Assembly (NCBI RefSeq): GCF_020991085.1
Contig: NZ_CP087719.1
Location: 4,945,001 to 5,009,000 of the forward strand
Direction of reading: 5' to 3'
Source of the DNA: Roseomonas sp. OT10
Lineage (GTDB): Bacteria; Pseudomonadota; Alphaproteobacteria; Acetobacterales; Acetobacteraceae
DNA: 64,000 nt
In this document: in pieces, positions 1 to 64,000 of the stretch
Position numbering within the stretch: the stretch's first letter is position 1
Layout of the letters: each line of letters starts with the position of its first letter
Translations under genes and position numbers: made by a program
The notes under the pieces: model-generated
What the model was told of the DNA's origin: nothing
Seen by the model: only the letters and a program-made list of their open reading frames with translations
The model's database searches: none

Positions 1-28
1 GTCGTCGGTTCGAACCCGATCGCCTCCA
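1..28 (+). tRNA. tRNA-Ala, 3' part only
   Basis: The window opens inside a tRNA. Visible are part of the variable loop, the T arm with GGTTCGAAC, and the 3' acceptor strand CGCCTCC with discriminator A at 28. CCA is not encoded. The anticodon lies outside the window. Identity as alanine is inferred from the usual alphaproteobacterial order 16S-tRNA-Ile-tRNA-Ala-23S and from the acceptor sequence. Confidence 0.7.
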
Positions 29-388
29 GGCGAGCGAAGGCGCATGACGCGAGACGAGCTTGCGGTCCGGTCCGGACCGGCGATGCGGCCATGGCGCGAG
101 CCATGGGCATCGGCCGCGGATCGTGCTGCCGGATCCGGCAAACCCCGGCGGGTTGTCCGCCAGCCTGAGGGCTGGAGGAGCCGGCGATCTTTGACAGTTG
201 AAGAGGATTTGGTGTGACGCGATCCGGGAGGGTCGGGCCGAAAGGCCTGCCTGAAGGGTCGTGGAACGAAGTGAGTGAGAGTGTCTCGGTGTTGCCGCTG
301 TCCGATTGGACATGCGGGGCAGGAGGCGGGCAGCGGTCCCGGAAGGGATGGCGGGTGCGCCTTGGTCCTGCGTGCGGGCGGCGGCTGA
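29..388 (+). other. tRNA-Ala to 23S transcribed spacer
   Basis: This is the second internal spacer of the rRNA operon. It contains the TTTGACAGTTGAAGAGG stretch (about 190-206) often seen shortly before 23S in this group. I see no gene in it; short open frames here are not credible. Confidence 0.6.
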
Positions 389-3135
<2,747 letters not shown>

Positions 3136-3239
3136 CACCACAGCCGCCGCCGGGGCCTCAAAAACCCCGCCGCACGCAGCACCAAAGCGCACTCCCACTC
3201 ACCCCCTCACACCCAATCCCCACATCCGTTCCCGTCCGG

Positions 3240-3358
3240 TGGCCTGGTGGCCATTGCGGGGCTGCCACACCCGATCCCATCCCGAACTCGGCCGTGAAAC
3301 GCCCCTGCGCCCATGGTACTGCAGCTTAAGCTGCGGGAGAGTCGGTCGCCGCCAGGCC
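3240..3358 (+). rRNA. 5S ribosomal RNA
   Basis: About 118 nt, with the conserved core CCCATCCCGAACTCGG and GTGAAACGCC. The ends GGCCTGGTGG and CCGCCAGGCC pair to form helix I. It lies about 105 nt after 23S in the standard order. Ends are good to within about 3 nt. Confidence 0.93.
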
Positions 3359-3387
3359 GCCAGACGGGATCCCTTCAACATCACCCC

Positions 3388-3464
<77 letters not shown>

Positions 3465-3493
3465 CGATTGCCTGCACAATCAGTCCGTGAAAA

Positions 3494-3529
3494 GCCGCTT
3501 CGGAGCACCACTCCGCAAGCGGCACTTTT
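3494..3529 (+). terminator. intrinsic terminator of the rRNA operon
   Basis: A strong hairpin: GCCGCTTCGGAG pairs with CTCCG-C-AAGCGGC (one bulged base, loop CACCA), followed by ACTTTTG. It sits 30 nt after tRNA-fMet and is the natural end of the rrn transcript. Confidence 0.85.
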
Positions 3530-3715
3530 GCGTTCGCACGGTTTCCGGGCGACTGGGCGCTCAGTTGCCGCGGTCCGATCCCCGCTCGGGCATCGCGACC
3601 TCCTTCAAGCCACAACGGCATCATGCCATGACAGGGCCAAGCGGGCCGGGAATCCCGGTTCCTGCAAGCGCTGACAGCCAGGGCCTCTGGCTGGACATCA
3701 TGGGAGGAGCCTCCA

Positions 3716-4435
3716 TTGACCCAGGATCTGCACGCGTTGCTCGGCGACCTTGTGATCGCCAATCGCATCCTCGCGCATGAAGGGGTCCTGGACGACTTCG
3801 GCCATGTCGCCGTGCGCCACCCCGACCGCCCCGACCGCTTCTTCGTCTCCCGCTCCCGCTCGCCCGAGCTGGTGACGCGGGACGATCTGTTGGAGTTCAC
3901 GCTGGACGGCGTTCCGGTCGATCCCAAGGGCCTGCGCCCCTATCTCGAAAGCGGGCTGCACGCGCGCATCTTCGCCGCCCGGCCGGACGTGCAGGCCTGT
4001 GTGCACCACCATTGTCCTGCCGTACTGCCCTATACCGTGACGGATGTGCCGCTGCGGCCCATCTTCCACATGGCCTCCGTGCTGGGCGGCCCGGTCCCGG
4101 TCTGGGACAGCCGCGACGAGTTCGGCGACACCAACATGCTGATCGACGACATGCCGCGGGCCGACAGCTTGGCCCGCGCCCTGGGCAACGGGCGCGCCGT
4201 GCTGCTGCGCAACCACGGCGCCACCTGCGCCGCGCACTCCTTGCCCGCCGTGGTCTTCGTTTGCATCCGCATGAAGGACAATGCGGAGTTGCAGACCCAT
4301 GCCATGGGCATGGGCACCCCGCGCTTCCTGACCGATGGCGAGACCCGCCAGGCCAGCGAGATGCTGATGGGCGAACGTCCCCTCGACCGCGCCTGGGCCT
4401 ACTGGCGCGCCCGTGCCGGCTTCGGTGGCATCTAG
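3716..4435 (+). CDS. class II aldolase/adducin family protein
   Basis: A 239-residue zinc-dependent aldolase or epimerase of the class II aldolase/adducin fold (L-fuculose-phosphate aldolase relatives), probably cytosolic. The family residues are visible: Glu78 in YLESGLH, the metal-binding HHH at 97-99 and His167 in RNHGA. The start is a TTG at 3716, preceded by GGGAGGAG seven bases upstream; no nearer ATG fits. A Bug-type receptor gene follows 15 bases later, so the pair may take up and cleave a hydroxy or sugar acid. The substrate cannot be read from sequence. Confidence 0.88.
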   Translation: MTQDLHALLGDLVIANRILAHEGVLDDFGHVAVRHPDRPDRFFVSRSRSPELVTRDDLLEFTLDGVPVDPKGLRPYLESGLHARIFAARPDVQACVHHHCPAVLPYTVTDVPLRPIFHMASVLGGPVPVWDSRDEFGDTNMLIDDMPRADSLARALGNGRAVLLRNHGATCAAHSLPAVVFVCIRMKDNAELQTHAMGMGTPRFLTDGETRQASEMLMGERPLDRAWAYWRARAGFGGI

Positions 4436-4450
4436 GAGGAGAGCTTGCAC

Positions 4451-5410
4451 ATGCGACGTCGCCAACTCGGCACCACCGCCGCCCTGCTGCTTGGCCTCGC
4501 GGGCCCGGCCCGCGCACAGCGCCGGCCTGTCCGCCTTGTCGTTCCCGCCGCACCCGGCGTCGCCATCGACGTGATCGGCCGCCTCTTCGCCGCTCGCCTG
4601 AGCGAGACCCTGGGCACCACCTGGATCGTGGAGAACCGCTCGGGCGCGAACAACACCTTGGGTGCCGCCGAGGTCGCGAATGCCGCACCCGACGGCCAGA
4701 CGTTCCTTGTCAACGCCGACATCCATCTGATGGCGCGGCAGGTCATGCGCAGCGTGCCCTACGACCCCGTGACCGATTTCACGCCGATCGCGCGGCTGGC
4801 CACCGCGCCGATGGTTCTGGTCGGCAATCCGCGCCTCACGCCCGAAGGCGGCGTGGCCGCGCTCGTCGCCGCGATGCGGGCAGAGCCGACGAAGTTCGCC
4901 TTCGCCAACTCGGCCCTCGGCGCCATGGGGCATCTCGCGACCGAGAGCTTCAAGCGCGCCATCGGGGTGGACAGCCTCGTCGTCTCCTACCGTGGCACGG
5001 CCCCCGCGCTGACCGACCTGATAGCCGGCAACACGGCGCTGATGGTGGCGCCACTGGGGTCCGCCCTGCCGCAGATCGCGGATGGGCGGCTACGCGCCTA
5101 CGCCATCATGGGGCCCCGCCGCTCCCCCCGCGCCCCGGACATCCCCACCATTGCAGAGCAGGGCCTGCCGGGTCTGGACTTCACCCTGTGGTACGCCCTG
5201 TGGGCCCCGAAGGGCTTTCCGGAGGCCGAGGCGGACCGGCTGAACGCCGCCGTCCAGGCGTTGTCGGCCCATCCGGACATCCGCGCGCGCCTGGCCGAGC
5301 AGGGAGCCGAGCCGGTGGCCGAGGACCGGGCGAGCTTCCGGCGCTTCATCGACGCGGAAGCCGGACGCAATGCCCGGATCGCGGAACAGGCGGGGATCGT
5401 CCCGGAATAA
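4451..5410 (+). CDS. Bug-family tripartite tricarboxylate transporter receptor
   Basis: A 319-residue periplasmic solute-binding protein of the Bug/TctC family, which captures carboxylates for TctAB-type carriers or acts as a sensor. A Tat-like signal peptide is seen (MRRRQLG then a hydrophobic run, cut after ARAQ near residue 23). Family marks are the VVPAAPG loop, WIVENRSGANN and DLIAGNTALM. I chose ATG 4451, with TAGGAGGAG upstream, over an in-frame TTG at 4445 that would sit on the ribosome site. It follows the aldolase gene closely. No TctA/TctB membrane genes are nearby, which is common for Bug proteins. Confidence 0.9.
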   Translation: MRRRQLGTTAALLLGLAGPARAQRRPVRLVVPAAPGVAIDVIGRLFAARLSETLGTTWIVENRSGANNTLGAAEVANAAPDGQTFLVNADIHLMARQVMRSVPYDPVTDFTPIARLATAPMVLVGNPRLTPEGGVAALVAAMRAEPTKFAFANSALGAMGHLATESFKRAIGVDSLVVSYRGTAPALTDLIAGNTALMVAPLGSALPQIADGRLRAYAIMGPRRSPRAPDIPTIAEQGLPGLDFTLWYALWAPKGFPEAEADRLNAAVQALSAHPDIRARLAEQGAEPVAEDRASFRRFIDAEAGRNARIAEQAGIVPE

Positions 5411-5460
5411 AGGCCGCCCCCAGGAGGACCCAGAAGTTGGCTTCGCGCACCGCCGGCATC

Positions 5461-5878
5461 ATACCGACGGCGGGATAACCTCGCCCTCGGCGCTGTGGTG
5501 TTCGGGCGTCGAACCGGGAGGGGACGCTGTCCCCTCCCAGACCCTCCCCTGCCGGGGCCACAAGCGGGCCCCGGTCCCCGCTGGGAGTTGGTTCTGTGCG
5601 GTGGGTGTCAGTCTGCGGACTGAATCCTGACGAAGCGCGGACAGGCGGGACTCTGAATAAGCTTCAGAGGGCGTCAGCGAATGCTGCGGCCATACCCGCC
5701 GAGGAGCATGGCTCCTCGGCGTCTCGACCCCGTCGCAGCCATCCGCGCGGCAGCATTGATCGGGTCCAGGGCCCGCAGGGTCCTGGCGGAGTGGGGGTAC
5801 GGGGGCGAGGCAGCGCCTTGCCCCCGGGCCACCGGTACCACGCCGGGCAAGCGGACCGGCGCATCCCGTCGTCCGTGT
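5461..5878 (+). repeat. dispersed hairpin-rich repeat, copy R1
   Basis: A 418-bp intergenic element between two convergent genes. It ends in imperfect inverted repeats: ATACCGACGGCGGGAT at 5461-5476 against ATCCCGTCGTCCGTGT at 5863-5878 (13 of 16 pair). Inside are three strong hairpins: CCGGGGCC/GGCCCCGG near 5552, CCGAGGAGC/GCTCCTCGG near 5699, and GGGGGC-AGGC/GCCT-GCCCCC near 5804. The same order of modules occurs at five other places in this window (R2-R6). Open frames across it are not conserved between copies. Its right tip supplies the stop codon of the next gene. Confidence 0.85.
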
Positions 5879-6324
5879 CAGCTGGCCTTCAGGTCGATCA
5901 GCGCCAGTCCGCTGGCTGCATCCGGCACCCGGCGCAGGTGGGCGGGTGTTTCCTGCACGATCACTTCCAGTGTCGGGCGGACCACGCCCTTGAACATGTG
6001 GCCCCCGACGGTGCTGCCGTCACGCCGTCCCAGTACCGCGTGCAGGTGCAGCGCTGGCTTATTCTGCATGTCGATCCCGATATCGCCGAGCAGCGAGAGG
6101 ACCTCCGTATCCTCCTCCACGGGGATCTTCTCGTAGTCCTTCTTCTCCCAGAGGTAGAAGGCGAGTTCCGCCGCCTGGAAGGCGCCGATCGCCGTCACCT
6201 GGGCGGCGAAGACCTGCTCGCTCTCCGCGAACCGCTTCAGCCCTTCCATCACCTCTTCGCCCTTGTCGAAGACAACGGCGTAGGTGCGCAGGCCATTTGC
6301 CTCGTTCAGCAGCTTGCTCCGCAT
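5878..6324 (-). CDS. PPC/DUF296 domain protein
   Basis: A 148-residue single-domain protein of the PPC (DUF296) family. In plants this fold is attached to AT-hooks; bacterial members are stand-alone trimers of poorly known role, often called DNA-binding. The family core is clear: LHLHAVLGRRDGSTVGGH near residues 92-109. The start ATG has GAGGAGAG five to six bases upstream, inside the end of the preceding thiamine-enzyme gene (10 bases apart), so the two are co-transcribed. The stop codon TGA falls on the tip of repeat R1. Confidence 0.85.
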   Translation of the reverse strand: MRSKLLNEANGLRTYAVVFDKGEEVMEGLKRFAESEQVFAAQVTAIGAFQAAELAFYLWEKKDYEKIPVEEDTEVLSLLGDIGIDMQNKPALHLHAVLGRRDGSTVGGHMFKGVVRPTLEVIVQETPAHLRRVPDAASGLALIDLKAS

Positions 6325-6334
6325 GGCGCTCTCC

Positions 6335-8122
6335 TCAGCCCCGGCCGGGCAGCAGCGTGCCCACCACCTGCCGCGCGGTGTTGGCGATGACGCTGCCCAG
6401 CTCCGGCTCGCCGGCCATCGATTTGGTGAAGCCCAGCGCCTGCTTCAGCGTGACGTGTGGCGGCAGGGGCGGGACGTTCGGGTCCGTCCGCGCCTCCAGC
6501 ACCACGGGCCGGTCGGCGGCGAAGGCGCGGGCCCAGGCGTCGCCCAGCTTCTCCGGATCGTCCACGCGGATGCCGGTGAGGCCGATGCTCTCAGCGAAGC
6601 GCGCATAGTCGAAATCGGGCAGGGATTGTGACGCCTCGAATTTCGGGCTGCCCTCCATCACCCGCTGCTCCCAGGTCACCTGGTTCAGGTCGCGGTTGTT
6701 CAGCACCAGCACGACGAGGCGCTGGTCCGGCCAGCGGTCGCGGTACTTGGCGATGGTCAGCAGCTCCGCCAGCCCGTTCATCTGCATCGCGCCGTCGCCG
6801 CAGATGGCCAGCACCGGCCGGTCAGGATGGGCGAATTTCGCGCCGATGGCATAGGGCACGCCGGAGCCCATGCTCGCCAGCCCGCCGGAGAGCGAGGCCA
6901 TCATCCCCCGCCGCAGCTTCACGTCGCGCGCGTACCAGTTGGTGTGGGAGCCGGAATCCCCCGCGATGATGCAGCGGTCGGGCAAGTGCTTCGACAGCTC
7001 GTGGAAGACGCGCTGCGGGTTGATGGGATCGGCCGGCTGCATGGCGCGGGATTCCAGCACCCTCCACCATTCCGCCACCTCCTTCCCGATGCCCTCGCGC
7101 CAGGCGGTGTCCGTCTTGACCTTCAGCTTCGGCAGCAGGGCGCGGAGCGTGGAGGCGGCGTCGCCCACCAGCGGCACCTCCATCGGGTAGCGGATCGAGA
7201 GGTTGCGCGGCTGGAGGTCGATCTGCACCCCGCGCGCCTGGCCCTCCTTCGGCAGGAACTCGGAATAGGGGAAAGCGGAGCCGACCATCAGCAGCGTGTC
7301 GCAGCCCTGCATCATCTCCCAGCTCGGCTTGGTGCCGAGCAGGCCGATCGAGCCGGTGACGAAGGGCAGCTCGTCCGGCACGGCGGCCTTGCCCAGCAGC
7401 GCCTTGGCGATCCCGGCCTGGAGGGCGTCGGCGACCTGCAGCACCTCGTCGGTCGCCTCCAGCGCCCCGGCGCCGACCAGCATGGCGACCTTCTTCCCGG
7501 CATTCAGCACCTCCGCCGCCCGTTCCAGGTCGCCGTCCGAGGGCATCACCCGCGGCGCGGCGTAGCCCAGGCCGGAATGGATGGTGCCGTGCTCGCGCGG
7601 CGGGACCTCGACCGCCGGCAGCTCCTGGATGTCGTTGGGGAAGATGATGGCCGTCACCGCGCGCTCGGCCTTGGCGATGCGGAAGGCGCGGTCGATCAGG
7701 TGCCGCACCTGCTCCGGCACGCTGACCTGCTCCACGAAGGCGCCGGCCACGTCCTTGAACAGGTTCAGCAGATCCACCTCCTGCTGGTAGTGCCCGCCCA
7801 GCGCCGCCCGCGCCTGCTGCCCCACCAGCGCCACCACCGGCTGGTGGTCCGCCCGCGCGTCGTAGAGCCCGTTCAGCAAGTGGATCGCCCCGGGTCCGGA
7901 GGTGGCGAGGCAGACCCCGACCTCGCCCGTGTACTTGGCATGGGCGCAGGCCATGAAGGCGGCCATCTCCTCGTGCCGCGCCTGGATGAAGTCGATCTTC
8001 CCCTCGGAGCGCTGGATGCCGCCGATCAGCCCGTTCACCCCGTCGCCCGGATAGCCGTAGATGCGCCGCACCCCCCAGGCGTGCAGCCGCTCGCAGACCT
8101 GGTCGCCAACCGTCGTCGCCAT
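6335..8122 (-). CDS. thiamine-pyrophosphate-requiring enzyme (pyruvate oxidase/acetolactate synthase family)
   Basis: A 595-residue ThDP enzyme of the PoxB/IlvB superfamily. Order of domains: N-terminal pyrimidine-binding domain (catalytic Glu in QARHEEMAAF), central domain, then C-terminal cofactor domain with GDGAMQMNGLAEL and the downstream NN (VLNNRDLN) that binds Mg-ThDP. It resembles the ThDP proteins annotated as pyruvate dehydrogenase (quinone)-like. I cannot see the C-terminal lipid-binding helix of E. coli PoxB, so the electron acceptor is open. Start ATG 8122 has GGGGAG eight bases upstream; a 35-residue upstream extension is low-quality sequence. It is followed in the same transcript by the PPC protein. 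Confidence 0.88.
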   Translation of the reverse strand: MATTVGDQVCERLHAWGVRRIYGYPGDGVNGLIGGIQRSEGKIDFIQARHEEMAAFMACAHAKYTGEVGVCLATSGPGAIHLLNGLYDARADHQPVVALVGQQARAALGGHYQQEVDLLNLFKDVAGAFVEQVSVPEQVRHLIDRAFRIAKAERAVTAIIFPNDIQELPAVEVPPREHGTIHSGLGYAAPRVMPSDGDLERAAEVLNAGKKVAMLVGAGALEATDEVLQVADALQAGIAKALLGKAAVPDELPFVTGSIGLLGTKPSWEMMQGCDTLLMVGSAFPYSEFLPKEGQARGVQIDLQPRNLSIRYPMEVPLVGDAASTLRALLPKLKVKTDTAWREGIGKEVAEWWRVLESRAMQPADPINPQRVFHELSKHLPDRCIIAGDSGSHTNWYARDVKLRRGMMASLSGGLASMGSGVPYAIGAKFAHPDRPVLAICGDGAMQMNGLAELLTIAKYRDRWPDQRLVVLVLNNRDLNQVTWEQRVMEGSPKFEASQSLPDFDYARFAESIGLTGIRVDDPEKLGDAWARAFAADRPVVLEARTDPNVPPLPPHVTLKQALGFTKSMAGEPELGSVIANTARQVVGTLLPGRG

Positions 8123-8127
8123 GTGCC

Positions 8128-8778
8128 ATGCTCCCCAGGGGCGCCTTCCACGGCAACGCATCGCGGGAGGAGCGGTTCCCGGCCGGGCATGCTGGCGGGC
8201 GCCGCCGCTGGCGAACGAGGCGGCCACCCTCCGGGCGGTCCCCGCATGCGCGAGACGAGGAGCACCGGGTATCGGATCTTGTCATCAGGCCGGCCTGCGA
8301 GGCCGATCTGCCCGGCTTGGATGCCATCTTCGACCATGACGTTCTCAATGGCCACGTGACGTTCCGGACAGAGCCCTGGACGATGGAAGAACGCGGGGCC
8401 TGGTTCCGCCGTTATGACCGGAAGCGATACCACGTCCTGGTCGGGCAGATCGCGGACAGGGTCGTCGGCTGTGCCTACAGCAGCAGGTATCGGGCGGCCG
8501 GGCCGTTCGAGACGGCTGTGGAGACCAGTATCTACCTGGACCATCCCCGCCGCCGCAAAGGGCTCGGCACGGCGCTCTACCCCGCCCTGCTGGAGCCTCT
8601 TGCATCCCGGGACGTGCACGTCGCCGTCGCGGGCATCGCCCTCCCGAACGACGCCTCGATCGCCCTGCACCGCCGGCTCGGCTTCGAGCAGGTCGGGGTG
8701 TTCAGGGAATACGCCCGCAAGAACGGCACCTGGATCAGCTCCGTCTGGTTCCAGCGATTCATCGGCCCCGCCTCCTGA
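8128..8778 (+). CDS. GNAT family N-acetyltransferase, phosphinothricin acetyltransferase-like
   Basis: A GNAT acetyltransferase that moves acetyl from acetyl-CoA to an amine. The PAT-like marks are visible: the acetyl-CoA loop in HPRRRKGLGTALY, then LHRRLGFEQVGVFREY and a C-terminal W. The only in-frame ATG is 8128, but it has no ribosome site and lies five bases from the divergent gene's start, and the first 47 residues look like random high-GC translation. Homology begins at VSDLVIRPA, where codon 8269-8271 is GTA, with GAGGAG exactly six bases upstream. The true start codon therefore seems to be altered or misread (see findings). Confidence 0.75.
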   Translation: MLPRGAFHGNASREERFPAGHAGGRRRWRTRRPPSGRSPHARDEEHRVSDLVIRPACEADLPGLDAIFDHDVLNGHVTFRTEPWTMEERGAWFRRYDRKRYHVLVGQIADRVVGCAYSSRYRAAGPFETAVETSIYLDHPRRRKGLGTALYPALLEPLASRDVHVAVAGIALPNDASIALHRRLGFEQVGVFREYARKNGTWISSVWFQRFIGPAS

Positions 8779-8983
8779 CCTGGCCCCGGCTCCTGCCGGC
8801 CGGCGGCTGCCCCGCGTCGTCCGCGCCGCGGCACACCGGAGGGAGCCTCGGAGCGGCGTCCGGGACGCTGCCATGCCCCCGCAGGCGGGTGCCGGAGCAA
8901 GGTCCGGAAGCCGGCAGGCTTGACAGGGCGGGGCAGGGTGCCCCTTCTCCGCCCCGTTCCGACCGACGGCTTCAGGGTTCCCC

Positions 8984-10789
8984 ATGCACGCCTATCGCAC
9001 CCACACCTGCGGCGCCCTGCGCGCGTCCGACGCCGGCAGCACGGCACGGCTCTCGGGCTGGGTGCACCGCAAGCGCGACCATGGCGGGCTGCTCTTCCTC
9101 GACCTGCGCGACCATTACGGGGTCACCCAGTGCGTGGTGGCCCAGGGCTCGCCCGTCTTCGAGGCGGCGGACCGGCTGCGCCCGGAGAGCGTGGTGACCC
9201 TGACCGGCGAGGTGGTGCTGCGCGAGGGCGCCACCGTGAACCCCAGGCTGCCGACCGGCGAGGTCGAGCTGCGGGTGCGCGAGCTGGAGGTCCAGTCCGC
9301 CGCCGAGGTGCTGCCGATCCAGGTGGCGGGCGACCAGGAGTTCCCCGAGGAGCTGCGCCTGCGCTACCGCTTCCTCGACCTGCGGCGGGAGAAGCAGCAC
9401 CGCAACATCATGCTGCGCGCGGGCGTCATCGCCTCGATCCGCCGCCGCATGATCGAGCAGGGCTTCACCGAGTTCCAGACGCCGATCCTGACCGCCAGCA
9501 GCCCCGAGGGGGCGCGCGACTTCCTCGTCCCGGCGCGCAACCACCCCGGCAAGTTCTACGCGCTGCCGCAGGCGCCGCAGCAGTTCAAGCAGCTCGCCAT
9601 GGTGGCGGGCTTCGACCGCTACTTCCAGATCGCCCCCTGCTTCCGCGACGAGGCGGCGCGCGCCGACCGCTCGCCGGGCGAGTTCTACCAGCTCGACTTC
9701 GAGATGAGCTTCGTCACGCAGGAGGACGTCTTCGCCGCCATCGAGCCGGTGATCGCGGGCGTCTTCGAGGAGTTCGCGGGCGAGCGGAAGGTGTACGGCG
9801 CGCCCTTCCCGCGCATCCCCTACGACACGGCGATGCTGGAATACGGCTCCGACAAGCCGGACCTGCGCAACCCGCTGCGTATCACGGATGTGACAGAGCA
9901 TTTCGCGGATTCCGGCTTCGGCCTCTTCGCCAGGATCGCGGCCTCCGGCGGCATGGTGCGCGCCATCCCGGCCCCGGGCGCGGCGGGCAACCCGCGCGGC
10001 TTCTTCGACAAGCTGAACGACTGGGCGCGCGAGCAGGGGGCGGGCGGCCTCGGCTACATCCAGTTCGCGCCCGACGGCGCCAAGGGCCCGATCGCGAAGA
10101 ACCTCGAGGCCGGGCGCGTGGAGGCGATCCGCGCCGCCTGCGGCCTCCAGCCCGGCGACGCCGTCTTCTTCGCCGCCGGCAAGAAGGACGAGACGCCCAA
10201 ATTCGCCGGCAAGGTGCGCACGAAGCTGGGCGAGGAGCTCGGCCTGATCGCCCAGGACGAGTTCCGCTTCTGCTGGATCGTCGATTTCCCGATGTACGAG
10301 CTGAACGAGGAGACGGGGCTGGTCGATTTCAGCCACAACCCCTTCTCCATGCCGCAGGGCGGGCTGGAGGCGCTGAACTCGAAGGACCCGCTCGAGATCA
10401 AGGCGTTCCAGTACGACATCGTCTGCAACGGTATTGAGCTGTCCTCCGGCGCCATTCGGAACCATCGTCCCGACATCATGATCCGAGCCTTCGAGATCGC
10501 CGGCTACACGGCGGCGCAGGTGGAGGAGCGCTTCGGCGGCATGCTGAACGCCTTCCGCTACGGCGCCCCGCCGCATGGCGGCTCCGCGCCGGGGATCGAC
10601 CGCATCGTCATGCTGCTGGCCGATGAGCCCAACATCCGCGAGGTCATCCTCTTCCCGCTGAACCAGCAGGGCGAGGACCTGATGATGGGCGCCCCCGCCC
10701 CGGTGGAGCCGGCGCGGCTGAAGGAACTGTCGATCAGGCTCGATCTTCCGCCGCCCGCGAAGGGTGCCACGCCGAAGGCGAGCACCTAG
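8984..10789 (+). CDS. aspS: aspartate--tRNA ligase
   Basis: A 601-residue bacterial-type AspRS, cytosolic, which charges tRNA-Asp with aspartate. The domains are an N-terminal OB-fold anticodon-binding region (about 1-110), class II motif 1 (near residues 140-160), motif 2 [15 protein letters not shown], a bacterial GAD insertion, and motif 3 with GIDRIVMLL near the end. Length matches the usual 590-600. Motif 2 differs slightly from E. coli ([12 protein letters not shown] against RDEDLRADRQP). Whether it also charges tRNA-Asn depends on the presence of gatCAB or asnS, not visible here. The ATG at 8984 is the only good start. Confidence 0.97.
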
Positions 10790-10820
10790 ATTGGGCGAAG
10801 CCCTCCGAAGGACCCGGTCG

Positions 10821-11714
10821 ATGTTCCTGCGCCGCCTCCCCTCCTCCCCGCGCTTCCGCCGGGCCCTGCTGGCCGGGCTGGCCCTGTTGGCCGCGGTGCC
10901 GGTTTCCGCCCAGGCCCCGGCGCCGCAGGCCAGGCCCGTCGCCGCCGGAACCCCGGCGGCCGGCCAGATCCCGGGGGCGGAGGCCATGGCGGCGCACCGC
11001 GCCGCCTATCGCCTGACGCTGGACAAGGTGCGGGAGAACGGGGACGTGGCCCAGGTCCAGGGGGCGATGCTGTTCGAGGTGCTGGACGCCTGCGACGGCT
11101 GGACCACCCGGCAGCGGCTGACCCTGCGGATCGTCAACCGCGACGGCCAGCAGATCGAGACGGCGTCCGACTACGCCACCTTCGAGGGCAAGGACGGCCG
11201 CAGCCTGCGCTTCTCCATGACGCAGGCCACCCAGGGCGCGGTCAGCCAGCGCATCCAGGGCGAGGCGACGCTGCAGCCGGACGGCTCGGGCGTCGCGCGC
11301 TACACCCAGCCGCAGGCCAAGGAGGTGACGCTGCCCCCCGGCACGCTGCTGCCCATGGGCCATACCATCCGCGCCATCGACGCCGCCCGGCGCAGCCAGC
11401 GCCTCCTGGTCGCGCCGCTGATGGACGGCACGGGCGAGGACGGGGCGCAGGACAGCACCACCGTCATCTCGTCCTGGGACGGCAACGGCCCGGCGCAGCC
11501 GCGCTTCCCGCTGCTGGCCAACGAGCCCAGCGGGCGGATGCGGATCGCCTTCTTCGGCCAGGACTCCTCGGGCGGCGGCGCCGCGGCCCCCGATTACGAG
11601 GTCGGGCTGCGCTACTACGCCAACGGCGTGGCGGACGAGCTGAAGATGGATTTCGGCGAGTTCAGCCTGGACGGCAAGCTGGAGACGCTGGAGGCCACGC
11701 CGACCCACTGCTGA
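10821..11714 (+). CDS. cell envelope integrity EipB family protein (DUF1849)
   Basis: A 297-residue periplasmic protein of the EipB/DUF1849 family, found mainly in alphaproteobacteria, where it forms a beta-spiral and supports envelope integrity. A signal peptide is present (RRALLAGLALLAAVPVSAQ, cut near residue 30). Two cysteines, Cys91 (VLDACDGW) and the very last residue Cys297, match the family's conserved disulfide. Other family marks are AAHRAAYRL at the start of the mature protein and VISSWDGNGPAQPRF. I start at ATG 10821, 31 bases after aspS, with GAAGGA upstream; an upstream ATG at 10764 would overlap aspS. Confidence 0.88.
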   Translation: MFLRRLPSSPRFRRALLAGLALLAAVPVSAQAPAPQARPVAAGTPAAGQIPGAEAMAAHRAAYRLTLDKVRENGDVAQVQGAMLFEVLDACDGWTTRQRLTLRIVNRDGQQIETASDYATFEGKDGRSLRFSMTQATQGAVSQRIQGEATLQPDGSGVARYTQPQAKEVTLPPGTLLPMGHTIRAIDAARRSQRLLVAPLMDGTGEDGAQDSTTVISSWDGNGPAQPRFPLLANEPSGRMRIAFFGQDSSGGGAAAPDYEVGLRYYANGVADELKMDFGEFSLDGKLETLEATPTHC

Positions 11715-11781
11715 CGGGACCGCCCGCGCGGTCTAGCCTTCCTCCATCGGAAGCCCGGCCGGACCGGGGATGGAGGAAGCG

Positions 11782-13017
11782 GTGCTTCAGCGCAGGACGA
11801 CTCTCGCGGCCGGGCTCGGGCTTGCCGCCGTGCCCCTGGCCGCCCCGGCGGTGCGTGGACAGGGGGCGGGCGGCCCGGTCCTGCGGCTGGCGGTGCTGAA
11901 CGACCAGTCCGGCCCCTATCGCGACCAGACCGGCCCCGGCTCGGTCGCCGCCGCGCGCCTGGCGGCGAAGGAGGCGGAGGCCGCCTTCGGCATCCGCGCC
12001 GAGGTCATCGCCGGCGACCACCAGAACAAGCCCGATGTCGGCGCCACCCTCGCGCGCCGCTGGTTCGACCAGGACGGGGTGGACGCCGTCCTCGACGTGC
12101 CGACCAGCTCCGTGGCGCTGGCCGTGGCGGGGGTGACGCGGCAGAAGAACAAGGTCCTGCTGATCTCCGGCGCCGGCACGGCGGACCTCACCGGGTCCGC
12201 CTGCTCGCCCAACCACGTCCACTGGACCTACGACACCTACATGCTGGCCAAGGTCGCGGCCGATGCGGTGAAGCGCGCCGGCGGCGACCGCTGGTTCTTC
12301 GTCACCGCCGACTACGCCTTCGGCCACGCGCTGGAACGCGATACGGCCAACTTCGTGAAGGCCGGCGGCGGCGCCGTGGTGGGGCAGGTGCGGCACCCCT
12401 TCCCCGGGACCACCGACTTCTCCTCCTACCTGCTCCAGGCCCAGTCGGCGCGGGCCGGCGTGCTGGCGCTGGCCAATTCCGGGGACGACACGCTGAACGC
12501 GCTGAAGCAGGCGGCCGAGTTCGGCCTGGCCAAGCGCGGCATCCGCATCGTGGCGCTGTCCTTCTACGCGCCGGACGTGGCCTCCCTGCCGCCCGCGGCC
12601 GCCGAGGGCCTGACCTTCGTCGAGAGCTTCTACGCCTTCCAGGACGACCGCGCCCGCCGCTTCACCGAGCGCCTGCGCCCCGACATGCCGGGCCGGCGCC
12701 TGCCCAACATGATCCACGCCGGCACCTATGGCGCCGCCTACCACTACCTGCGCGCCGCGGCGGCCATGGGGGCGGCGGCGGCGAAGGCCGATGGCGCCGC
12801 CGCGATCCGCAAGATGAAGGAGATGCCGACGGACGACGACGCCTTCGGCGCCGGCCGCATCCGCGCCGACGGGCGCAAGATCCATGAGGTGAAGCTGCTC
12901 GAGGCCAAGGCGGAGGCAAAGCGCGCCAACCCCGACGACCTGTGCAGCGTCCTCCTCACCGTGCCCGGCGACGACGCCTTCCGCCCGGAGAGCGAGGGCG
13001 GCTGCCGAATGGGGTGA
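11782..13017 (+). CDS. ABC transporter substrate-binding protein, branched-chain amino acid type
   Basis: A 411-residue periplasmic receptor of the Peripla_BP_6 (LivJ/LivK) family. A twin-arginine signal (LQRRTTLAAGLGLAAVPLAAPAV) is followed by the family opening VLRLAVLNDQSGPY and the hinge RWFFVTADYAFGH. The start is set at GTG 11782, because GGAGG lies five bases upstream; ATG 11770 would overlap that ribosome site. No permease or ATPase genes adjoin, so the partner transporter is elsewhere. The ligand is unknown; this family also binds aromatic acids and amides. Confidence 0.88.
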   Translation: MLQRRTTLAAGLGLAAVPLAAPAVRGQGAGGPVLRLAVLNDQSGPYRDQTGPGSVAAARLAAKEAEAAFGIRAEVIAGDHQNKPDVGATLARRWFDQDGVDAVLDVPTSSVALAVAGVTRQKNKVLLISGAGTADLTGSACSPNHVHWTYDTYMLAKVAADAVKRAGGDRWFFVTADYAFGHALERDTANFVKAGGGAVVGQVRHPFPGTTDFSSYLLQAQSARAGVLALANSGDDTLNALKQAAEFGLAKRGIRIVALSFYAPDVASLPPAAAEGLTFVESFYAFQDDRARRFTERLRPDMPGRRLPNMIHAGTYGAAYHYLRAAAAMGAAAAKADGAAAIRKMKEMPTDDDAFGAGRIRADGRKIHEVKLLEAKAEAKRANPDDLCSVLLTVPGDDAFRPESEGGCRMG

Positions 13018-13027
13018 ACGTCGCCCC

Positions 13028-13365
13028 GCATCGGCGGCCGCCTGGGGGAAAGGCTCCGCCTTGTCCCCCCGGTCCCCCCCTTTCCGCCAGGAGCAGAGCC
13101 CCCGGACCCCCTTTCACGGACGCCGGGGCGCGCCGGGGAGCCATGCTTCCCGGCGACTGTCGCGTCAGCACGCGCGACCTTTGATTCGGCTTCCAGAGCC
13201 CCGCCTGTCCACGTTTTCCCAGGGTTCAGCCCGCCGGCTGACGGCAACCGCGCAGAACCAACTCCCAGCGGGGTCCGGGGCCCGCTTGTGGCCCCGGTGG
13301 AGGGGGCTACGGGGGAGGCAACGCCTCCCCCGGGGGGCCGTGCCACGACCGTTCCGCACGGCCAG
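13028..13365 (-). repeat. dispersed hairpin-rich repeat, copy R4
   Basis: Read on the minus strand it has the R1 module order: a GGGGGAGGCG/CGCCTCCCCC hairpin (about 13310-13340), the GGGGCCACAAGCGGGCCCC hairpin near 13285, GGACAGGCGG near 13200, a CCGGGAAGC/GCTTCCCGG-like hairpin near 13140, then the GGAGCCTTTCCCCC tail near 13045. It lies between convergent genes. No clear terminal inverted repeats remain, so it is an older or partial copy. Confidence 0.8.
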
Positions 13366-13377
13366 CCCCTGCCCGCA

Positions 13378-14553
13378 TCAGGGCCGCATCAGCCCCGCCG
13401 CCGTCAGGGCGCGGCGGATGACCGAGCCGGGGTCCCGGCCGGCCGTCGCCTCGGCCGCCATGCCGGGGAGGCCGGTGGGCAGGCCACTGGGAAGACCAGT
13501 GGGCAGGGAGGCCGGGATGGCATCCGGCCAGGGAGAGACCGGGTCGTTGGCGGGCCGCGGCGCGGGCTTCCAGCCGGGGCGTTCGGCCAGGCCCCAGAAG
13601 GCGGCGATGGCATGGGAGGAGGAGAGGCCCACATCCAGCAGGTAGGGTGCCGCCTCGCCGCTCTGCCCGGATTCGGAGCCGGGCCGCAGCGGGACGCCAT
13701 GCCCCATGCCGGCGACGATATGGCACTCCACCGCCACGCGCCCGTCCCGGCCGCGCCACTGCAGGCAGGTGTCCACGCCCTGGCTCTCGCGCCGGTCCGG
13801 GGCGACGGGCAGCCCGTGCAGCCCCACCCACTGGGCGGCGAGGGCGGCCGCGTTCTTCACCGCCACGGTGCGGTCGGCATCGCCGTGCCAGATGGTCACG
13901 CGCGGCCAGCCCTGGCCCTGCGCGGCGGCGGGCGAGGCGGCGCGGGCCGCCTCGGCCCAGGCGCCGGCCGGGCGGTCGCGCCCGCCGCCCATCGCCTCGA
14001 ACGCCTCGGTCACGCCGGAGGCGGCGCCGTGGGGCAGGCCCGCGACGATGCCGCCGGCGGCGAAGACGTCCGGATAGGCGGCCAGCAGCGCCGCCGTCAT
14101 GGCGCCGCCGGCGGACAGGCCGGTGACGAAGACGCGGCGCGGGTCCAGCCGGTGCCGCTCCAGCATGGCCGCCACCATCTGGCGGATCGAGGCCGCCTCG
14201 CCCTGGTCGCGGGAGACGTCGCCCGGCTCGAACCAGTTGAAGCAGAGGTTGGCGTTGTTGGCCCGGCGCTGCTCCGGCAGCAGCAGGGCGAAGCCCATGC
14301 GCTCCGCCAGGTCGGACCAGCCGCAGCCGCGGTCATAGGCGGCCGCGGTCTGGGTGCAGCCATGCAGCGCGACCACCAGCGGCGCCCCGTCCGGCAGGCC
14401 GTCCGGCACGTAGGCCAGGCCGCGCAGCGAACCGGGGTCGCTGCCGAAGCCGGTCAGCTCCTGCAACGGCCGGGCCGGCGGCGTGGTGGCCGCGCGCGCG
14501 GTCGCCTGCGTGCGGCGGACCAGGTCCGACAGGCTCGATCGGGGTGTCTTCAC
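13378..14553 (-). CDS. PHB depolymerase family esterase
   Basis: A 391-residue alpha/beta hydrolase of the esterase_PHB family, which cuts short-chain polyhydroxyalkanoate or related esters. Visible: oxyanion segment LHGCTQT, nucleophile elbow GLSAGGA, an Asp in WHGDADRTV and the closing His in GMGHGVPL. No clear signal peptide is seen, so it may act inside the cell. The C-terminal tail carries a repeated PTGLP/PSGLP motif (12-bp tandem repeat, about 13460-13510). GTG 14553 is chosen because GAGGAG lies six bases upstream; TTG 14559 would abut that site. Confidence 0.88.
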   Translation of the reverse strand: MKTPRSSLSDLVRRTQATARAATTPPARPLQELTGFGSDPGSLRGLAYVPDGLPDGAPLVVALHGCTQTAAAYDRGCGWSDLAERMGFALLLPEQRRANNANLCFNWFEPGDVSRDQGEAASIRQMVAAMLERHRLDPRRVFVTGLSAGGAMTAALLAAYPDVFAAGGIVAGLPHGAASGVTEAFEAMGGGRDRPAGAWAEAARAASPAAAQGQGWPRVTIWHGDADRTVAVKNAAALAAQWVGLHGLPVAPDRRESQGVDTCLQWRGRDGRVAVECHIVAGMGHGVPLRPGSESGQSGEAAPYLLDVGLSSSHAIAAFWGLAERPGWKPAPRPANDPVSPWPDAIPASLPTGLPSGLPTGLPGMAAEATAGRDPGSVIRRALTAAGLMRP

Positions 14554-14616
14554 GGGCAACTCCTCGTCCCCGGAACGGGCGGGGCGGGGATTATGTTGCG
14601 CCGCAGCATAACCGCT

Positions 14617-15084
14617 TCAAGCAGAGTCTGAGGCCGCGGGGGTGCTGGGATCGTCCAGTACCGCGCACGTGATCCGGGACACGCAGACCAGGCGGCCATC
14701 CGCCCGGCGGATCTCCGTCTGCCAGACCTGGGTGCTGCGCCCGACATGCAGGGGGCGGCATTCGGCGGTCACCACCCCGCCCTCCGGCACCGCGGAGAGG
14801 TGGTTGGCGTTGATCTCCAGCCCCACCGGCCGGCGCCCCTCGGGCAGCGCCATGTAGCAGGCCAGGCTGCCCAGGGTCTCGGCCAGGGCGACCGAGGCCC
14901 CGCCATGCAGGATGCGCCAGGGCTGCACGTGCCGGGAATCCACCGGCATCTCCCCCAGCAGCCGGTCCGGCTCCACCGCGGTCACCCGCATGCCGAGCAG
15001 CCCGGACAGGGTATCGGCCATGCCGCGGTTCAGATCCTCCGCCGTCAGCCGGCGCCGCCAGAGGGGCGCGCTTGCCTGTGCCAT
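14617..15084 (-). CDS. hotdog-fold PaaI-type thioesterase
   Basis: A 155-residue acyl-CoA thioesterase of the PaaI/MenI hotdog family. The signature is HVQPWRILHGGASVALAE near residues 52-69, with the HGG turn and the conserved acidic residue on the hotdog helix. The gene lies in another frame at the end of the MATE transporter gene and overlaps it by 40 bases, so the two are translated from one message. GGGAG is just upstream of ATG 15084. The acyl substrate is not predictable; menaquinone-type and phenylacetyl-type members look alike. Confidence 0.88.
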   Translation of the reverse strand: MAQASAPLWRRRLTAEDLNRGMADTLSGLLGMRVTAVEPDRLLGEMPVDSRHVQPWRILHGGASVALAETLGSLACYMALPEGRRPVGLEINANHLSAVPEGGVVTAECRPLHVGRSTQVWQTEIRRADGRLVCVSRITCAVLDDPSTPAASDSA

Positions 15085-16490
15085 GCCATTCTCCCGAATC
15101 CCGCCCCGGCCCCGCGCGACAGACGCGACCAGCGCCAGGTCATCAGCCCGGCCACCAGGGTGATCCCCACCGCCAGCCCGGTCCACACCCCCGGCGGCCC
15201 GAGGCCGAGCGGCATCGCCAGGGCCCAGCCCAGCGGCAGGCCCAGCAGCCAGTAGCCCCCGGCCGCGAAGAGCATGGGCACCCGCGTGTCCTGCAGCCCG
15301 CGCAGCGCGCCGCCGGCCACGCTCTGCACCCCGTCGCCCAGTTGGAACAGGCCGGCGATCATGACCAGCTGCGCCGCCAGGCCGGCCACCGCCGCGCCCT
15401 CCGCCCCTTCCAGCCGCAGGAACAGGCCGGCCAGCCGCCCCGGCAGCAGCAGCATCGCCAGGGCGGCCAGGGCCATGAACCCGGCCCCCAGCCCGATCGC
15501 GATCCAGCCGGCGCGCCGCAGCGCCACCGGCCGTCCCGCCCCGGCCGCCGCGCCGACCCGGGCGGTGGCGGCCTGCCCGACCCCCAGCGGCACCATGAAG
15601 CTCAGGCCGGACAGTTGCAGCGCGACCGCATGCGCGGCCACGGCGGCGGCGCCGAGCTGGCCCATCAGCAGCCCGACCGCGCCGAACATGCCGATCTCCA
15701 GCGCCATCTGCACGGTGATCGGCGCCCCCAGCCGCGCCAGCTCCGCCAGCCTCGCCCCGTCCCAGCGCCAGAGCCGCCCGGCCAGCCGGTAGCGCCGCAG
15801 CCGCCGGTCGCGGGCGCAGAGCGCGGCGAGGGCGGCGGCCATGAACAGCTCCGACGCCGCGCTGGCCTGGCCGGCGCCCGCGACGCCCAGCGCCGGCAGC
15901 CCGGCATGGCCGAAGATCAGCGCCCAGCCCAGCGCGGCGTTGAGCCCGATCGCGAGGAGGGAGACCGCCAGGGCCGGGCGCGGCCGCTCCAGGGCCGCCA
16001 GGAAGCCGCGCAGCACCAGGAAGGCCAGGAATCCGGGCAGGCCCCAGATCATGGCCCGCAGGTAGTCCTGCGCCAGCGCCGCCAGGGCCGGGTCCTGCCC
16101 CAGGGCGAGCAGCACCGGCTCCGCATGCCAGATCGCCAGGGCGGAGGGCAGGCAGGCCAGCAGCCCGCCCTGCAGCGCCGCCCGCACGGTGCGCCGCATC
16201 CGCCGGACGCGCCCCCGCCCGCCGCGCCCATGCTCCTGCGCCAGCATCGCCGCGGCGGCGAAGGCGATGCCGAAGGCCGGGGCGAGCAGTGCCCACCACA
16301 GCGCGGCGCCGATGGTCACGGCGGCGAGGGCGGCGGTGGAGTGGCGGCCGAGGAAGGCGGTGTCCGTCGCCGTCAGCGCGATCTGCGCCAGGTTGGTCAG
16401 GGCCAGCGGCCAGGCCAGGGCCAGCATCGCCCCGGCCTCGGCGCGCCAGCCGGCGGCGGCGGCGCCGGTCGTGATCTCCGGGGGGTGCAT
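15045..16490 (-). CDS. MATE family multidrug efflux transporter
   Basis: A 481-residue inner-membrane antiporter of the MATE family (NorM-like), with about 12 hydrophobic segments arranged as two similar halves. Family marks include ALTNLAQIALTATDTAFLGRH in the first helices and LGVGQAATARVGAAAGAG at the start of the second half. It likely expels cationic drugs using a Na+ or H+ gradient. It overlaps the thioesterase gene downstream by 40 bases. The start ATG 16490 has no strong ribosome site. Confidence 0.9.
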   Translation of the reverse strand: MHPPEITTGAAAAGWRAEAGAMLALAWPLALTNLAQIALTATDTAFLGRHSTAALAAVTIGAALWWALLAPAFGIAFAAAAMLAQEHGRGGRGRVRRMRRTVRAALQGGLLACLPSALAIWHAEPVLLALGQDPALAALAQDYLRAMIWGLPGFLAFLVLRGFLAALERPRPALAVSLLAIGLNAALGWALIFGHAGLPALGVAGAGQASAASELFMAAALAALCARDRRLRRYRLAGRLWRWDGARLAELARLGAPITVQMALEIGMFGAVGLLMGQLGAAAVAAHAVALQLSGLSFMVPLGVGQAATARVGAAAGAGRPVALRRAGWIAIGLGAGFMALAALAMLLLPGRLAGLFLRLEGAEGAAVAGLAAQLVMIAGLFQLGDGVQSVAGGALRGLQDTRVPMLFAAGGYWLLGLPLGWALAMPLGLGPPGVWTGLAVGITLVAGLMTWRWSRLSRGAGAGFGRMAWHRQARPSGGAG

Positions 16491-16613
16491 GGCGGGGTGG
16501 GTGTAGCCGGGCTAGGCTCGCCCGGCCAGGAGGCCGCCCGGCAGGGACCGGAGCGGCCCCGCAAGGCCCGTTCCGGGATGCCTCCCCGGGCGGCCCCCCA
16601 GGAAGGAAGCCCG

Positions 16614-17654
16614 ATGCGCCGACGCAACCTGCTCGCCGCCCCGTTCCTCGCCACGCCACTCCTCGCCGCGCCGTTCCTGGCCCGCCCCGCCGGCGCCCAG
16701 CCGGCCGGAGTCGCGATGGAGGAGATGCTGGTCCCCGGCGGCGATCCCGGCGTCCAGCTCTACCTGCGCAACAAGCGTCCCGAATCCGGCGCCCCGGCCA
16801 GCCCGGCGCGGACCGTGCTCTGCGTCCACGGGGCCACCTACCCGGCCAGCACCACCTTCGACCTGCCGCTCGCGGGCGTGTCGTGGATGGACTACATGGC
16901 CGGCCGCGGCTTCGACGTCTGGTCGGTGGACCTGCGCGGCTACGGGCGTTCCACGCGCGACGACGCCATGTCCCGCCCGCCCGAGGGGGCGGCGCCGCTG
17001 ACCACGGCGGCGCAGGCCGTGTCCGACGTCGCCGCCGCCGTGCGCCACATCCGGGAGAAGCGCGGCCTGCCCAGGCTGTCGCTGATCGGCTGGTCCTGGG
17101 GCACCACCCTGGTCGGCCGCTTCGCCACGGAGAATCCGGGCCAGGTCGAACGCGCGGTGCTCTACGCGCCCGTCTGGACGGGCGGCACCGCCGCCCTGGG
17201 CGAGGTCTCCGGCGCCTTCCGCAGCGTCACCCGCGCCCAGGCGCGGGAACGCTGGATGAACGGCGTGCCGCAGGACCGGCGCGCCAACCTGATCCCGCCG
17301 GGATGGTTCGAGCACTGGGCGGACGCCACCTTCGCCACCGATCCGGACGGGGCGCGGCAGGTGCCCTCCGTCCTCCGCGCCCCCAACGGCGTGCTGGTGG
17401 ACCTGCGCGACTGGTCGCAGGGCAAGGCCGGCTACGACCCGGCGAAGCTGACGATGCCGACCCTGCTGGTGGTGGCCGAATGGGACCGCGACACGCCGCC
17501 CATCCGCGCCTTCGAGCTCTTTCCCCTGCTGACCGCGAGCCCGGGCAAGCGGCTGGTCGTGCTGGGGGAGGGGACCCATACCATGATGCTGGAGCGCAAC
17601 CGCGGAGCCCTGTTCCAGGCCGTGCAAGTCTTCCTGGAAGAGTCCCCCGCCTGA
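16614..17654 (+). CDS. exported alpha/beta hydrolase
   Basis: A 346-residue alpha/beta hydrolase with an N-terminal signal (MRRRNLLAAPFLATP then a second hydrophobic repeat, cut near AGAQ). The nucleophile elbow is GWSWGTT; the oxyanion segment is CVHGATYP; a catalytic Asp is likely in VVAEWDRDTPP and the His in GEGTHTMMLE. Likely a periplasmic esterase or lipase-like enzyme of unknown substrate. ATG 16614 has GGAAGGAAG eight bases upstream. An arginine pair in the n-region is compatible with Tat export. It is divergent from the MATE gene. Confidence 0.85.
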   Translation: MRRRNLLAAPFLATPLLAAPFLARPAGAQPAGVAMEEMLVPGGDPGVQLYLRNKRPESGAPASPARTVLCVHGATYPASTTFDLPLAGVSWMDYMAGRGFDVWSVDLRGYGRSTRDDAMSRPPEGAAPLTTAAQAVSDVAAAVRHIREKRGLPRLSLIGWSWGTTLVGRFATENPGQVERAVLYAPVWTGGTAALGEVSGAFRSVTRAQARERWMNGVPQDRRANLIPPGWFEHWADATFATDPDGARQVPSVLRAPNGVLVDLRDWSQGKAGYDPAKLTMPTLLVVAEWDRDTPPIRAFELFPLLTASPGKRLVVLGEGTHTMMLERNRGALFQAVQVFLEESPA

Positions 17655-17669
17655 CGCCGCCCCGCTGAC

Positions 17670-18929
17670 ATGCCACGGGGGGTCCTCCCGCGGTGGCGGC
17701 TGCGGCTGGGCCGCGCCGTCCGCCAGCCCTGGTTCCGCGCGACGCTCTACTGTGCCGCCGGCGTGCTGACCGCCCTGGTGGCGGCGGTGGCGCAGCCGCA
17801 CGTGCCGGAGGACTTCGCCTATGCCGTCGGCGCCGACGCGGCGGGCGCCATCCTCAACGTGCTCGCCTCCTCGATGCTGGCGGCGACCACCTTCTCGCTG
17901 ACGGTGATGGTCACGGCGCTGGGCTCCGCCTCCGCCGTCACGCCGCGCGCCACGGAGCTGCTGGCGCAGGACCGGGTGGCGCAGTCGGCCCTGGCCACCT
18001 TCCTGGGCGCCTTCCTCTTCGCGGTGGTGGGCATCATCGCCCTCGCCACGGGCATCTACGGGCGCGGCGGGCGGGTCGTGCTGCTCGGCGCGACCGTCGC
18101 CGTCATCGTGCTGATCGTGGTCACGCTGCTGCGCTGGATGCAGCAGCTCACCCGGCTCGGCCGCGTCGGCGCCACGCTGCGCAGCGTGGAGGAGGCGGCG
18201 GTGAAGGCGATGCGGCTGCGGCGCGAGGCCCCGCTGATGGGCGGCGTCCCGCGCCTGCCGGGCGAGCGCGCGCCGTGCCCGGTCTTCCCGGCCACCATCG
18301 GCTATGTCCAGCACATCGACATGGCCTCCCTGGACGCGGCGCTGGGCGAGGGGGAGGAGCGCGTGCTGGACGTGGACGCGCTGCCGGGCGCCTTCGTCGA
18401 CCCGTCCCGCCCGCTCTGCTGGGTGCCGGAGGGGCTGGACGAGGCCGCGGTCGGGCGGGTGCGCGACGCCTTCCTGGTCGGCGAGGCGCGGGAGTTCGAC
18501 CACGATCCCCGCTTCGGCCTGGTCGTCCTGGCCGAGATCGCCTCGCGCGCCCTGCCGCCCACCGTCGCCGATTCCGGCACGGCGATCGCCGTGCTGGGCA
18601 CGCAACTCCGCGTGCTGTGGGAATGGGCGCAGCCCCAGGAGGAGGGGGAGGCGGGGCAGCCGGCCGGGCATCCCCGGCTGCGCGTGCCGGCGCTCTCGCC
18701 GAAGGACATGCTCGACGATGCCTTCGCCCCGATCGCGCGCGACGGCGCCGGGCTGATCGAGGTCCAGCTTCGCCTGCAGAAGGCGCTGCACTCCCTGGCG
18801 GCGCTGGCCCCCGAGACCTTCGGCGAGGCGGCGCGGCACCAGGCGAGGCTGGCCCTGGACCATGCGGAGCAGGCGCTGGCCACGCCCGACGACCGCGAGC
18901 GGCTGCGGGCGGCCACGCTCTCCGCCTGA
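17670..18929 (+). CDS. DUF2254 family membrane protein
   Basis: A 419-residue inner-membrane protein of the DUF2254 family. Four hydrophobic segments lie in the first 160 residues (about 24-44, 58-82, 104-126, 132-152), followed by a soluble domain. The family-typical segment is FDHDPRFGLVVLAEIASRAL, where homologs have DPAFGLRQLVDIA and a following SPALNDP; here the latter reads PPTVADSGTA. The function is unknown. It begins 15 bases after the hydrolase gene, so they probably share a transcript. Confidence 0.85.
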   Translation: MPRGVLPRWRLRLGRAVRQPWFRATLYCAAGVLTALVAAVAQPHVPEDFAYAVGADAAGAILNVLASSMLAATTFSLTVMVTALGSASAVTPRATELLAQDRVAQSALATFLGAFLFAVVGIIALATGIYGRGGRVVLLGATVAVIVLIVVTLLRWMQQLTRLGRVGATLRSVEEAAVKAMRLRREAPLMGGVPRLPGERAPCPVFPATIGYVQHIDMASLDAALGEGEERVLDVDALPGAFVDPSRPLCWVPEGLDEAAVGRVRDAFLVGEAREFDHDPRFGLVVLAEIASRALPPTVADSGTAIAVLGTQLRVLWEWAQPQEEGEAGQPAGHPRLRVPALSPKDMLDDAFAPIARDGAGLIEVQLRLQKALHSLAALAPETFGEAARHQARLALDHAEQALATPDDRERLRAATLSA

Positions 18930-18940
18930 CGGCGTCGCGC

Positions 18941-19483
18941 TCAGCTCTTCGGGAGCGAGGTGCCCGGGGCGGGCGAGGCGGGCTCCTGTCCCGGCCGCGA
19001 TGCCGCGACCTGGCGGCCATCGCCGGTGAACGTCACCACCGTCACCATGCCGTTGCGGTCCGTCGCGCGGCAGGTGGCGTTGTGCCAGGTCCTGCCGTCC
19101 GCCGACATGCGGATCTCGCAGGTGCCGCGCACGTCCTTCGCCGCGCTGCGGCCGGCGATCGAGGTGTGCATGCGCGAGAGGAAGAGCGTGTACTCCTCGG
19201 GGCGCGGCTGGCGATCGCCGTCGCCCTGGAAGCCGATGGTCACGTCGCGCCCCGACTGTACCGACAGGAGGATGCTGTTGTTGGCGTTCTGGACGTAGAC
19301 CAGCCCGCTGGTGCAGGGGCGCGACTGTCCGTCCACCGTCATCTGGCAGCGCCCGGGCGCGCCGATGACGAGGCGCGGCAGGGGCTGGCCCGGGGCGGGG
19401 GCGGTCGGGACCTGCGCGACGGCGGCGGTGGCGAGCGGGGCGATGACGAGGCCGGCGAGCGCGGCGGACAGGGCAGTGTGCAT
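18941..19483 (-). CDS. secreted protein of unknown function
   Basis: A 180-residue protein with a clear Sec signal peptide (MHTALSAALAGLVIAPLATAAVAQ, cut near residue 24). The mature part has four cysteines (in GRCQM, RPCTS, GTCEI, ATCRA), enough for two disulfides, and a Pro-rich C-terminus. I do not recognise the family. It converges with the DUF2254 gene and is divergent from lhgO. Confidence 0.75.
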   Translation of the reverse strand: MHTALSAALAGLVIAPLATAAVAQVPTAPAPGQPLPRLVIGAPGRCQMTVDGQSRPCTSGLVYVQNANNSILLSVQSGRDVTIGFQGDGDRQPRPEEYTLFLSRMHTSIAGRSAAKDVRGTCEIRMSADGRTWHNATCRATDRNGMVTVVTFTGDGRQVAASRPGQEPASPAPGTSLPKS

Positions 19484-19902
19484 CCCGTTCCTCTCCTTCG
19501 GGCTTCGGTGTCGCGGGGCAGGCTAACGGAGAAAGCGGCAGGAATGAGACGGGGCCGCGTGACCGGACGCACAGTCGCGTGAGAGCGGGGGGCGGGGCGC
19601 GGCATCGCCCGCTTCCTTGAAACAGGCCGATCCGAGGCCAGGGCGGCACCGGTCCGGGCCTCGCGCCCGCCGCCGCGCGGCGCGGGACGGAAGCGCCGTT
19701 GCTGCGATGGGTCGGTATGGTAACCTGCGCCCGACGGCCGGGCCCGCCCCGACCCCCCGATGCCGCAGCCGGTCCGCGACCCGTCGCGCGTGGCGGGACG
19801 GTGGCCGGCCCGGAAGCCTCGGGGCCCTCCGCACCGCCCGTCCCGCCGCACCGTGCCACCCCGGCCGGATCGGCGCGGGCAGGGCCAGCACGCGAGGGAC
19901 GC
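19484..19902 (+). other. 419-bp gap between divergent genes
   Basis: This stretch separates the secreted-protein gene (- strand) from lhgO (+ strand) and must hold both promoters. It contains long open frames on both strands because of its GC content, but none has a good start or recognisable product. No hairpin or repeat stands out. Confidence 0.4.
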
Positions 19903-21099
19903 ATGATCCACGACTACTGCATCATCGGCGGCGGCATCGTCGGCCTCGCCACGGCGCGCGAGCTGCTGCGGCGCGAGAGCGGCGCCAGCCTGATCCTGCT
20001 GGAGAAGGAGGAGGGGCTGGGCCGCCACCAGACGGGCCACAACAGCGGCGTGATCCATGCCGGCATCTACTATGCCCCCGGCAGCCTGAAGGCGGAGCTG
20101 TGCCGGCGCGGCGCCCAGGCGACGAAGGAGTTCTGCGAGAAGCACGACATCCGCTTCGAGGTCTGCGGCAAGCTGATCGTCGCCACCGACGCGCGGGAGA
20201 TGCAGCGCACGGAGGCGCTCTACGAGCGCTCCGTCGCCAACGACGTGGAGGTCGAGCGGATCGACGCGGCGGAGCTGCGCCGGCGCGAGCCCAACATCAC
20301 CGGCCTCGGCGCGCTCTTCGTGCCCTCCACCGGCATCGTCAGCTACCTGCAGATCTGCGAGGCCATGGGGCGCGAGATCCAGACGGCGGGCGGCGTCATC
20401 GCCCTGGGCACGGAGGTCACGGGCATCCGCGAGACGGCGGCCGAGGTCGAGGTGCAGGCCGGGGAGCGGCGTTGGACGGCGAAGCGGCTGATCGTCTGCG
20501 GCGGGCTGCAATCCGACCGGCTGGCACGGCTGGCGGGGCTGGAAATCCGCCACCAGATCATTCCCTTCCGCGGCGAGTACTACCGCCTGCCGCCCAGCCG
20601 CAACGACATCGTCTCCTCGCTGATCTACCCGGCGCCCGACCCGGACCTGCCCTTCCTCGGCGTCCACCTGACGCGGATGATCGACGGCAGCGTCACGGTC
20701 GGGCCCAACGCCGTGGTGGGCTTCGCGCGGGAGGGCTATCCGAAGGGCTCCGTCAACCTGCGCGACCTGTTCCAGTACGCGGCCTTCCCGGGCTTCTGGA
20801 AGACGGTTCTGAAGAACCGGAAATCCGCGGCGACGGAGCTGAGGAACTCCTTCTGGAAGCCGGGCTACCTGGAGGAGTGCCGCAAGTACTGCCCCAGCCT
20901 GACGCTCGCCGACCTGCTGCCGATGGAGGCGGGCATCCGGGCCCAGGCGGTGATGCGCGACGGCACCCTGGTCCACGACTTCCTGTTCGGCGAGACGGAC
21001 CGGATGCTGCACGTCTACAACGCCCCGTCGCCCGCCGCGACCTCGGCCATCCCGATCGGCGAGATGATCGCCGACAAGTGCCGCCCGGGCAGGAACTGA
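19903..21099 (+). CDS. lhgO: L-2-hydroxyglutarate oxidase
   Basis: A 398-residue FAD enzyme of the DAO family that oxidises L-2-hydroxyglutarate to 2-oxoglutarate and feeds electrons to the membrane quinone pool. Visible: the dinucleotide-binding motif IIGGGIVGLATA (residues 6-17), the LhgO-typical GRHQTGHNSGVIHAGIYY that shapes the FAD site, and the C-terminal FAD-binding NAPSPAATSAIPIGEMI. The length equals that of E. coli LhgO (YgaF). ATG 19903 has GAGGG upstream; the frame is open about 200 bases further but with no sensible protein. Confidence 0.93.
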   Translation: MIHDYCIIGGGIVGLATARELLRRESGASLILLEKEEGLGRHQTGHNSGVIHAGIYYAPGSLKAELCRRGAQATKEFCEKHDIRFEVCGKLIVATDAREMQRTEALYERSVANDVEVERIDAAELRRREPNITGLGALFVPSTGIVSYLQICEAMGREIQTAGGVIALGTEVTGIRETAAEVEVQAGERRWTAKRLIVCGGLQSDRLARLAGLEIRHQIIPFRGEYYRLPPSRNDIVSSLIYPAPDPDLPFLGVHLTRMIDGSVTVGPNAVVGFAREGYPKGSVNLRDLFQYAAFPGFWKTVLKNRKSAATELRNSFWKPGYLEECRKYCPSLTLADLLPMEAGIRAQAVMRDGTLVHDFLFGETDRMLHVYNAPSPAATSAIPIGEMIADKCRPGRN

Positions 21100-21252
21100 C
21101 CAGGGGCCGACCGAGCGCCGGAGGTCCCGCGAAACCTGTCGCATTTGTGTGCATCCGGCGCGGGAACGTCCATGCCGGACGGGTGTTCTGTCCGCGACGG
21201 GAGTTCAGCCAGGCCGGATCGGCCGGCCTTCCGCGACCGGGAGACGCAAGTC

Positions 21253-21543
21253 ATGATCAGGAATCTTCTCGCGGCCGCCACCTTCGCGGCCGGCCTGGGC
21301 GTCGCCGCCCTTCCGGCCGGGGCGCAGACGCCCAGCCCCGCCGGCCAGCCCACGGCCGGTGGCCAGCCGGTCACGCCCATGCCCAGGCCGGGCCAGAACT
21401 CCGTGGTGACGCCGGATGCCTCCGCCAGCGTCCCGACGACCCGCAACACCACGGGCGCCACCCCCAGCGACACTAGCAACAGCGCCTCGGCGCGTGGCGG
21501 CTCCGGCACCGGCCCGGTCCCCGGGACCAACACCAACCGCTGA
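21253..21543 (+). CDS. small exported low-complexity protein
   Basis: A 96-residue protein with a signal peptide (MIRNLLAAATFAAGLGVAALPAGAQ, cut near residue 25) and a mature part rich in Pro, Thr, Ser, Gly and Asn, with no cysteine or predicted fold. GGGAG lies nine bases before ATG 21253. Such Pro/Thr/Ser-rich exported peptides are common in Acetobacteraceae; the function is unknown. Confidence 0.65.
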   Translation: MIRNLLAAATFAAGLGVAALPAGAQTPSPAGQPTAGGQPVTPMPRPGQNSVVTPDASASVPTTRNTTGATPSDTSNSASARGGSGTGPVPGTNTNR

Positions 21544-21612
21544 GGCGGGACGACCCGTGGCCGCTCCGGTGGCCGCGGGTCGCGGCGGCCCGGGCGGGCT
21601 GGCGGCCGGCGT

Positions 21613-22419
21613 TCAGGCCGGCACGGCCTCCCTGCCCGGTTGCGCCTCGCGCCACAGGCTCAGCCCGTTCTCCTGCGCCCAGTCGAGCAGCTCGAAGCGG
21701 CCATCGGCGTGTTCGACCAGGGCCGTGCAGGATTCCACCCAGTCGCCGTCGTTCATGTAGAGCACGCCGCCGACGTCGCGCATCTCCGCATGGTGGATGT
21801 GGCCGCAGACCACGCCGTCATAGCCGCCCCGCCGCGCCTCGGTGGCCAGCGCCACCTCGAAGCGGTCGATGGCCTTCACCGCCTCCTTCACCTGGCGCTT
21901 CAGCCATTGCGACAGCGACCAGTAGGGATAGCCGAGCCGCCGCCGGGCGAGGTTGAACCAGCGGTTCAGGTACAGCGCCGCCGTATAGGCGTTGTCCCCC
22001 AGCAGCGCGATGTAGCGGGCATAGCAGACGACGCTGTCGAACTCGTCGCCGTGCATCACCAGCAGGCGGCGGCCGTCCAGCGTGCGGTGTTCCGCCTGGC
22101 GCTCCAGGCGGATGCCCGCGACCTCCAGCCCCAGCCAGTCGCGGAAGATCTCGTCATGGTTGCCGGGGATGTAGGTGACCTGCGTGCCGTGCCGCGCCAT
22201 GGAGAGCAGCCGGCGCAGCACCGCGTCGTGGTCGCCATCCCAGTACCAAGACTTGCGCAGCCGCCAGCCGTCGACGATGTCGCCGACGAGGTAGAGCTGC
22301 TCGCACTCCACCCGCGTCAGGAAGTCGGCCAGGAAGTCGGCACGGCAGTCCCGGGTGCCCAGGTGCACGTCGGAGATGAAGATGCTGCGGTAGCGGCGCC
22401 TCGGCTGGCTCTGCTGCAT
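21613..22419 (-). CDS. UDP-2,3-diacylglucosamine diphosphatase-like metallophosphoesterase
   Basis: A 268-residue calcineurin-type metallophosphoesterase of the LpxH family. All metal motifs are present in order: SDVHLGT near residue 16, GDIVDGW near 46, GNHD near 90, MHGDEFD near 121, and GHIHHAE near 206. The family includes the lipid A enzyme that cuts UDP-diacylglucosamine to lipid X, at the inner face of the membrane. Many alphaproteobacteria use the unrelated LpxI for that step, so this protein could be an LpxH-like enzyme with another substrate. It is divergent from the next ABC receptor. Confidence 0.85.
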   Translation of the reverse strand: MQQSQPRRRYRSIFISDVHLGTRDCRADFLADFLTRVECEQLYLVGDIVDGWRLRKSWYWDGDHDAVLRRLLSMARHGTQVTYIPGNHDEIFRDWLGLEVAGIRLERQAEHRTLDGRRLLVMHGDEFDSVVCYARYIALLGDNAYTAALYLNRWFNLARRRLGYPYWSLSQWLKRQVKEAVKAIDRFEVALATEARRGGYDGVVCGHIHHAEMRDVGGVLYMNDGDWVESCTALVEHADGRFELLDWAQENGLSLWREAQPGREAVPA

Positions 22420-22644
22420 GCGGCCCTCGGTTCCGTTCGTCCCCGCGCTTACGCGAGGCGCGTGACCGCCGCGTGACGCGCCGGTGACGTCTGCGCGAGC
22501 GCCGCGGCAGCGGCCCGGTTGACCGGGGCGGGCGGGGCGCTACCCTCCCGCCCGGGACGCGCGCGGCCATCACCCGGCATTGCCTTCCCCGACCCGGAGA
22601 CCGGGACCGGGCCGGAGGAGGCATGGCCCGAGCGGAGTCTTCCG

Positions 22645-24231
22645 ATGCAGCGACGCACCTTCCTGGCGGCCACGGGCCTGATGGCGACGGGGGCTGCGGT
22701 GTCGGCACCGTCCGTCCTGCGGGCCGCTTCCGCCACCACCCTGCGCTTCACCCCGCAGCAGGACCTCGTCACGCTCGATCCGGTGACGACCAACGCCTAT
22801 GTCACGCGCAACCACGGCACCATGGTCTTCGACACGCTCTACGGCATGGACGACCGCTACCAGGCCACGCCGCAGATGGTGGACGGGCATGTGGTGGAGC
22901 AGGACGGGACGCTCTGGACCCTGACGCTCCGCGACGGGCTGCGCTTCCACGACGGGGAGAGGGTGCTGGCGCGCGACTGCGTGGCGAGCATCCGGCGCTG
23001 GGCGAAGCGCGACCCCTTCGGCGGGACGCTGATGGCCACGACGGAGGAGCTGTCCGCCCCCGACGACCGGACCATCCGCTTCCGGCTGAAGCGTCCCTTC
23101 CCGCTGCTGCCGATCGCGCTGGGCAAGGCGTCCGTTCCGGTCTGCGCCATGATGCCGGAACGGCTGGCGGAGACCGATCCGTTCAAGCAGGTGCCGGAGA
23201 TGATCGGCAGCGGCCCCTTCCGCTTCCTGGCCGACGAGCGCGTGCCCGGCGCGCGCAATGCCTATGCGAGGTTCGAGCACTATGTCCCGCGCAAGGACGG
23301 CAAGCTGACCTGGACCTCCGGCCCGAAGGTCGTCCACTACGACCGGGTCGAATGGACGACCATGCCGGACACCGGCACCGCCTCCAGCGCGCTCATCAAC
23401 GGCGAGATGGACTGGCAGGAATACGCCTATCACGACCAGCTGGAGCTGCTGAAGCGGGCGCGCGGCGTCACCGTGCGCAACCTCGACCCCACGGGTTTCG
23501 TCAGCATGATGCGGCTGAACCACCTCCAGCCGCCCTTCAACAACCCGGCCATCCGCCAGGCGCTCTGGGGGGCTTTGGACCAGGCGGCCTTCATGCAGGG
23601 CATCGTGGGGACGGACCCCTCGCTGTACCACACGCCGCTCGGCTTCTTCTGCCCGGGCACGCCCATGGCCTCGACCGCCGGGCTCGGCGTGCTGGAGGGC
23701 GCGCGGGACCACGACAAGGTGCGCGCCGCCCTGAAGGCAGCCGGCTACAGGGGCGAGACGGTGCTGCTGATGGTGCCCTCCTCGACCGCCGCCGGGGTGT
23801 CGCTGGGCGCCGTCGCGGCGGACATGATGAAGAAGGCGGGGATGACCGTGGACATCTACGCCGTCGAGTTCAACGCCATGCTCCAGCGCCGCAACCGGCG
23901 TGGCCCGGTCTCCGAGGGCGGGTGGAGCGCCTTCGTCACCACCTGGGCCGGCACGGACTGGCTGAACCCCGCCGGCCACATCGCCCTGCGCGGCAACGGC
24001 GAATACCCGGGCTGGTCGGAGAGCCCGCGCATCGAATCCCTGCGCGACGCCTGGTTCGAGGCGCCGGACGAGGCGGCGCAGGCCGCGATCTGCCGCGACA
24101 TCCAGATCGAGGCGATGGCGAACGTGCCCTACTACCCGCTCGGCCAGCACCTGCAGCCCACGGCCTACCGCAACGGCATCACCGGCGTGCTGGATGGCTA
24201 TGCCGTGTTCTGGAACGTGCGCCCGGCCTGA
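22645..24231 (+). CDS. ABC transporter substrate-binding protein, peptide/nickel type (SBP_bac_5)
   Basis: A 528-residue periplasmic receptor of the DppA/OppA family. The Tat-like signal MQRRTFLAATGLMATG is followed by LRFTPQQDLVTLDPVTT and the family landmark LRDGLRFHDGERVLARDCVASIRRW. GGAG lies seven bases before ATG 22645; a longer frame upstream is not supported. No permease genes adjoin. The ligand is unknown: peptides, opines and glutathione are possible for this family. Confidence 0.9.
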   Translation: MQRRTFLAATGLMATGAAVSAPSVLRAASATTLRFTPQQDLVTLDPVTTNAYVTRNHGTMVFDTLYGMDDRYQATPQMVDGHVVEQDGTLWTLTLRDGLRFHDGERVLARDCVASIRRWAKRDPFGGTLMATTEELSAPDDRTIRFRLKRPFPLLPIALGKASVPVCAMMPERLAETDPFKQVPEMIGSGPFRFLADERVPGARNAYARFEHYVPRKDGKLTWTSGPKVVHYDRVEWTTMPDTGTASSALINGEMDWQEYAYHDQLELLKRARGVTVRNLDPTGFVSMMRLNHLQPPFNNPAIRQALWGALDQAAFMQGIVGTDPSLYHTPLGFFCPGTPMASTAGLGVLEGARDHDKVRAALKAAGYRGETVLLMVPSSTAAGVSLGAVAADMMKKAGMTVDIYAVEFNAMLQRRNRRGPVSEGGWSAFVTTWAGTDWLNPAGHIALRGNGEYPGWSESPRIESLRDAWFEAPDEAAQAAICRDIQIEAMANVPYYPLGQHLQPTAYRNGITGVLDGYAVFWNVRPA

Positions 24232-24242
24232 CGGCGGGGCCG

Positions 24243-25289
24243 CTACTCCCACAGCCCGCGCGCGGCGAGCCAGTCCTGGATCAGCCGCGCCACGGCGGCG
24301 TTGTTGCGCTCCATCATCAGCAGGTGGCTGTTCCCGCGCAGCCCACGCTCCGGCAGGGAGACGACGTCCACCGTGCCGCCGAGACCGCGCAGCTTCGCCG
24401 CGAGGTCGAGCCCCTGGCGCCGGATCGCGGACCAGCGCGCGTCGCCGTCGATGAAGTCGCCGTAGAGCAGCAGCACCGGCACGTCGCGCAGCGCGGCGAG
24501 GGGCGCGCCGGCCGCCTCGCCCAGCCCGGCCGGCTCGATCAGCACCAGCGCCTTCACGAGGCCCGGCTCCGCCCGCGCCGCCCGGTCCGCGAAGCCCGCG
24601 CCCTGGCTGTGCGCCATCACCACCGCCGGGCCCACCCGTTGCAGGAGCTGGCGATAGGCGGCCAGGGTGGCGGCGTTGGTCGTCGTCCAGCGCGGCACGA
24701 GCTGGCGGGTGAAGGCGTCGTAGGCCTCGGCCGGGAACTGCCCGCCGGCATGCTGGAGCCGCCCGTGGTAGGAGCCGCGCCCCGGCCCGATGCGGAACCG
24801 TTCCCAGGGGTTGTCCTTGGTCAGGAAGACGGGCTCGCCCGCCGTGATCTCCGGGAACATCGCCCAGCCGGCGCGGCCGCGCTCCACCGCGTCGGAGACG
24901 TAGACGGGCCAGCCCCGCCGCAGGAACCACTGCTGGAAGCCCTCGCGTCCGTCCGGCGTGCTTTCCCACACCACCCCCGTGGTGGCGCCGCCATGCCAGA
25001 GGAGGAGGGGGAAGCGGCCGCGCCGGGGCTCGGGGATGTGGTACTGCACGTACATCCCCTCGACCTGGTAGGTGCCGTTGGGATCGATGCGCAGCGGCGG
25101 CTGGCCGGGCTGGGCCGGCACCTCGCGCGCCGGGCGGCCGCTGACCGTCGCCTCCCGCCCGCCCAGGTGGAAGGAGCCCATGCCCGCCAGCACCAGCGGC
25201 GGCTCCGCGGCGGCGGCCGGGAGGGCGGCCAGGGAGGCCCCGGCCAGCGGGGTGGCGAGCAGGGCGCGACGCGACAGTCCCGATGGCAA
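24243..25289 (-). CDS. exported alpha/beta hydrolase (esterase)
   Basis: A 348-residue alpha/beta hydrolase with a signal peptide carrying RR (LSRRALLATPLAGASLAALPAAAAE). The nucleophile is Ser in AHSQGAG and the closing His is in GNSHLLMMERNN; the oxyanion strand is LLLWHGGATTG. It resembles secreted esterases annotated only as alpha/beta fold hydrolases. The start is a TTG with GGAGGGAG about ten bases upstream. It converges with the peptide receptor gene. Confidence 0.82.
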   Translation of the reverse strand: MPSGLSRRALLATPLAGASLAALPAAAAEPPLVLAGMGSFHLGGREATVSGRPAREVPAQPGQPPLRIDPNGTYQVEGMYVQYHIPEPRRGRFPLLLWHGGATTGVVWESTPDGREGFQQWFLRRGWPVYVSDAVERGRAGWAMFPEITAGEPVFLTKDNPWERFRIGPGRGSYHGRLQHAGGQFPAEAYDAFTRQLVPRWTTTNAATLAAYRQLLQRVGPAVVMAHSQGAGFADRAARAEPGLVKALVLIEPAGLGEAAGAPLAALRDVPVLLLYGDFIDGDARWSAIRRQGLDLAAKLRGLGGTVDVVSLPERGLRGNSHLLMMERNNAAVARLIQDWLAARGLWE

Positions 25290-25366
25290 GGCTGGCTCCC
25301 TCCGGTGCGGGAGGGAGCCTAGCGCCGCTTTGGCCCGGTCGCGAAGCCGTGATGAGCGGTGCCGGG

Positions 25367-28300
25367 CTACTCCGCCGGCGCCGGGCTGATCGGCCCGATA
25401 GGCGGATTGGCGGCGGGGATGCGCCGGCGGCGGGAGAGCCGCTCGCCCAGCGCCTCGAAGCCCAGGTAGAGGACGGGCGTCACGAACAGCGTCAGCGCTT
25501 GGCTGACCGCCAGCCCGCCCACCACGGCGAGGCCGAGCGGCTGGCGCAGCTCCGCCGCCGCGCCCCAGCCCGCGGCGATCGGCACGGCGCCGGCGGCGGC
25601 CGCCAGGGTGGTCATCAGGATCGGGCGGAAGCGCAGCACGGCCGCGTGGCGCACGGCGGTCAGCGCGTCCTCGCCCTCCCGCTGCCGGGCCAGCGCCACG
25701 TCCACCACCATGATCGCGTTCTTCTTCACCAGGCCGATCAGCAGCAGGATGCCGATCACCGCGATCACCGACAGGTCGAGGTGGAAGATCTTCAGCGTCA
25801 GCAGCGCGCCCAGCGTGGCGGCGGGCAGGCCGGAGAGGATGGTCAGCGGGTGGACCAGGCTCTCGTAGAGGACGCCGAGGACGAGGTACATCACCAGCAC
25901 CGCCGCCAGCACCAGCATCCCCTGGCCGGCCAGCGCCTGCTGGAAGATCTGCGCTGTGCCGGAGAAGGCGCCGATCACCCCGGCCGGCGCGCCCAGCTCC
26001 TGCACCGTCCGCTCGATGGAGGCGGTGGCGTCGCCCAGCGACACGCCGGGGGCGAGGTTGAAGCCGATGGTCGCGGCCGGGAGCTGCCCCTGGTGCGCCA
26101 CCGTCAGCGGCCCGGTGGAGCGGGTGACGCTGGCGAGTGCGCTGAGCGGCACGAGGCGGCCGGTGTTGGAGCGCAGGTAGAGCTTGGACAGGCCGGATTC
26201 GTCGCGCTGGTCCTCCGGCAGGGCCTCGACGATCACCGGATAGGCATTGGCCTCGGCATAGATCGTGGCGATCTGGCGCGAGCCGAAGGCGGAGTAGAGC
26301 GCCTGCCGCACCTGGTCCACGGAGACGCCCAGCGCCGCGGCGCGGTTGCGGTCCACCTGCACCTGCACCACCGGCGCGTCGAGCTGGAGGTCGGTGTTCA
26401 CGTCCTGGAGCAGGTGGTCCTGCCGCAGCCGGGCGGCGACGCGCTGGGCGAAGTCGTAGAGCGGCCCCGTCTCCAGCCCCTGGAGGGTGTAGATGTAGAG
26501 CGTCCGCGCCTGCCGCGCGCCGAAGGACAGGTTCTGGATCGGCTGGAGGAAGACCTGGAGGCCCGGCACGCGGGAGACCTCGCGGCGGAGCTGCTGCACC
26601 ACCTCGCCGATCGGCGGCCGCTGGTCGCGCGGCTTCAGCTCCACGAACATGCGCCCCTGGTTGATCGAGAGGCTGTTCCCGACCGCGCCGACGTTGGAGG
26701 CGACGGTGACGACGTAGGGGTTGCGCTGGATGATCTGCGCCGCCTGGCCCTGGAGCTCCAGCATGGCGTCGAAGGAGGCGTCGCGCGGCCCCTCGGTCGA
26801 GACGTTGAGCAGCCCCGTATCCTCGATGGGGAAGAAGCCCTTGGGGATGGTCACCGCCAGCCAGCCGGCGAGCGCGACGGAGCCCAGGAAGCCGAGCCAG
26901 ACCACGGAGCGCCAGCGCAGCGCGATGTCCAGCGCCCAGGCATAGCCCCGCTCGACCGCCTTGAAGCCGCGCTCCAGCACCGCGTCCACCCGGTTGGGCT
27001 TCGGGTGCGCCGGCAGGTAGGCGGCCATCAGCGGCGTGAGGGTGAGGGAGACGACGCAGGAGACCAGCACCGCGAGGCTGACGGTGGCGGCGAAGGCGTT
27101 GAACACGCGCCCCACCACGCCGCCCATCAGCAGGATCGGCAGGAAGACGGCGCAGAGCGAGAGGGTGATGGAGATGATGGTGAAGCCGATCTCGCGCGAG
27201 CCCTTCAGCGCCGCCTCCAGCGGCGGCACCCCCTCCTCGATGTGGCGCGCCACCACCTCCAGCATGACGATGGCGTCGTCCACGACGAGGCCGACGGCGA
27301 GCGTCAGCGCCAGCAGCGTCACGTTGTCGATGCCGTAGCCCAGCACGTACATCAGCCCGAAGGTGCCGGCGAGCGAGATGGGCACCGCCACCATCGGGAT
27401 CAGCGTCGCCATCAGCCGGCGCAGGAACAGCCAGACCACCAGCACCACCAGGGCGATGGCGATCACCAGGCTCTCCTGCACGTCGTGCACGGCGGCGCGG
27501 ATGGAGGTGGAGCGGTCCAGCGCGACGCCCAGATGGGTGCCCGGCGGCAGCGCGGCGCGCAGGCCGGGGAGGGCGGCGACGACGCCGTCCACCACCTCCA
27601 CCGTGTTGGCGTCCGGCTGGCGCTGCACGGCGAGCGTCAGGCCGCGCACCCCGTTGCGGTAGGAGGCGACGCGGTCGTTCTGCACCCCGTCCGCCACGTC
27701 GGCGAGGTCGGTCAGCCGCACCGGCGCGCCGCCGCGCCCGGCCACCACCAGCTCGCCGAACTCCGCCGCGTCCGCCGGCTGGTCGTTGGAACGCAGGACG
27801 AGCTGCTGCCGCTCGCCCGAGAGGGTGCCGACGGGGGTGTTGGAGCTGGCGGAGGCGATGGCGCCGCTGACCTGGTCCAGCGTCAGCCCCATCGAGGCGA
27901 GGCGGTCGGGCCGCATCCGCACCCGGACGGAGTAGAGCTGCTCGCCATAGGTCACGACCTGCGCCACGCCGTTCACCCGCGACAGCGCCGGGGCGATCAG
28001 CGTCGAGGCGATGTCGTTCAGCCGGTAGAGCGGCACGTCGCCGCCCGAGAGGGTGAGCAGCAGGACGGGCGCGTCGGCCGGGTTGGACTTCCGGTAGGAG
28101 GGCGGCTGCGTCATCTCCGTCGGCAGGCGCCGCTGCGCGCGCGTCAGCGCCGCCTGCACGTCCTGCGCCGCCGCGTCGATGTTGCGGCCGAGCACGAACT
28201 GCAGGGTGATCTGCGTCGTGCCCTGGCCGCTGGTCGAGGAGATCTGGTCGATCCCGGTGATGGTGGAGAATTCCCGCTCCATCGGCAGGGCGACGGAGGT

Positions 28301-28480
28301 CGCCATGGTCTCCGGGCTGGCGCCGGGAAGCTGGGCGCTGACGGTGATGACGGGGAAGTCCACCCGCGGCACCGCGGCCACGGGCATGGCGAGGTAGCCC
28401 AGGATGCCGGCGATCACCGCCGCGACCGCCAGCAGCCCGGTCATCACCGGGCGGCGGATGAAGGGGGCGGAGAGGTTCAT
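25367..28480 (-). CDS. RND efflux transporter permease (HAE1/MdtB-MdtC type)
   Basis: A 1037-residue inner-membrane pump of the RND family: one TM helix (FIRRPVMTGLLAVAAVIAG), a large periplasmic loop, helices 2-6 with the proton-relay stretch GLVVDDAIVMLE, a second periplasmic loop, and helices 7-12. The length is the family norm. MdtC/MuxC-like features include RVDFPVITVSAQLPGASPETMA. It overlaps its adaptor gene by four bases (ATGA) and needs an outer-membrane TolC-type channel that is not encoded nearby. Confidence 0.93.
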   Translation of the reverse strand: MNLSAPFIRRPVMTGLLAVAAVIAGILGYLAMPVAAVPRVDFPVITVSAQLPGASPETMATSVALPMEREFSTITGIDQISSTSGQGTTQITLQFVLGRNIDAAAQDVQAALTRAQRRLPTEMTQPPSYRKSNPADAPVLLLTLSGGDVPLYRLNDIASTLIAPALSRVNGVAQVVTYGEQLYSVRVRMRPDRLASMGLTLDQVSGAIASASSNTPVGTLSGERQQLVLRSNDQPADAAEFGELVVAGRGGAPVRLTDLADVADGVQNDRVASYRNGVRGLTLAVQRQPDANTVEVVDGVVAALPGLRAALPPGTHLGVALDRSTSIRAAVHDVQESLVIAIALVVLVVWLFLRRLMATLIPMVAVPISLAGTFGLMYVLGYGIDNVTLLALTLAVGLVVDDAIVMLEVVARHIEEGVPPLEAALKGSREIGFTIISITLSLCAVFLPILLMGGVVGRVFNAFAATVSLAVLVSCVVSLTLTPLMAAYLPAHPKPNRVDAVLERGFKAVERGYAWALDIALRWRSVVWLGFLGSVALAGWLAVTIPKGFFPIEDTGLLNVSTEGPRDASFDAMLELQGQAAQIIQRNPYVVTVASNVGAVGNSLSINQGRMFVELKPRDQRPPIGEVVQQLRREVSRVPGLQVFLQPIQNLSFGARQARTLYIYTLQGLETGPLYDFAQRVAARLRQDHLLQDVNTDLQLDAPVVQVQVDRNRAAALGVSVDQVRQALYSAFGSRQIATIYAEANAYPVIVEALPEDQRDESGLSKLYLRSNTGRLVPLSALASVTRSTGPLTVAHQGQLPAATIGFNLAPGVSLGDATASIERTVQELGAPAGVIGAFSGTAQIFQQALAGQGMLVLAAVLVMYLVLGVLYESLVHPLTILSGLPAATLGALLTLKIFHLDLSVIAVIGILLLIGLVKKNAIMVVDVALARQREGEDALTAVRHAAVLRFRPILMTTLAAAAGAVPIAAGWGAAAELRQPLGLAVVGGLAVSQALTLFVTPVLYLGFEALGERLSRRRRIPAANPPIGPISPAPAE

Positions 28481-29781
28481 CGCGCGGCGGCCTGGGCCTG
28501 CGGGCCTTCGCCGGGCGGGCTGCCGCGGCCGGGCCGGGCGGCGGGCTCGGTGCGCAGGGCGACGCGGGCGCCGTCCTGGAGCCGCTGGGCGCCCTCCGTC
28601 ACCACCAGCTCGCCATCGGCCAGCTCGCCCTGCACCACCGCCCGGCCGGCGGCGTAGCGCACCACCTGCACCGGCACGCGGCGGGCGGTGCCGGTGCGGC
28701 GGCCGGCCTCGCCCGGCGGCGCCCCGGATGCCGCCCCGCCGGGGGCCGGCGCGGCGCCCTGGCCGGCGGCCTCGGGGCGGACGGCGTAGAGGAAGCGGCC
28801 CTGCTGCCCCGTCTGCACCGCCGCCACCGGCACGGACAGCGCCTGCGGCTCGGTGCGCGGCACCAGCGTCACCTCCAGGTACTGGCCTGGCCAGAAGCGG
28901 GAATCCGGGTTGGCGATGCGGCCCTTGAGGCGGATCGTGCCCGTCGCCGTGTCCACCGCGCTGTCGATGAAGACCAGCTCCCCCTGGGCCGGCGGCAGGG
29001 CGTCATCCGGGGCATGCGCCAGCACGGCCGGGGTCTCGCCCCTTCCCTGGGCGGCGCGCAGCTCGCCCAGCCAGCGTTCCGGCACGGCGAAGGTGACGAG
29101 GATCGGGTCGGTCTGGGTGATGGTGGCCAGCACCGCTCCCTCGGAGGCGCGGACGAAGTTGCCCGCCTTGACCGGCAGGGCGCCCAGCCGGCCATCGGCC
29201 TCGGCCCGGATGGTGGCGTAGTCCACGGCCAGGCGGGTCTGCTCCACCGCCGCCTCGCCGGCCTTCACGATGGCGGCCTGGGAGAGGGCGTCCGCCTGGG
29301 CCTGCTCGGCGCGCTGGGCGGAGGCGAAGGCGTCGGAGCGCAGGCTCGCATAGCGCTGGGCATCCGACTGGGCGCGGGCGAGCAGGGCGCGGTCGCGCTG
29401 CAGGTTGGCCTGCTGCTGTTCCAGCAGCGCCTGGGCCGTGCGGCTGTCCAGAGTGAAGAGGAGCTGGCCCTTCCGGACCACCTGCCCCTCCTGGACGTGG
29501 ACCTGCTGCACCTGCCCGTCCACCCGGGCGCGGACGGAGATGACGGACGGCGCCTCGGCATTGCCGTTGGTGGTCACCTCCACGGGCATCGGCCCGACCG
29601 TGGCGGGGGCGGCGCTGACCGCGACGGGCGGGGAGGCGGGGCGTTCCTGGGCGTGCGGCGCAGCGGGGAGGAGGAGGGCCAGGGCCGCGGCCGCAAGCCG
29701 GACAGCGCTGCGGCGCAGCACGGAATGACGCGGCTCGGCCCCGGACAGGAGCGGCCGAAGGGGCGCAATCGAAGGAGGCAT
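28477..29781 (-). CDS. RND efflux periplasmic adaptor subunit (MdtA type)
   Basis: A 434-residue membrane fusion protein. A signal-like segment (RLAAAALALLLPAAPHA) is followed by the lipoyl half-motif VRARVDGQVQQVHVQEGQVVRKGQLLF, a coiled-coil hairpin (about 105-175), the second lipoyl half and a beta-barrel domain. The C-terminus has an unusual Gly/Ala/Pro-rich insert (about 335-375) and tail. The start was chosen at ATG 29781, with GGAG five bases upstream; the frame is open much further but without homology. It is translated first, then the pump gene. Confidence 0.9.
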   Translation of the reverse strand: MPPSIAPLRPLLSGAEPRHSVLRRSAVRLAAAALALLLPAAPHAQERPASPPVAVSAAPATVGPMPVEVTTNGNAEAPSVISVRARVDGQVQQVHVQEGQVVRKGQLLFTLDSRTAQALLEQQQANLQRDRALLARAQSDAQRYASLRSDAFASAQRAEQAQADALSQAAIVKAGEAAVEQTRLAVDYATIRAEADGRLGALPVKAGNFVRASEGAVLATITQTDPILVTFAVPERWLGELRAAQGRGETPAVLAHAPDDALPPAQGELVFIDSAVDTATGTIRLKGRIANPDSRFWPGQYLEVTLVPRTEPQALSVPVAAVQTGQQGRFLYAVRPEAAGQGAAPAPGGAASGAPPGEAGRRTGTARRVPVQVVRYAAGRAVVQGELADGELVVTEGAQRLQDGARVALRTEPAARPGRGSPPGEGPQAQAAAR

Positions 29782-30105
29782 GTTTCTCCGCTGGCCGGAT
29801 CCAGGCCCTGATCGTGAGCTGATATGGCACGGATCGCGCGACGTTGACGGGGGTCGGGAGGGCCGACACTCTTTGTCACCGCAGGCGGGGGGAAAGCAGC
29901 ATGACGGGGTGGAAAGGTGGGCGGTTGCCCGGCCGCGCCCGCCCCGATGGTCCGCGCCCCGGGGTGCCCGGCGACGCGGCCCGGCGCCCCGGCCGGACCG
30001 GTGGCGGCGGTTGCAGGGGGACGCGGCCGCGCGCCGCGGCGCCGCCGGGATGCGCGCCGGGCCCCGCCACGACCAGTGAACGGCAGGAACAAGGGACAAG
30101 GGACC
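29782..30105 (+). other. 324-bp gap between divergent RND and SDR genes
   Basis: It must hold the promoters of the mdtA-like gene and of the SDR gene. The left third is less GC-rich (GTGAGCTGATATGGCACGG near 29813) and is the more likely promoter area. I see no clear operator palindrome and no credible gene. Confidence 0.35.
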
Positions 30106-30849
30106 ATGGCGGGACGTCTGGCCGGCAAGCGTGCCTTCCTCACGGCGGCGGGGCAGGGGATCGGGCGCGCCACCGCGCTCGCCTTCCTCGCCGAGGGGGC
30201 GGAGGTGATCGCGACGGATCGCGACGCGGACAAGCTCGCGGGGCTGGAGGGGGCACGGACCCTCGCCCTCGACGTGCTGGACGACGCGGCGGTGAAGGAC
30301 GCCATCGGCGGCGCCGGGCCGCTGGACATCCTGTTCAACGGCGCGGGCTTCGTGCACCAGAACACGGCGCTGACCTGCACCGACCAGGAATGGGACTTCG
30401 CCTTCGCGCTAAACGTGCGCGCCATGTGGAAGACCATCGCCGCCGCCCTTCCGGGCATGCAGGCCCAGGGCCGCGGGGCGATCGTGAACATCGCCTCCAT
30501 CGCCTCCGCGCTGAAGGCGGCGCCGGACCGCTTCGTCTACGGCACCACCAAGGCGGCGGTGCAGGGCCTCACCCGCTCGGTCGCCATCGACAACGTGGGC
30601 AAGGGCATCCGCTGCAACTGCATCTGCCCCGGCACGGTGGACACGCCCAGCCTGGGCGAGCGCATCGCCGCCAATGCCTCGGCCGCCGGCTCGGTCGAGG
30701 CGGCCCGCGCCGCCTTCGTCGCCCGCCAGGCGATGGGCCGGCTGGGCAATGCGGAGGAGATCGCGGCGCTGGCCGTCTGGCTCGCCTCGGACGAAAGCGC
30801 CTTCGTCACCGGGCAGTCCATCGTCATCGACGGCGGTTGGACGGTATAG
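30106..30849 (+). CDS. SDR family oxidoreductase, likely 2-keto-3-deoxy-L-fuconate dehydrogenase type
   Basis: A 247-residue short-chain dehydrogenase. The cofactor motif is TAAGQGIGRA (residues 13-22), with Asp37 in ATDRDADK favouring NAD(H). The catalytic set is Ser in NIASIAS, Tyr-x-x-x-Lys in YGTTK, and the closing GQSIVIDGGW. This subgroup contains L-2-keto-3-deoxyfuconate 4-dehydrogenase and the 3-hydroxybutyrate dehydrogenase DHRS6. The next gene, 95 bases on, is an FAH hydrolase of the kind that cuts 2,4-diketo-3-deoxy-L-fuconate, which favours the fuconate role. Confidence 0.85.
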   Translation: MAGRLAGKRAFLTAAGQGIGRATALAFLAEGAEVIATDRDADKLAGLEGARTLALDVLDDAAVKDAIGGAGPLDILFNGAGFVHQNTALTCTDQEWDFAFALNVRAMWKTIAAALPGMQAQGRGAIVNIASIASALKAAPDRFVYGTTKAAVQGLTRSVAIDNVGKGIRCNCICPGTVDTPSLGERIAANASAAGSVEAARAAFVARQAMGRLGNAEEIAALAVWLASDESAFVTGQSIVIDGGWTV

Positions 30850-30944
30850 CCTCCGCCGGCGCCCGTCCCAGCGCGCCTCCCATCTCGCCGGCCCCCCGCC
30901 ACCGGGCGGGGCAGGCCGGTGCTCAACGCCAGGGGAACACTGTC

Positions 30945-31793
30945 ATGAAGCTGCTGCGATACGGCCCGGACGGGGCCGAGAAGCCGGGCCTGCTCGATGC
31001 GTCGGGCACGATCCGCGACCTGTCGGGGGTGATCCCCGACCTTGCCGGCGCGGCGCTGTCGCCCGAGGGGCTGGCGAAGCTCGCCGGGCTCGACACCGCC
31101 ACCCTGCCGGAGGTCGCCGCCGGCACCCGGCTGGGCCCGCCCGTCGCGGGGATGAAGAACTTCGTCTGCATCGGCCTGAACTATGCCGACCATGCCGCCG
31201 AGACGGGCGCGCCGATCCCCAAGGAGCCGATCATCTTCCTCAAGTCCCTCGGCGCGCTGAGCGGCCCGGATGACGACGTCGTCATCCCGAAGGGCAGCGT
31301 GAAGACCGACTGGGAGGTCGAGCTGGCCATCATCATCGGCACCAAGGCCAAGAACGTGTCCGAGGCGCAGGCGCTGGACCACGTCGCGGGCTATGCCGTC
31401 TGCAACGACGTCTCCGAGCGCGAGTGGCAGATCGAGCGCGGCGGCACCTGGGACAAGGGCAAGGGCTGCGACACCTTCGGCCCGCTCGGCCCCTGGCTGG
31501 TGACGAAGGACGAGGTGCCCGACCCGCAGAACCTGGGCCTGTGGCTGGAGGTCGACGGCAAGCGCTACCAGGACGGCTCCACCCGCACGATGATCTTCGG
31601 GGTGCAGAAGGTCGTCTCCTACGTCTCGCAGTTCATCACCCTGCACCCGGGCGACGTGATCAGCACCGGCACCCCGCCGGGCGTCGGGCTGGGGCTGAAG
31701 CCGCCCACCTTCCTCAAGGCCGGGCAGACCATCCGCCTGGGCATCGAGGGGCTGGGCGAGCAGACCCAGCGCACGGTGGCCTCCGAGGGCTGA
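30945..31793 (+). CDS. fumarylacetoacetate hydrolase family protein, likely 2,4-diketo-3-deoxy-L-fuconate hydrolase
   Basis: A 282-residue FAH-family metal enzyme that hydrolyses a C-C bond in a diketo acid. Visible: VCIGLNYADHAAE (catalytic His), the metal ligands in DWEVELAIIIG and GYAVCNDVSEREWQ, and STGTPPGVGLG near the C-terminus. This is the arrangement of the L-fucose/L-rhamnose diketohydrolases, which give pyruvate and lactate. It follows the SDR gene and probably shares its transcript. Other steps of the pathway (lactonase, dehydratase) are not adjacent. Confidence 0.88.
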   Translation: MKLLRYGPDGAEKPGLLDASGTIRDLSGVIPDLAGAALSPEGLAKLAGLDTATLPEVAAGTRLGPPVAGMKNFVCIGLNYADHAAETGAPIPKEPIIFLKSLGALSGPDDDVVIPKGSVKTDWEVELAIIIGTKAKNVSEAQALDHVAGYAVCNDVSEREWQIERGGTWDKGKGCDTFGPLGPWLVTKDEVPDPQNLGLWLEVDGKRYQDGSTRTMIFGVQKVVSYVSQFITLHPGDVISTGTPPGVGLGLKPPTFLKAGQTIRLGIEGLGEQTQRTVASEG

Positions 31794-31974
31794 CGCCCGG
31801 CCCCGGCGGGCGCGCCCGCCGGGGCCTGCAAGGCTGCAACCCCGCGGCCCTGGCAAGGCCGCGGCTTCCACTCATTCGGGTGGAGCCTCCCCCGTCCCGG
31901 CACCGCTAGGAAGCCTCGTGACGCGCGCCCCGACCACTGATGCGGGGGGCAGCAAGGGGCCGAGGGATCACGCC

Positions 31975-32415
31975 ATGTCCGCCACCGTCCACGCCGAAGC
32001 CGCGCCCGGATTGGGCGACACCAGCCTGACCTATGCCGTGGGCCGTGTGATCCTCGGGGCGCTCTACGCGCTGGGGGCGCTGGGCCACATCCCGGAATGG
32101 GAGCCGACGGTGGAGGCGATGACGATGCTCGGCGTCCCCCATGCCGAGCCGATGCTGGTGATCGCCACGCTGGGCCAGGCGCTGGGGGGGCTCGGGCTGA
32201 TGCTGGGCCTGTACACGCGGGTCGCCGCGCTGGGCCTCGTCGCCTTCACCGTCATCGTCACCTATGTCTTCCACGCCTACTGGGCCCTGCCCGGCGAGGC
32301 GGCGGTGCGCGAGTTCCACGCCTTCATGGCCAATGTCGGCCTGGTCGGCGGGCTGCTGATGGCGGCGGGCCAGGGCGGCGGCCGGTGGTCGATCGACGGC
32401 CGGGCGCGCGACTGA
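31975..32415 (+). CDS. DoxX family membrane protein
   Basis: A 146-residue inner-membrane protein with four helices and the DoxX start (YAVGRVILGALYALGALGHI). Members act in redox or thiol stress or as subunits of quinol systems; the exact role is unknown. ATG 31975 has GAGGGA upstream and gives the usual length. It is followed 14 bases later by a YdhR-like gene, a pairing I have seen elsewhere. Confidence 0.82.
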   Translation: MSATVHAEAAPGLGDTSLTYAVGRVILGALYALGALGHIPEWEPTVEAMTMLGVPHAEPMLVIATLGQALGGLGLMLGLYTRVAALGLVAFTVIVTYVFHAYWALPGEAAVREFHAFMANVGLVGGLLMAAGQGGGRWSIDGRARD

Positions 32416-32429
32416 CAGGGGCAACGGCC

Positions 32430-32705
32430 ATGGAACGGGCGGTGACGCTGGTCATGGAATTCCCCTCGCGCGGTCCGGCGGCGGGGGCGGTGGACGACGT
32501 CCTGCGGAAGATGGCGGAGGAGCTGCCGCGGATTCCCGGCCTGTGCTGGAAGATCTGGACCGAGGATGCGGAGCAGGGCCTGGCCGGCGGCATCTACCGC
32601 TTCGCCGATCGCCGTTCCGCCGAGGCCTATCGCGACCGGCAGGCCGCCCGGCTGGCGGCCATCGGCGTCATGCCGGTGCGGGTGCGCCTGACCGCCGCGC
32701 ACTGA
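32430..32705 (+). CDS. YdhR-like monooxygenase family protein
   Basis: A 91-residue ferredoxin-like alpha/beta-barrel protein similar to E. coli YdhR, grouped with small cofactor-free monooxygenases. The YdhR pattern is LVMEFPSRGP, then PGLCWKIWTEDAEQGLAGGIYRFADR, and a final region PVRVRLTAAH. It lies in an operon with the DoxX gene. The substrate is unknown. Confidence 0.78.
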   Translation: MERAVTLVMEFPSRGPAAGAVDDVLRKMAEELPRIPGLCWKIWTEDAEQGLAGGIYRFADRRSAEAYRDRQAARLAAIGVMPVRVRLTAAH

Positions 32706-32750
32706 CCGGGTCCCCCGGCGCCCCGGTTCTCGCTGTCCCGCGCGGGGCGG

Positions 32751-33677
32751 CTATCCGCCTGCCCCGGCCCGCCGCACCCCATCCGCCAGCAGGGTGAAGC
32801 CCGCCACCGCCGCGACGATGGCGAGGCCGGGCCAGAGCGCCACCCAGGGCGCCGACAGCACCAGGTCCTGGGCATTGGCCAGCATGTTGCCCCAGGAGGG
32901 GACGGGCGGCTGGATGCCCAGGCCGAGGAAGGAGAGGGTGCTTTCCGCCAGGATCGCCCCCGCCGCCGAGAGCGCGGCCGCCACCGAGACGGGCGCGGCG
33001 AGGCTGGGCAGGACGTGGCGCGCCAGCACCCGCGCCTCGCTGGCGCCCAGGGCGCGGGCCGCCCGCACCCAGTCCCGCGCCAGGACGGAGAGCGCCGCCG
33101 CCCGCGCCAGCCGCGCGACGCCGACCCAGCCGAAGGCGGCCAGGATGGCGACGATGCGGATCACGTCCGATGTCGCCTCGCCGCGCGGCAGGCCGATGAC
33201 GGAGGTGTCCGCCGCCGCCAGCAGCACCAGCAGCGGCAGCGCCGGCAGGGCCAGCAGCCCGTCGGCCAGGCGCATCAGCAGCGCCTCCACCCAGCCGCCC
33301 TTCCAGGCCGCCAGCACGCCGACCGCCGTGCCCAGCGCCGTGGCGACCAGGGCGGTGGCGAGCCCCACCGCCAGCGACACCCGCGCGCCCGCGAGCAGCC
33401 GCGCCAGCACGTCGCGGCCCAGCTCGTCCCGCCCCAGCGGGTGCGCGGCGGAGGCGGGGGCGAAGCGCTCCAGCAGGTCGGGCATCTCCGCCTCCAGACC
33501 GTGCGCCGTGGCCAGGGCGGGGCCGAGGACGGCCGCCAGGGTCAGCAGCCCGAGCAGCCCCAGCCCGAGCCAGAGGCGCAGCGGCCAGGCCCGGCGCGTG
33601 GCCGGGGGCGGGGCACCGGTCCGGGCCGGCGCCGCCCCGCCACCGGGGGCCGCTGCCGCCTCATCGCCTCCCGTCAC
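32751..33677 (-). CDS. ABC transporter permease, DppC type
   Basis: A 308-residue inner-membrane permease of the peptide/nickel (DppC/OppC) class, about six helices. The landmark HPLGRDELGRDVLARLLAGARVSL and the coupling loop RDWVRAARALGASEARVLARHVLPSL (EAA motif) are clear. GTG 33677 was chosen because GAGGGG lies six bases upstream and it clears the stop of the preceding gene by 10 bases; a longer form would overlap it. It is the last gene of a receptor-DppB-DppC set; no ATPases are nearby. Confidence 0.9.
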   Translation of the reverse strand: MTGGDEAAAAPGGGAAPARTGAPPPATRRAWPLRLWLGLGLLGLLTLAAVLGPALATAHGLEAEMPDLLERFAPASAAHPLGRDELGRDVLARLLAGARVSLAVGLATALVATALGTAVGVLAAWKGGWVEALLMRLADGLLALPALPLLVLLAAADTSVIGLPRGEATSDVIRIVAILAAFGWVGVARLARAAALSVLARDWVRAARALGASEARVLARHVLPSLAAPVSVAAALSAAGAILAESTLSFLGLGIQPPVPSWGNMLANAQDLVLSAPWVALWPGLAIVAAVAGFTLLADGVRRAGAGG

Positions 33678-33687
33678 CGCGCGCCCC

Positions 33688-34620
33688 TCACCGCAGCTTC
33701 GGGTCCAGCGCCCGCTGTGCCAGATCCGCCGCAAGCGTCGCCAGCATCGTCACCAGCGCCACCAGCAGCAGCGCCAGCAGGGCGAGGTTGTAGTCGTTGC
33801 CCATCACCGCGTCGTAGAGCAGCTTGCCCATCCCCGGCCGGGCGAAGACCGTCTCCGTCACCAGCGCGCCCGAGACCAGCGCGCCGGCATCGATCGCCGC
33901 CACCGCCAGTACGGGCACCGCCGCCTGGGGGAAGGCGTGCAGCCAGGCCACCCGCGCCTCGCCCGCGCCCCGCGCCCGGGCGGCGGTGACGAAGGGCTGG
34001 CGCAGCGCCTCGCCCATCCCCGCCGCCGTGTGCCGCGCATAGGCGGCGAGGTTGTGCAGCGCCAGCGTCGCCACCGGCAGCACCAGGAAGCGCGCCTCCT
34101 CCGGCCAGCCCGTATCGGCGGACCCGCCCGCCGGCAGCCAGCCCAGCGTCACGGCGAAGAGCAGGATCAGCAGGATGCCCAGCCAGAAGGCCGGCGCCGC
34201 CTGTCCCAGCACCGTCGCCGCATCCACCGCCCAGGCGAGTCGCGGCCGCAGCGCCGCCAGCATCCCCATCGCCACCCCCAGCCCCACGGCCAGCGCCAGC
34301 GACACCCCCAGCAGCACCAGGGTGGAGCCCAGCGCCGGCCAGAGCACCGCCGCCGCCGGGCGGGCATAGAGGCGCGAGAAGCCGAACTCGCCGTGCAGCA
34401 CCCCGCCCGCCCAGGCGAGCCAGCGCAGCAGCAGCGGCTGGTCCAGCCCGTGCAGCGCCCGCAGCCGCGCCACGTCCTCGGCCGTCAGGCGCGGGTCCAT
34501 GATGATGGCGAGCGAGGCCGGGTCGCCGGGCATCAGCCCGATCGCGAACCAGGCGGCCAGCGAGAGGAGGATCAGCGTCACCGCGATCTGCGGCAGGCGC
34601 CAGCCGATCAGGCCCAGCAT
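33688..34620 (-). CDS. ABC transporter permease, DppB type
   Basis: A 310-residue inner-membrane permease of the DppB/OppB class. It starts with RLPQIAVTLILLSLAAWFAI, has the family PGDPASLA segment, and the EAA loop QPFVTAARARGAGEARVAWLHAFPQA. ATG 34620 is preceded by poor ribosome-site sequence because repeat R6 lies directly upstream, between this gene and its receptor gene. Whether the operon reads through R6 is a real question. Confidence 0.9.
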   Translation of the reverse strand: MLGLIGWRLPQIAVTLILLSLAAWFAIGLMPGDPASLAIIMDPRLTAEDVARLRALHGLDQPLLLRWLAWAGGVLHGEFGFSRLYARPAAAVLWPALGSTLVLLGVSLALAVGLGVAMGMLAALRPRLAWAVDAATVLGQAAPAFWLGILLILLFAVTLGWLPAGGSADTGWPEEARFLVLPVATLALHNLAAYARHTAAGMGEALRQPFVTAARARGAGEARVAWLHAFPQAAVPVLAVAAIDAGALVSGALVTETVFARPGMGKLLYDAVMGNDYNLALLALLLVALVTMLATLAADLAQRALDPKLR

Positions 34621-34621
34621 G

Positions 34622-34926
34622 GCGCCGTGCCCGTGGCCCCCAGGGGGCGCCGCCCCCTGGACCCCCGCCGGGGGCACGGGCTGCCCCCGGACCCCGCCGG
34701 GAGTCCGCCATCGGTGGGCGGCGGCGCCGTGACGGCGCGGGCTTGGAGGCTGGCCAGGATAGCGGAACAGCCGCAAGTGCCCGCGCTACCGTCGCCGGGG
34801 AGCCGGGCTCCCCGGCGCGCCCCCGGCACCACGCGCATGTGCAAGGGGGTCCAGGGGCTCTGCTCCCGGCAGAGTGGGGGTATCGGGGGAGAGGCGGAGC
34901 CTTTCCCCCGGGCCACGGGCGCCATC
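34622..34926 (+). repeat. dispersed hairpin-rich repeat, copy R6
   Basis: A 305-bp copy in the R1 orientation. Modules: CCAGGGGGC/GCCCCCTGG near 34639, CCCCCGCCGGGGG near 34670, CCGGGAGTCC near 34697, the CGGGGAGC/GCTCCCCG hairpin near 34797, then GGGGTCCAGGGGCTCTGC and GGCGGAGCCTTTCCCCC to the end. It fills the space between the receptor and dppB genes, which are read through it from the other strand. No terminal inverted repeats are evident. Confidence 0.78.
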
Positions 34927-34927
34927 C

Positions 34928-36640
34928 CTACCGGACCTTCCACTCCGTCACCCAGAGCGAGGAGAAGTTCAGGTGCCCGGTCGGCCGCACGCCGTCGAGC
35001 CATTGCGGCCAGACATGCGCGTCGGCGCGGTGCCAGAGCGGCAGGGCGGGGAGCTGCTCGGCGGTGATGGCCTGGAGCCTCGCCCAGAGGGGCCGGCGCT
35101 TCGCAGGGTCCAGCTCCTCGGGCAGCGCCTCGATCAGCGCATCCATCTCCGCGTTGCGGAAGCCGGGGTAGTTCTGGCCCGACCAGTTGCGCTCGGCGGT
35201 CGGGATCTCCGAGGAGTGCAGCGTGCTGCGCGGCACGTTCTCCGGGCTGCTGACCCAGGCGAAGAGGGCGCCGCCGGTGAAGCGGCGCTGCGACAGCGTT
35301 TCCGCGAAGAGGACGCGCGGCGGCTCGTTGCGGATGCGCGCCTCCACGCCGATGGCGCGCCACATGCCCTGGATCACCTGCTGCACCTGCTCGCGGGCGC
35401 GGTTGCCGGCGGTGGTCATGAACTCGAAGGACAGTCGCTCGCCCGCCGCGTTCCGGCGGATGCCGCCCTCGCCGGGTTTCCAGCCGGCCTCCTCCAGCAG
35501 GGCCTGGGCGCGGGCGGGGTCGAAGGGCCAGCGGCGGACCTCGGGGTCGGACATCGGGTCGTCCGGGTGGATGCCGGTGGCGGCGACCGGCTGACGGCCG
35601 CCGTAGAGGCTCTGCACGATGCGGCCGCGGTCCATGCCCAGCAGCAGCGCCTGCCGCACCCGGACATCCGCCAGGACCGGGTTGTCCAGGTTGAGGTCGA
35701 TGTGCTCCCAGACCAGGCCCGGCTTGTACTCGAAGCGGAAGCGGCTGCCGGTGCGGCGTTCCAGCGCGATCGCCTGGTCCAGCGGCAGGCCCAGCTCGCC
35801 CGCGACCATGTCCACCTGCCCGGCGAGGAGCTGCGCCTCCAGCGCGGCGGTGTTCTCCACGGCACGGATGATGATTCGCTGGAAGGCGGGGGCGGGGCCC
35901 GTCCAGCCCGGGTTGCGCTCCAGCGCGATGCTGGCGCCGGGCTGCACGCCGGCGACGCGGTAGGGGCCGCTCCACAGGCCCGGGTTGGCGCTCTCCGTGT
36001 CGTAGCCGGTGCGGGAGCGGTAGCCGCGCTTGTCCGCCTCCCAGCGCGGGCGTTCGAGGCGGGCGGGCAGGGGAACGAAGTTGCCGGCGGAAGCGTAGTC
36101 GAAGGTGACCTTGTCGAAGCGCAGGGTCACGCTGCGCGGGTCGTCGGAGAGGAACTCGTAGGCGGAGCGATAGAACTCCGCGCCGCCGAAGCCCGTCTCG
36201 AAGGCGCGGCCGGCCTCCCAGGCGAAGCGCAGGTCCTCCGCGGTGACGGGCGTGCCGTCGCCCCAGCGCAGCCCCTCGCGCAGGCGCCAGGTGACGCGCA
36301 GCCCGGGCTTGCCGTCCGGCGTCGTCTCCCGCACCGCCTGCCCGTTCTCCAACGAGGGCAGGGTGTCGCAGCCCAGGCATTGCAGCGTCCAGTCGGGGCC
36401 GTAGGCGGTGAGCGGCAGGTGGGTGAAGCCCAGCGTGTAGGACTTCGCCACCATGGATTCGATGTTGGGGTGCAGCGTCGAGGGGAACTGGGTGATCCCG
36501 ATGGTGAGCTGCTCGCGGGCGGGTGGCGGGGGTTGTGCCGTGACGGGCGAAGCGATTGCTGAGATAGCAACTGCCGCCATGAAGCGATGCGTGAAGCGCG
36601 TCGGCCAGCGAGCCTGAAGCAGGACTGGAAATGGCAGCAT
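34928..36640 (-). CDS. ABC transporter substrate-binding protein, peptide/nickel type (SBP_bac_5)
   Basis: A receptor of the DppA/OppA family, about 570 residues, periplasmic. Family marks: LTIGITQFPSTLHPNIES, LREGLRWGDGTPVTAEDLRFAWEAG, and repeated aromatic ligand-contact regions. The signal peptide core is FMAAVAISAIASPVTAQ. The start is uncertain: ATG 36640 gives a long n-region, ATG 36583 a very short one, and the frame stays open to 36742. Its 5' end borders the low-GC defence island, and its promoter region may have been partly replaced. It serves the two permeases downstream. Confidence 0.85.
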   Translation of the reverse strand: MLPFPVLLQARWPTRFTHRFMAAVAISAIASPVTAQPPPPAREQLTIGITQFPSTLHPNIESMVAKSYTLGFTHLPLTAYGPDWTLQCLGCDTLPSLENGQAVRETTPDGKPGLRVTWRLREGLRWGDGTPVTAEDLRFAWEAGRAFETGFGGAEFYRSAYEFLSDDPRSVTLRFDKVTFDYASAGNFVPLPARLERPRWEADKRGYRSRTGYDTESANPGLWSGPYRVAGVQPGASIALERNPGWTGPAPAFQRIIIRAVENTAALEAQLLAGQVDMVAGELGLPLDQAIALERRTGSRFRFEYKPGLVWEHIDLNLDNPVLADVRVRQALLLGMDRGRIVQSLYGGRQPVAATGIHPDDPMSDPEVRRWPFDPARAQALLEEAGWKPGEGGIRRNAAGERLSFEFMTTAGNRAREQVQQVIQGMWRAIGVEARIRNEPPRVLFAETLSQRRFTGGALFAWVSSPENVPRSTLHSSEIPTAERNWSGQNYPGFRNAEMDALIEALPEELDPAKRRPLWARLQAITAEQLPALPLWHRADAHVWPQWLDGVRPTGHLNFSSLWVTEWKVR

Positions 36641-36797
36641 TCCCGCAAGTTCGGACACTCCGAACCGTCGCACAAGGCCCGGGGCTGTCTGGGCGCGGCT
36701 GGATATTCTACCCAAAGTGGTATTCACTGCCGGAAAGCGCACTAGCGTCTAAATTTTTTTACTAAGATTCTATCCGTCATGGCGAGCGAAGAACAGG

Positions 36798-38579
36798 ATG
36801 GCGTTCATGCTCATGGAAGTCTTGGCTGCCGCTCTGCAGCCGCCGCTGAACCTCCTGTTTACGTGCGCCATCCTCGCCTTGGCCATGCTGGCCATCGCCG
36901 GCGTGTTCCTGTCTGTGCGCCCCCTCAACCGTCTGACAGTGATCGCACCGGGAATGCTGACCGCCCTGGGCGTCCTGGGCACGTTCTTCGGCATCCTTGT
37001 CGGCCTTCTCCGTTTCAATGTCGCGGACCTCAACGCGAGCGTTCCGCTCTTGCTGGACGGGATGAAGACGGCCTTCGTGACAAGCGTTATCGGAACGGGA
37101 TCAGGTCTTCTGGTCAAACTGATCTCGATCGTGGTGGGCGAGCGTGGACCGATGACGGAGGATGGTGGTGCTGAGGCCGTCATCGCCCTTTTAGGAACCA
37201 TTAGCGACGAGGCGAAACAAACCAGGCGCGATATGGTGGCGGGGCTTGATCGTGTCCGGGGCAGTTTAGTCGGTGACGGCGATTCGAGTCTCGTAACGCA
37301 GGTACAAAAGCTTCGCAACGAACTTGTGGACGAATTGCGCTCGACTCGTAAGGCCGGTCAGGACGCGGCAGCCGCAGCCGAACGCACAGGCGGCGAACTG
37401 CGCTATGAGATCGAGAGACAATTTGCGGAAAGCCGGCGGACGGCCGACGAGTCTGCCCTGGCATTGGTGAGGGAGGTGAGGGGTATTGCCGCTACATTGT
37501 CCGAGGGCGTCACTGCCGGGCTGGTGAAGGCATTGGAAGGATTGATCCGTTATTTCAACAGCAAACTGAGCGAGCAGTTCGGTGAGAACTTCAAGCAGTT
37601 GAATGCCGCCGTCGGGCGCCTTTTGGACTGGCAAGAGGCATACCGGACGCAAATGGAGGCGAACGCCGCGGCCCTGCGGGAGGGAGAGGCTGGCATTCGG
37701 GCCGCGCGGGCAGGCATCGAGGCGATCGCTGCGAGCAGCGGTCATCTCGTTCAGTTTGCTGCCTCGATGGAAGCGACTTTGACAGCGTCCGCACGGCTAC
37801 GTGACGATCTGGAACGTCGTCTCGCTGCCTTTCGGGACATGGCCGAGAAGGCGCAGAACGCATTCCCGACGATTCAGGCCAAACTGTTGGAGATGACCGA
37901 AGCGTTCGCAGCAGATGTCCGCACTGCAATGGCGGAGAGCCGCCGGGCAGTGGATGAGTTCCGCGAGGCAACCCGCGCACACGGCGTCGCCCTGGTTGAG
38001 CACGCTGACGGGTTTGTCCTGGCCGTTGGGGGTGCCGCGTCGAGGACCACGACCGCACTGGAAAGGTCCGCGCAGTCCGTCGAGTCCGTCGCGGTCTCGG
38101 TAAAGACCGGGGCCGAGGCCGCTCAGACTACGCAGGAGAAAAGTTTGGAAGCTCTCCGACAAGGCTTCGAACGTCTTCGCGAGGACGCGTCTACCTCTGG
38201 TGAGCATGTCCGCAAGGCAATCGACGACCTGGGTGTCAGCTTGCAGGAGCGGTTGCGGGTAGCGAATGAAGCAAGCTTGGCGCAGCTCACGAGCACGGTA
38301 AATGCTGTGGCCAAACAGCTTCAGACCACGACCGAACGAGAATTCAGCAAAATTGCAGATGGCCTGGGACAGCAGATCCGTTGGGTAGATACGGAGATCA
38401 ACAAGAAATTCCAGGATGTCGTCGAAGATTTCGGAAAATCACTGGTGTCCATCACCAGTCATTTTGCCAGTGACTACAGACCCTTGGCTGACCGCCTTCG
38501 GGAGATACTCCTCATTGTGGAACGCAGTCAGAATTTCCGTGGCGAGCGACCGTCCTTTGAGCATGAGGGGCGCCGATGA
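36798..38579 (+). CDS. zorA: ZorA-like MotA/ExbB-type channel protein with long coiled-coil tail
   Basis: A 593-residue protein. Three membrane helices (about 17-40, 50-71, 91-113) carry the MotA/TolQ/ExbB signature: GMLTALGVLGTFFGILVG and LLDGMKTAFVTSVIGTG. Residues about 115-590 form a very long, charged helical tail with heptad-like patterns. This build is that of ZorA, the stator-like ion-channel subunit of Zorya, whose tail reaches into the cytoplasm and passes on the phage signal. ATG 36798 is the track start; ATG 36807, with AGGA eight bases upstream, is an alternative. The stop overlaps zorB by ATGA. AlgX- or flagellum-type genes are absent, which argues against a motility stator. Confidence 0.87.
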   Translation: MAFMLMEVLAAALQPPLNLLFTCAILALAMLAIAGVFLSVRPLNRLTVIAPGMLTALGVLGTFFGILVGLLRFNVADLNASVPLLLDGMKTAFVTSVIGTGSGLLVKLISIVVGERGPMTEDGGAEAVIALLGTISDEAKQTRRDMVAGLDRVRGSLVGDGDSSLVTQVQKLRNELVDELRSTRKAGQDAAAAAERTGGELRYEIERQFAESRRTADESALALVREVRGIAATLSEGVTAGLVKALEGLIRYFNSKLSEQFGENFKQLNAAVGRLLDWQEAYRTQMEANAAALREGEAGIRAARAGIEAIAASSGHLVQFAASMEATLTASARLRDDLERRLAAFRDMAEKAQNAFPTIQAKLLEMTEAFAADVRTAMAESRRAVDEFREATRAHGVALVEHADGFVLAVGGAASRTTTALERSAQSVESVAVSVKTGAEAAQTTQEKSLEALRQGFERLREDASTSGEHVRKAIDDLGVSLQERLRVANEASLAQLTSTVNAVAKQLQTTTEREFSKIADGLGQQIRWVDTEINKKFQDVVEDFGKSLVSITSHFASDYRPLADRLREILLIVERSQNFRGERPSFEHEGRR

Positions 38580-39307
38580 CACCCGCACTAATGCGGCGAA
38601 AGGTCACGCCAGAAGAGGGTGAGCAGTGGCTCTCCGTGGCGGACCTGATGTCAGGTCTGATGATCATTTTCCTGTTCCTGGCCGTGAGTTATCTTCGACC
38701 GCTCGTGGACCGCAATGCAGACCTAGAGGAGGCGCGCGAGCGCGTTCGGCAGATCGTCGTGGCATTTACAGAGGACGAAGGACGCCTTGCCGATGAATTG
38801 GAACAGAGCATCGGCTCCGATCTTCCTCGATGGGGAGGCGAACTGGATCGCGCGCGCCTTGCGGTGCGGTTTCGCGCGCCTGACCTACTCTTCGAGCAGG
38901 GGCAGGCGAGGTTGCGCCCCGAATTCCGCCGAGTGCTGGAAGAGTTTCTGCCTCGGTATCTGGCGGTGTTGTCGCGTAACAGCACCAGTATAGAAGAGGT
39001 GCGCATTGAGGGACATACCTCCTCGGAATGGAACGGTGCGACGAGCCCGACCGACGCCTTCTTCCGCAACATGGCGTTGTCGCAGGACCGTACTCGTTCA
39101 GTACTGGAAGTTGTGCTGACGGCGAGGGCTCTTGAGAGTTATCGTGACTGGGCAAGGTCCACAGTGACTGCGAACGGACTTGCCTCGGCTCGCCCGATTG
39201 CGCGGCTGAATGCCGAGGAGGATACCGAACGGTCCCGCCGGGTCGAATTTCGAGTGGTGACACGTGCCAGGGAGAAAGTTCTGCGCGTGCTGGACGCTGT
39301 CCGATGA
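38576..39307 (+). CDS. zorB: ZorB-like MotB/OmpA-type peptidoglycan-binding subunit
   Basis: A 243-residue protein with one N-terminal membrane helix (about 24-43) led by Asp23 in WLSVADLMSGLM, the position of the ion-carrying Asp of MotB/ZorB. A short helical linker follows, then an OmpA-like domain (about 95-235) with RIEGHTSSEW, a SQDRTRSVLEVVL helix and the closing SRRVEFRVV. It would pair with ZorA, anchor the complex to peptidoglycan and form the ion path. It overlaps both neighbours by four bases, so translation is coupled. Confidence 0.87.
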   Translation: MTPALMRRKVTPEEGEQWLSVADLMSGLMIIFLFLAVSYLRPLVDRNADLEEARERVRQIVVAFTEDEGRLADELEQSIGSDLPRWGGELDRARLAVRFRAPDLLFEQGQARLRPEFRRVLEEFLPRYLAVLSRNSTSIEEVRIEGHTSSEWNGATSPTDAFFRNMALSQDRTRSVLEVVLTARALESYRDWARSTVTANGLASARPIARLNAEEDTERSRRVEFRVVTRAREKVLRVLDAVR

Positions 39308-40164
39308 ACGACGTCATGTCATGGCTGGCAGAACTGGATCGTTTGCGCGTCCGGATGGGAGCTCCGCAAGCGTCCTGGGACTGGAAAGTGCGCGACCGGT
39401 TGCCGGTCGAGCCTCCTCGCCCGATCTTCGAGAAAGAAGTCAGCCTTGAAGATCTCAAAGTTGGGGAAGCCGGAACTCTTACTGCTGAGGGTGTGCGGGT
39501 CTTCCTGTACATCATGGAACCCAGTCGTGCCTTCGAATCCCTCGCTTCTGCGGGTGGTCCGGACAATCTCCTGCCGCGCTTCCATGTTGCTTGGTGTCGC
39601 AAGCTGGATGAAATGAAGCGCAGCGGACGATTTGAACGGTACGTTGCTACGGATGAGGCTGAAAAGTCGTTCAAAATGGTCGTGAGGACGGAAAGTGGTG
39701 ATTTGGAGTCTGGAAGAGCCGATTTGCATGTCTGTAGGCTTTGCCTGAGTTTCCTTAATTGGCGGGACTATCGTCGGTGCGATGCCGAGGCGCGGAATGA
39801 GCGAGTTAGGAACTTTTCGCGCCGCGAATTTCTGGAAACTCATTCGACCCACTTCGAACATGTTCCGTCACGAACCGATGAGACCGCTCGTCATTTCGGT
39901 TACACTGCGGATTGGAACAGGGTTTCGAAGGAGTACCGGAAATTCCAGAACTGGCGGTGTGAGAGATGTGGCGTGGACTGCACGGAGAATCAGGGGCTCC
40001 TCGATACGCATCACCGCGACGGCGTGGTCAGTAACAATGCATGGAGCAACCTGCGTGCCCTATGCAAATCGTGCCACGTCGAAGAACACCCACGCTGGTA
40101 CCGCATTTCTGATGCGCAAAGGAAGGCCATAGAGACCCTCCGCAAAAGCAGATCACGCGGCTGA
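39304..40164 (+). CDS. zorE: ZorE-like HNH endonuclease
   Basis: A 286-residue nuclease. The C-terminal HNH domain has zinc pairs Cys219/Cys222 and Cys254/Cys257, catalytic His236/His237 in DTHHRDG, Asn249 and His258/His262. An N-terminal region carries a second likely metal knuckle (His94, Cys98, Cys144, Cys147) in a domain with FHVAWCRKLDEM and VCRLCLSFLNW. An HNH protein as the third gene after ZorAB defines type II Zorya, where ZorE is the DNA-damaging effector. It overlaps zorB by ATGA. A restriction-type HNH is possible, but the fixed gene order makes the effector role more likely. Confidence 0.83.
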   Translation: MNDVMSWLAELDRLRVRMGAPQASWDWKVRDRLPVEPPRPIFEKEVSLEDLKVGEAGTLTAEGVRVFLYIMEPSRAFESLASAGGPDNLLPRFHVAWCRKLDEMKRSGRFERYVATDEAEKSFKMVVRTESGDLESGRADLHVCRLCLSFLNWRDYRRCDAEARNERVRNFSRREFLETHSTHFEHVPSRTDETARHFGYTADWNRVSKEYRKFQNWRCERCGVDCTENQGLLDTHHRDGVVSNNAWSNLRALCKSCHVEEHPRWYRISDAQRKAIETLRKSRSRG

Positions 40165-40192
40165 AGTCTGGTCCATCATTCGACTTCCGGCC

Positions 40193-40939
40193 TCACCCCG
40201 CCGTCTTCGCCTTCATCAGCGCCTTCGCTTCCTCGGCGCTGCCGACCCCGCCATGGCTCTTGGACCACATCACCGGGTCCTCCAGGAACTTGCGCACCTC
40301 GCGCAGCGCGCTCTCCTCGAAATAGGGCTGCTCGCGGCACGCCTCCAGCACGTCCCACCAGGTGCAGAGGTGGTGCAGGGTGAGGTTCATCTCCTTCATC
40401 GTCTGGAAGGCGCCGGGGAACACGCCGTAAAAGAAGATGACGAAGGTATGGTCGCAGATCGCGCCCGCGTCGCGCAGCGCCTGGGCGAAGGCGATCTTGG
40501 AGCCGCCGTCGGTGGTCAGGTCCTCCACCAGGAGGGTGCGCTTGCCCTCGGGCACGTCGCCCTCGATCTGGGCGTTGCGGCCGAAGCCCTTGGGCTTCTT
40601 CCGGACATAGGCCATCGGCGCCATCATCCGGTCGGCGATCCAGGCGGCGTAGGGGATGCCGGCGGTTTCGCCGCCCGCCACGGCCTCGATGGTCTCGTAG
40701 CCGATGTGGCGGCCGATCTTCTCCACCGCCAGCTCGCAGATCTTCGCCCGCGCCCGGGGGAAGTAGATGATCCGGCGGACGTCGATGTAGACGGGGGACT
40801 TCCAGCCGGAGGTGAAGGTGTAGGGCTCCTCCGGCCGGAAGTTGACCGCCTTGATCTCCAGCAGGATCCGCGCGGTGGTGAGGGCCGCGTCGCGGTCCCA
40901 GTCGGAAACTCGTGGTTCGGGGGCGTGTCGGGCAGTCAT
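40193..40939 (-). CDS. pyrE: orotate phosphoribosyltransferase
   Basis: A 248-residue enzyme that joins orotate and PRPP to OMP in pyrimidine synthesis. The PRPP-binding loop is TLLVEDLTTDGGSK, and the flexible catalytic loop is YVRKKPKGFGRNAQIEGD with its lysines. It is longer than E. coli PyrE (213), as in many alphaproteobacteria. AAGGAG lies about 11 bases before ATG 40939. It is the first ordinary chromosomal gene on the right of the defence island and converges with it, 28 bases apart. Confidence 0.93.
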   Translation of the reverse strand: MTARHAPEPRVSDWDRDAALTTARILLEIKAVNFRPEEPYTFTSGWKSPVYIDVRRIIYFPRARAKICELAVEKIGRHIGYETIEAVAGGETAGIPYAAWIADRMMAPMAYVRKKPKGFGRNAQIEGDVPEGKRTLLVEDLTTDGGSKIAFAQALRDAGAICDHTFVIFFYGVFPGAFQTMKEMNLTLHHLCTWWDVLEACREQPYFEESALREVRKFLEDPVMWSKSHGGVGSAEEAKALMKAKTAG

Positions 40940-40985
40940 GCGGGTCGAGGCTCCTTCGGGTGTCAGGGTTACGGCAGAACGGCGT

Positions 40986-41033
40986 CGGGCGGAACCGCCC
41001 GCGTGGAGAAGCCGGGCGGAACCGCCCGCGTGG
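40986..41033 (+). repeat. two direct copies of a 21-bp palindromic unit
   Basis: CGGGCGGAACCGCCCGCGTGG occurs at 40986-41006 and 41013-41033 (one base inside the limit is shared by both; period 27). Each holds GGGC/GCCC inverted arms. It lies in the short space between divergent pyrE and the ELM1-like gene, so it may affect either promoter, or be slippage. Confidence 0.7.
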
Positions 41034-41041
41034 GGCATCGC

Positions 41042-41983
41042 GTGAGCGGCGATCGCGTCTGGGTCCTGGCCGATCCCCGCGCCGGCACCGCCGCCCAGCC
41101 GCTGGGGCTTGCGGAGCGGCTGGGCGTGCCCTTCCGGACCGTGCCGCTGGAATGGGGGCCGCTCGCCCGGCTGCCCTGGCCCGTGCCGACGCTCGCGGGG
41201 CTGACGCGCGAGGCCCGGGCCCGCGTCGCGGGCCAGCCGGCGCCCGCGCTGGTGCTCTCGGCCGGGCGGCGCTCCGCCCCGGTGGCGAGATGGCTGCGGG
41301 CGCGGGGCGCCCGGACGGTGCACATGATGCGACCGGGCTTCGGGGCGCGCGACTTCGACCTGCTGCTGGTCGGCCGCCACGACGCGCCCGCCCCGGCGCC
41401 GAACCTGCTGCCCGTGCTGGGCGCGCTGCACCGCCTCTCGCCGGAGCGGCTGGTGGCGGCGCGGGCGGAATGGGGGGCGCTGGCGGCGCTGCCCCGGCCG
41501 CGCGTGGCGCTGCTGCTGGGCGGGCCGGTGCGGGGGGAGGGGATGGACCCTGGCCTCGCCGCCGGGCTGGTGCCGCAACTGCTGGCCCGCTTCCCCGGCG
41601 CGGGGGTGATGGCCACCGCCAGCCGCCGCACCGGGGCCGAGGCCACCGCCGCCCTGGCCGCCGCGCTGGCGCCGCTGCCGCACCGGCTGTTCCGCTGGGG
41701 CGATGCGGGGCCGAACCCCTATGCCGGCTTCCTGGCCTGGGCGGATGCGGTGGTGGTCACGGGGGACAGCGTCTCCATGCTCTCGGAGGCCGGGGCGACC
41801 GGGGCGCCGGTTCTGGTCGCGACCCGCGAGGAGGGGCGCCACCGCCGGCTGGCCGAGAGCCTGGTCGCGGCGGGCGTCGCCGGGATGCTGGACGGGGGCG
41901 CCACCCCCGCCCCGCACGCGCCGCTGGACGAGACGGGCCGGGTCGCGGCGCTGCTGCGCGAGCGGGGCTGGGTGCCGGACTGA
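41042..41983 (+). CDS. mitochondrial fission ELM1 family protein (COG3660)
   Basis: A 313-residue protein of the ELM1/COG3660 family, which looks like a GT-B glycosyltransferase. Visible: an N-terminal VWVLADPRAGTAAQPLGLAERL, a central LLLGGP glycine turn, then SRRTG and the C-terminal WADAVVVTGDSVSMLSEA, a nucleotide-sugar-like site. Plant ELM1 recruits dynamin; bacterial members probably modify surface glycans. The start GTG 41042 lies just after the 21-bp repeats and is divergent from pyrE. No neighbour clarifies its substrate. Confidence 0.85.
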   Translation: MSGDRVWVLADPRAGTAAQPLGLAERLGVPFRTVPLEWGPLARLPWPVPTLAGLTREARARVAGQPAPALVLSAGRRSAPVARWLRARGARTVHMMRPGFGARDFDLLLVGRHDAPAPAPNLLPVLGALHRLSPERLVAARAEWGALAALPRPRVALLLGGPVRGEGMDPGLAAGLVPQLLARFPGAGVMATASRRTGAEATAALAAALAPLPHRLFRWGDAGPNPYAGFLAWADAVVVTGDSVSMLSEAGATGAPVLVATREEGRHRRLAESLVAAGVAGMLDGGATPAPHAPLDETGRVAALLRERGWVPD

Positions 41984-42030
41984 TCCGCCTGGGCCGGCCC
42001 ATCCGAGTTGGCCCGCCGGGACCGGTTCAT

Positions 42031-42071
42031 CCGGGTCGATCCAGCCGGGTCGATCCAGCCGGGCCGATCCC
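42031..42071 (+). repeat. 14-bp tandem repeat, nearly three copies
   Basis: CCGGGTCGATCCAG is repeated at 42031-42044 and 42045-42058, with a third diverged copy CCGGGCCGATCCC to 42071. It lies between the ELM1-like gene and the cupin gene. Likely replication slippage; length variation between strains would be expected. Confidence 0.85.
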
Positions 42072-42143
42072 TTCCGGGGGCCGCGCCGCCTGTCATACTC
42101 GCGCCGGGACGGCCGCACGGCCGCATCCCAGGAGGAGACACCC

Positions 42144-42617
42144 ATGCGCCTTCCCGCCCGTCGCATCCGCCTCTGCGCCGGCCTGGCCGCCGCCTTCGCC
42201 GCCGGGCTGCTCGCCCCGCATCTGCTGCCCCCGGCCGGGGCGCAGCCGGCCGGCGCCGCGCCCACGCCGCGCATCGTCAACCTGCTCAGCATGACGGACG
42301 AGGAGATCGGGCCGCTGGTCAACAACACCGACCTGCGCTCCCGCCTGCTGGTGGCGACGCCCGAGGGCACGGTGGCGGTGCAGAGCGGCAACGTGTTCAA
42401 GCACTTCCACAAGGATGCGGACGAGATCCAGCTCATCCTCGACGGCGCCGGCAGCTTCTGGCTGGACGACCGGGAGGTGCAGATCAAGCCGGGCGACCTG
42501 ATCGTCATCCCGCGCGGCACGCACCATGCCGGCTCGCGCGCCACCACCGGGCGCTTCCGGACGCTGGCCATCAAGCTGCCGCCGCAGCGGCCGGACGACA
42601 CCCACCCGGTGCCATGA
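42144..42617 (+). CDS. exported cupin-domain protein
   Basis: A 157-residue protein with a signal peptide (LCAGLAAAFAAGLLAPHLLPPAGAQ) and one cupin barrel. The metal-site pattern is visible: HFHKDADEIQLIL (His, His, Glu) and a later His in PRGTHHAGS. Periplasmic cupins of this sort are usually of unknown function. GGAGGAG stands eight bases before ATG 42144. It precedes a DapA-family lyase and a Bug receptor on the same strand. Confidence 0.82.
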   Translation: MRLPARRIRLCAGLAAAFAAGLLAPHLLPPAGAQPAGAAPTPRIVNLLSMTDEEIGPLVNNTDLRSRLLVATPEGTVAVQSGNVFKHFHKDADEIQLILDGAGSFWLDDREVQIKPGDLIVIPRGTHHAGSRATTGRFRTLAIKLPPQRPDDTHPVP

Positions 42618-42712
42618 ACCGAGGGCCCTGGCCCGCGGCGGCCGCGCCTTTGGCAAATCCCCCGGCGGGTGCATAACCGGCCCCGACCGCTGCCAACCCG
42701 CCGGAGGGACCG

Positions 42713-43651
42713 ATGCCGCTCGACCACACCGCGAAAGGGGTCTACCCGATCGCCCCCACGCCGTTCCACGCGGATGGGCGCATCGATTTCGACTCCATCG
42801 ACCGCATGACGGATTTCTACCGCGAGGTCGGCAGCACGGGCATGACCGTGCTGGGCGTGATGGGCGAGGCGCCGAAGCTGGACGGGGCGGAGGCGCTGGA
42901 GATCGCGCGGCGCTTCATCCGCCGCGCCGGCGACCTGCCGGTGATCGTGGGCGTCTCCGCCCCCGGCTTCGCGGCGATGCGGGCGCTGGCCACGGCCTCG
43001 ATGGAGGCCGGCGCCGCGGGGGTGATGATCGCCCCGCCGAACACGCTGCGCACCGACGACCAGATCGCGGGCTACTACCGCCAGGCGGTCGAGGCGATCG
43101 GCGAGGACATCCCCTGGGTGATCCAGGACTACCCGCTGAACTTCTCCGTCGTCATGACGCCCGGCGTCATCAAGCGCATCGTCACCGAGAACCCCTCGTG
43201 CGTCATGCTCAAGCACGAGGACTGGCCGGGGCTGGAGAAGATCTCCACCCTGCGCGGCTGGCAGGCGGACGGGTCGCTGCGCCCGATCTCCATCCTCTGC
43301 GGCAATGGCGGGCTGTTCCTCGACTTCGAGGTGGAGCGGGGCGCGGACGGCGCCATGACCGGCTATGCCTTCCCCGACATGCTGGTGGAGGTCGTCCGCC
43401 TCCAGGCCGAGGGGAAGCGCGACGCGGCGCACGACCTGTTCGACGCCCACCTGCCGCTGCTGCGCTACGAGCAGCAGCCGGGCGTGGGGCTCGCCATCCG
43501 CAAGTACGTGATGGCCAAGCGCGGCATCATCGCCTCCGACGCCCAGCGCAAGCCGGCGGCGGGGATGTCCGCCAAGGCGAAGACGGAGGTGGAGTACCTG
43601 CTCCGCCGCCTCGCCCGTTTCGACCGCCGGGCGGAGAAGCTCGCGGCCTGA
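42713..43651 (+). CDS. dihydrodipicolinate synthase family protein
   Basis: A 312-residue class I aldolase or lyase of the DapA/NanA family. The Schiff-base lysine is Lys167 in CVMLKHED, and the partner Tyr140 is in IQDYP. The nucleotide-free TIM-barrel start GVYPIAPTPFHADGRIDFDS is typical. The GxxGE loop reads GVMGEAPKL instead of GTTGE-S/T, so it is unlikely to be the lysine-pathway DapA; catabolic sugar-acid or hydroxyproline-type lyases are closer in mind. A Bug receptor follows 100 bases on, suggesting uptake and breakdown of a carboxylate. Confidence 0.88.
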   Translation: MPLDHTAKGVYPIAPTPFHADGRIDFDSIDRMTDFYREVGSTGMTVLGVMGEAPKLDGAEALEIARRFIRRAGDLPVIVGVSAPGFAAMRALATASMEAGAAGVMIAPPNTLRTDDQIAGYYRQAVEAIGEDIPWVIQDYPLNFSVVMTPGVIKRIVTENPSCVMLKHEDWPGLEKISTLRGWQADGSLRPISILCGNGGLFLDFEVERGADGAMTGYAFPDMLVEVVRLQAEGKRDAAHDLFDAHLPLLRYEQQPGVGLAIRKYVMAKRGIIASDAQRKPAAGMSAKAKTEVEYLLRRLARFDRRAEKLAA

Positions 43652-43751
43652 ACAGCCCCCGGGGAGGGCGCCGCGCCTTCCCCGCCGCGGCGGGTGCCTT
43701 CCGGAATCGTTCATGGCAGGGTGGTGCCGGAATCAGAACGGGAGGAACCCC

Positions 43752-44735
43752 ATGCACCGTCGCACCCTGCTGGCCGGCGGCGCGCTCATGCCGGCGGCCG
43801 CCCTGCTGCCTCGCCGCGCGGGGGCGCAGGAGGCCTGGCCGGCACGCAACCTGACGATCATCGTCCCCTTCGCCCCGGGTTCCTCCTCCGACATCGTGGC
43901 CCGCGCCATGGCGGTGCCGATGCAGCAGGCACTGGGCAAGGCGGTGGTGGCGGAGAACCGGCCCGGCGCGACGGGCGAGCTCGGCACGCGCTTCGTCGCT
44001 CGCAGCGCCCCGGACGGCTACACCCTGATCCACGCGCCGATCAGCGTCTGGGCGATCAACGCCGCGCTGCGGCCGAACCTGGGCTACGACCCGGTGACGC
44101 AACTGACCCCCATCACCCAGACGGTCCGCACGCCCAACGTGCTGGTGGCCCACCCGCAGCAGGTGCCGGCGAACGACCTGGCCGGGCTGGTGGAATGGCT
44201 GAAGCAGAACGCCGGCAAGGTGTCCTATTCCACCAGCGGCATCGGCTCCTCCGACCATCTCACCATGGAGATGTTCAAGCAGCGCACCGGCACCGACATC
44301 GCCCATGTCCCCTATGCCGGCGGCGCCCCCGCGACCACCGACCTGATCGCCGGCAACGTGCAGCTCTCCTTCCAGAACCTCGGCTCCATCGCGCCGCAGA
44401 TCCGCGACGGGCGGGTGAAGCCCATCCTCATCACCTCGGAGGAGCGCAGCCCCCTGCTGCCGCAGGTGCCGACCGCCGGCGAGGCGGGGCTGCGCGACTT
44501 CGTGGTCTATTCCTGGCAGGGCTTCGGCGGGCCGGCGGGCCTTCCCGCCCCGGTGCTGGAGCGGTTGAGCCGCGAGGCGGTGGCGGCCATGCGCACGCCG
44601 GAGACGATGCGCCGCATGGCAGAGATCGGCTTCGAGGTGGTGGCCAGCACCCCGGCCGAGTTCGCCGCCTTCCAGAAGCAGGAGATCGCGCGCTGGAAGG
44701 AGGTCGTGCAGTCCGGGAGGATCGCCGCCGAGTGA
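43752..44735 (+). CDS. Bug-family tripartite tricarboxylate transporter receptor
   Basis: A 327-residue periplasmic solute receptor with a Tat-like signal (MHRRTLLAGGALMPAAALLPRRAGAQ). Family marks: LTIIVPFAPGSSSDIVAR, VVAENRPGATGELG, APDGYTLI and HVPYAGGAPATTDLIAGNVQ. ATG 43752 was chosen over an upstream in-frame ATG because GGGAGGA lies just before it. It probably serves the DapA-family pathway gene before it. Compared with the copy at 4451 it is only distantly similar, so the two likely bind different acids. Confidence 0.9.
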   Translation: MHRRTLLAGGALMPAAALLPRRAGAQEAWPARNLTIIVPFAPGSSSDIVARAMAVPMQQALGKAVVAENRPGATGELGTRFVARSAPDGYTLIHAPISVWAINAALRPNLGYDPVTQLTPITQTVRTPNVLVAHPQQVPANDLAGLVEWLKQNAGKVSYSTSGIGSSDHLTMEMFKQRTGTDIAHVPYAGGAPATTDLIAGNVQLSFQNLGSIAPQIRDGRVKPILITSEERSPLLPQVPTAGEAGLRDFVVYSWQGFGGPAGLPAPVLERLSREAVAAMRTPETMRRMAEIGFEVVASTPAEFAAFQKQEIARWKEVVQSGRIAAE

Positions 44736-44919
44736 CGCGCGGCGCCGGGGCCGGCAGGGTGCCCCGCGGGCCTCCCCCCCCCGCGCGGGGGCCTGGCGCC
44801 GCGCTGCCGGGGCGGCGGATGAGGGCACCAGCTACTTGGTGCTGCCGGGCGCCAGGGTTTCGCCGGAGCGCACGTCGTTCAGCATCGGCCCGGGCCGCTT
44901 TGTCGAGGCCGCACGGGTC

Positions 44920-45059
44920 GAACGGCCAGCAATTTCCGCGAGGCCCGGGAGGCCGTCTCCAGATTCCAGGACAAGCCCCTGACCAATGACACGACCGGGT
45001 TGGAGGCTGTCGTGCCTCGCAGCACCCTCGACAAGATGCCCATACCGACGTTGGGATGA
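44920..45059 (+). pseudogene. fragment of a phage-type polyvalent/PBECR-like protein, 5' part
   Basis: Frame reading ASNFREAREAVSRFQDKPL then TNDTTGLEAVVPRSTLDKM, ending at TGA 45057-45059, which lies inside the left end of repeat R2. From memory this resembles barnase-EndoU-ColicinE5/D-RelE-like (PBECR) nuclease regions of phage head or MuF proteins. There is no start, and the rest of the domain resumes at 45489 beyond the repeat. The family call is recall-based and should be searched. Confidence 0.6.
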
Positions 45060-45487
45060 CCTGACCGATTGTGCTGTGGTGTTCGGGCGAGGGACCGGAA
45101 GGGGACGCCGGCCTGCGGCATCGACGCCGTGCGTCGATCCCCGTCCCAGACCCTCCCCTGCCGGGGCCACAAGCGGGCCCCGGTCCCCGCTGGGAGTCTG
45201 GTGCTTCCGGTAGGCTTCAGCCTCCGGGCTGAAGCCAAGGAGCGCGCGGACAGGCGGGACTCCAGAATAGCTTTGAAGGCGTCAGCGAATGCTGCGGCCG
45301 GTCCCGCCGAGGAGCCATGCTCCTCGGCGCCTCGACCCCGTGTCAGGCTGTCCCGCGGCAGCGCTGATCGGGTCCAGGGCCCGCAGGGTTCTGGCGGAGT
45401 GGGGGTACGGGGGCGAGGCAGCGCCTTGCCCCCGGGCCACGGGCGCACCCCGCGCCGGCATGGACCAGGCCATCCCGCCGTCCGTAT
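45042..45487 (+). repeat. dispersed hairpin-rich repeat, copy R2
   Basis: A 446-bp copy with the clearest ends: ATACCGACGTTGGGATGACCTG (first 16 bases at 45042-45057) against ATCCCGCCGTCCGTAT at 45472-45487. Sixteen end bases pair with three mismatches, and the match continues to about 22. Internal hairpins match R1 (CCGGGGCC/GGCCCCGG at 45161-45183; CCGAGGAGC/GCTCCTCGG-like near 45310; GGGGGC/GCCCCC near 45410). It sits between two halves of what looks like one reading frame, so it probably inserted there. Confidence 0.85.
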
Positions 45488-45488
45488 C

Positions 45489-46187
45489 AGTCGCAAGGCG
45501 GTGGGGAAATCGGGAAGCCCCGCGGCCCACTCTCTGGCCGTGGCCAATGCCGACCAGTTGTTCGAGCGGGCGATCCTCGGCTGGGGCAAGCCGGACCGTG
45601 AAGGCGCCCCCAACATCGACGCCCTGTACCGCTTCCTTGCGCTGGTGGTGACGCCGGATCGCCGTGCCATGCGGGCGAAACTGACGGTCCAGGAGATCGT
45701 GGACGGCACCACGCCGAACGGGCTCCATATGGTGGAGGCGGTGGAGTTCAACGACGCCAAACCTGCTGACCCATGGGTCCGGGAAGCGGCTCGGGACGAT
45801 GCCTTGGGCATCGGGAAAGAAAGTCCCCTGCGGGGGGAGTGGGCGGCCGAGATTGCCGGGTCCGAAGACCAGGCCCTAAAACCAGCCCTCTATGGTTTCC
45901 GGCTCACGGAGCCCGTGAACCGCGCCGCAGGGGTCATACCCAATCTAGCGGGTGATGGGCGGCATCTCAATGCTGGCGATGACGACATCCGCCATAGCGT
46001 CGAGCCGCACACCGTTGATGCGATCCGAGCGGTCATCGAAGCGGCCTGCTGGCCAGGGCATGCCCCCGGAAGGGAGACCTGGGCACGTCTCGAACTGAAT
46101 CATACTGGCCGCGCGTCACACCATCGAGAACCACGACGACGAGAAGACCGAACGGTCGCGTGGTCAGATCGCCGTGACGGATGCTGA
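45489..46187 (+). pseudogene. fragment of a phage-type polyvalent/PBECR-like protein, 3' part
   Basis: The frame resumes with SRKAVGKSGSPAAHSLAVAN, then DQLFERAILGWGKPDREGAPN and KLTVQEIVDG, all typical of the C-terminal half of PBECR-like nuclease domains as I recall them. Joined to the 44920 fragment without R2, the spacing between LDKM and AVGKS would be natural. Later residues lose similarity, so it is decayed. No start or ribosome site. Confidence 0.6.
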
Positions 46188-46602
46188 CCTGAAATCCTGC
46201 CAGCCGTGGTTCAGCAGCCGGACCGCATCTTTTTCCGGGACGAAAGACCGGTTCGGCAAAGATCGGGTGGGGTTCGTGAAGCGCATGCCAGATGGCTCGG
46301 TCCTCTCCCTGGAGGAAATCCCCGCGAAGCGGAGGGAGCTGGCGACCGTTTCGGTGAGGAAGTATCCCGCCACGATGAATGTGGACAGCGTGGTGTCCAC
46401 CCTCGATCCCAACGCCCAGGGCGATGGCGTGAATGGTCTTGTTATAGTGACGCCACCTGCTGCCAACAAGGCTGGCGCGGAAAGCGACGGCGCCCAGGTC
46501 ATGCCCGCCGAAGCAGGTGGTTTCCTGCGGCCAGGGTGCCTGGAGACCAAGCAGAGACTGGGACCGGCAAGGAAGGCAACGCCGCCACGGACCAGGATGT
46601 AA
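46174..46602 (+). pseudogene. remnant of a phage-type polyvalent protein
   Basis: A 142-residue frame: WFSSRTASFSGTKDRFGKDR, then VGFVKRMPDGSVLSLEEI, RRELATVSVRKYPATMNVDSV and TLDPNAQGDG. This looks like a trailing domain of the same mobile-element protein, reached by a frame change from 46187. The C-terminal 35 residues (from VMPAEAGGF on) come from a REP-like sequence rather than protein. I treat it as a decayed piece rather than a gene. Confidence 0.5.
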
Positions 46603-46639
46603 CGGGAGAACCGGAAGATCGCAATTCCGTCCCGCCTCG

Positions 46640-47090
46640 TGATGGCGAACGCTTCGGCAGCACCCGCGAGGCGCTGCTCGACGGTCCCCTCGGCCGCCCG
46701 GCGGGCATCCTGCTGGAGGGCGGCCGGATCGTGCTTCACCCGCCGGGCGACCTGGCGCGGCTCTACCGCCGCGCGCGGCTGGGCGATGGCGTGCTGGGCG
46801 GCCTGTATCGCCAGGCAGCGGCCCGGCTGGGGGCTGCGCGCGGCCGGCGACCCCAACAGCCCGATCACCCCGCAGGAATTCGGCGCCTGTCGGATCGAGA
46901 ACCACGCGCGCCGCGCGCTGGGCAAGGCCAGGGAATCGGGCGAGGACTCCGGCCGCCTGGCCCAGGTGGGCAAGTTCGTGGCCGATATCGAGCAGGCCCA
47001 GCGCGCCGGCTATGTGCCGCTAGCCGCCAGGGCGACGACGCGGTCACGGTGCGCCGGCCGGTCGCCAATCTGCGCTTCCTGGGCGTAGGA
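46640..47090 (+). pseudogene. frameshifted remnant of an unknown protein
   Basis: Coherent peptide stretches lie in alternating frames: PLGRPAGILLEGGRIVLHPP then LYRRARLGDGVLGGLYRQAA in one; after about 46850, DPNSPITPQEFGACRIENHA and VGKFVADIEQAQRAGYVPLA in another; after about 47030, GDDAVTVRRPVANLRFLGV back in the first. At least two frameshifts are needed. The source protein is not recognised; its location favours mobile-element debris. Confidence 0.5.
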
Positions 47091-47146
47091 AGGGGCAGGG
47101 CGCCGACCCGGCCCCGCTTCCGACTCGCCAGCCACGGACGGCCCGC

Positions 47147-47938
47147 ATGACCGACGAACTGCTCTATCGCGTCGAGGGCGACCTCGCCTTCGTCACCTTC
47201 AACCGGCCGCAGGCGCGCAACGCGCTGACCTTCGCCATGTATGACCGGCTGGCCGAGATCTGTTCCGAGATCGGGGCCGAGGTCAGGCGCTCCGGCAGCA
47301 TCCGCGCCATGATCCTGACCGGCGCGGGGGAGAAGGCCTTCGCCGCCGGGACGGACATCTCGCAGTTCCGCGCCTTCAAGACGGAGGCCGACCCCATCGC
47401 CTATGAGCAGCGGATCGACCGCGTGCTGGGCGCGCTGGAGGCCTGTCCGGTGCCGACCGTCGCCGCGCTGAACGGTGCCACCACCGGCGGCGGGGCGGGG
47501 ATCGCGCTGTGCTGCGACCTGCGCGTCGCCGAGCCCGGGACGCGCATCGGCTTCCCCGTGGCGCGCACGCTGGGGAACACGCTGTCCGTTTCCAACATCA
47601 CGCGGCTGGTGTCGCTGATCGGCCCGGCGCGGACCAAGGAGATGATCTTCACCGCCCGCCTGCTGGGCGCGGAGGAGGCGAAGTCGGTCGGGCTGGTGTC
47701 GGAGGTGGTGGCCGATGCCGCGGGCCTGATGCCGCGGGCGCTGGAGCTTGCCCGCCTCGTCGCCTCGCACGCGCCGCTGACGCTGCGCGCGACGAAGGAG
47801 GCGGTGCGGCGGGTGAAGGAGCGGATGGCGCCCGAGGAGACGCGCGACATCCTGCTCTCCTGCTACATGAGCGAGGATTTCCGCGAGGGGATGGACGCCT
47901 TCCTGGGCAAGCGCCCGCCCGTGTGGAAGGGGCGCTAG
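47147..47938 (+). CDS. enoyl-CoA hydratase/isomerase family protein
   Basis: A 263-residue crotonase-fold enzyme. The oxyanion-hole segments are KAFAAGTDISQF (residues about 65-76) and NGATTGGGAGIALCCDLRVAE. The usual catalytic glutamates are not both obvious: position 2 lies in a VARTLGNTLS stretch where hydratases have LG-PE, so this may be a decarboxylase, a dehalogenase-like or a CoA-ligase-linked member instead of a true hydratase. It begins just after pseudogene debris and precedes a BenE-like transporter, hinting at aromatic or acyl acid use. Confidence 0.87.
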   Translation: MTDELLYRVEGDLAFVTFNRPQARNALTFAMYDRLAEICSEIGAEVRRSGSIRAMILTGAGEKAFAAGTDISQFRAFKTEADPIAYEQRIDRVLGALEACPVPTVAALNGATTGGGAGIALCCDLRVAEPGTRIGFPVARTLGNTLSVSNITRLVSLIGPARTKEMIFTARLLGAEEAKSVGLVSEVVADAAGLMPRALELARLVASHAPLTLRATKEAVRRVKERMAPEETRDILLSCYMSEDFREGMDAFLGKRPPVWKGR

Positions 47939-47963
47939 CCCCGCCCGCCGACAGGACCGCCCC

Positions 47964-49151
47964 ATGCCCCGCGACCCCGTTCCCGGCGCCTCGCCCGCCT
48001 CCCTGCTGCAACCCGTCTCCGCCGGCGTGCTGGCCGGCGTCGTCGGCTTCGCCTCCTCCTTCACCATCGTCCTCGCCGGCCTCGCGGCGGTGGGGGCCAG
48101 CCCGGCGCAGGCGGCGTCGGGGCTGCTGGCGCTGTGCGTCGTCAAAGGGCTGCTCGGCATCGGGCTGGGCTGGTGGACGCGGATGCCGATCTCCATCGCC
48201 TGGTCCACGCCCGGCGCGGCGCTGCTGGTCGCGACCGGCGTGCCGGCCGGGGGCTTTCCCGCCGCCGTGGGGGCCTTCCTGCTGGCCTCGGCGCTGGTGG
48301 TGGCGGCGGGGCTGTGGCGCCCCTTCGGCCGGGCGGTGGCGGCCATCCCGATGAGCCTCGCCGCCGCCATGCTGGCGGGGGTGCTGCTGGAGCTGTGCTT
48401 CGCCCCCGTGCGGGCGGTGGGGGCCATGCCGGCGCTGGCCCTGCCGGTGGTGCTGGTCTGGGCGCTGGCCGGACGCTTCGCGCCGCGCTTCGCCGTGCCG
48501 CTGGCGGTGCTGGTCACGGCCGTCCTCGTCGTGCTGGCGACGCCGATCCCGGCAGGGGCGCTGCACGATGTGTGGCCGCAGCCGGTGTTCGTGCCGCCCG
48601 TCTTCACCGCCGGGGCGGCGATCGGCATCGCCCTGCCGCTGTTCCTGGTGACGATGGCCTCGCAGAACCTGCCCGGCCTCGCCGTGCTGCGGGCCAATGG
48701 CTACAGCCCGGCCATCGCGCCGATCTTCGTTTCGACCGGGGTGGCGAGCGGGATCATCGGGCTGTTCGGCGGGCATCTGGTGAACCTGGCCGCCATCACG
48801 GCCGCGCTGTGCGCGGGACCGGAGGCGCATCCGGACCCGGCAAGGCGCTGGGTGGCGAGTGCCTCGGCGGGGGCGGCCTATGTCGTGCTGGGGCTGTTCG
48901 CGAGCTTCGCGGCGGCCTTCATCGCGGCGTCGCCGCCGCTGCTGATCCAGGCGGTGGCGGGGCTGGCGCTGCTGTCCAGCCTGGGCGGCGCGCTGGCCGC
49001 CGCGTTGGCCGACACGCGCGACCGGCTGCCGGCGGTGGTGTGCTTCGCGGTGTCGGCCTCGGGGGTGGCGTTCGGAGGGATCGGGGCGGCGTTCTGGGGG
49101 TTGGTGGCCGGCGGGGTGCTGATGGGGTTGGAGCGGGTGGGGCGGGGGTAG
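47964..49151 (+). CDS. BenE family benzoate/H+ symporter
   Basis: A 395-residue inner-membrane carrier with about 12 hydrophobic segments. BenE marks: SAGVLAGVVGFASSFTIVLAG at the N-terminus, ISIAWSTPGAALL near 80, and NGYSPAIAPIFVSTGVASGI. It may import benzoate or a related acid by proton symport. It follows the enoyl-CoA hydratase by 25 bases and is probably co-transcribed. No benzoate dioxygenase genes are near, so the natural substrate is uncertain. Confidence 0.88.
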   Translation: MPRDPVPGASPASLLQPVSAGVLAGVVGFASSFTIVLAGLAAVGASPAQAASGLLALCVVKGLLGIGLGWWTRMPISIAWSTPGAALLVATGVPAGGFPAAVGAFLLASALVVAAGLWRPFGRAVAAIPMSLAAAMLAGVLLELCFAPVRAVGAMPALALPVVLVWALAGRFAPRFAVPLAVLVTAVLVVLATPIPAGALHDVWPQPVFVPPVFTAGAAIGIALPLFLVTMASQNLPGLAVLRANGYSPAIAPIFVSTGVASGIIGLFGGHLVNLAAITAALCAGPEAHPDPARRWVASASAGAAYVVLGLFASFAAAFIAASPPLLIQAVAGLALLSSLGGALAAALADTRDRLPAVVCFAVSASGVAFGGIGAAFWGLVAGGVLMGLERVGRG

Positions 49152-49335
49152 CGGGAGGGCTGGAGTGGGTCGAACCCGGCCCACACCCCCGCCGCTAGCC
49201 CCGCTCCAACCGCCGCCCCGCAACGGCCGCGCCCGACGGTCGCCTTCATCACCCCCGCTGACACGAGCCCAGCGCGCCCCGGCGTGACCGACTGCCGCGG
49301 CGGCGGCGCGATGGTTCAGCGACGGGCTGGATTTG

Positions 49336-49352
49336 ATATCCCGATGGGATAT
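49336..49352 (+). promoter_or_regulatory. palindromic operator in the vapBC promoter
   Basis: ATATCCC-GAT-GGGATAT is a perfect 7-bp inverted repeat with a 3-bp spacer, in an AT-rich patch directly upstream of vapB. The overlapping TATACAAT (49350-49357) can serve as the -10 box. This is the usual site for self-repression by an AbrB-type antitoxin. Confidence 0.75.
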
Positions 49353-49363
49353 ACAATGACGGC

Positions 49364-49588
49364 ATGCCAACCCGCACCACCCTGTTCCTGTCCAACCGGT
49401 CCCAGGCCGTGCGCCTGCCGAAGGGCGTCGCCTTCGAAGCCGGCGTGCGCGAGGTGGTCATCCTGCGCGACGGGGTCCGCCGCGTGATCGCCCCGGCCGA
49501 CGCGGCGTGGGACGACTTCTTCGCCGCCCCCGGTGTCGATCTCGGGGAACGGCAACAGCCGCCGATGCAGGACCGCGAGGCCCTGTGA
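49364..49588 (+). CDS. vapB: VapB-type antitoxin (AbrB/MazE fold)
   Basis: A 74-residue antitoxin. The N-terminal swapped-hairpin DNA-binding domain reads TTLFLSNRSQAVRLPKGVAF, the classic VapB pattern, followed by a tail with DDFFAAPGVDLGER that would wrap around the toxin. It would neutralise VapC and repress its own promoter through the palindrome 12 bases upstream. The stop overlaps the toxin start by four bases (GTGA). Confidence 0.9.
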   Translation: MPTRTTLFLSNRSQAVRLPKGVAFEAGVREVVILRDGVRRVIAPADAAWDDFFAAPGVDLGERQQPPMQDREAL

Positions 49589-49995
49589 CGCCGCGCTACC
49601 TGCTCGACACCAACCTGTGCATCCGCGTGCTGCGCGACCGGCCGGCGGGCCTGCGGGAGCGCTTCAATGCCGAGGCCGAGGCGCTCTGCACCTCCGAGGT
49701 GGTGCGCTACGAGCTGCTGTACGGCGCGGAGCGCTCGGCCCGGCCGGCGGAGGTGCGGCGGGAGGTGGAGCGCTTTGCCGCCCGGCTGGCCGTGCTGCCG
49801 TTCGACGACGCGGCCGCCGCCCACACGGCGCAGATCCGCGCGGAGCTGGAGCGCCAGGGCGCGGTGATCGGCCCCTATGACCTCATGATCGCCGGGCAGG
49901 CGCGCAGCCGTGGGCTGGTGGTCGTGACCGGCAACCTGGGCGAGTTCGGCCGGGTGGCGGGGCTGCGTTGCGAGGATTGGCTGGCGGGATCGTGA
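49585..49995 (+). CDS. vapC: VapC-type PIN-domain ribonuclease toxin
   Basis: A 136-residue PIN-domain RNase of the VapC family; well-studied members cut initiator tRNA or rRNA loops. The acidic site is visible: Asp8 in LLDTN, Glu43 in VRYELLYGAE, Asp99 in YDLMIAG and the NLGEF end. GTG 49585 overlaps the vapB stop, giving coupled translation. VapC clades that cleave tRNA-fMet share the RYELLYGA segment, so that target is a reasonable guess. Confidence 0.9.
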   Translation: MTPRYLLDTNLCIRVLRDRPAGLRERFNAEAEALCTSEVVRYELLYGAERSARPAEVRREVERFAARLAVLPFDDAAAAHTAQIRAELERQGAVIGPYDLMIAGQARSRGLVVVTGNLGEFGRVAGLRCEDWLAGS

Positions 49996-50685
49996 CGGCT
50001 CGGGCCGGGTAGGGGGAGGGGCGGATCACACCCCCCGGCTGCCCCACCAACCCCCGCAGCACCCCGGCCTGCACGCGAACCTACTGCCGACGCCCACAGG
50101 CACGCCTCCACCCCGACCCCTGCCAGCACCCCGCCCATCCTGGGTGCGGCCAACGTCCCCAGCATCAGCCCCGACGCCGCCAGTGCTCGCGCCACCATCT
50201 CGGTGCCGCAGAGCCCCAGCGTCACTCCCACCGCCACGGCGCCCAGCTCCAACCGCCCGCGCTCCGCCCGCACCGGCAGCAGGGCCGCCCCGGCGGCAGC
50301 GGCGCAACGCCGGGGGACGCCCGGCCGACGACAGCGCCGGGCCAGCCCTCTACCGTTCCCATCAGGACAGGACGGCCCGGCATGGGGCGGGAGGGTGTCT
50401 TGGCGCCACCGGAAGCGATGCAGGCCCCCGGGCCGGCTCATGGGGGAGGGGCGGCCGCCTGATGCCGCGCCGCCACGCCGTCGGATCCCGGAGGCGGGCG
50501 CCCCGATTGGCCCCCCGATTGGCCCCCCCGCCGCACCGGGGCCGGCGACCCTTCGCAGCCCGCGGCCGCCTTCCTATCTCCTGTTGCCGAGGGGCCGGTG
50601 GCCAGCCCATGCCCCGGACCATGGCTTTCCCCTGCCGGAGGACCGTCGTGACCATTGCCAGGGACCGCCAGCACGAGGCCGGGGC
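49996..50685 (+). other. 690-bp stretch without a confident gene
   Basis: No credible start or family is seen on either strand. On the minus strand, about 50040-50300, one frame gives hydrophobic peptide (VTLGLCGTEMVARALAASG and ACLWASAVG), possibly a decayed small membrane protein. Near 50500 a CCCCGATTGGCC unit is repeated twice. Otherwise plain high-GC sequence. Confidence 0.35.
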
Positions 50686-50997
50686 GTGAACCGGGAGGCC
50701 TATCCGGGGACGGCGGATCAGGTCGTCAGCTTCAGCCAACTGCGCGACGACCGGCTCTGGGCGGTGGTGGCCGCGGTCGGCCGGCGCTCGCGGATCGCGA
50801 ACATCTACCCCAGCCGCGCGGCGGCCGACGCGGATCGCGACTGGCGGGAGCAGCAGGTCCGCGCCTATGCCGGCTTCCTGCGCAGCGCCCGCATGCCCGT
50901 GCCGAACTACAGCGTGTCCCCCATCCGCCGCTCCGACCTGCCGCGCGGCTGGCGGCCCCTGCCGGCCCTGGGCTTCCTGCGGGGACAGTTCGTCTGA
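50686..50997 (+). CDS. hypothetical protein, about 103 residues
   Basis: Small soluble protein with balanced composition ([20 protein letters not shown], then [20 protein letters not shown]). The GTG start has GAGG about eight bases upstream. Family unknown. It precedes the phnC Pho box by 31 bases, so it is a separate unit. The many Arg and Asp residues and a clear end make it more likely than a chance frame. Confidence 0.5.
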
Positions 50998-51028
50998 CCG
51001 GCCGCTAGGCGCCGCCGCCGGGCGGCAG

Positions 51029-51057
51029 GTGTCACGACGCCTTCACGCGGCTGTCAT
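51029..51057 (+). promoter_or_regulatory. Pho box upstream of phnC
   Basis: Three 7-mers at an exact 11-bp period: GTGTCAC (51029-51035), CCTTCAC (51040-51046) and CTGTCAT (51051-51057), with 4-bp spacers. The PhoB consensus unit is CTGTCAT with 4-bp spacing, so this is a strong PhoB site, 35 bases before phnC. Confidence 0.85.
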
Positions 51058-51091
51058 CAGACCGCAGGCAAATCCGCGTAGCACCGCCGCC

Positions 51092-51910
<819 letters not shown>

Positions 51911-51962
51911 ATTCCGGCGGGCCGCGCCGCGGCCGCCCCTCCCCCGAGAGAGTGAACGACCC

Positions 51963-52889
51963 ATGATGCTGCAACGCCGCCTGCTGCTCGGCGCCACCGC
52001 CGGCGCCCTGGCCATGCCCGCCCTGGCCGTGCCGACCCCGGCGCGGGCGCAAGCCGGCTGGGCCAGCCGCTACCCCGAGCTGGTCTTCGCCATCATCCCC
52101 TCCGAGAACGCCTCCGGCGTGATCGAGCGCTGGACGCCCTTCACCGACTACCTGTCGAGGAAGCTCGGCACCAAGGTCACGCTGCGCATCGCCAACGACT
52201 ACGCCGCGGTGATCGAGGGCCAGCGCGCCGGCAACATCCACATCGCCTCCTACGGCCCGCCTTCCTTCGCCCGGGCGCTGATGACCGGCGCGCGGATCGA
52301 GGCCTTCGCCATCGAGACGAACCTCGACGGCACCAAGGGCTACTACTCCGTCTTCTACGTGAAGAAGGACTCGCCCTATCAGAAGGTCGAGGACCTGAAG
52401 GGCAGGAACCTGGGCCTGGTCGACCCGAACTCCACCTCCGGCAACAACGTGCCGCGCTTCGCCCTGAACAAGATGGGGATCACGCCGGAGGAGTTCTTCG
52501 GCCGGGTCGTCTACACCGGCAGCCACGAGAACGCGGTCATCGCGCTGCAGCAGGGCACGGTCGACATGGCCGCCAACTGGTGGAACGACGAGCAGGAGTC
52601 GAACCTGCTGCGCATGGCGCGCAAGAACATGGTGAAGGCGGACGACTTCCGCATCATCTTCAAGTCCGACCAGATCGTGAACTCGCCGATGGCCTACCTG
52701 ACCTCGCTGCCGGAGGATCTGCGCAACGCGATCCGCACCGCCACGCTGGCCATGCCGAAGGAGGACCCGGCCGGCTTCACGAAGATCTACGAGGGCAAGC
52801 AGGGCCCCTGGGTCGCGGTCGACAACGCCGCGTACCAGCCGATCATCGAGCTGAACCGCTTCGTCGACAACCTGCGCCGCCGCGCCTGA
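51963..52889 (+). CDS. phnD: phosphonate ABC transporter periplasmic binding protein
   Basis: A 308-residue periplasmic receptor of the PhnD family, with a Tat-type signal (LQRRLLLGATAGALAMPALA, cut near ARAQ). PhnD marks: TPFTDYLSRKLGTKVTLRI, HIASYGPPSFARA, DPNSTSGNNVPRF and YTGSHENAVIALQQGTVD. Ligands of the family include 2-aminoethylphosphonate. Two ATGs adjoin (51963, 51966); the first is used here. Confidence 0.93.
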   Translation: MMLQRRLLLGATAGALAMPALAVPTPARAQAGWASRYPELVFAIIPSENASGVIERWTPFTDYLSRKLGTKVTLRIANDYAAVIEGQRAGNIHIASYGPPSFARALMTGARIEAFAIETNLDGTKGYYSVFYVKKDSPYQKVEDLKGRNLGLVDPNSTSGNNVPRFALNKMGITPEEFFGRVVYTGSHENAVIALQQGTVDMAANWWNDEQESNLLRMARKNMVKADDFRIIFKSDQIVNSPMAYLTSLPEDLRNAIRTATLAMPKEDPAGFTKIYEGKQGPWVAVDNAAYQPIIELNRFVDNLRRRA

Positions 52890-52956
52890 CCACCGCGCCC
52901 CGGCCTGCCGCCCCGGCGCCGCCGGCCGGGGCGGCAGGCAGAATCCCTGAACGAGC

Positions 52957-53850
52957 ATGACGGCCACCCCGAACACCCTGCCCGGCGCGCGGCTCGACGA
53001 GCTCCTGGGCGGCTATCGCGCCGCCCAGCGCGGCCCGCGCCGGCGCGCCCTGCTGACCGCGCTGGTCATCGCGGCGCTCGCCCTGCTCAGCGCCCGCGTG
53101 GCGGAGGTGGACCTGTTCCGCCTGGGCGAGCACATCGGCCAGTTCTTCGGCTATTTCGACCGCCTCACCCAGTCCGAGACCTCGCCCGGCCTGCGCGTCT
53201 GGGAGGCACCGGGCGAGTGGCTCTGGGGCTGGCGCAAGTGGCTCGTCCTGCTGGGCGACACGTTGCTGATCGCCTATCTCGGCACGGTCGCCGGGGCGGT
53301 CGGCGGCGGGCTGCTGAGCTTCGCCGCGGCGCGCAACCTGGTGGCCGACCCCTGGCTGCGCGGGGCGGTGCGCCGCTTCCTGGAATTCTGCCGCACCGTC
53401 CCTGACATCGTCTTCGCGCTGATCTTCGTGATGGCCTTCGGGCTGGGCCCGGTGTCGGGGGTGCTGGCCATCGCCATCCACTCCATGGGCGCCTTGGGCA
53501 AGCTGTTCTCCGAGGTGGTGGAGAACATCGACGGTCGGACGGTCGAGGGCGCCCGGGCCGCCGGGGCCTCCTGGCCCGCCATCGTCCGCTTCGCCGCCCT
53601 GCCACAGGTGCTGCCGAACTTCGCCAGCTACGCGATGCTGCGCTTCGAGATCAACGTGCGGCAGGCTTCGGTGCTGGGCTTCGTCGGCGCCGGCGGCATC
53701 GGCCAGGACCTGATCGAGGCGATCCGCAAATTCTACTACAACGACGTGGCGGCGCTGCTGCTGCTGATCATCCTGACCGTGTCGCTGATCGACCTGCTGA
53801 CCGAATGGATGCGGCACCGGCTGATCGGCACGCTGGAGGGCGCGCGATGA
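52957..53850 (+). CDS. phnE: phosphonate ABC transporter permease
   Basis: A 297-residue inner-membrane permease with a short cytoplasmic lead, one membrane helix near 30-45 and five later. The PhnE start LGDTLLIAYLGTVAGAVGGGLLSFAAARN and the EAA loop VEGARAAGASWPAIVRFAALPQ are clear. It overlaps the next permease gene by ATGA, and the two probably form a heterodimer with PhnC. Confidence 0.93.
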   Translation: MTATPNTLPGARLDELLGGYRAAQRGPRRRALLTALVIAALALLSARVAEVDLFRLGEHIGQFFGYFDRLTQSETSPGLRVWEAPGEWLWGWRKWLVLLGDTLLIAYLGTVAGAVGGGLLSFAAARNLVADPWLRGAVRRFLEFCRTVPDIVFALIFVMAFGLGPVSGVLAIAIHSMGALGKLFSEVVENIDGRTVEGARAAGASWPAIVRFAALPQVLPNFASYAMLRFEINVRQASVLGFVGAGGIGQDLIEAIRKFYYNDVAALLLLIILTVSLIDLLTEWMRHRLIGTLEGAR

Positions 53851-54743
53851 GCCTCGCCACGCCCCGGCGGATGCCACGCCCGCTGCACGACGCCGCGCTG
53901 GCCGACCTGGCCGGGCTGCGCGCGCGGCATCCCGCGCCCTTCCGCCTGCTCTCGCCGGCGCGGCTGCGTGGCATGGCGCTGCTGGCCGCGGCCATCGGCC
54001 TCTTCGCCTTCGGCCTGTGGCGGCTGGACTTCTCGCCGGCGCGGATCGTGGGCGGGCTGGACCAGCTGCTGCGCTTCCTGGGGCTGATGATCCCGCCCGA
54101 GCCGGGGAGCTGGTCGCGCTTCCTGCTGATCCTGCGCCTGATGGCCGAGACGCTGGCCATCGCCTTCCTCGGCACGCTGGGCGCGGCCCTGGTCGCCTTC
54201 CCGCTGGGCTTCCTCGCGGCGCGCAACACCTCCCTGGGGCGGGTGGTGCATTTCCTCTCCCGGCGGGGGCTGGACTGCATCCGCGGGGTCGACGCACTGA
54301 TCTGGGCGCTGATCTGGGTCAGCGTGGTCGGGCTCGGCCCCTTCGCCGGCGTGCTGGCGATCATGACCAGCGACATCGGCACCTTCGGCAAGCTGTTCTC
54401 CGAGGCGATCGAGGCGGCGGACCGCCGGCCGGTCGAGGGCGTCGCCTCCGCCGGCGGCGGCCGGCTGCACGGCATCCGCTTCGGCGTGCTGCCCGCCGTC
54501 CTGCCGGTGATGGCGGGGCACGTGCTCTATCTGTTCGAATCCAACACCCGCTCCTCGACCATCATCGGCATCGTCGGGGCGGGCGGGATCGGACTGATGT
54601 TGTCGGAGATGATCCGCACCCTGGAATGGGGCGTGGTCGCCTTCATCGTGCTGCTGATCCTGCTGGTGGTGGCGCTGATCGACACCGTCTCCAGCCGCCT
54701 GCGCGCCGCCCTGGCGGGGGGCGTCGGCCGGCGGGAGGGCTAG
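53847..54743 (+). CDS. phnE: phosphonate ABC transporter permease, second subunit
   Basis: A 298-residue permease similar to its neighbour: LAETLAIAFLGTLGAALVAFPLGFLAARN-like segment (read as MAETLAIAFLGTLG, then AALVAFPLGFLAARN) and EAA loop VEGVASAGGGRLHGIRFGVLPA. The start ATG lies in the stop of the first permease gene, so translation is coupled. Two-permease phn importers are common in alphaproteobacteria. It closes the phnCDEE operon. Confidence 0.93.
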   Translation: MSLATPRRMPRPLHDAALADLAGLRARHPAPFRLLSPARLRGMALLAAAIGLFAFGLWRLDFSPARIVGGLDQLLRFLGLMIPPEPGSWSRFLLILRLMAETLAIAFLGTLGAALVAFPLGFLAARNTSLGRVVHFLSRRGLDCIRGVDALIWALIWVSVVGLGPFAGVLAIMTSDIGTFGKLFSEAIEAADRRPVEGVASAGGGRLHGIRFGVLPAVLPVMAGHVLYLFESNTRSSTIIGIVGAGGIGLMLSEMIRTLEWGVVAFIVLLILLVVALIDTVSSRLRAALAGGVGRREG

Positions 54744-54823
54744 CCGGGGCCCGTGCCGCGAGGGCCGCGACCGCCGCCGCCAGACCTGCCATGATCCCCG
54801 GCAAGGGAGCAGGGGGGAACGCC

Positions 54824-55582
54824 ATGCTGACAGCCGACCTGGCCGGCCGCAGGGTTCTGGTGACCGGCGGGGCCTCGGGCATCGGCCTCGCGACGGTCGA
54901 GCTTCTCGCGAGCTGCGGCGCGCGGGTCGCGCTGAACCACCTGGCAGCCGATCCGCGGGGCGAGGCCGAATGCGCCCGCCTGCGCCGGCAGGGGCTCGAC
55001 GTCATCGCCGCCCCGGGCGACGTCGCGGACCCGGCCGGCTCCGCAGCCCTGGTGCAGGGGGCGCTGGACCGCCTCGGCGGCCTCGACATCCTCGTGAACA
55101 ATGCCGGTATGCCGGGGGCGCCCCGGCCGATCGCCTTCGCCGACCTGGACGCGATGACCGAGGAGTTCTGGCAGTCGTTGCTCTCGACCAACCTGCTCGG
55201 CCCCTTCCGCTGCGCGCGCGCGGCGGCGCCGGCGCTGCGGGCCAGCCGGGGAGCGATCGTGAACACCGCGTCCGTCGCGGGCCTCGGGCTGCGCGGCAGC
55301 AGCATCGCCTATTCGGCGAGCAAGGCCGGGCTGATCAACCTGACCCGCAGCCTGGCCCGCGCCCTGGCGCCGGAGGTGCGAGTGAACGCCGTCGCGCCCG
55401 GCCTGATCGAGACGCCGTGGACAGCCTCCTGGCCGGAAGACCGTAAGGCCGGGACCGTGGATCGCACGCTGCTCCATCGCCTCGGCCGCGCCGGGGAGAT
55501 CGCACAGGGCATCCTCTTCCTGGCGGTGGGCGCAACCTACATGACCGGCGAGACCATCGTCCTGGATGGCGGCGCCGCCTGA
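54824..55582 (+). CDS. SDR family oxidoreductase
   Basis: A 252-residue short-chain dehydrogenase: cofactor motif VTGGASGIGLA near residues 13-23, NNAG near 92, catalytic Ser in NTASVAGLG, Tyr-x-x-x-Lys as YSASK and the closing GETIVLDGGAA. The region around position 37 (LNHLAADPRGEAE) does not settle NAD against NADP. It lies 80 bases after phnE and could ride on the Pho-controlled transcript; its substrate is unknown. Its TGA stop falls on the edge of repeat R3. Confidence 0.88.
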   Translation: MLTADLAGRRVLVTGGASGIGLATVELLASCGARVALNHLAADPRGEAECARLRRQGLDVIAAPGDVADPAGSAALVQGALDRLGGLDILVNNAGMPGAPRPIAFADLDAMTEEFWQSLLSTNLLGPFRCARAAAPALRASRGAIVNTASVAGLGLRGSSIAYSASKAGLINLTRSLARALAPEVRVNAVAPGLIETPWTASWPEDRKAGTVDRTLLHRLGRAGEIAQGILFLAVGATYMTGETIVLDGGAA

Positions 55583-55990
55583 TCCGCGTGGCGTCATGCG
55601 TTGACGTCTGCCGGTGCGGGGTGCGCCCGTGGCCCGGGGGCAAGGCTCCGCCTCGCCCCCGATACCCCCACTCCGCCAGGACCCTGCGGGCCCTGGACCC
55701 ATTTGGCGCTGCCGCGGGACAGCCTGATACGGGGTCGAGGCGCCGAGGAGCCATGCTCCTCGGCGGGACCGGCCGCAGCACTCGCTGACGCCTTCAAAGC
55801 TATTCTGGAGTTCCGCCTGTCCGCGCCCCGTCAGGGTTCAGCCCACGGCAGACGGCAGCCACGAAGCGCCAAACTCCCAGCGGGGTCCGGGGCCCGCTTG
55901 TGGCCCCGGCAGGGGAGGGTCTGGGAGGGGACGGCGTCCTCTCCCGGTCCGACGCCGGGCCGCCGGGCGCGACATCCCGCGGTCCGCCTG
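55583..55990 (-). repeat. dispersed hairpin-rich repeat, copy R3
   Basis: A copy in the opposite orientation to R1, about 400 bp, between the convergent SDR and phnN genes. It carries the same hairpins: GGGGC-AAGGC / GCCT-GCCCC near 55640, the GGAGCCATGCTCC hairpin near 55745, GGACAGGCGG near 55817 and the GGGGCCACAAGCGGGCCCC hairpin near 55895. The R1/R2-type ends are only partly kept (GGATCAG; ATCCCGC near 55984). Confidence 0.82.
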
Positions 55991-56058
55991 GTACGGGCGC
56001 GTCGGCCCGAGGCGTCCATCGCGCTGGTGGCCCGGCTTCGGACCCTGGTGGAGGGGGC

Positions 56059-56637
56059 TCAGGCCGCCCGGCCCACGGCTGCTTCTGCTGCGATGCGGTG
56101 CAACTCCTGCACCAGCCGCGCGACGCCGTCTTCGACGCGGCCATCGTTCAGCACCGTGACGAGGTCGAGCCCCGGCGGCAGCGGCACCTGCCGCGCGAGG
56201 CGCCTGGCCACGGATGCCGCATCCTCCCGCCCGCGCGCCAGGAGGCGGGCGGCCAGGGCCTCGGTGGGGGCGGTGACCTCGATCACGCGCAGCGGGTAGC
56301 GGGCGTCGGCCTCCGGCAGGATGTGGCGGGACAGGTTGGCCAGCACCACCCGGCCCTCGGTCAGGGCGCCCTCCAGCGGAGCGCGCGGGATGCCGTAGAG
56401 CAGCCCGTGCGCCTCCCACCACAGGGCGAAGCCGCCGGCCTCGCGCTCGCGGGCGAAGTCCTCCACGGAGACGGGGCGATGATCCTCGCCCGCGGGGTCG
56501 GGGCCGCGGGTGATGGCGCGGCGGATCGCCACGAAGCGCGGATCGTCGCGCAGCGCCGCGCGGGCCGCCGTCAGCAGCGTGTCCTTGCCGGCGCCGGAGG
56601 GACCGACCACCGCCACCAGGGCGCCACGCAGGGTCAT
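56059..56637 (-). CDS. phnN: ribose 1,5-bisphosphate phosphokinase
   Basis: A 192-residue kinase of the PhnN family that turns ribose 1,5-bisphosphate (the end sugar of C-P lyase) into PRPP. The P-loop is GPSGAGKDTLL near residues 12-22; HRPVSVEDFARE and ALWWEAHGLLYGIP are PhnN-typical. It is the last gene of the phnG-N operon and overlaps phnL by four bases. PRPP so formed returns to nucleotide synthesis. Confidence 0.92.
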   Translation of the reverse strand: MTLRGALVAVVGPSGAGKDTLLTAARAALRDDPRFVAIRRAITRGPDPAGEDHRPVSVEDFAREREAGGFALWWEAHGLLYGIPRAPLEGALTEGRVVLANLSRHILPEADARYPLRVIEVTAPTEALAARLLARGREDAASVARRLARQVPLPPGLDLVTVLNDGRVEDGVARLVQELHRIAAEAAVGRAA

Positions 56638-57347
56638 GCCGCCTTCGCCAGCGGCAGCACCTCGAACAGCCGGTCGGCGACGCGGTCGCGTACCTCCGCA
56701 TCGTGGAAGATGCCGATCAGCGCGGCGCCGCGCGCCTTGGCCTCGTCGATCAGCCCGATGACCACGGCGCGGTTGGCGGCGTCCAGGCTGGCGGTGGGCT
56801 CGTCCAGCAGCAGCAGCGGGAAGGGCGCGATGAAGCCGCGCGCCAGGTTCACGCGCTGCTGCTCGCCGCCCGAGAAGGTGGCGGGCGGCAGCGCGTGCAG
56901 GTGTTCCGGCAGGTTCAGCCGGCGCAGCAGGGCGGCGGCGCGCGCCCGCGCCTCCTCCCGCGCCACGCCGCGGGCCAGCAGCGGCTCCGCCGCCACGTCG
57001 AGCGCGGAGACGCGCGGGATCACCCGCAGGAACTGGCTGACATAGCCGATGGTGTCGCGGCGCAGCGCCACCACGGCGCGCGGCGGGGCGGCGGCGAGGT
57101 CCACCACCGCGCCATCCGGCCGGCGCACCAGGATGGAACCGGCATCGGCCCCGTAATTGCCTTGCAGCAGCCGCATCAGCGTGGACTTGCCCGCCCCGGA
57201 GGGGCCGGACAGCGCCACGCATTCCCCGGGCGAGACGGTCAGCCCGACATCGCGCAGCACGGGGATGGTCGCCCCGCGCAGATGCAGGGTGAAGCCCTTG
57301 GCCAGCCCTTCGGCCTTGAGGATCCAGTCGTTGTCGGAAGGACTCAT
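56634..57347 (-). CDS. phnL: C-P lyase complex ABC-type protein PhnL
   Basis: A 237-residue ABC-type ATPase associated with the C-P lyase. Walker A GPSGAGKST, signature FSGGEQQR and Walker B LLLLDEP are complete. PhnL-type stretches are GYVSQFLRVIPRVSALD and EAKARGAALIGIFHD. In E. coli PhnK and PhnL bind the PhnGHIJ core and are not importers. It overlaps phnK and phnN by four bases each. Confidence 0.93.
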   Translation of the reverse strand: MSPSDNDWILKAEGLAKGFTLHLRGATIPVLRDVGLTVSPGECVALSGPSGAGKSTLMRLLQGNYGADAGSILVRRPDGAVVDLAAAPPRAVVALRRDTIGYVSQFLRVIPRVSALDVAAEPLLARGVAREEARARAAALLRRLNLPEHLHALPPATFSGGEQQRVNLARGFIAPFPLLLLDEPTASLDAANRAVVIGLIDEAKARGAALIGIFHDAEVRDRVADRLFEVLPLAKAA

Positions 57348-58120
57348 GCCGCCAGCACCGAGGAGACGAGGAGTTGCGTGTAGGGGTGGCGCGGATCGTC
57401 CAGCACCCGGTCGGTGAGGCCCTCCTCCACCACCTGGCCGTGGCGCATCACCACGATGCGGTGCGCCAGCAGCCGCGCCACGGCGATGTCGTGCGTGACC
57501 AGCAGCACGGCGAGGCCCAGCTCGCCCACCAGCGCACGGATCAGGTCGAGGAGGCGCGCCTGGACGGAGACGTCGAGCCCGCCGGTCGGTTCGTCCATGA
57601 AGACCAGGCGCGGCCGCGTCACCAGGGCGCGGGCGATCTGGAGGCGCTGGCGCATGCCGCCGGAGAACAGCCGCGGCGCGTCGTCCAGCCGGGCGCGGTC
57701 GATCTCCACCCGCTCCAGCCACTGCGCCGCCTCCTCGCGGATGCGGCCGTAATGGCGGGCGCCCTGGCCCATCAGCCGCTCGCCGACATTGCCGCCGGCC
57801 GAGACGCCCATGCGCAGCCCCTCGCGCGGGTCCTGGCGCACGAAGCCCCATTCGGTGCGGGCCAGCCGCCGCAGCGCCGGCTCGCCGATGCCGTGCACGT
57901 CGAGCGTCCCGCCGGCCGGGTCGCGGTAGAGCACCGTGCCGGAATCCGGCCGGCCCTCGCCCGAGAGCACGCGCAGCAGGCTGGACTTGCCGGAGCCGGA
58001 TTCGCCCACGATGGCCAGGACCTCGCCGGGCCAGAGGTCGAGCGCCGCGCCGTCCAGCGCCCGCACCGCGCCGTAGCGCAGGTGCAGGTCGCGGGCGGAA
58101 AGGATGGGGTCTTCGCTCAT
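57344..58120 (-). CDS. phnK: C-P lyase complex ABC-type protein PhnK
   Basis: A 258-residue ABC-type protein. Walker A GESGSGKSS, signature FSGGMRQR and Walker B LVFMDEP are present, with the PhnK-typical WGFVRQDPREGLRMGVSAGGN. ATG 58120 overlaps the phnJ stop by four bases; a longer upstream frame is not needed. PhnK docks on PhnJ in the core complex. Confidence 0.94.
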   Translation of the reverse strand: MSEDPILSARDLHLRYGAVRALDGAALDLWPGEVLAIVGESGSGKSSLLRVLSGEGRPDSGTVLYRDPAGGTLDVHGIGEPALRRLARTEWGFVRQDPREGLRMGVSAGGNVGERLMGQGARHYGRIREEAAQWLERVEIDRARLDDAPRLFSGGMRQRLQIARALVTRPRLVFMDEPTGGLDVSVQARLLDLIRALVGELGLAVLLVTHDIAVARLLAHRIVVMRHGQVVEEGLTDRVLDDPRHPYTQLLVSSVLAA

Positions 58121-58995
58121 TCCGCTGCCTCCGGAAGCGCCTGCTGCCGCTGGCCGCAGTAATCCGTGTCGGAGCAGACGAAGATCCGCCCGCCCTTGTC
58201 GTCCGTCACCACCTCGTCGAGGTAGCTGGTCCGCGAGCCGCACAGCTCGCAGGTCCCGTCGGCGCGCAGCGGCACGAAGGGATGGTCGTCGAAATCCAGG
58301 CTGGCCACCGCCGTGTAGGGCGGCACGGCGTAGAGCCTCCGCTCGCGCCCCGCGCCGAACAGCATCAGCGCGGGCGAGCGGTGCAGCTTGGGATTGTCGA
58401 AGCCGGGGATGGGCGAGGGCGACATCAGGTAGCGCCCGTTCACCATCACCGGATGGTCGTAGGAGGAGCCGACCCGCCCGTGCCGCGTGATGTCCTCGTA
58501 GAGCTTCACCTGCATCAGCCCGTACTCCGCCAGGGCGTGCAGGCGGCGCGTCTCCGCGCGGCGCGGCTCCAGCCGGTAGAGCGGCTCGGGCTGCGGCACC
58601 TGGTAGACCATCACCTGCCCCTCGCGCAGCGGCGTCTCGGGGATGCGGTGGCGGGTCTGGATCACCGTGGCCTCCTCCGTGCGCTCGGTGGTGCGCAACC
58701 CCGGCGCGACGCGGGCGAAGAAGCGGCGGATGGAGACGGCGTTGGTCGTGTCGTCCGCGCCCTGGTCGATCACCTTCAGCGTGTCGTCCGGGCCGATGAC
58801 GCTCGCCGTCACCTGGATGCCGCCGGTGCCCCAGCCATAGGGCAGCGGCATCTCGCGCGAGCCGAAGGGCACCTGGAAGCCCGGCACCGCCACGGCCTTG
58901 AGCAGCGCGCGGCGGATCATCCGCTTCGTGCCCTCGTCCAGATAGGCGAAGTTGTAGCCGGAGGTCGGCGTGTCGTTCATCGCGGCGTCGCTCAT
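58117..58995 (-). CDS. phnJ: alpha-D-ribose 1-methylphosphonate 5-phosphate C-P lyase
   Basis: A 292-residue radical-SAM enzyme that breaks the carbon-phosphorus bond. The iron-sulfur cysteines are visible near the C-terminus: Cys249, Cys252, Cys274 and Cys280 (CELC, then CSDTDYC), with a Gly-rich region between. The N-terminal GYNFAYLDEGTKRMIRRALLKA is the family start. It acts in the cytoplasmic PhnGHIJ complex. Start ATG 58995 overlaps phnI by four bases. Confidence 0.96.
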   Translation of the reverse strand: MSDAAMNDTPTSGYNFAYLDEGTKRMIRRALLKAVAVPGFQVPFGSREMPLPYGWGTGGIQVTASVIGPDDTLKVIDQGADDTTNAVSIRRFFARVAPGLRTTERTEEATVIQTRHRIPETPLREGQVMVYQVPQPEPLYRLEPRRAETRRLHALAEYGLMQVKLYEDITRHGRVGSSYDHPVMVNGRYLMSPSPIPGFDNPKLHRSPALMLFGAGRERRLYAVPPYTAVASLDFDDHPFVPLRADGTCELCGSRTSYLDEVVTDDKGGRIFVCSDTDYCGQRQQALPEAAE

Positions 58996-60092
58996 TCCGC
59001 GGCCTCCCGGAAGGATTCGTCGGGCGTCGCTTCCGCCGCCGCGCGCATGGCGCGCACGCTCTCCAGCTCGCTCTGGAAATCGACGTAGTGTGGCAGCTTC
59101 AGGTGTTCGAGGAAGCCGGTCGCCTCGACATTGTCGGAATGCGACAGGACGAACTCCTCGTCCTGCGCCGGGCCCAGCACCTCCTCGCCCAGCTCGCCCG
59201 CGCGCAGGGCGCGGTCCACGATTGCCATGGCCATGGCCCGCCGCTCGGTGCGGCCGAAGACCAGGCCGTAGCCGCGGGTGAATTGCGGCTTCTCGCTGCG
59301 CGAGCCGGCGAACTGGTTCACCATCTGGCATTCCGTCACGACCAGATCGCCCAGCTCCACCGCGAAGCCCAGCTCCGGCGGGGTGAACTCCACCGTCACC
59401 GCGCCCTGCCGCACCTCGCCGACGAAGGGGTGGTTGCCGCCATAGCCGCGCTGGGTGGAATAGGCGAGGCCGAGCAGGAAGCCCTCGTCGCCGCGCGCCA
59501 GGTTCTGCAGCCGCAGCGCCCGCCCGGCGGGGAAGGCGAGCGGCACGCGCGTCAGGTCGCCCGGCTCCGCGTCGGAGGACGCCTCCGCCTGCATCAGCCC
59601 CTCGGCCGCCAGCAGTGCGTTGACCCGGGCGCACGGCGCGTCCTCGCCCGGCTCGGCCTGCGGGGCCGGCGACGGGGCGTTGCCCTCTCCGGCCAGGGCC
59701 GGGTCCAGCAGGCGGTGGGTGTAGTCGAAGGTCGGCCCCAGCACCTGCCCGCCCGGCAGGTCCTTGTAGGTGGCCGACACCCGCCGCTGCACCCGCATCG
59801 CCGCCGTGTCGAGCGGCGCGCTGGCACCGAAGCGCGGCAGGGTGGTGCGATAGGCGCGCAGCAGGAAGACCGCCTCGATCAGGTCGCCGCGCGCCTGCTT
59901 GATCGCCAGCGCGGCGAGGTCCCGGTCGTGGCAGGAGCCCTCGGCCATCACCCGGTCCACCGCCAGGGTGAGCTGGCCTGCGATCTGCTCCGTGCCCAGC
60001 TCCGGCACGGCGGGATCGCCGCGGCGCTCCTCGGCCAGCCAGGCATGGGCGTTGTCGATGGCGCGCTCGCCACCCTTCACCGCGACGTACAT
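58992..60092 (-). CDS. phnI: C-P lyase core subunit PhnI
   Basis: A 366-residue subunit that, with PhnG, PhnH and PhnL, couples the phosphonate to the ribose of ATP. It begins MYVAVKGGERAIDNAHAWLAEER, as in the family, and contains GGNHPFVGEVRQGAVTVEF and GYGLVFGRTERRAMAMAIVD. The size is close to E. coli (354). It lies four bases after phnH and overlaps phnJ. Confidence 0.95.
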   Translation of the reverse strand: MYVAVKGGERAIDNAHAWLAEERRGDPAVPELGTEQIAGQLTLAVDRVMAEGSCHDRDLAALAIKQARGDLIEAVFLLRAYRTTLPRFGASAPLDTAAMRVQRRVSATYKDLPGGQVLGPTFDYTHRLLDPALAGEGNAPSPAPQAEPGEDAPCARVNALLAAEGLMQAEASSDAEPGDLTRVPLAFPAGRALRLQNLARGDEGFLLGLAYSTQRGYGGNHPFVGEVRQGAVTVEFTPPELGFAVELGDLVVTECQMVNQFAGSRSEKPQFTRGYGLVFGRTERRAMAMAIVDRALRAGELGEEVLGPAQDEEFVLSHSDNVEATGFLEHLKLPHYVDFQSELESVRAMRAAAEATPDESFREAAE

Positions 60093-60096
60093 CGCC

Positions 60097-60672
60097 TCAG
60101 CCCTCCGCGATCGCGACGCTGCGCGGCAGCGCCGCCACCCGGTCCCCGGCGCAGAGGACGACGTCCACGCCGCAGGGGAAGCGCCGCCGGTTCGCCGCCC
60201 ATGCCGCCGGGAACCCGTCCGGCGCGCCTGTCACGCGCAGCCGGTGCGCCGCCTCGATCCCCGGCCCGGTCAGGCGCCAGCCGGCACCTTCCTCCAGCGC
60301 CGCGACCTGGAGGACCAGCGTGGCGGAGCGGTGCGGCTCCTCGTCGCTACCGGGTTCCAACGTGCCCAGCGCCGGCGGCGTGCCGGTCGCCAGGACGAAG
60401 GCGGCCCCCGAGGCGCCATCCACCAGCGGGCAGCCGGCATGGAAGCGCAGCCATTCCGCCGCCGCCGCGCCGGCATCGGACCAGACGGGCGTCTCGGCAT
60501 CGGCCAGCGTCAGCAGCACCGCGGCGGCGGCGGGGGAGAGCGGCGCCGGACCGCTCGGCGCCAGCGGCAGGCGGAAGACGCGGCCCGGCCGGGCCATCGC
60601 CTCCAGCACCGCGCGGAAGGTCGCCTGGGGCCCCGCGACGGGGTCGGCGAAGCCGGGAAGCAGGTCGCTCAT
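60097..60672 (-). CDS. phnH: C-P lyase core subunit PhnH
   Basis: A 191-residue core subunit of PLP-transferase-like fold. The family opening GFADPVAGPQATFRAVLEAMARPG is clear, with LTGPGIE near the middle and FPCGVDVVL in the last third. The gene overlaps phnG by four bases. It takes part in forming the phosphonate-ribose intermediate. Confidence 0.94.
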   Translation of the reverse strand: MSDLLPGFADPVAGPQATFRAVLEAMARPGRVFRLPLAPSGPAPLSPAAAAVLLTLADAETPVWSDAGAAAAEWLRFHAGCPLVDGASGAAFVLATGTPPALGTLEPGSDEEPHRSATLVLQVAALEEGAGWRLTGPGIEAAHRLRVTGAPDGFPAAWAANRRRFPCGVDVVLCAGDRVAALPRSVAIAEG

Positions 60673-61103
60673 CGCATGTTCGCCATCGTGAAGAACTGCA
60701 CCCGCGTGGCCGCCGCCTTGCGCGCCTGGACCTGCCGCGCGGCCTCCTGTGCCTCGGCCAACGGTGCGATCACCCCGTCCAGCAGCGCGCCGCGCCGCGC
60801 CGGGTCCTGCAAGGCCGCGTCCAGCACGGCGGACAGCTCCGCCGCCCGCGCATCCCGCCCGGCGCGGTAGGCATGGCCCACCGCCCCGTCCGCCAGCCGC
60901 ACGGCACAGCGCGTCACCGTCATCTCGCCCAGGTTGAACGGCGCCCCGTCCCCCCCGGCCCGGCCGCGCACCATCACCAGCCCCGTCTCCGGGCCGCGCA
61001 GCCGCGTGTGCGCCGGCAGCGGCGTGGCCTCCAGCCGGGCCTCGATCTCCCCGGCGCCGGCCCGGGCCAGCACCCCCATCCAGCGGCGTCTCGCCTCGGT
61101 CAT
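60669..61103 (-). CDS. phnG: C-P lyase core subunit PhnG
   Basis: A 144-residue core subunit. The family pattern RRRWMGVLARAG near the start, ETGLVMVRGRAGGDGAPFNLGEMTVTRC and GHAYRAGRDARAAE are present. ATG 61103 is the natural start; a much longer frame upstream runs across repeat R5 and is not real. This is the first gene of the tight phnGHIJKLN run, separated from phnM by 364 bases that hold R5. Confidence 0.94.
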   Translation of the reverse strand: MTEARRRWMGVLARAGAGEIEARLEATPLPAHTRLRGPETGLVMVRGRAGGDGAPFNLGEMTVTRCAVRLADGAVGHAYRAGRDARAAELSAVLDAALQDPARRGALLDGVIAPLAEAQEAARQVQARKAAATRVQFFTMANMR

Positions 61104-61129
61104 GGCTGCGGTCCCCGTTGCCGTTGCGC

Positions 61130-61466
61130 TCGTTCCCCGGGGGAGGCGCCGCCTCCCCCCATTCCCCCTCCGCCGGGGGCGGGCCGGCCCCCGGACCCCG
61201 GCAGGAGTCTGGCTCCGCGCGGCCAGGGGTTTGGCCTTCGGGCCGAACCCGGAGAGCGCGTGGTCAGGCGGAGCGCAGAGAAAGCGGAAGAATCCGGCAG
61301 CGAGCGCGGTGGCCGAACCCGCCGGAGGTCCACGACCTCCGGCGACGTGACCCCGTGTCCGGCTGTCCCGCGGCAGCACCCACCGGGTCCAGGGCCCGCA
61401 GGGTCCTGGCAGATAGGGGGGATGGGGGGAAAGACGGCGTCTTTCCCCCGGGGGGTCGCGCCACGC
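61130..61466 (+). repeat. dispersed hairpin-rich repeat, copy R5, inside the phn operon
   Basis: About 337 bp in R1 orientation: GGGGGAGGCG/CGCCTCCCCC near 61138, CCGGGGGC/GCCCCCGG near 61181, GGCAGGAGT near 61202, CCGGAGGTC/GACCTCCGG near 61322, CAGGGCCCGCAGGGT near 61391, and GGGGGAAAGAC/GTCTTTCCCCC near 61425. It fills the gap between phnM and phnG, which are both read from the other strand. No clear end repeats. Confidence 0.82.
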
Positions 61467-61467
61467 A

Positions 61468-62643
61468 TCACGCCACCAGCCCGTCCAGCCGCAGCGTGCC
61501 ATCCGAATAGACGGGCACCCCGGCCCGGAGCGTCGCGCGGATGCGGGGCGGGGCGTCGCCGCGGTCCTCGACCAGGGCGAGGTCGGCGCGCTGCCCTTCC
61601 GCGACGGCGCCACGGTCTTCCAGCCCCACGGCGCGGGCCGGGTTGCGGGTGACGAGCGCGATCGCCTCCGGCAGGGGCATCACGCCGGTGCGGGCATAGG
61701 CGAAGACCGCCGGCAGCATGGCGCCCTGGTGGTAGTCGGCGGCCAGCGCGTCGAGCAGGCCTGCCTCGGCCAGGGTCAGGGCGGAGATGTTGCCGGTCAT
61801 GGAGCCGCCGCGCAGGGCGTTGGGCGCGCCCATCAGCGTGGCGAGGCCGAGGTGGCGCGCCTCGGCGGCGGCGGCGACGGTGACGGGGAACTCGCTGATC
61901 GTCGCGCCCAGCGCCTGCATCACGCGCACCTTCTCGGGCGTGTCGTCGTCGTGCGAGGCGATGGGGATGCCGCGCTCGCGGGCCAGGCCGGTGACGCCCT
62001 GCGCCACCTCCCAGGCGAGCGGCGTGGCCTCGCGCGCGGCCATGCGGGCGCGCGCCTCCGCCTCCACCGCCGCCGCGTCGTGGCCATGGGCGCGGACGTA
62101 GTAGCTCACGTAGTGCTCGAGCTGCCGGTACTGGCCCTGGCCCGGCGTGTGGTCGGTCAGCGAGACCAGGTGCACCAGCTCCCGCCCCACCAGCTCCCGC
62201 AGCACGGGCTCGGCGCGCGCGTTGGTCACCTCGAAGCGGGCGTGCACGCGCAGGTCCACCAGCAGCCCGTCGCGCGCGGCCATCACCGCCTCGACGATGC
62301 CGCGCGCCTTCTCCTCGGAACGCAGGTGGCCGCGGTCGCGGGTCTCGGCGAAGGAGACGCCGGCATAGGCGGTGGTGACGCCGGAGGCGGCGAGGCGGCG
62401 GTCCAGCTCGGCCACCGCGACGGGCAGCGGGAAGGGGGCGCCGGGGCGCGGCTCCACCTCCTTCTCGATCATGTCGCCATGCAGGTCGACGAGGCCCGGG
62501 ATCAGCGTCAGCCCGCGCCCGTCGATCGCGGGACCGGGGGCCTCGCCCTCGGCGATGGCGGCGACGGTGCCGCCCTCGATCCGCACCGCGCCGCGCGCGA
62601 CGACCTGATCCGGCAGGACCAGCCGCAGGTTACCCAGCCACAT
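61468..62643 (-). CDS. phnM: ribose 1-methylphosphonate 5-triphosphate diphosphatase
   Basis: A 391-residue metal-dependent amidohydrolase-fold enzyme that removes diphosphate from the phosphonate-ribose triphosphate. The metal motifs are GLVDLHGDMIEKEVEPR near 50-66, SLTDHTPGQGQ, ASHDDDT and the late ALPAVFAYARTG-like region (read as MLPAVFAYARTG). ATG 62643 overlaps phnF by 14 bases, so phnF and phnM are one unit. The usual E. coli order has phnM after phnL; here it comes first. Confidence 0.94.
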   Translation of the reverse strand: MWLGNLRLVLPDQVVARGAVRIEGGTVAAIAEGEAPGPAIDGRGLTLIPGLVDLHGDMIEKEVEPRPGAPFPLPVAVAELDRRLAASGVTTAYAGVSFAETRDRGHLRSEEKARGIVEAVMAARDGLLVDLRVHARFEVTNARAEPVLRELVGRELVHLVSLTDHTPGQGQYRQLEHYVSYYVRAHGHDAAAVEAEARARMAAREATPLAWEVAQGVTGLARERGIPIASHDDDTPEKVRVMQALGATISEFPVTVAAAAEARHLGLATLMGAPNALRGGSMTGNISALTLAEAGLLDALAADYHQGAMLPAVFAYARTGVMPLPEAIALVTRNPARAVGLEDRGAVAEGQRADLALVEDRGDAPPRIRATLRAGVPVYSDGTLRLDGLVA

Positions 62644-63397
62644 CGGCGGCATCTCCGTCACGGCCGAGCAGGGCCGAATTGTCGATCGAAAGCTGCACCC
62701 GCGCCCCGGCCCAGACCGTCTCCGACCAGGCGATGGGCACGCCGGACAGGTCCGCATCCACCTTGCAGACCACCAGCACCGGGTCGGTCGCGGCCTGGTC
62801 GAGGTGGCGCGCCTCCCCGGCGCTGGGCAGGCGGGTGGTGATGGTGGAGGTGAGGCGCAGGTAGTCGGCCACGCCATAGGCGGCGAGCACCCTGCTGATG
62901 CCGTCCCCGTCCCGGAACGCCTCCAGCAGCCCGGGGAAGCGGCGGGCGGGGTAGCAGGCGGTGGAGAGGTTGACCGGCGCGCCGTCGGCGAGGCCGAGGC
63001 GGCGCAGGCAGTGCACCGGCTCCCCTTCCGGCAGCCGCAGCGCCAGGGCCACGCCCGGCGGGGCGGGGATGTCGATCCCGGACAGGAGGGTGCCGGAGGG
63101 CTCGCGCCCCTGTTCCAGCAGGTTCTGCGAGAAGCGGGTCCGCTCCGACAGCCGGTAGTCCAGCACCCCGGCAGGGCGGACATAGCTGCCGCTGCCGTGC
63201 CGGATGCTGACCAGCCCCTGCGTCTCCAGCGCCTCCAAGGCGCGGCGGACGCTGTGCCGGCCGACGCCGAAGCGGGACATCAGGGCCGTCTCGGTCGGCA
63301 GCCGCGCCCCGGGGGCGAGGCGGCCATCGCGGATCTCCGCCAGCAGCGCGGACCGGATCCGGTGCCAGAGGGCCTTGTCGGGAGGATCGGAGGTCAT
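62630..63397 (-). CDS. phnF: GntR-family regulator PhnF
   Basis: A 255-residue regulator with an N-terminal winged HTH (about 8-75: LPTETALMSRFGVGRHSVRR) and a C-terminal UTRA ligand-binding domain (about 95-245) with FSQNLLEQGREPSG. PhnF represses phn genes in other bacteria when phosphonates or phosphate signals are absent. ATG 63397 is used; the frame is open further but without HTH-like sequence. It leads the phnFM unit, with a Pho box 29 bases upstream. Confidence 0.93.
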   Translation of the reverse strand: MTSDPPDKALWHRIRSALLAEIRDGRLAPGARLPTETALMSRFGVGRHSVRRALEALETQGLVSIRHGSGSYVRPAGVLDYRLSERTRFSQNLLEQGREPSGTLLSGIDIPAPPGVALALRLPEGEPVHCLRRLGLADGAPVNLSTACYPARRFPGLLEAFRDGDGISRVLAAYGVADYLRLTSTITTRLPSAGEARHLDQAATDPVLVVCKVDADLSGVPIAWSETVWAGARVQLSIDNSALLGRDGDAADVAG

Positions 63398-63425
63398 GGT
63401 GTGGCCACAGGATAGGACCGGCGAT

Positions 63426-63465
63426 GATTCATTCGGATGACTTTCGGCTGACAATCCCGTGACAT
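63426..63465 (-). promoter_or_regulatory. Pho box upstream of phnF
   Basis: Read on the minus strand, four 7-mers at an 11-bp period: ATGTCAC (63465-63459), TTGTCAG (63454-63448), AAGTCAT (63443-63437) and ATGAATC (63432-63426), with 4-bp spacers. The first three fit the PhoB unit CTGTCAT well. It lies between phnF and the divergent gene at 63592 and may serve either. Confidence 0.85.
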
Positions 63466-63591
63466 TCCGGCCCGGCCCCCACCGCCCCGGTGGGAACGAA
63501 TCCTCCTCCCGCGCGCTGTGAGGGCCAGAGCCGGGCCGATCCGATCGGCGGGCGGCGGTGGGCCAGGAGCAGGGAGGCCGTCGGCAGCGGC

Positions 63592-64000
63592 ATGGACAAC
63601 CGCACGGAGACACGAAACCTGCGCCCGCCGCCGCCGGAGGAGGCCCCGCCGCCACCGGCCGGCCGCAGCGCCTCGCCCCGCCGGCGCCGGGCCGGCTGGG
63701 TGGTGGCGGGGCTGGTCGTCGCGCTGGTCGCCGGCCTGCTGCTCGACCGTCTTTTCATGGTCCGCCCCGGGGCGACGGAGCGGGTCGTGATCTCTCGCGG
63801 CGGCGAGGTCATGGCGGTCTACGGCCCCGGCCAGGACCGCTGGGTCAATCCCTGGTCGCTCCGCCGCACGGTCTTCGACACCGCCCTGGTGATGGCCGAC
63901 CGCTCATCCGACAGCCGCGGCATGACGGCGGTGAGCGCCGAGGGCTACACCGCCACGGTCTTCGGCGCCGCCTTCTGGCGCGAGGGCACCGAGGAGGACA
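63592..64000 (+). CDS. membrane-anchored SPFH/HflK-HflC-like protein, 5' part
   Basis: An open frame that runs off the window (136 residues seen). A Pro/Arg-rich lead (PPPPEEAPPPP, then PRRRRAG) is followed by one membrane helix (about 36-53: VVAGLVVALVAGLLLDRLF) and then a region with ERVVISRGGEVMAVYGPGQD, RWVNPWSL and FGAAFWREG, which matches the start of SPFH proteins such as HflK and HflC. GGGAGG lies about 14 bases before ATG 63592. The family call rests on a short part and is moderate. Confidence 0.55.
   Translation, partial: MDNRTETRNLRPPPPEEAPPPPAGRSASPRRRRAGWVVAGLVVALVAGLLLDRLFMVRPGATERVVISRGGEVMAVYGPGQDRWVNPWSLRRTVFDTALVMADRSSDSRGMTAVSAEGYTATVFGAAFWREGTEED

Follow-up and report, generated by a model that had tools for sequence, protein, structure and literature searches.

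The locus studied here raises the question of whether three overlapping genes of Roseomonas sp. OT10 form a complete type II Zorya anti-phage system, and whether such a system would act in the same way as its relatives. In this study, the window means the whole stretch of DNA that was analyzed (64,000 nucleotides of contig NZ_CP087719.1), and all positions refer to it. Profile searches, alignments, and comparison with solved or tested relatives indicate that the operon is almost certainly a complete type II Zorya that would act as these relatives suggest. The locus is an ordinary but diverged member of a known system and does not represent a novel type. With it, the set of type II Zorya gains an intact member that was probably acquired horizontally and in which the short ZorE is clearly seen.

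Organization and Identity of the Operon

The operon lies on the + strand and includes zorA (36798..38579, 593 aa), zorB (38576..39307, 243 aa), and a short form of zorE (39304..40164, 286 aa), each with an ATG start. ZorA is the putative membrane subunit of the motor, and its cytoplasmic tail is long. ZorB has an N-terminal helix with D23 and an OmpA-like peptidoglycan-binding domain, and ZorE combines an N-terminal domain (H94, C98, C144, and C147) with a C-terminal HNH nuclease domain. The initial annotation described the genes as joined by four-base overlaps, and this agrees with the ORF coordinates and with the sequences at the zorA–zorB and zorB–zorE joints, both of which are ATGA. Long ORFs overlap the same region on the opposite strand; such ORFs are common in G+C-rich DNA. 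In addition, a consensus scan found no sigma-70-like promoter for the operon.

The proposed assignment to type II Zorya was borne out by the profile searches. The best PADLOC families were ZorA2 (5.2e-79), ZorB2 (3e-76), and ZorE2 (2e-64), the top NCBIfam names were those of type II for all three proteins, and the type I and III Zorya models of PADLOC scored more weakly than type II. Furthermore, neither the two flanking genes nor six chosen nearby ORFs had a PADLOC match, be it to ZorC or ZorD (type I) or to ZorF or ZorG (type III). The NCBIfam scores were 173 bits for ZorA2, 195 for ZorB2, and 166 for ZorE, none of which reached the curated equivalog cut-offs of 700, 400, and 600, which are annotation thresholds and no biological definition of type II Zorya. 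These scores are in line with the earlier view that this member is diverged.

Compared with the type II Zorya of E. coli (ZorA2-ZorB2-ZorE, plasmid copy L013), the gene set and order are identical, and the motor aspartate, three of four wall-binding positions, the residues of the HNH domain, and the two zinc sites that have been predicted are kept. Nevertheless, the identity over aligned columns is only 22.1% for ZorA, 38.6% for ZorB, and 33.5% for ZorE. The genes of the window overlap, whereas those of L013 are separated by gaps of 6 and 3 bases.

The Motor Proteins ZorA and ZorB

Judged by eye, the hydrophobic helices of ZorA are located within about the first 112 residues and are followed by a tail of about 480 residues, which is consistent with the channel and tail of about 475 residues annotated before. 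In PADLOC, the ZorA2 model was far ahead of the best ZorA1 (3.4e-15) and ZorA3 (0.0026) models, and the NCBIfam ZorA2 match had an E value of 7.7e-51, below the cut-off. The best PDB match was 8VVI for both ZorA (chain F, 8e-40) and ZorB (chain A, 1.7e-38). This entry, the closest solved sequence match for the two proteins, is a type II ZorAB from Sulfuricurvum kujiense (PMC11890865). ZorA has 378 aa in 8VVI and 593 aa in the window, so the tail of the latter is longer. A search of the own genome for further copies of ZorA or ZorB found none.

For ZorB, the ZorB2 model of PADLOC (254 bits) exceeded the best ZorB1 model (1.6e-46). Residues 105-220 match OmpA (PF00691) above the Pfam cut-off, and D23 heads the sole N-terminal hydrophobic helix as judged by eye; both features had been predicted for a MotB-like protein. 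D23 aligns to D24 of E. coli ZorB, and aspartate is found in 15 of 16 ZorB-like sequences, the sixteenth being an ORF without that part. The wall-binding residues reported for E. coli ZorB are H141, S143, R215, and R230 (PMC11890865). The first three align with H147, S149, and R221 of the window, and the fourth is replaced by L236 in a column that has arginine in 3 of the 16 sequences.

The Short Form of ZorE

The ZorE of the window has 286 aa, compared with 367 aa in E. coli; it is without the C-terminal region of the E. coli protein and carries V242 at the position of K231. Its PADLOC ZorE2 match stops at position 277 of the 375 in the profile. We considered a frameshifted remnant of the C-terminal region past the stop and rejected it. 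The three + strand frames after the ZorE stop showed no remnant when read by eye, and when the C termini of 37 long ZorE were compared with positions 40101-41500 by tblastn, only chance-level matches resulted (best E 0.014 over 11 columns).

Short ZorE proteins are common among the homologues. Among 65 homologues, 30 have 272-303 aa, 34 have 355-391 aa, and one has 336 aa, with a start that extends 160 bases into zorB. These lengths come from 71 ZorE-positive loci after exclusion of L118, L147, L151, L162, and L175 (partial or displaced) and L128 (overlong start).

We also considered the pairing of Zorya II with Druantia III. The MZB family (PF09369), which we take to model the MrfA-like zinc module of DruE, had no match in the own genome; matches were found in 8 of 14 control genomes. 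DruE carries such a module according to a preprint (PMC13192584), and 53 of 59 Druantia-associated ZorE leaves were reported there to have an additional C-terminal region. This C-terminal extension, a trait of the pair, is absent from the ZorE of the window. A short ZorE in a genome without an MZB match fits a standalone Zorya and is no proof of it.

There is some chance, which we rate as fairly low, that the Zorya of this lineage, with its short ZorE, long ZorA, and valine in place of K231, engages DNA differently and stands alone, without coupling to Druantia. If this were true, type II Zorya would contain functionally distinct branches.

Domains and Conserved Residues of ZorE

The third gene had been described as an HNH nuclease. 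Residues 219-264 match HNH (PF01844) with 20.6 bits, slightly below the Pfam cut-off of 21.4. The AlphaFold2 model of ZorE has a mean pLDDT of 84.9 and a pTM of 0.53, with low confidence at residues 183-192. A fold search of the PDB with this model gave no match at E 0.001, and several of the weak matches were HNH proteins.

An additional CxxC is located at residues 144-147. The initial annotation had noticed this second cysteine knuckle as a feature of this member. The knuckle is indeed present, but the idea that it sets the member apart is not supported. We aligned the window ZorE with 57 sequences from the 71 ZorE-positive loci, leaving out partial and overlong sequences and five near-duplicates, and found that H94, C98, C144, C147, Y200, C219, C222, H236, H237, C254, C257, and H258 are invariant in all 58. 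Thus, judging from the alignment, the second knuckle is a trait of the ZorE family. In an earlier, partly overlapping set of 14 sequences, 11 of these 12 residues were invariant, and C257 was aspartate in L097. A 2026 preprint predicts an N-terminal zinc site in E. coli ZorE, assigns H90 to it, and names the domain DUF8245 (PMC13192584); the knuckle C144/C147, taken together with H94 and C98, is compatible with this prediction. The invariant N-terminal set (H-x3-C and C-x2-C) and Y200 could guide experimenters to the residues of interest.

According to the same preprint, the mutants H90A, Y189F, H226A, and K231A of E. coli ZorE abolished defence, and H90, E99, Y109, Y189, H226, N234, N238, L239, and H247 were discussed or mutated. 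All nine of the latter have identical counterparts in the window (H94, E103, Y113, Y200, H237, N245, N249, L250, and H258, respectively). Meanwhile, V242 stands for K231 and A246 for H235. The K231 column holds lysine in 45 of the 58 sequences and valine in 3, including the window. Thus, this lysine is not universal, although the E. coli protein reportedly depends on it. In the earlier alignment, R264 of the window was placed against H253 of E. coli. This is probably an alignment shift rather than a loss, because the column of H262 is histidine in 56 of the 58 sequences.

The replacement of K231 could also mean that the operon is a type II Zorya with a weakened or chemically altered ZorE, which might give little or no protection. 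We consider this unlikely. The predominance of lysine in the column and the long end branch of the window in the ZorE tree (1.74) speak for it, but all three frames are intact, and the 12 residues invariant in the family are all kept. Furthermore, 13 of the 58 sequences, the window among them, have a residue other than lysine at this position, as do 6 of 13 relatives of the earlier set (V in 2, R in 2, G in 1, and P in 1). That the apparent loss of H253 is probably a shift lowers the rating of this explanation further.

Relatives and Phylogeny

A scan of genome contigs with ZorE alone as a query found no relative. Within the class, 15 of 385 genomes encode ZorE-like proteins (nine matches with E < 1e-14, five weak ones, and the own genome), and the search of the order identified them in 7 of 299 genomes (the own genome, G154, G299, and four weak matches). 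The match in G299 covers only the last third of the protein and lies at a contig end. In all ten inspected stretches, namely those of the nine class matches below 1e-14 and of G154, ZorE is downstream of ZorA and ZorB. The ZorB family search gave matches in 15 of 200 genomes; except for those of the own genome, G154, and G080, none scored better than 1e-40. Both G154 and G080 belong to the same family as the host. The locus of G080 (L095) includes ZorA and ZorB, with no ZorE match in 11.5 kb.

A search of named genomes with a five-sequence ZorB alignment as the query gave 272 relatives, and the best 80 were used. A ZorE HMM match was found at 71 of these 80 loci, although in five of them it was partial or displaced, and was not found at L119, L138, L139, L153, L154, L165, L167, L184, and L186; the contig of L184 ends 407 bases past zorB. 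These results also bear on the idea of a motor without a role in defence (a flagellar, TolQR, ExbBD, or gliding stator) lying by chance beside an unrelated HNH gene, which is extremely improbable: the MotB, TssL, and YiaD profiles of OmpA type also score on ZorB, but with at most 40 bits against 195 (NCBIfam) and 254 (PADLOC) for ZorB2, ZorA has no match to a Pfam stator family at E 0.1, and the ZorAB trio with ZorE recurs across most relatives. Thus, neither of the outcomes sought as counter-evidence, best matches to such stators and an HNH protein not conserved beside ZorAB, was observed.

The highest ZorB identities to the window among the best 80 of the 272 relatives were those of two Elioraea loci, L108 (Elioraea sp. 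MAG, 55%) and L128 (Elioraea thermophila, 58%). Both have the gene order and the short ZorE of the window; L108 also shares both four-base overlaps, and L128 shares that between zorA and zorB. Their ZorA proteins have 530 aa (L108) and 513 aa (L128), compared with 593 aa in the window, and their ZorE is about 36% identical.

In the ZorE tree (79 rows), the window was grouped with two Elioraea sequences, with a support of 80/88, which is not firm. The nearest row by path was L097, and the highest identity was 37%, to L111. A branch of 39 rows (support 100/99) includes the E. coli plasmid protein and mostly long forms. However, the short ZorE of L173, L179, and L181 are inside this branch, and the long L111 is outside.

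Some loci in this collection had other features. L138, L139, L154, and L165 (Pseudoteredinibacter) encode type II-like ZorAB with no ZorE HMM match in the retrieved flanks, and the next ORF has 571-574 aa in all four. The same absence in the retrieved flanks was seen for the type II-like ZorAB of L167 and L186 (Romboutsia). Romboutsia is Gram-positive, and a wall-anchored ZorAB in this genus is of interest. In addition, the ZorA-matching ORFs of L150 and L144 have 963 and 813 aa (ORF-based lengths) beside ZorB of normal length.

Proposed Mechanism

In relatives, ZorA and ZorB form a rotary-type motor in a 5:2 ratio that is anchored in peptidoglycan, and on infection, ZorAB sends the ZorE nickase to the membrane (PMC11890865). 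By analogy, five ZorA and two ZorB of the window would assemble into an ion-driven motor in the inner membrane, anchored to the peptidoglycan through ZorB. Phage attack is the presumed trigger. Ion flow past D23 of ZorB would then turn or rearrange ZorA with its long cytoplasmic tail, and ZorE would be drawn to the membrane and nick DNA through its HNH domain. Such nicking would stop the phage, possibly at some cost to the cell. The motor, wall-binding, and nuclease residues are conserved in the alignments; the trigger, the assembly, and the cutting we infer from the relatives.

Genomic Setting and Probable Acquisition

The operon lies in a segment (36550..40192) between a gene for an ABC substrate-binding protein (Pfam SBP_bac_5) and pyrE, which encodes orotate phosphoribosyltransferase (NCBIfam, 388.6 bits vs. 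a cut-off of 245). Both flanking genes are on the strand opposite to the operon. The G+C content of the segment is 58.9%, compared with 73.6% at 5000-36549 and 73.4% at 40193-64000. Homology with the genus-mates G102 and G159 stops at about 36520-36549, within the ABC gene, and resumes at 40192-40193, within pyrE. The longest word shared by the two flanks of the segment has 8 bases, which was taken as chance.

None of 14 genus-mates had a match to ZorA, ZorB, or ZorE in the interval from pyrE to the ABC gene, and the positive control matched. Because of the low G+C content and a site empty of Zorya in all 14 genus-mates, the operon was probably acquired horizontally. The gap between match ends ranges from about 0.2 to 7.1 kb in these genomes, and only about 180-310 bases, counted from match ends, separate the two genes in G102, G159, and G301. 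This gap is a variable site in the genus. We also considered it as a defence hotspot. The gap contents were sampled from loci L083-L093, and Pfam matches of 10 chosen ORFs from 6 gaps were Nramp (4), DUF2252 (2), MFS (1), dehydrogenase (1), and RTX-repeat (1), with one ORF unmatched; these Pfam contents do not show the gap to be a defence hotspot.

Two other features of the window were observed. An ORF at 45069-46187 (+) has a weak match to LPD3 (large polyvalent protein-associated; 28.4 bits vs. a cut-off of 27) and no PADLOC match, and it is possibly no real gene. The end of an rRNA operon, with 23S, 5S, and tRNA-Met, is located at 393-3464 (+), and it accounts for the low G+C content at the start of the window.
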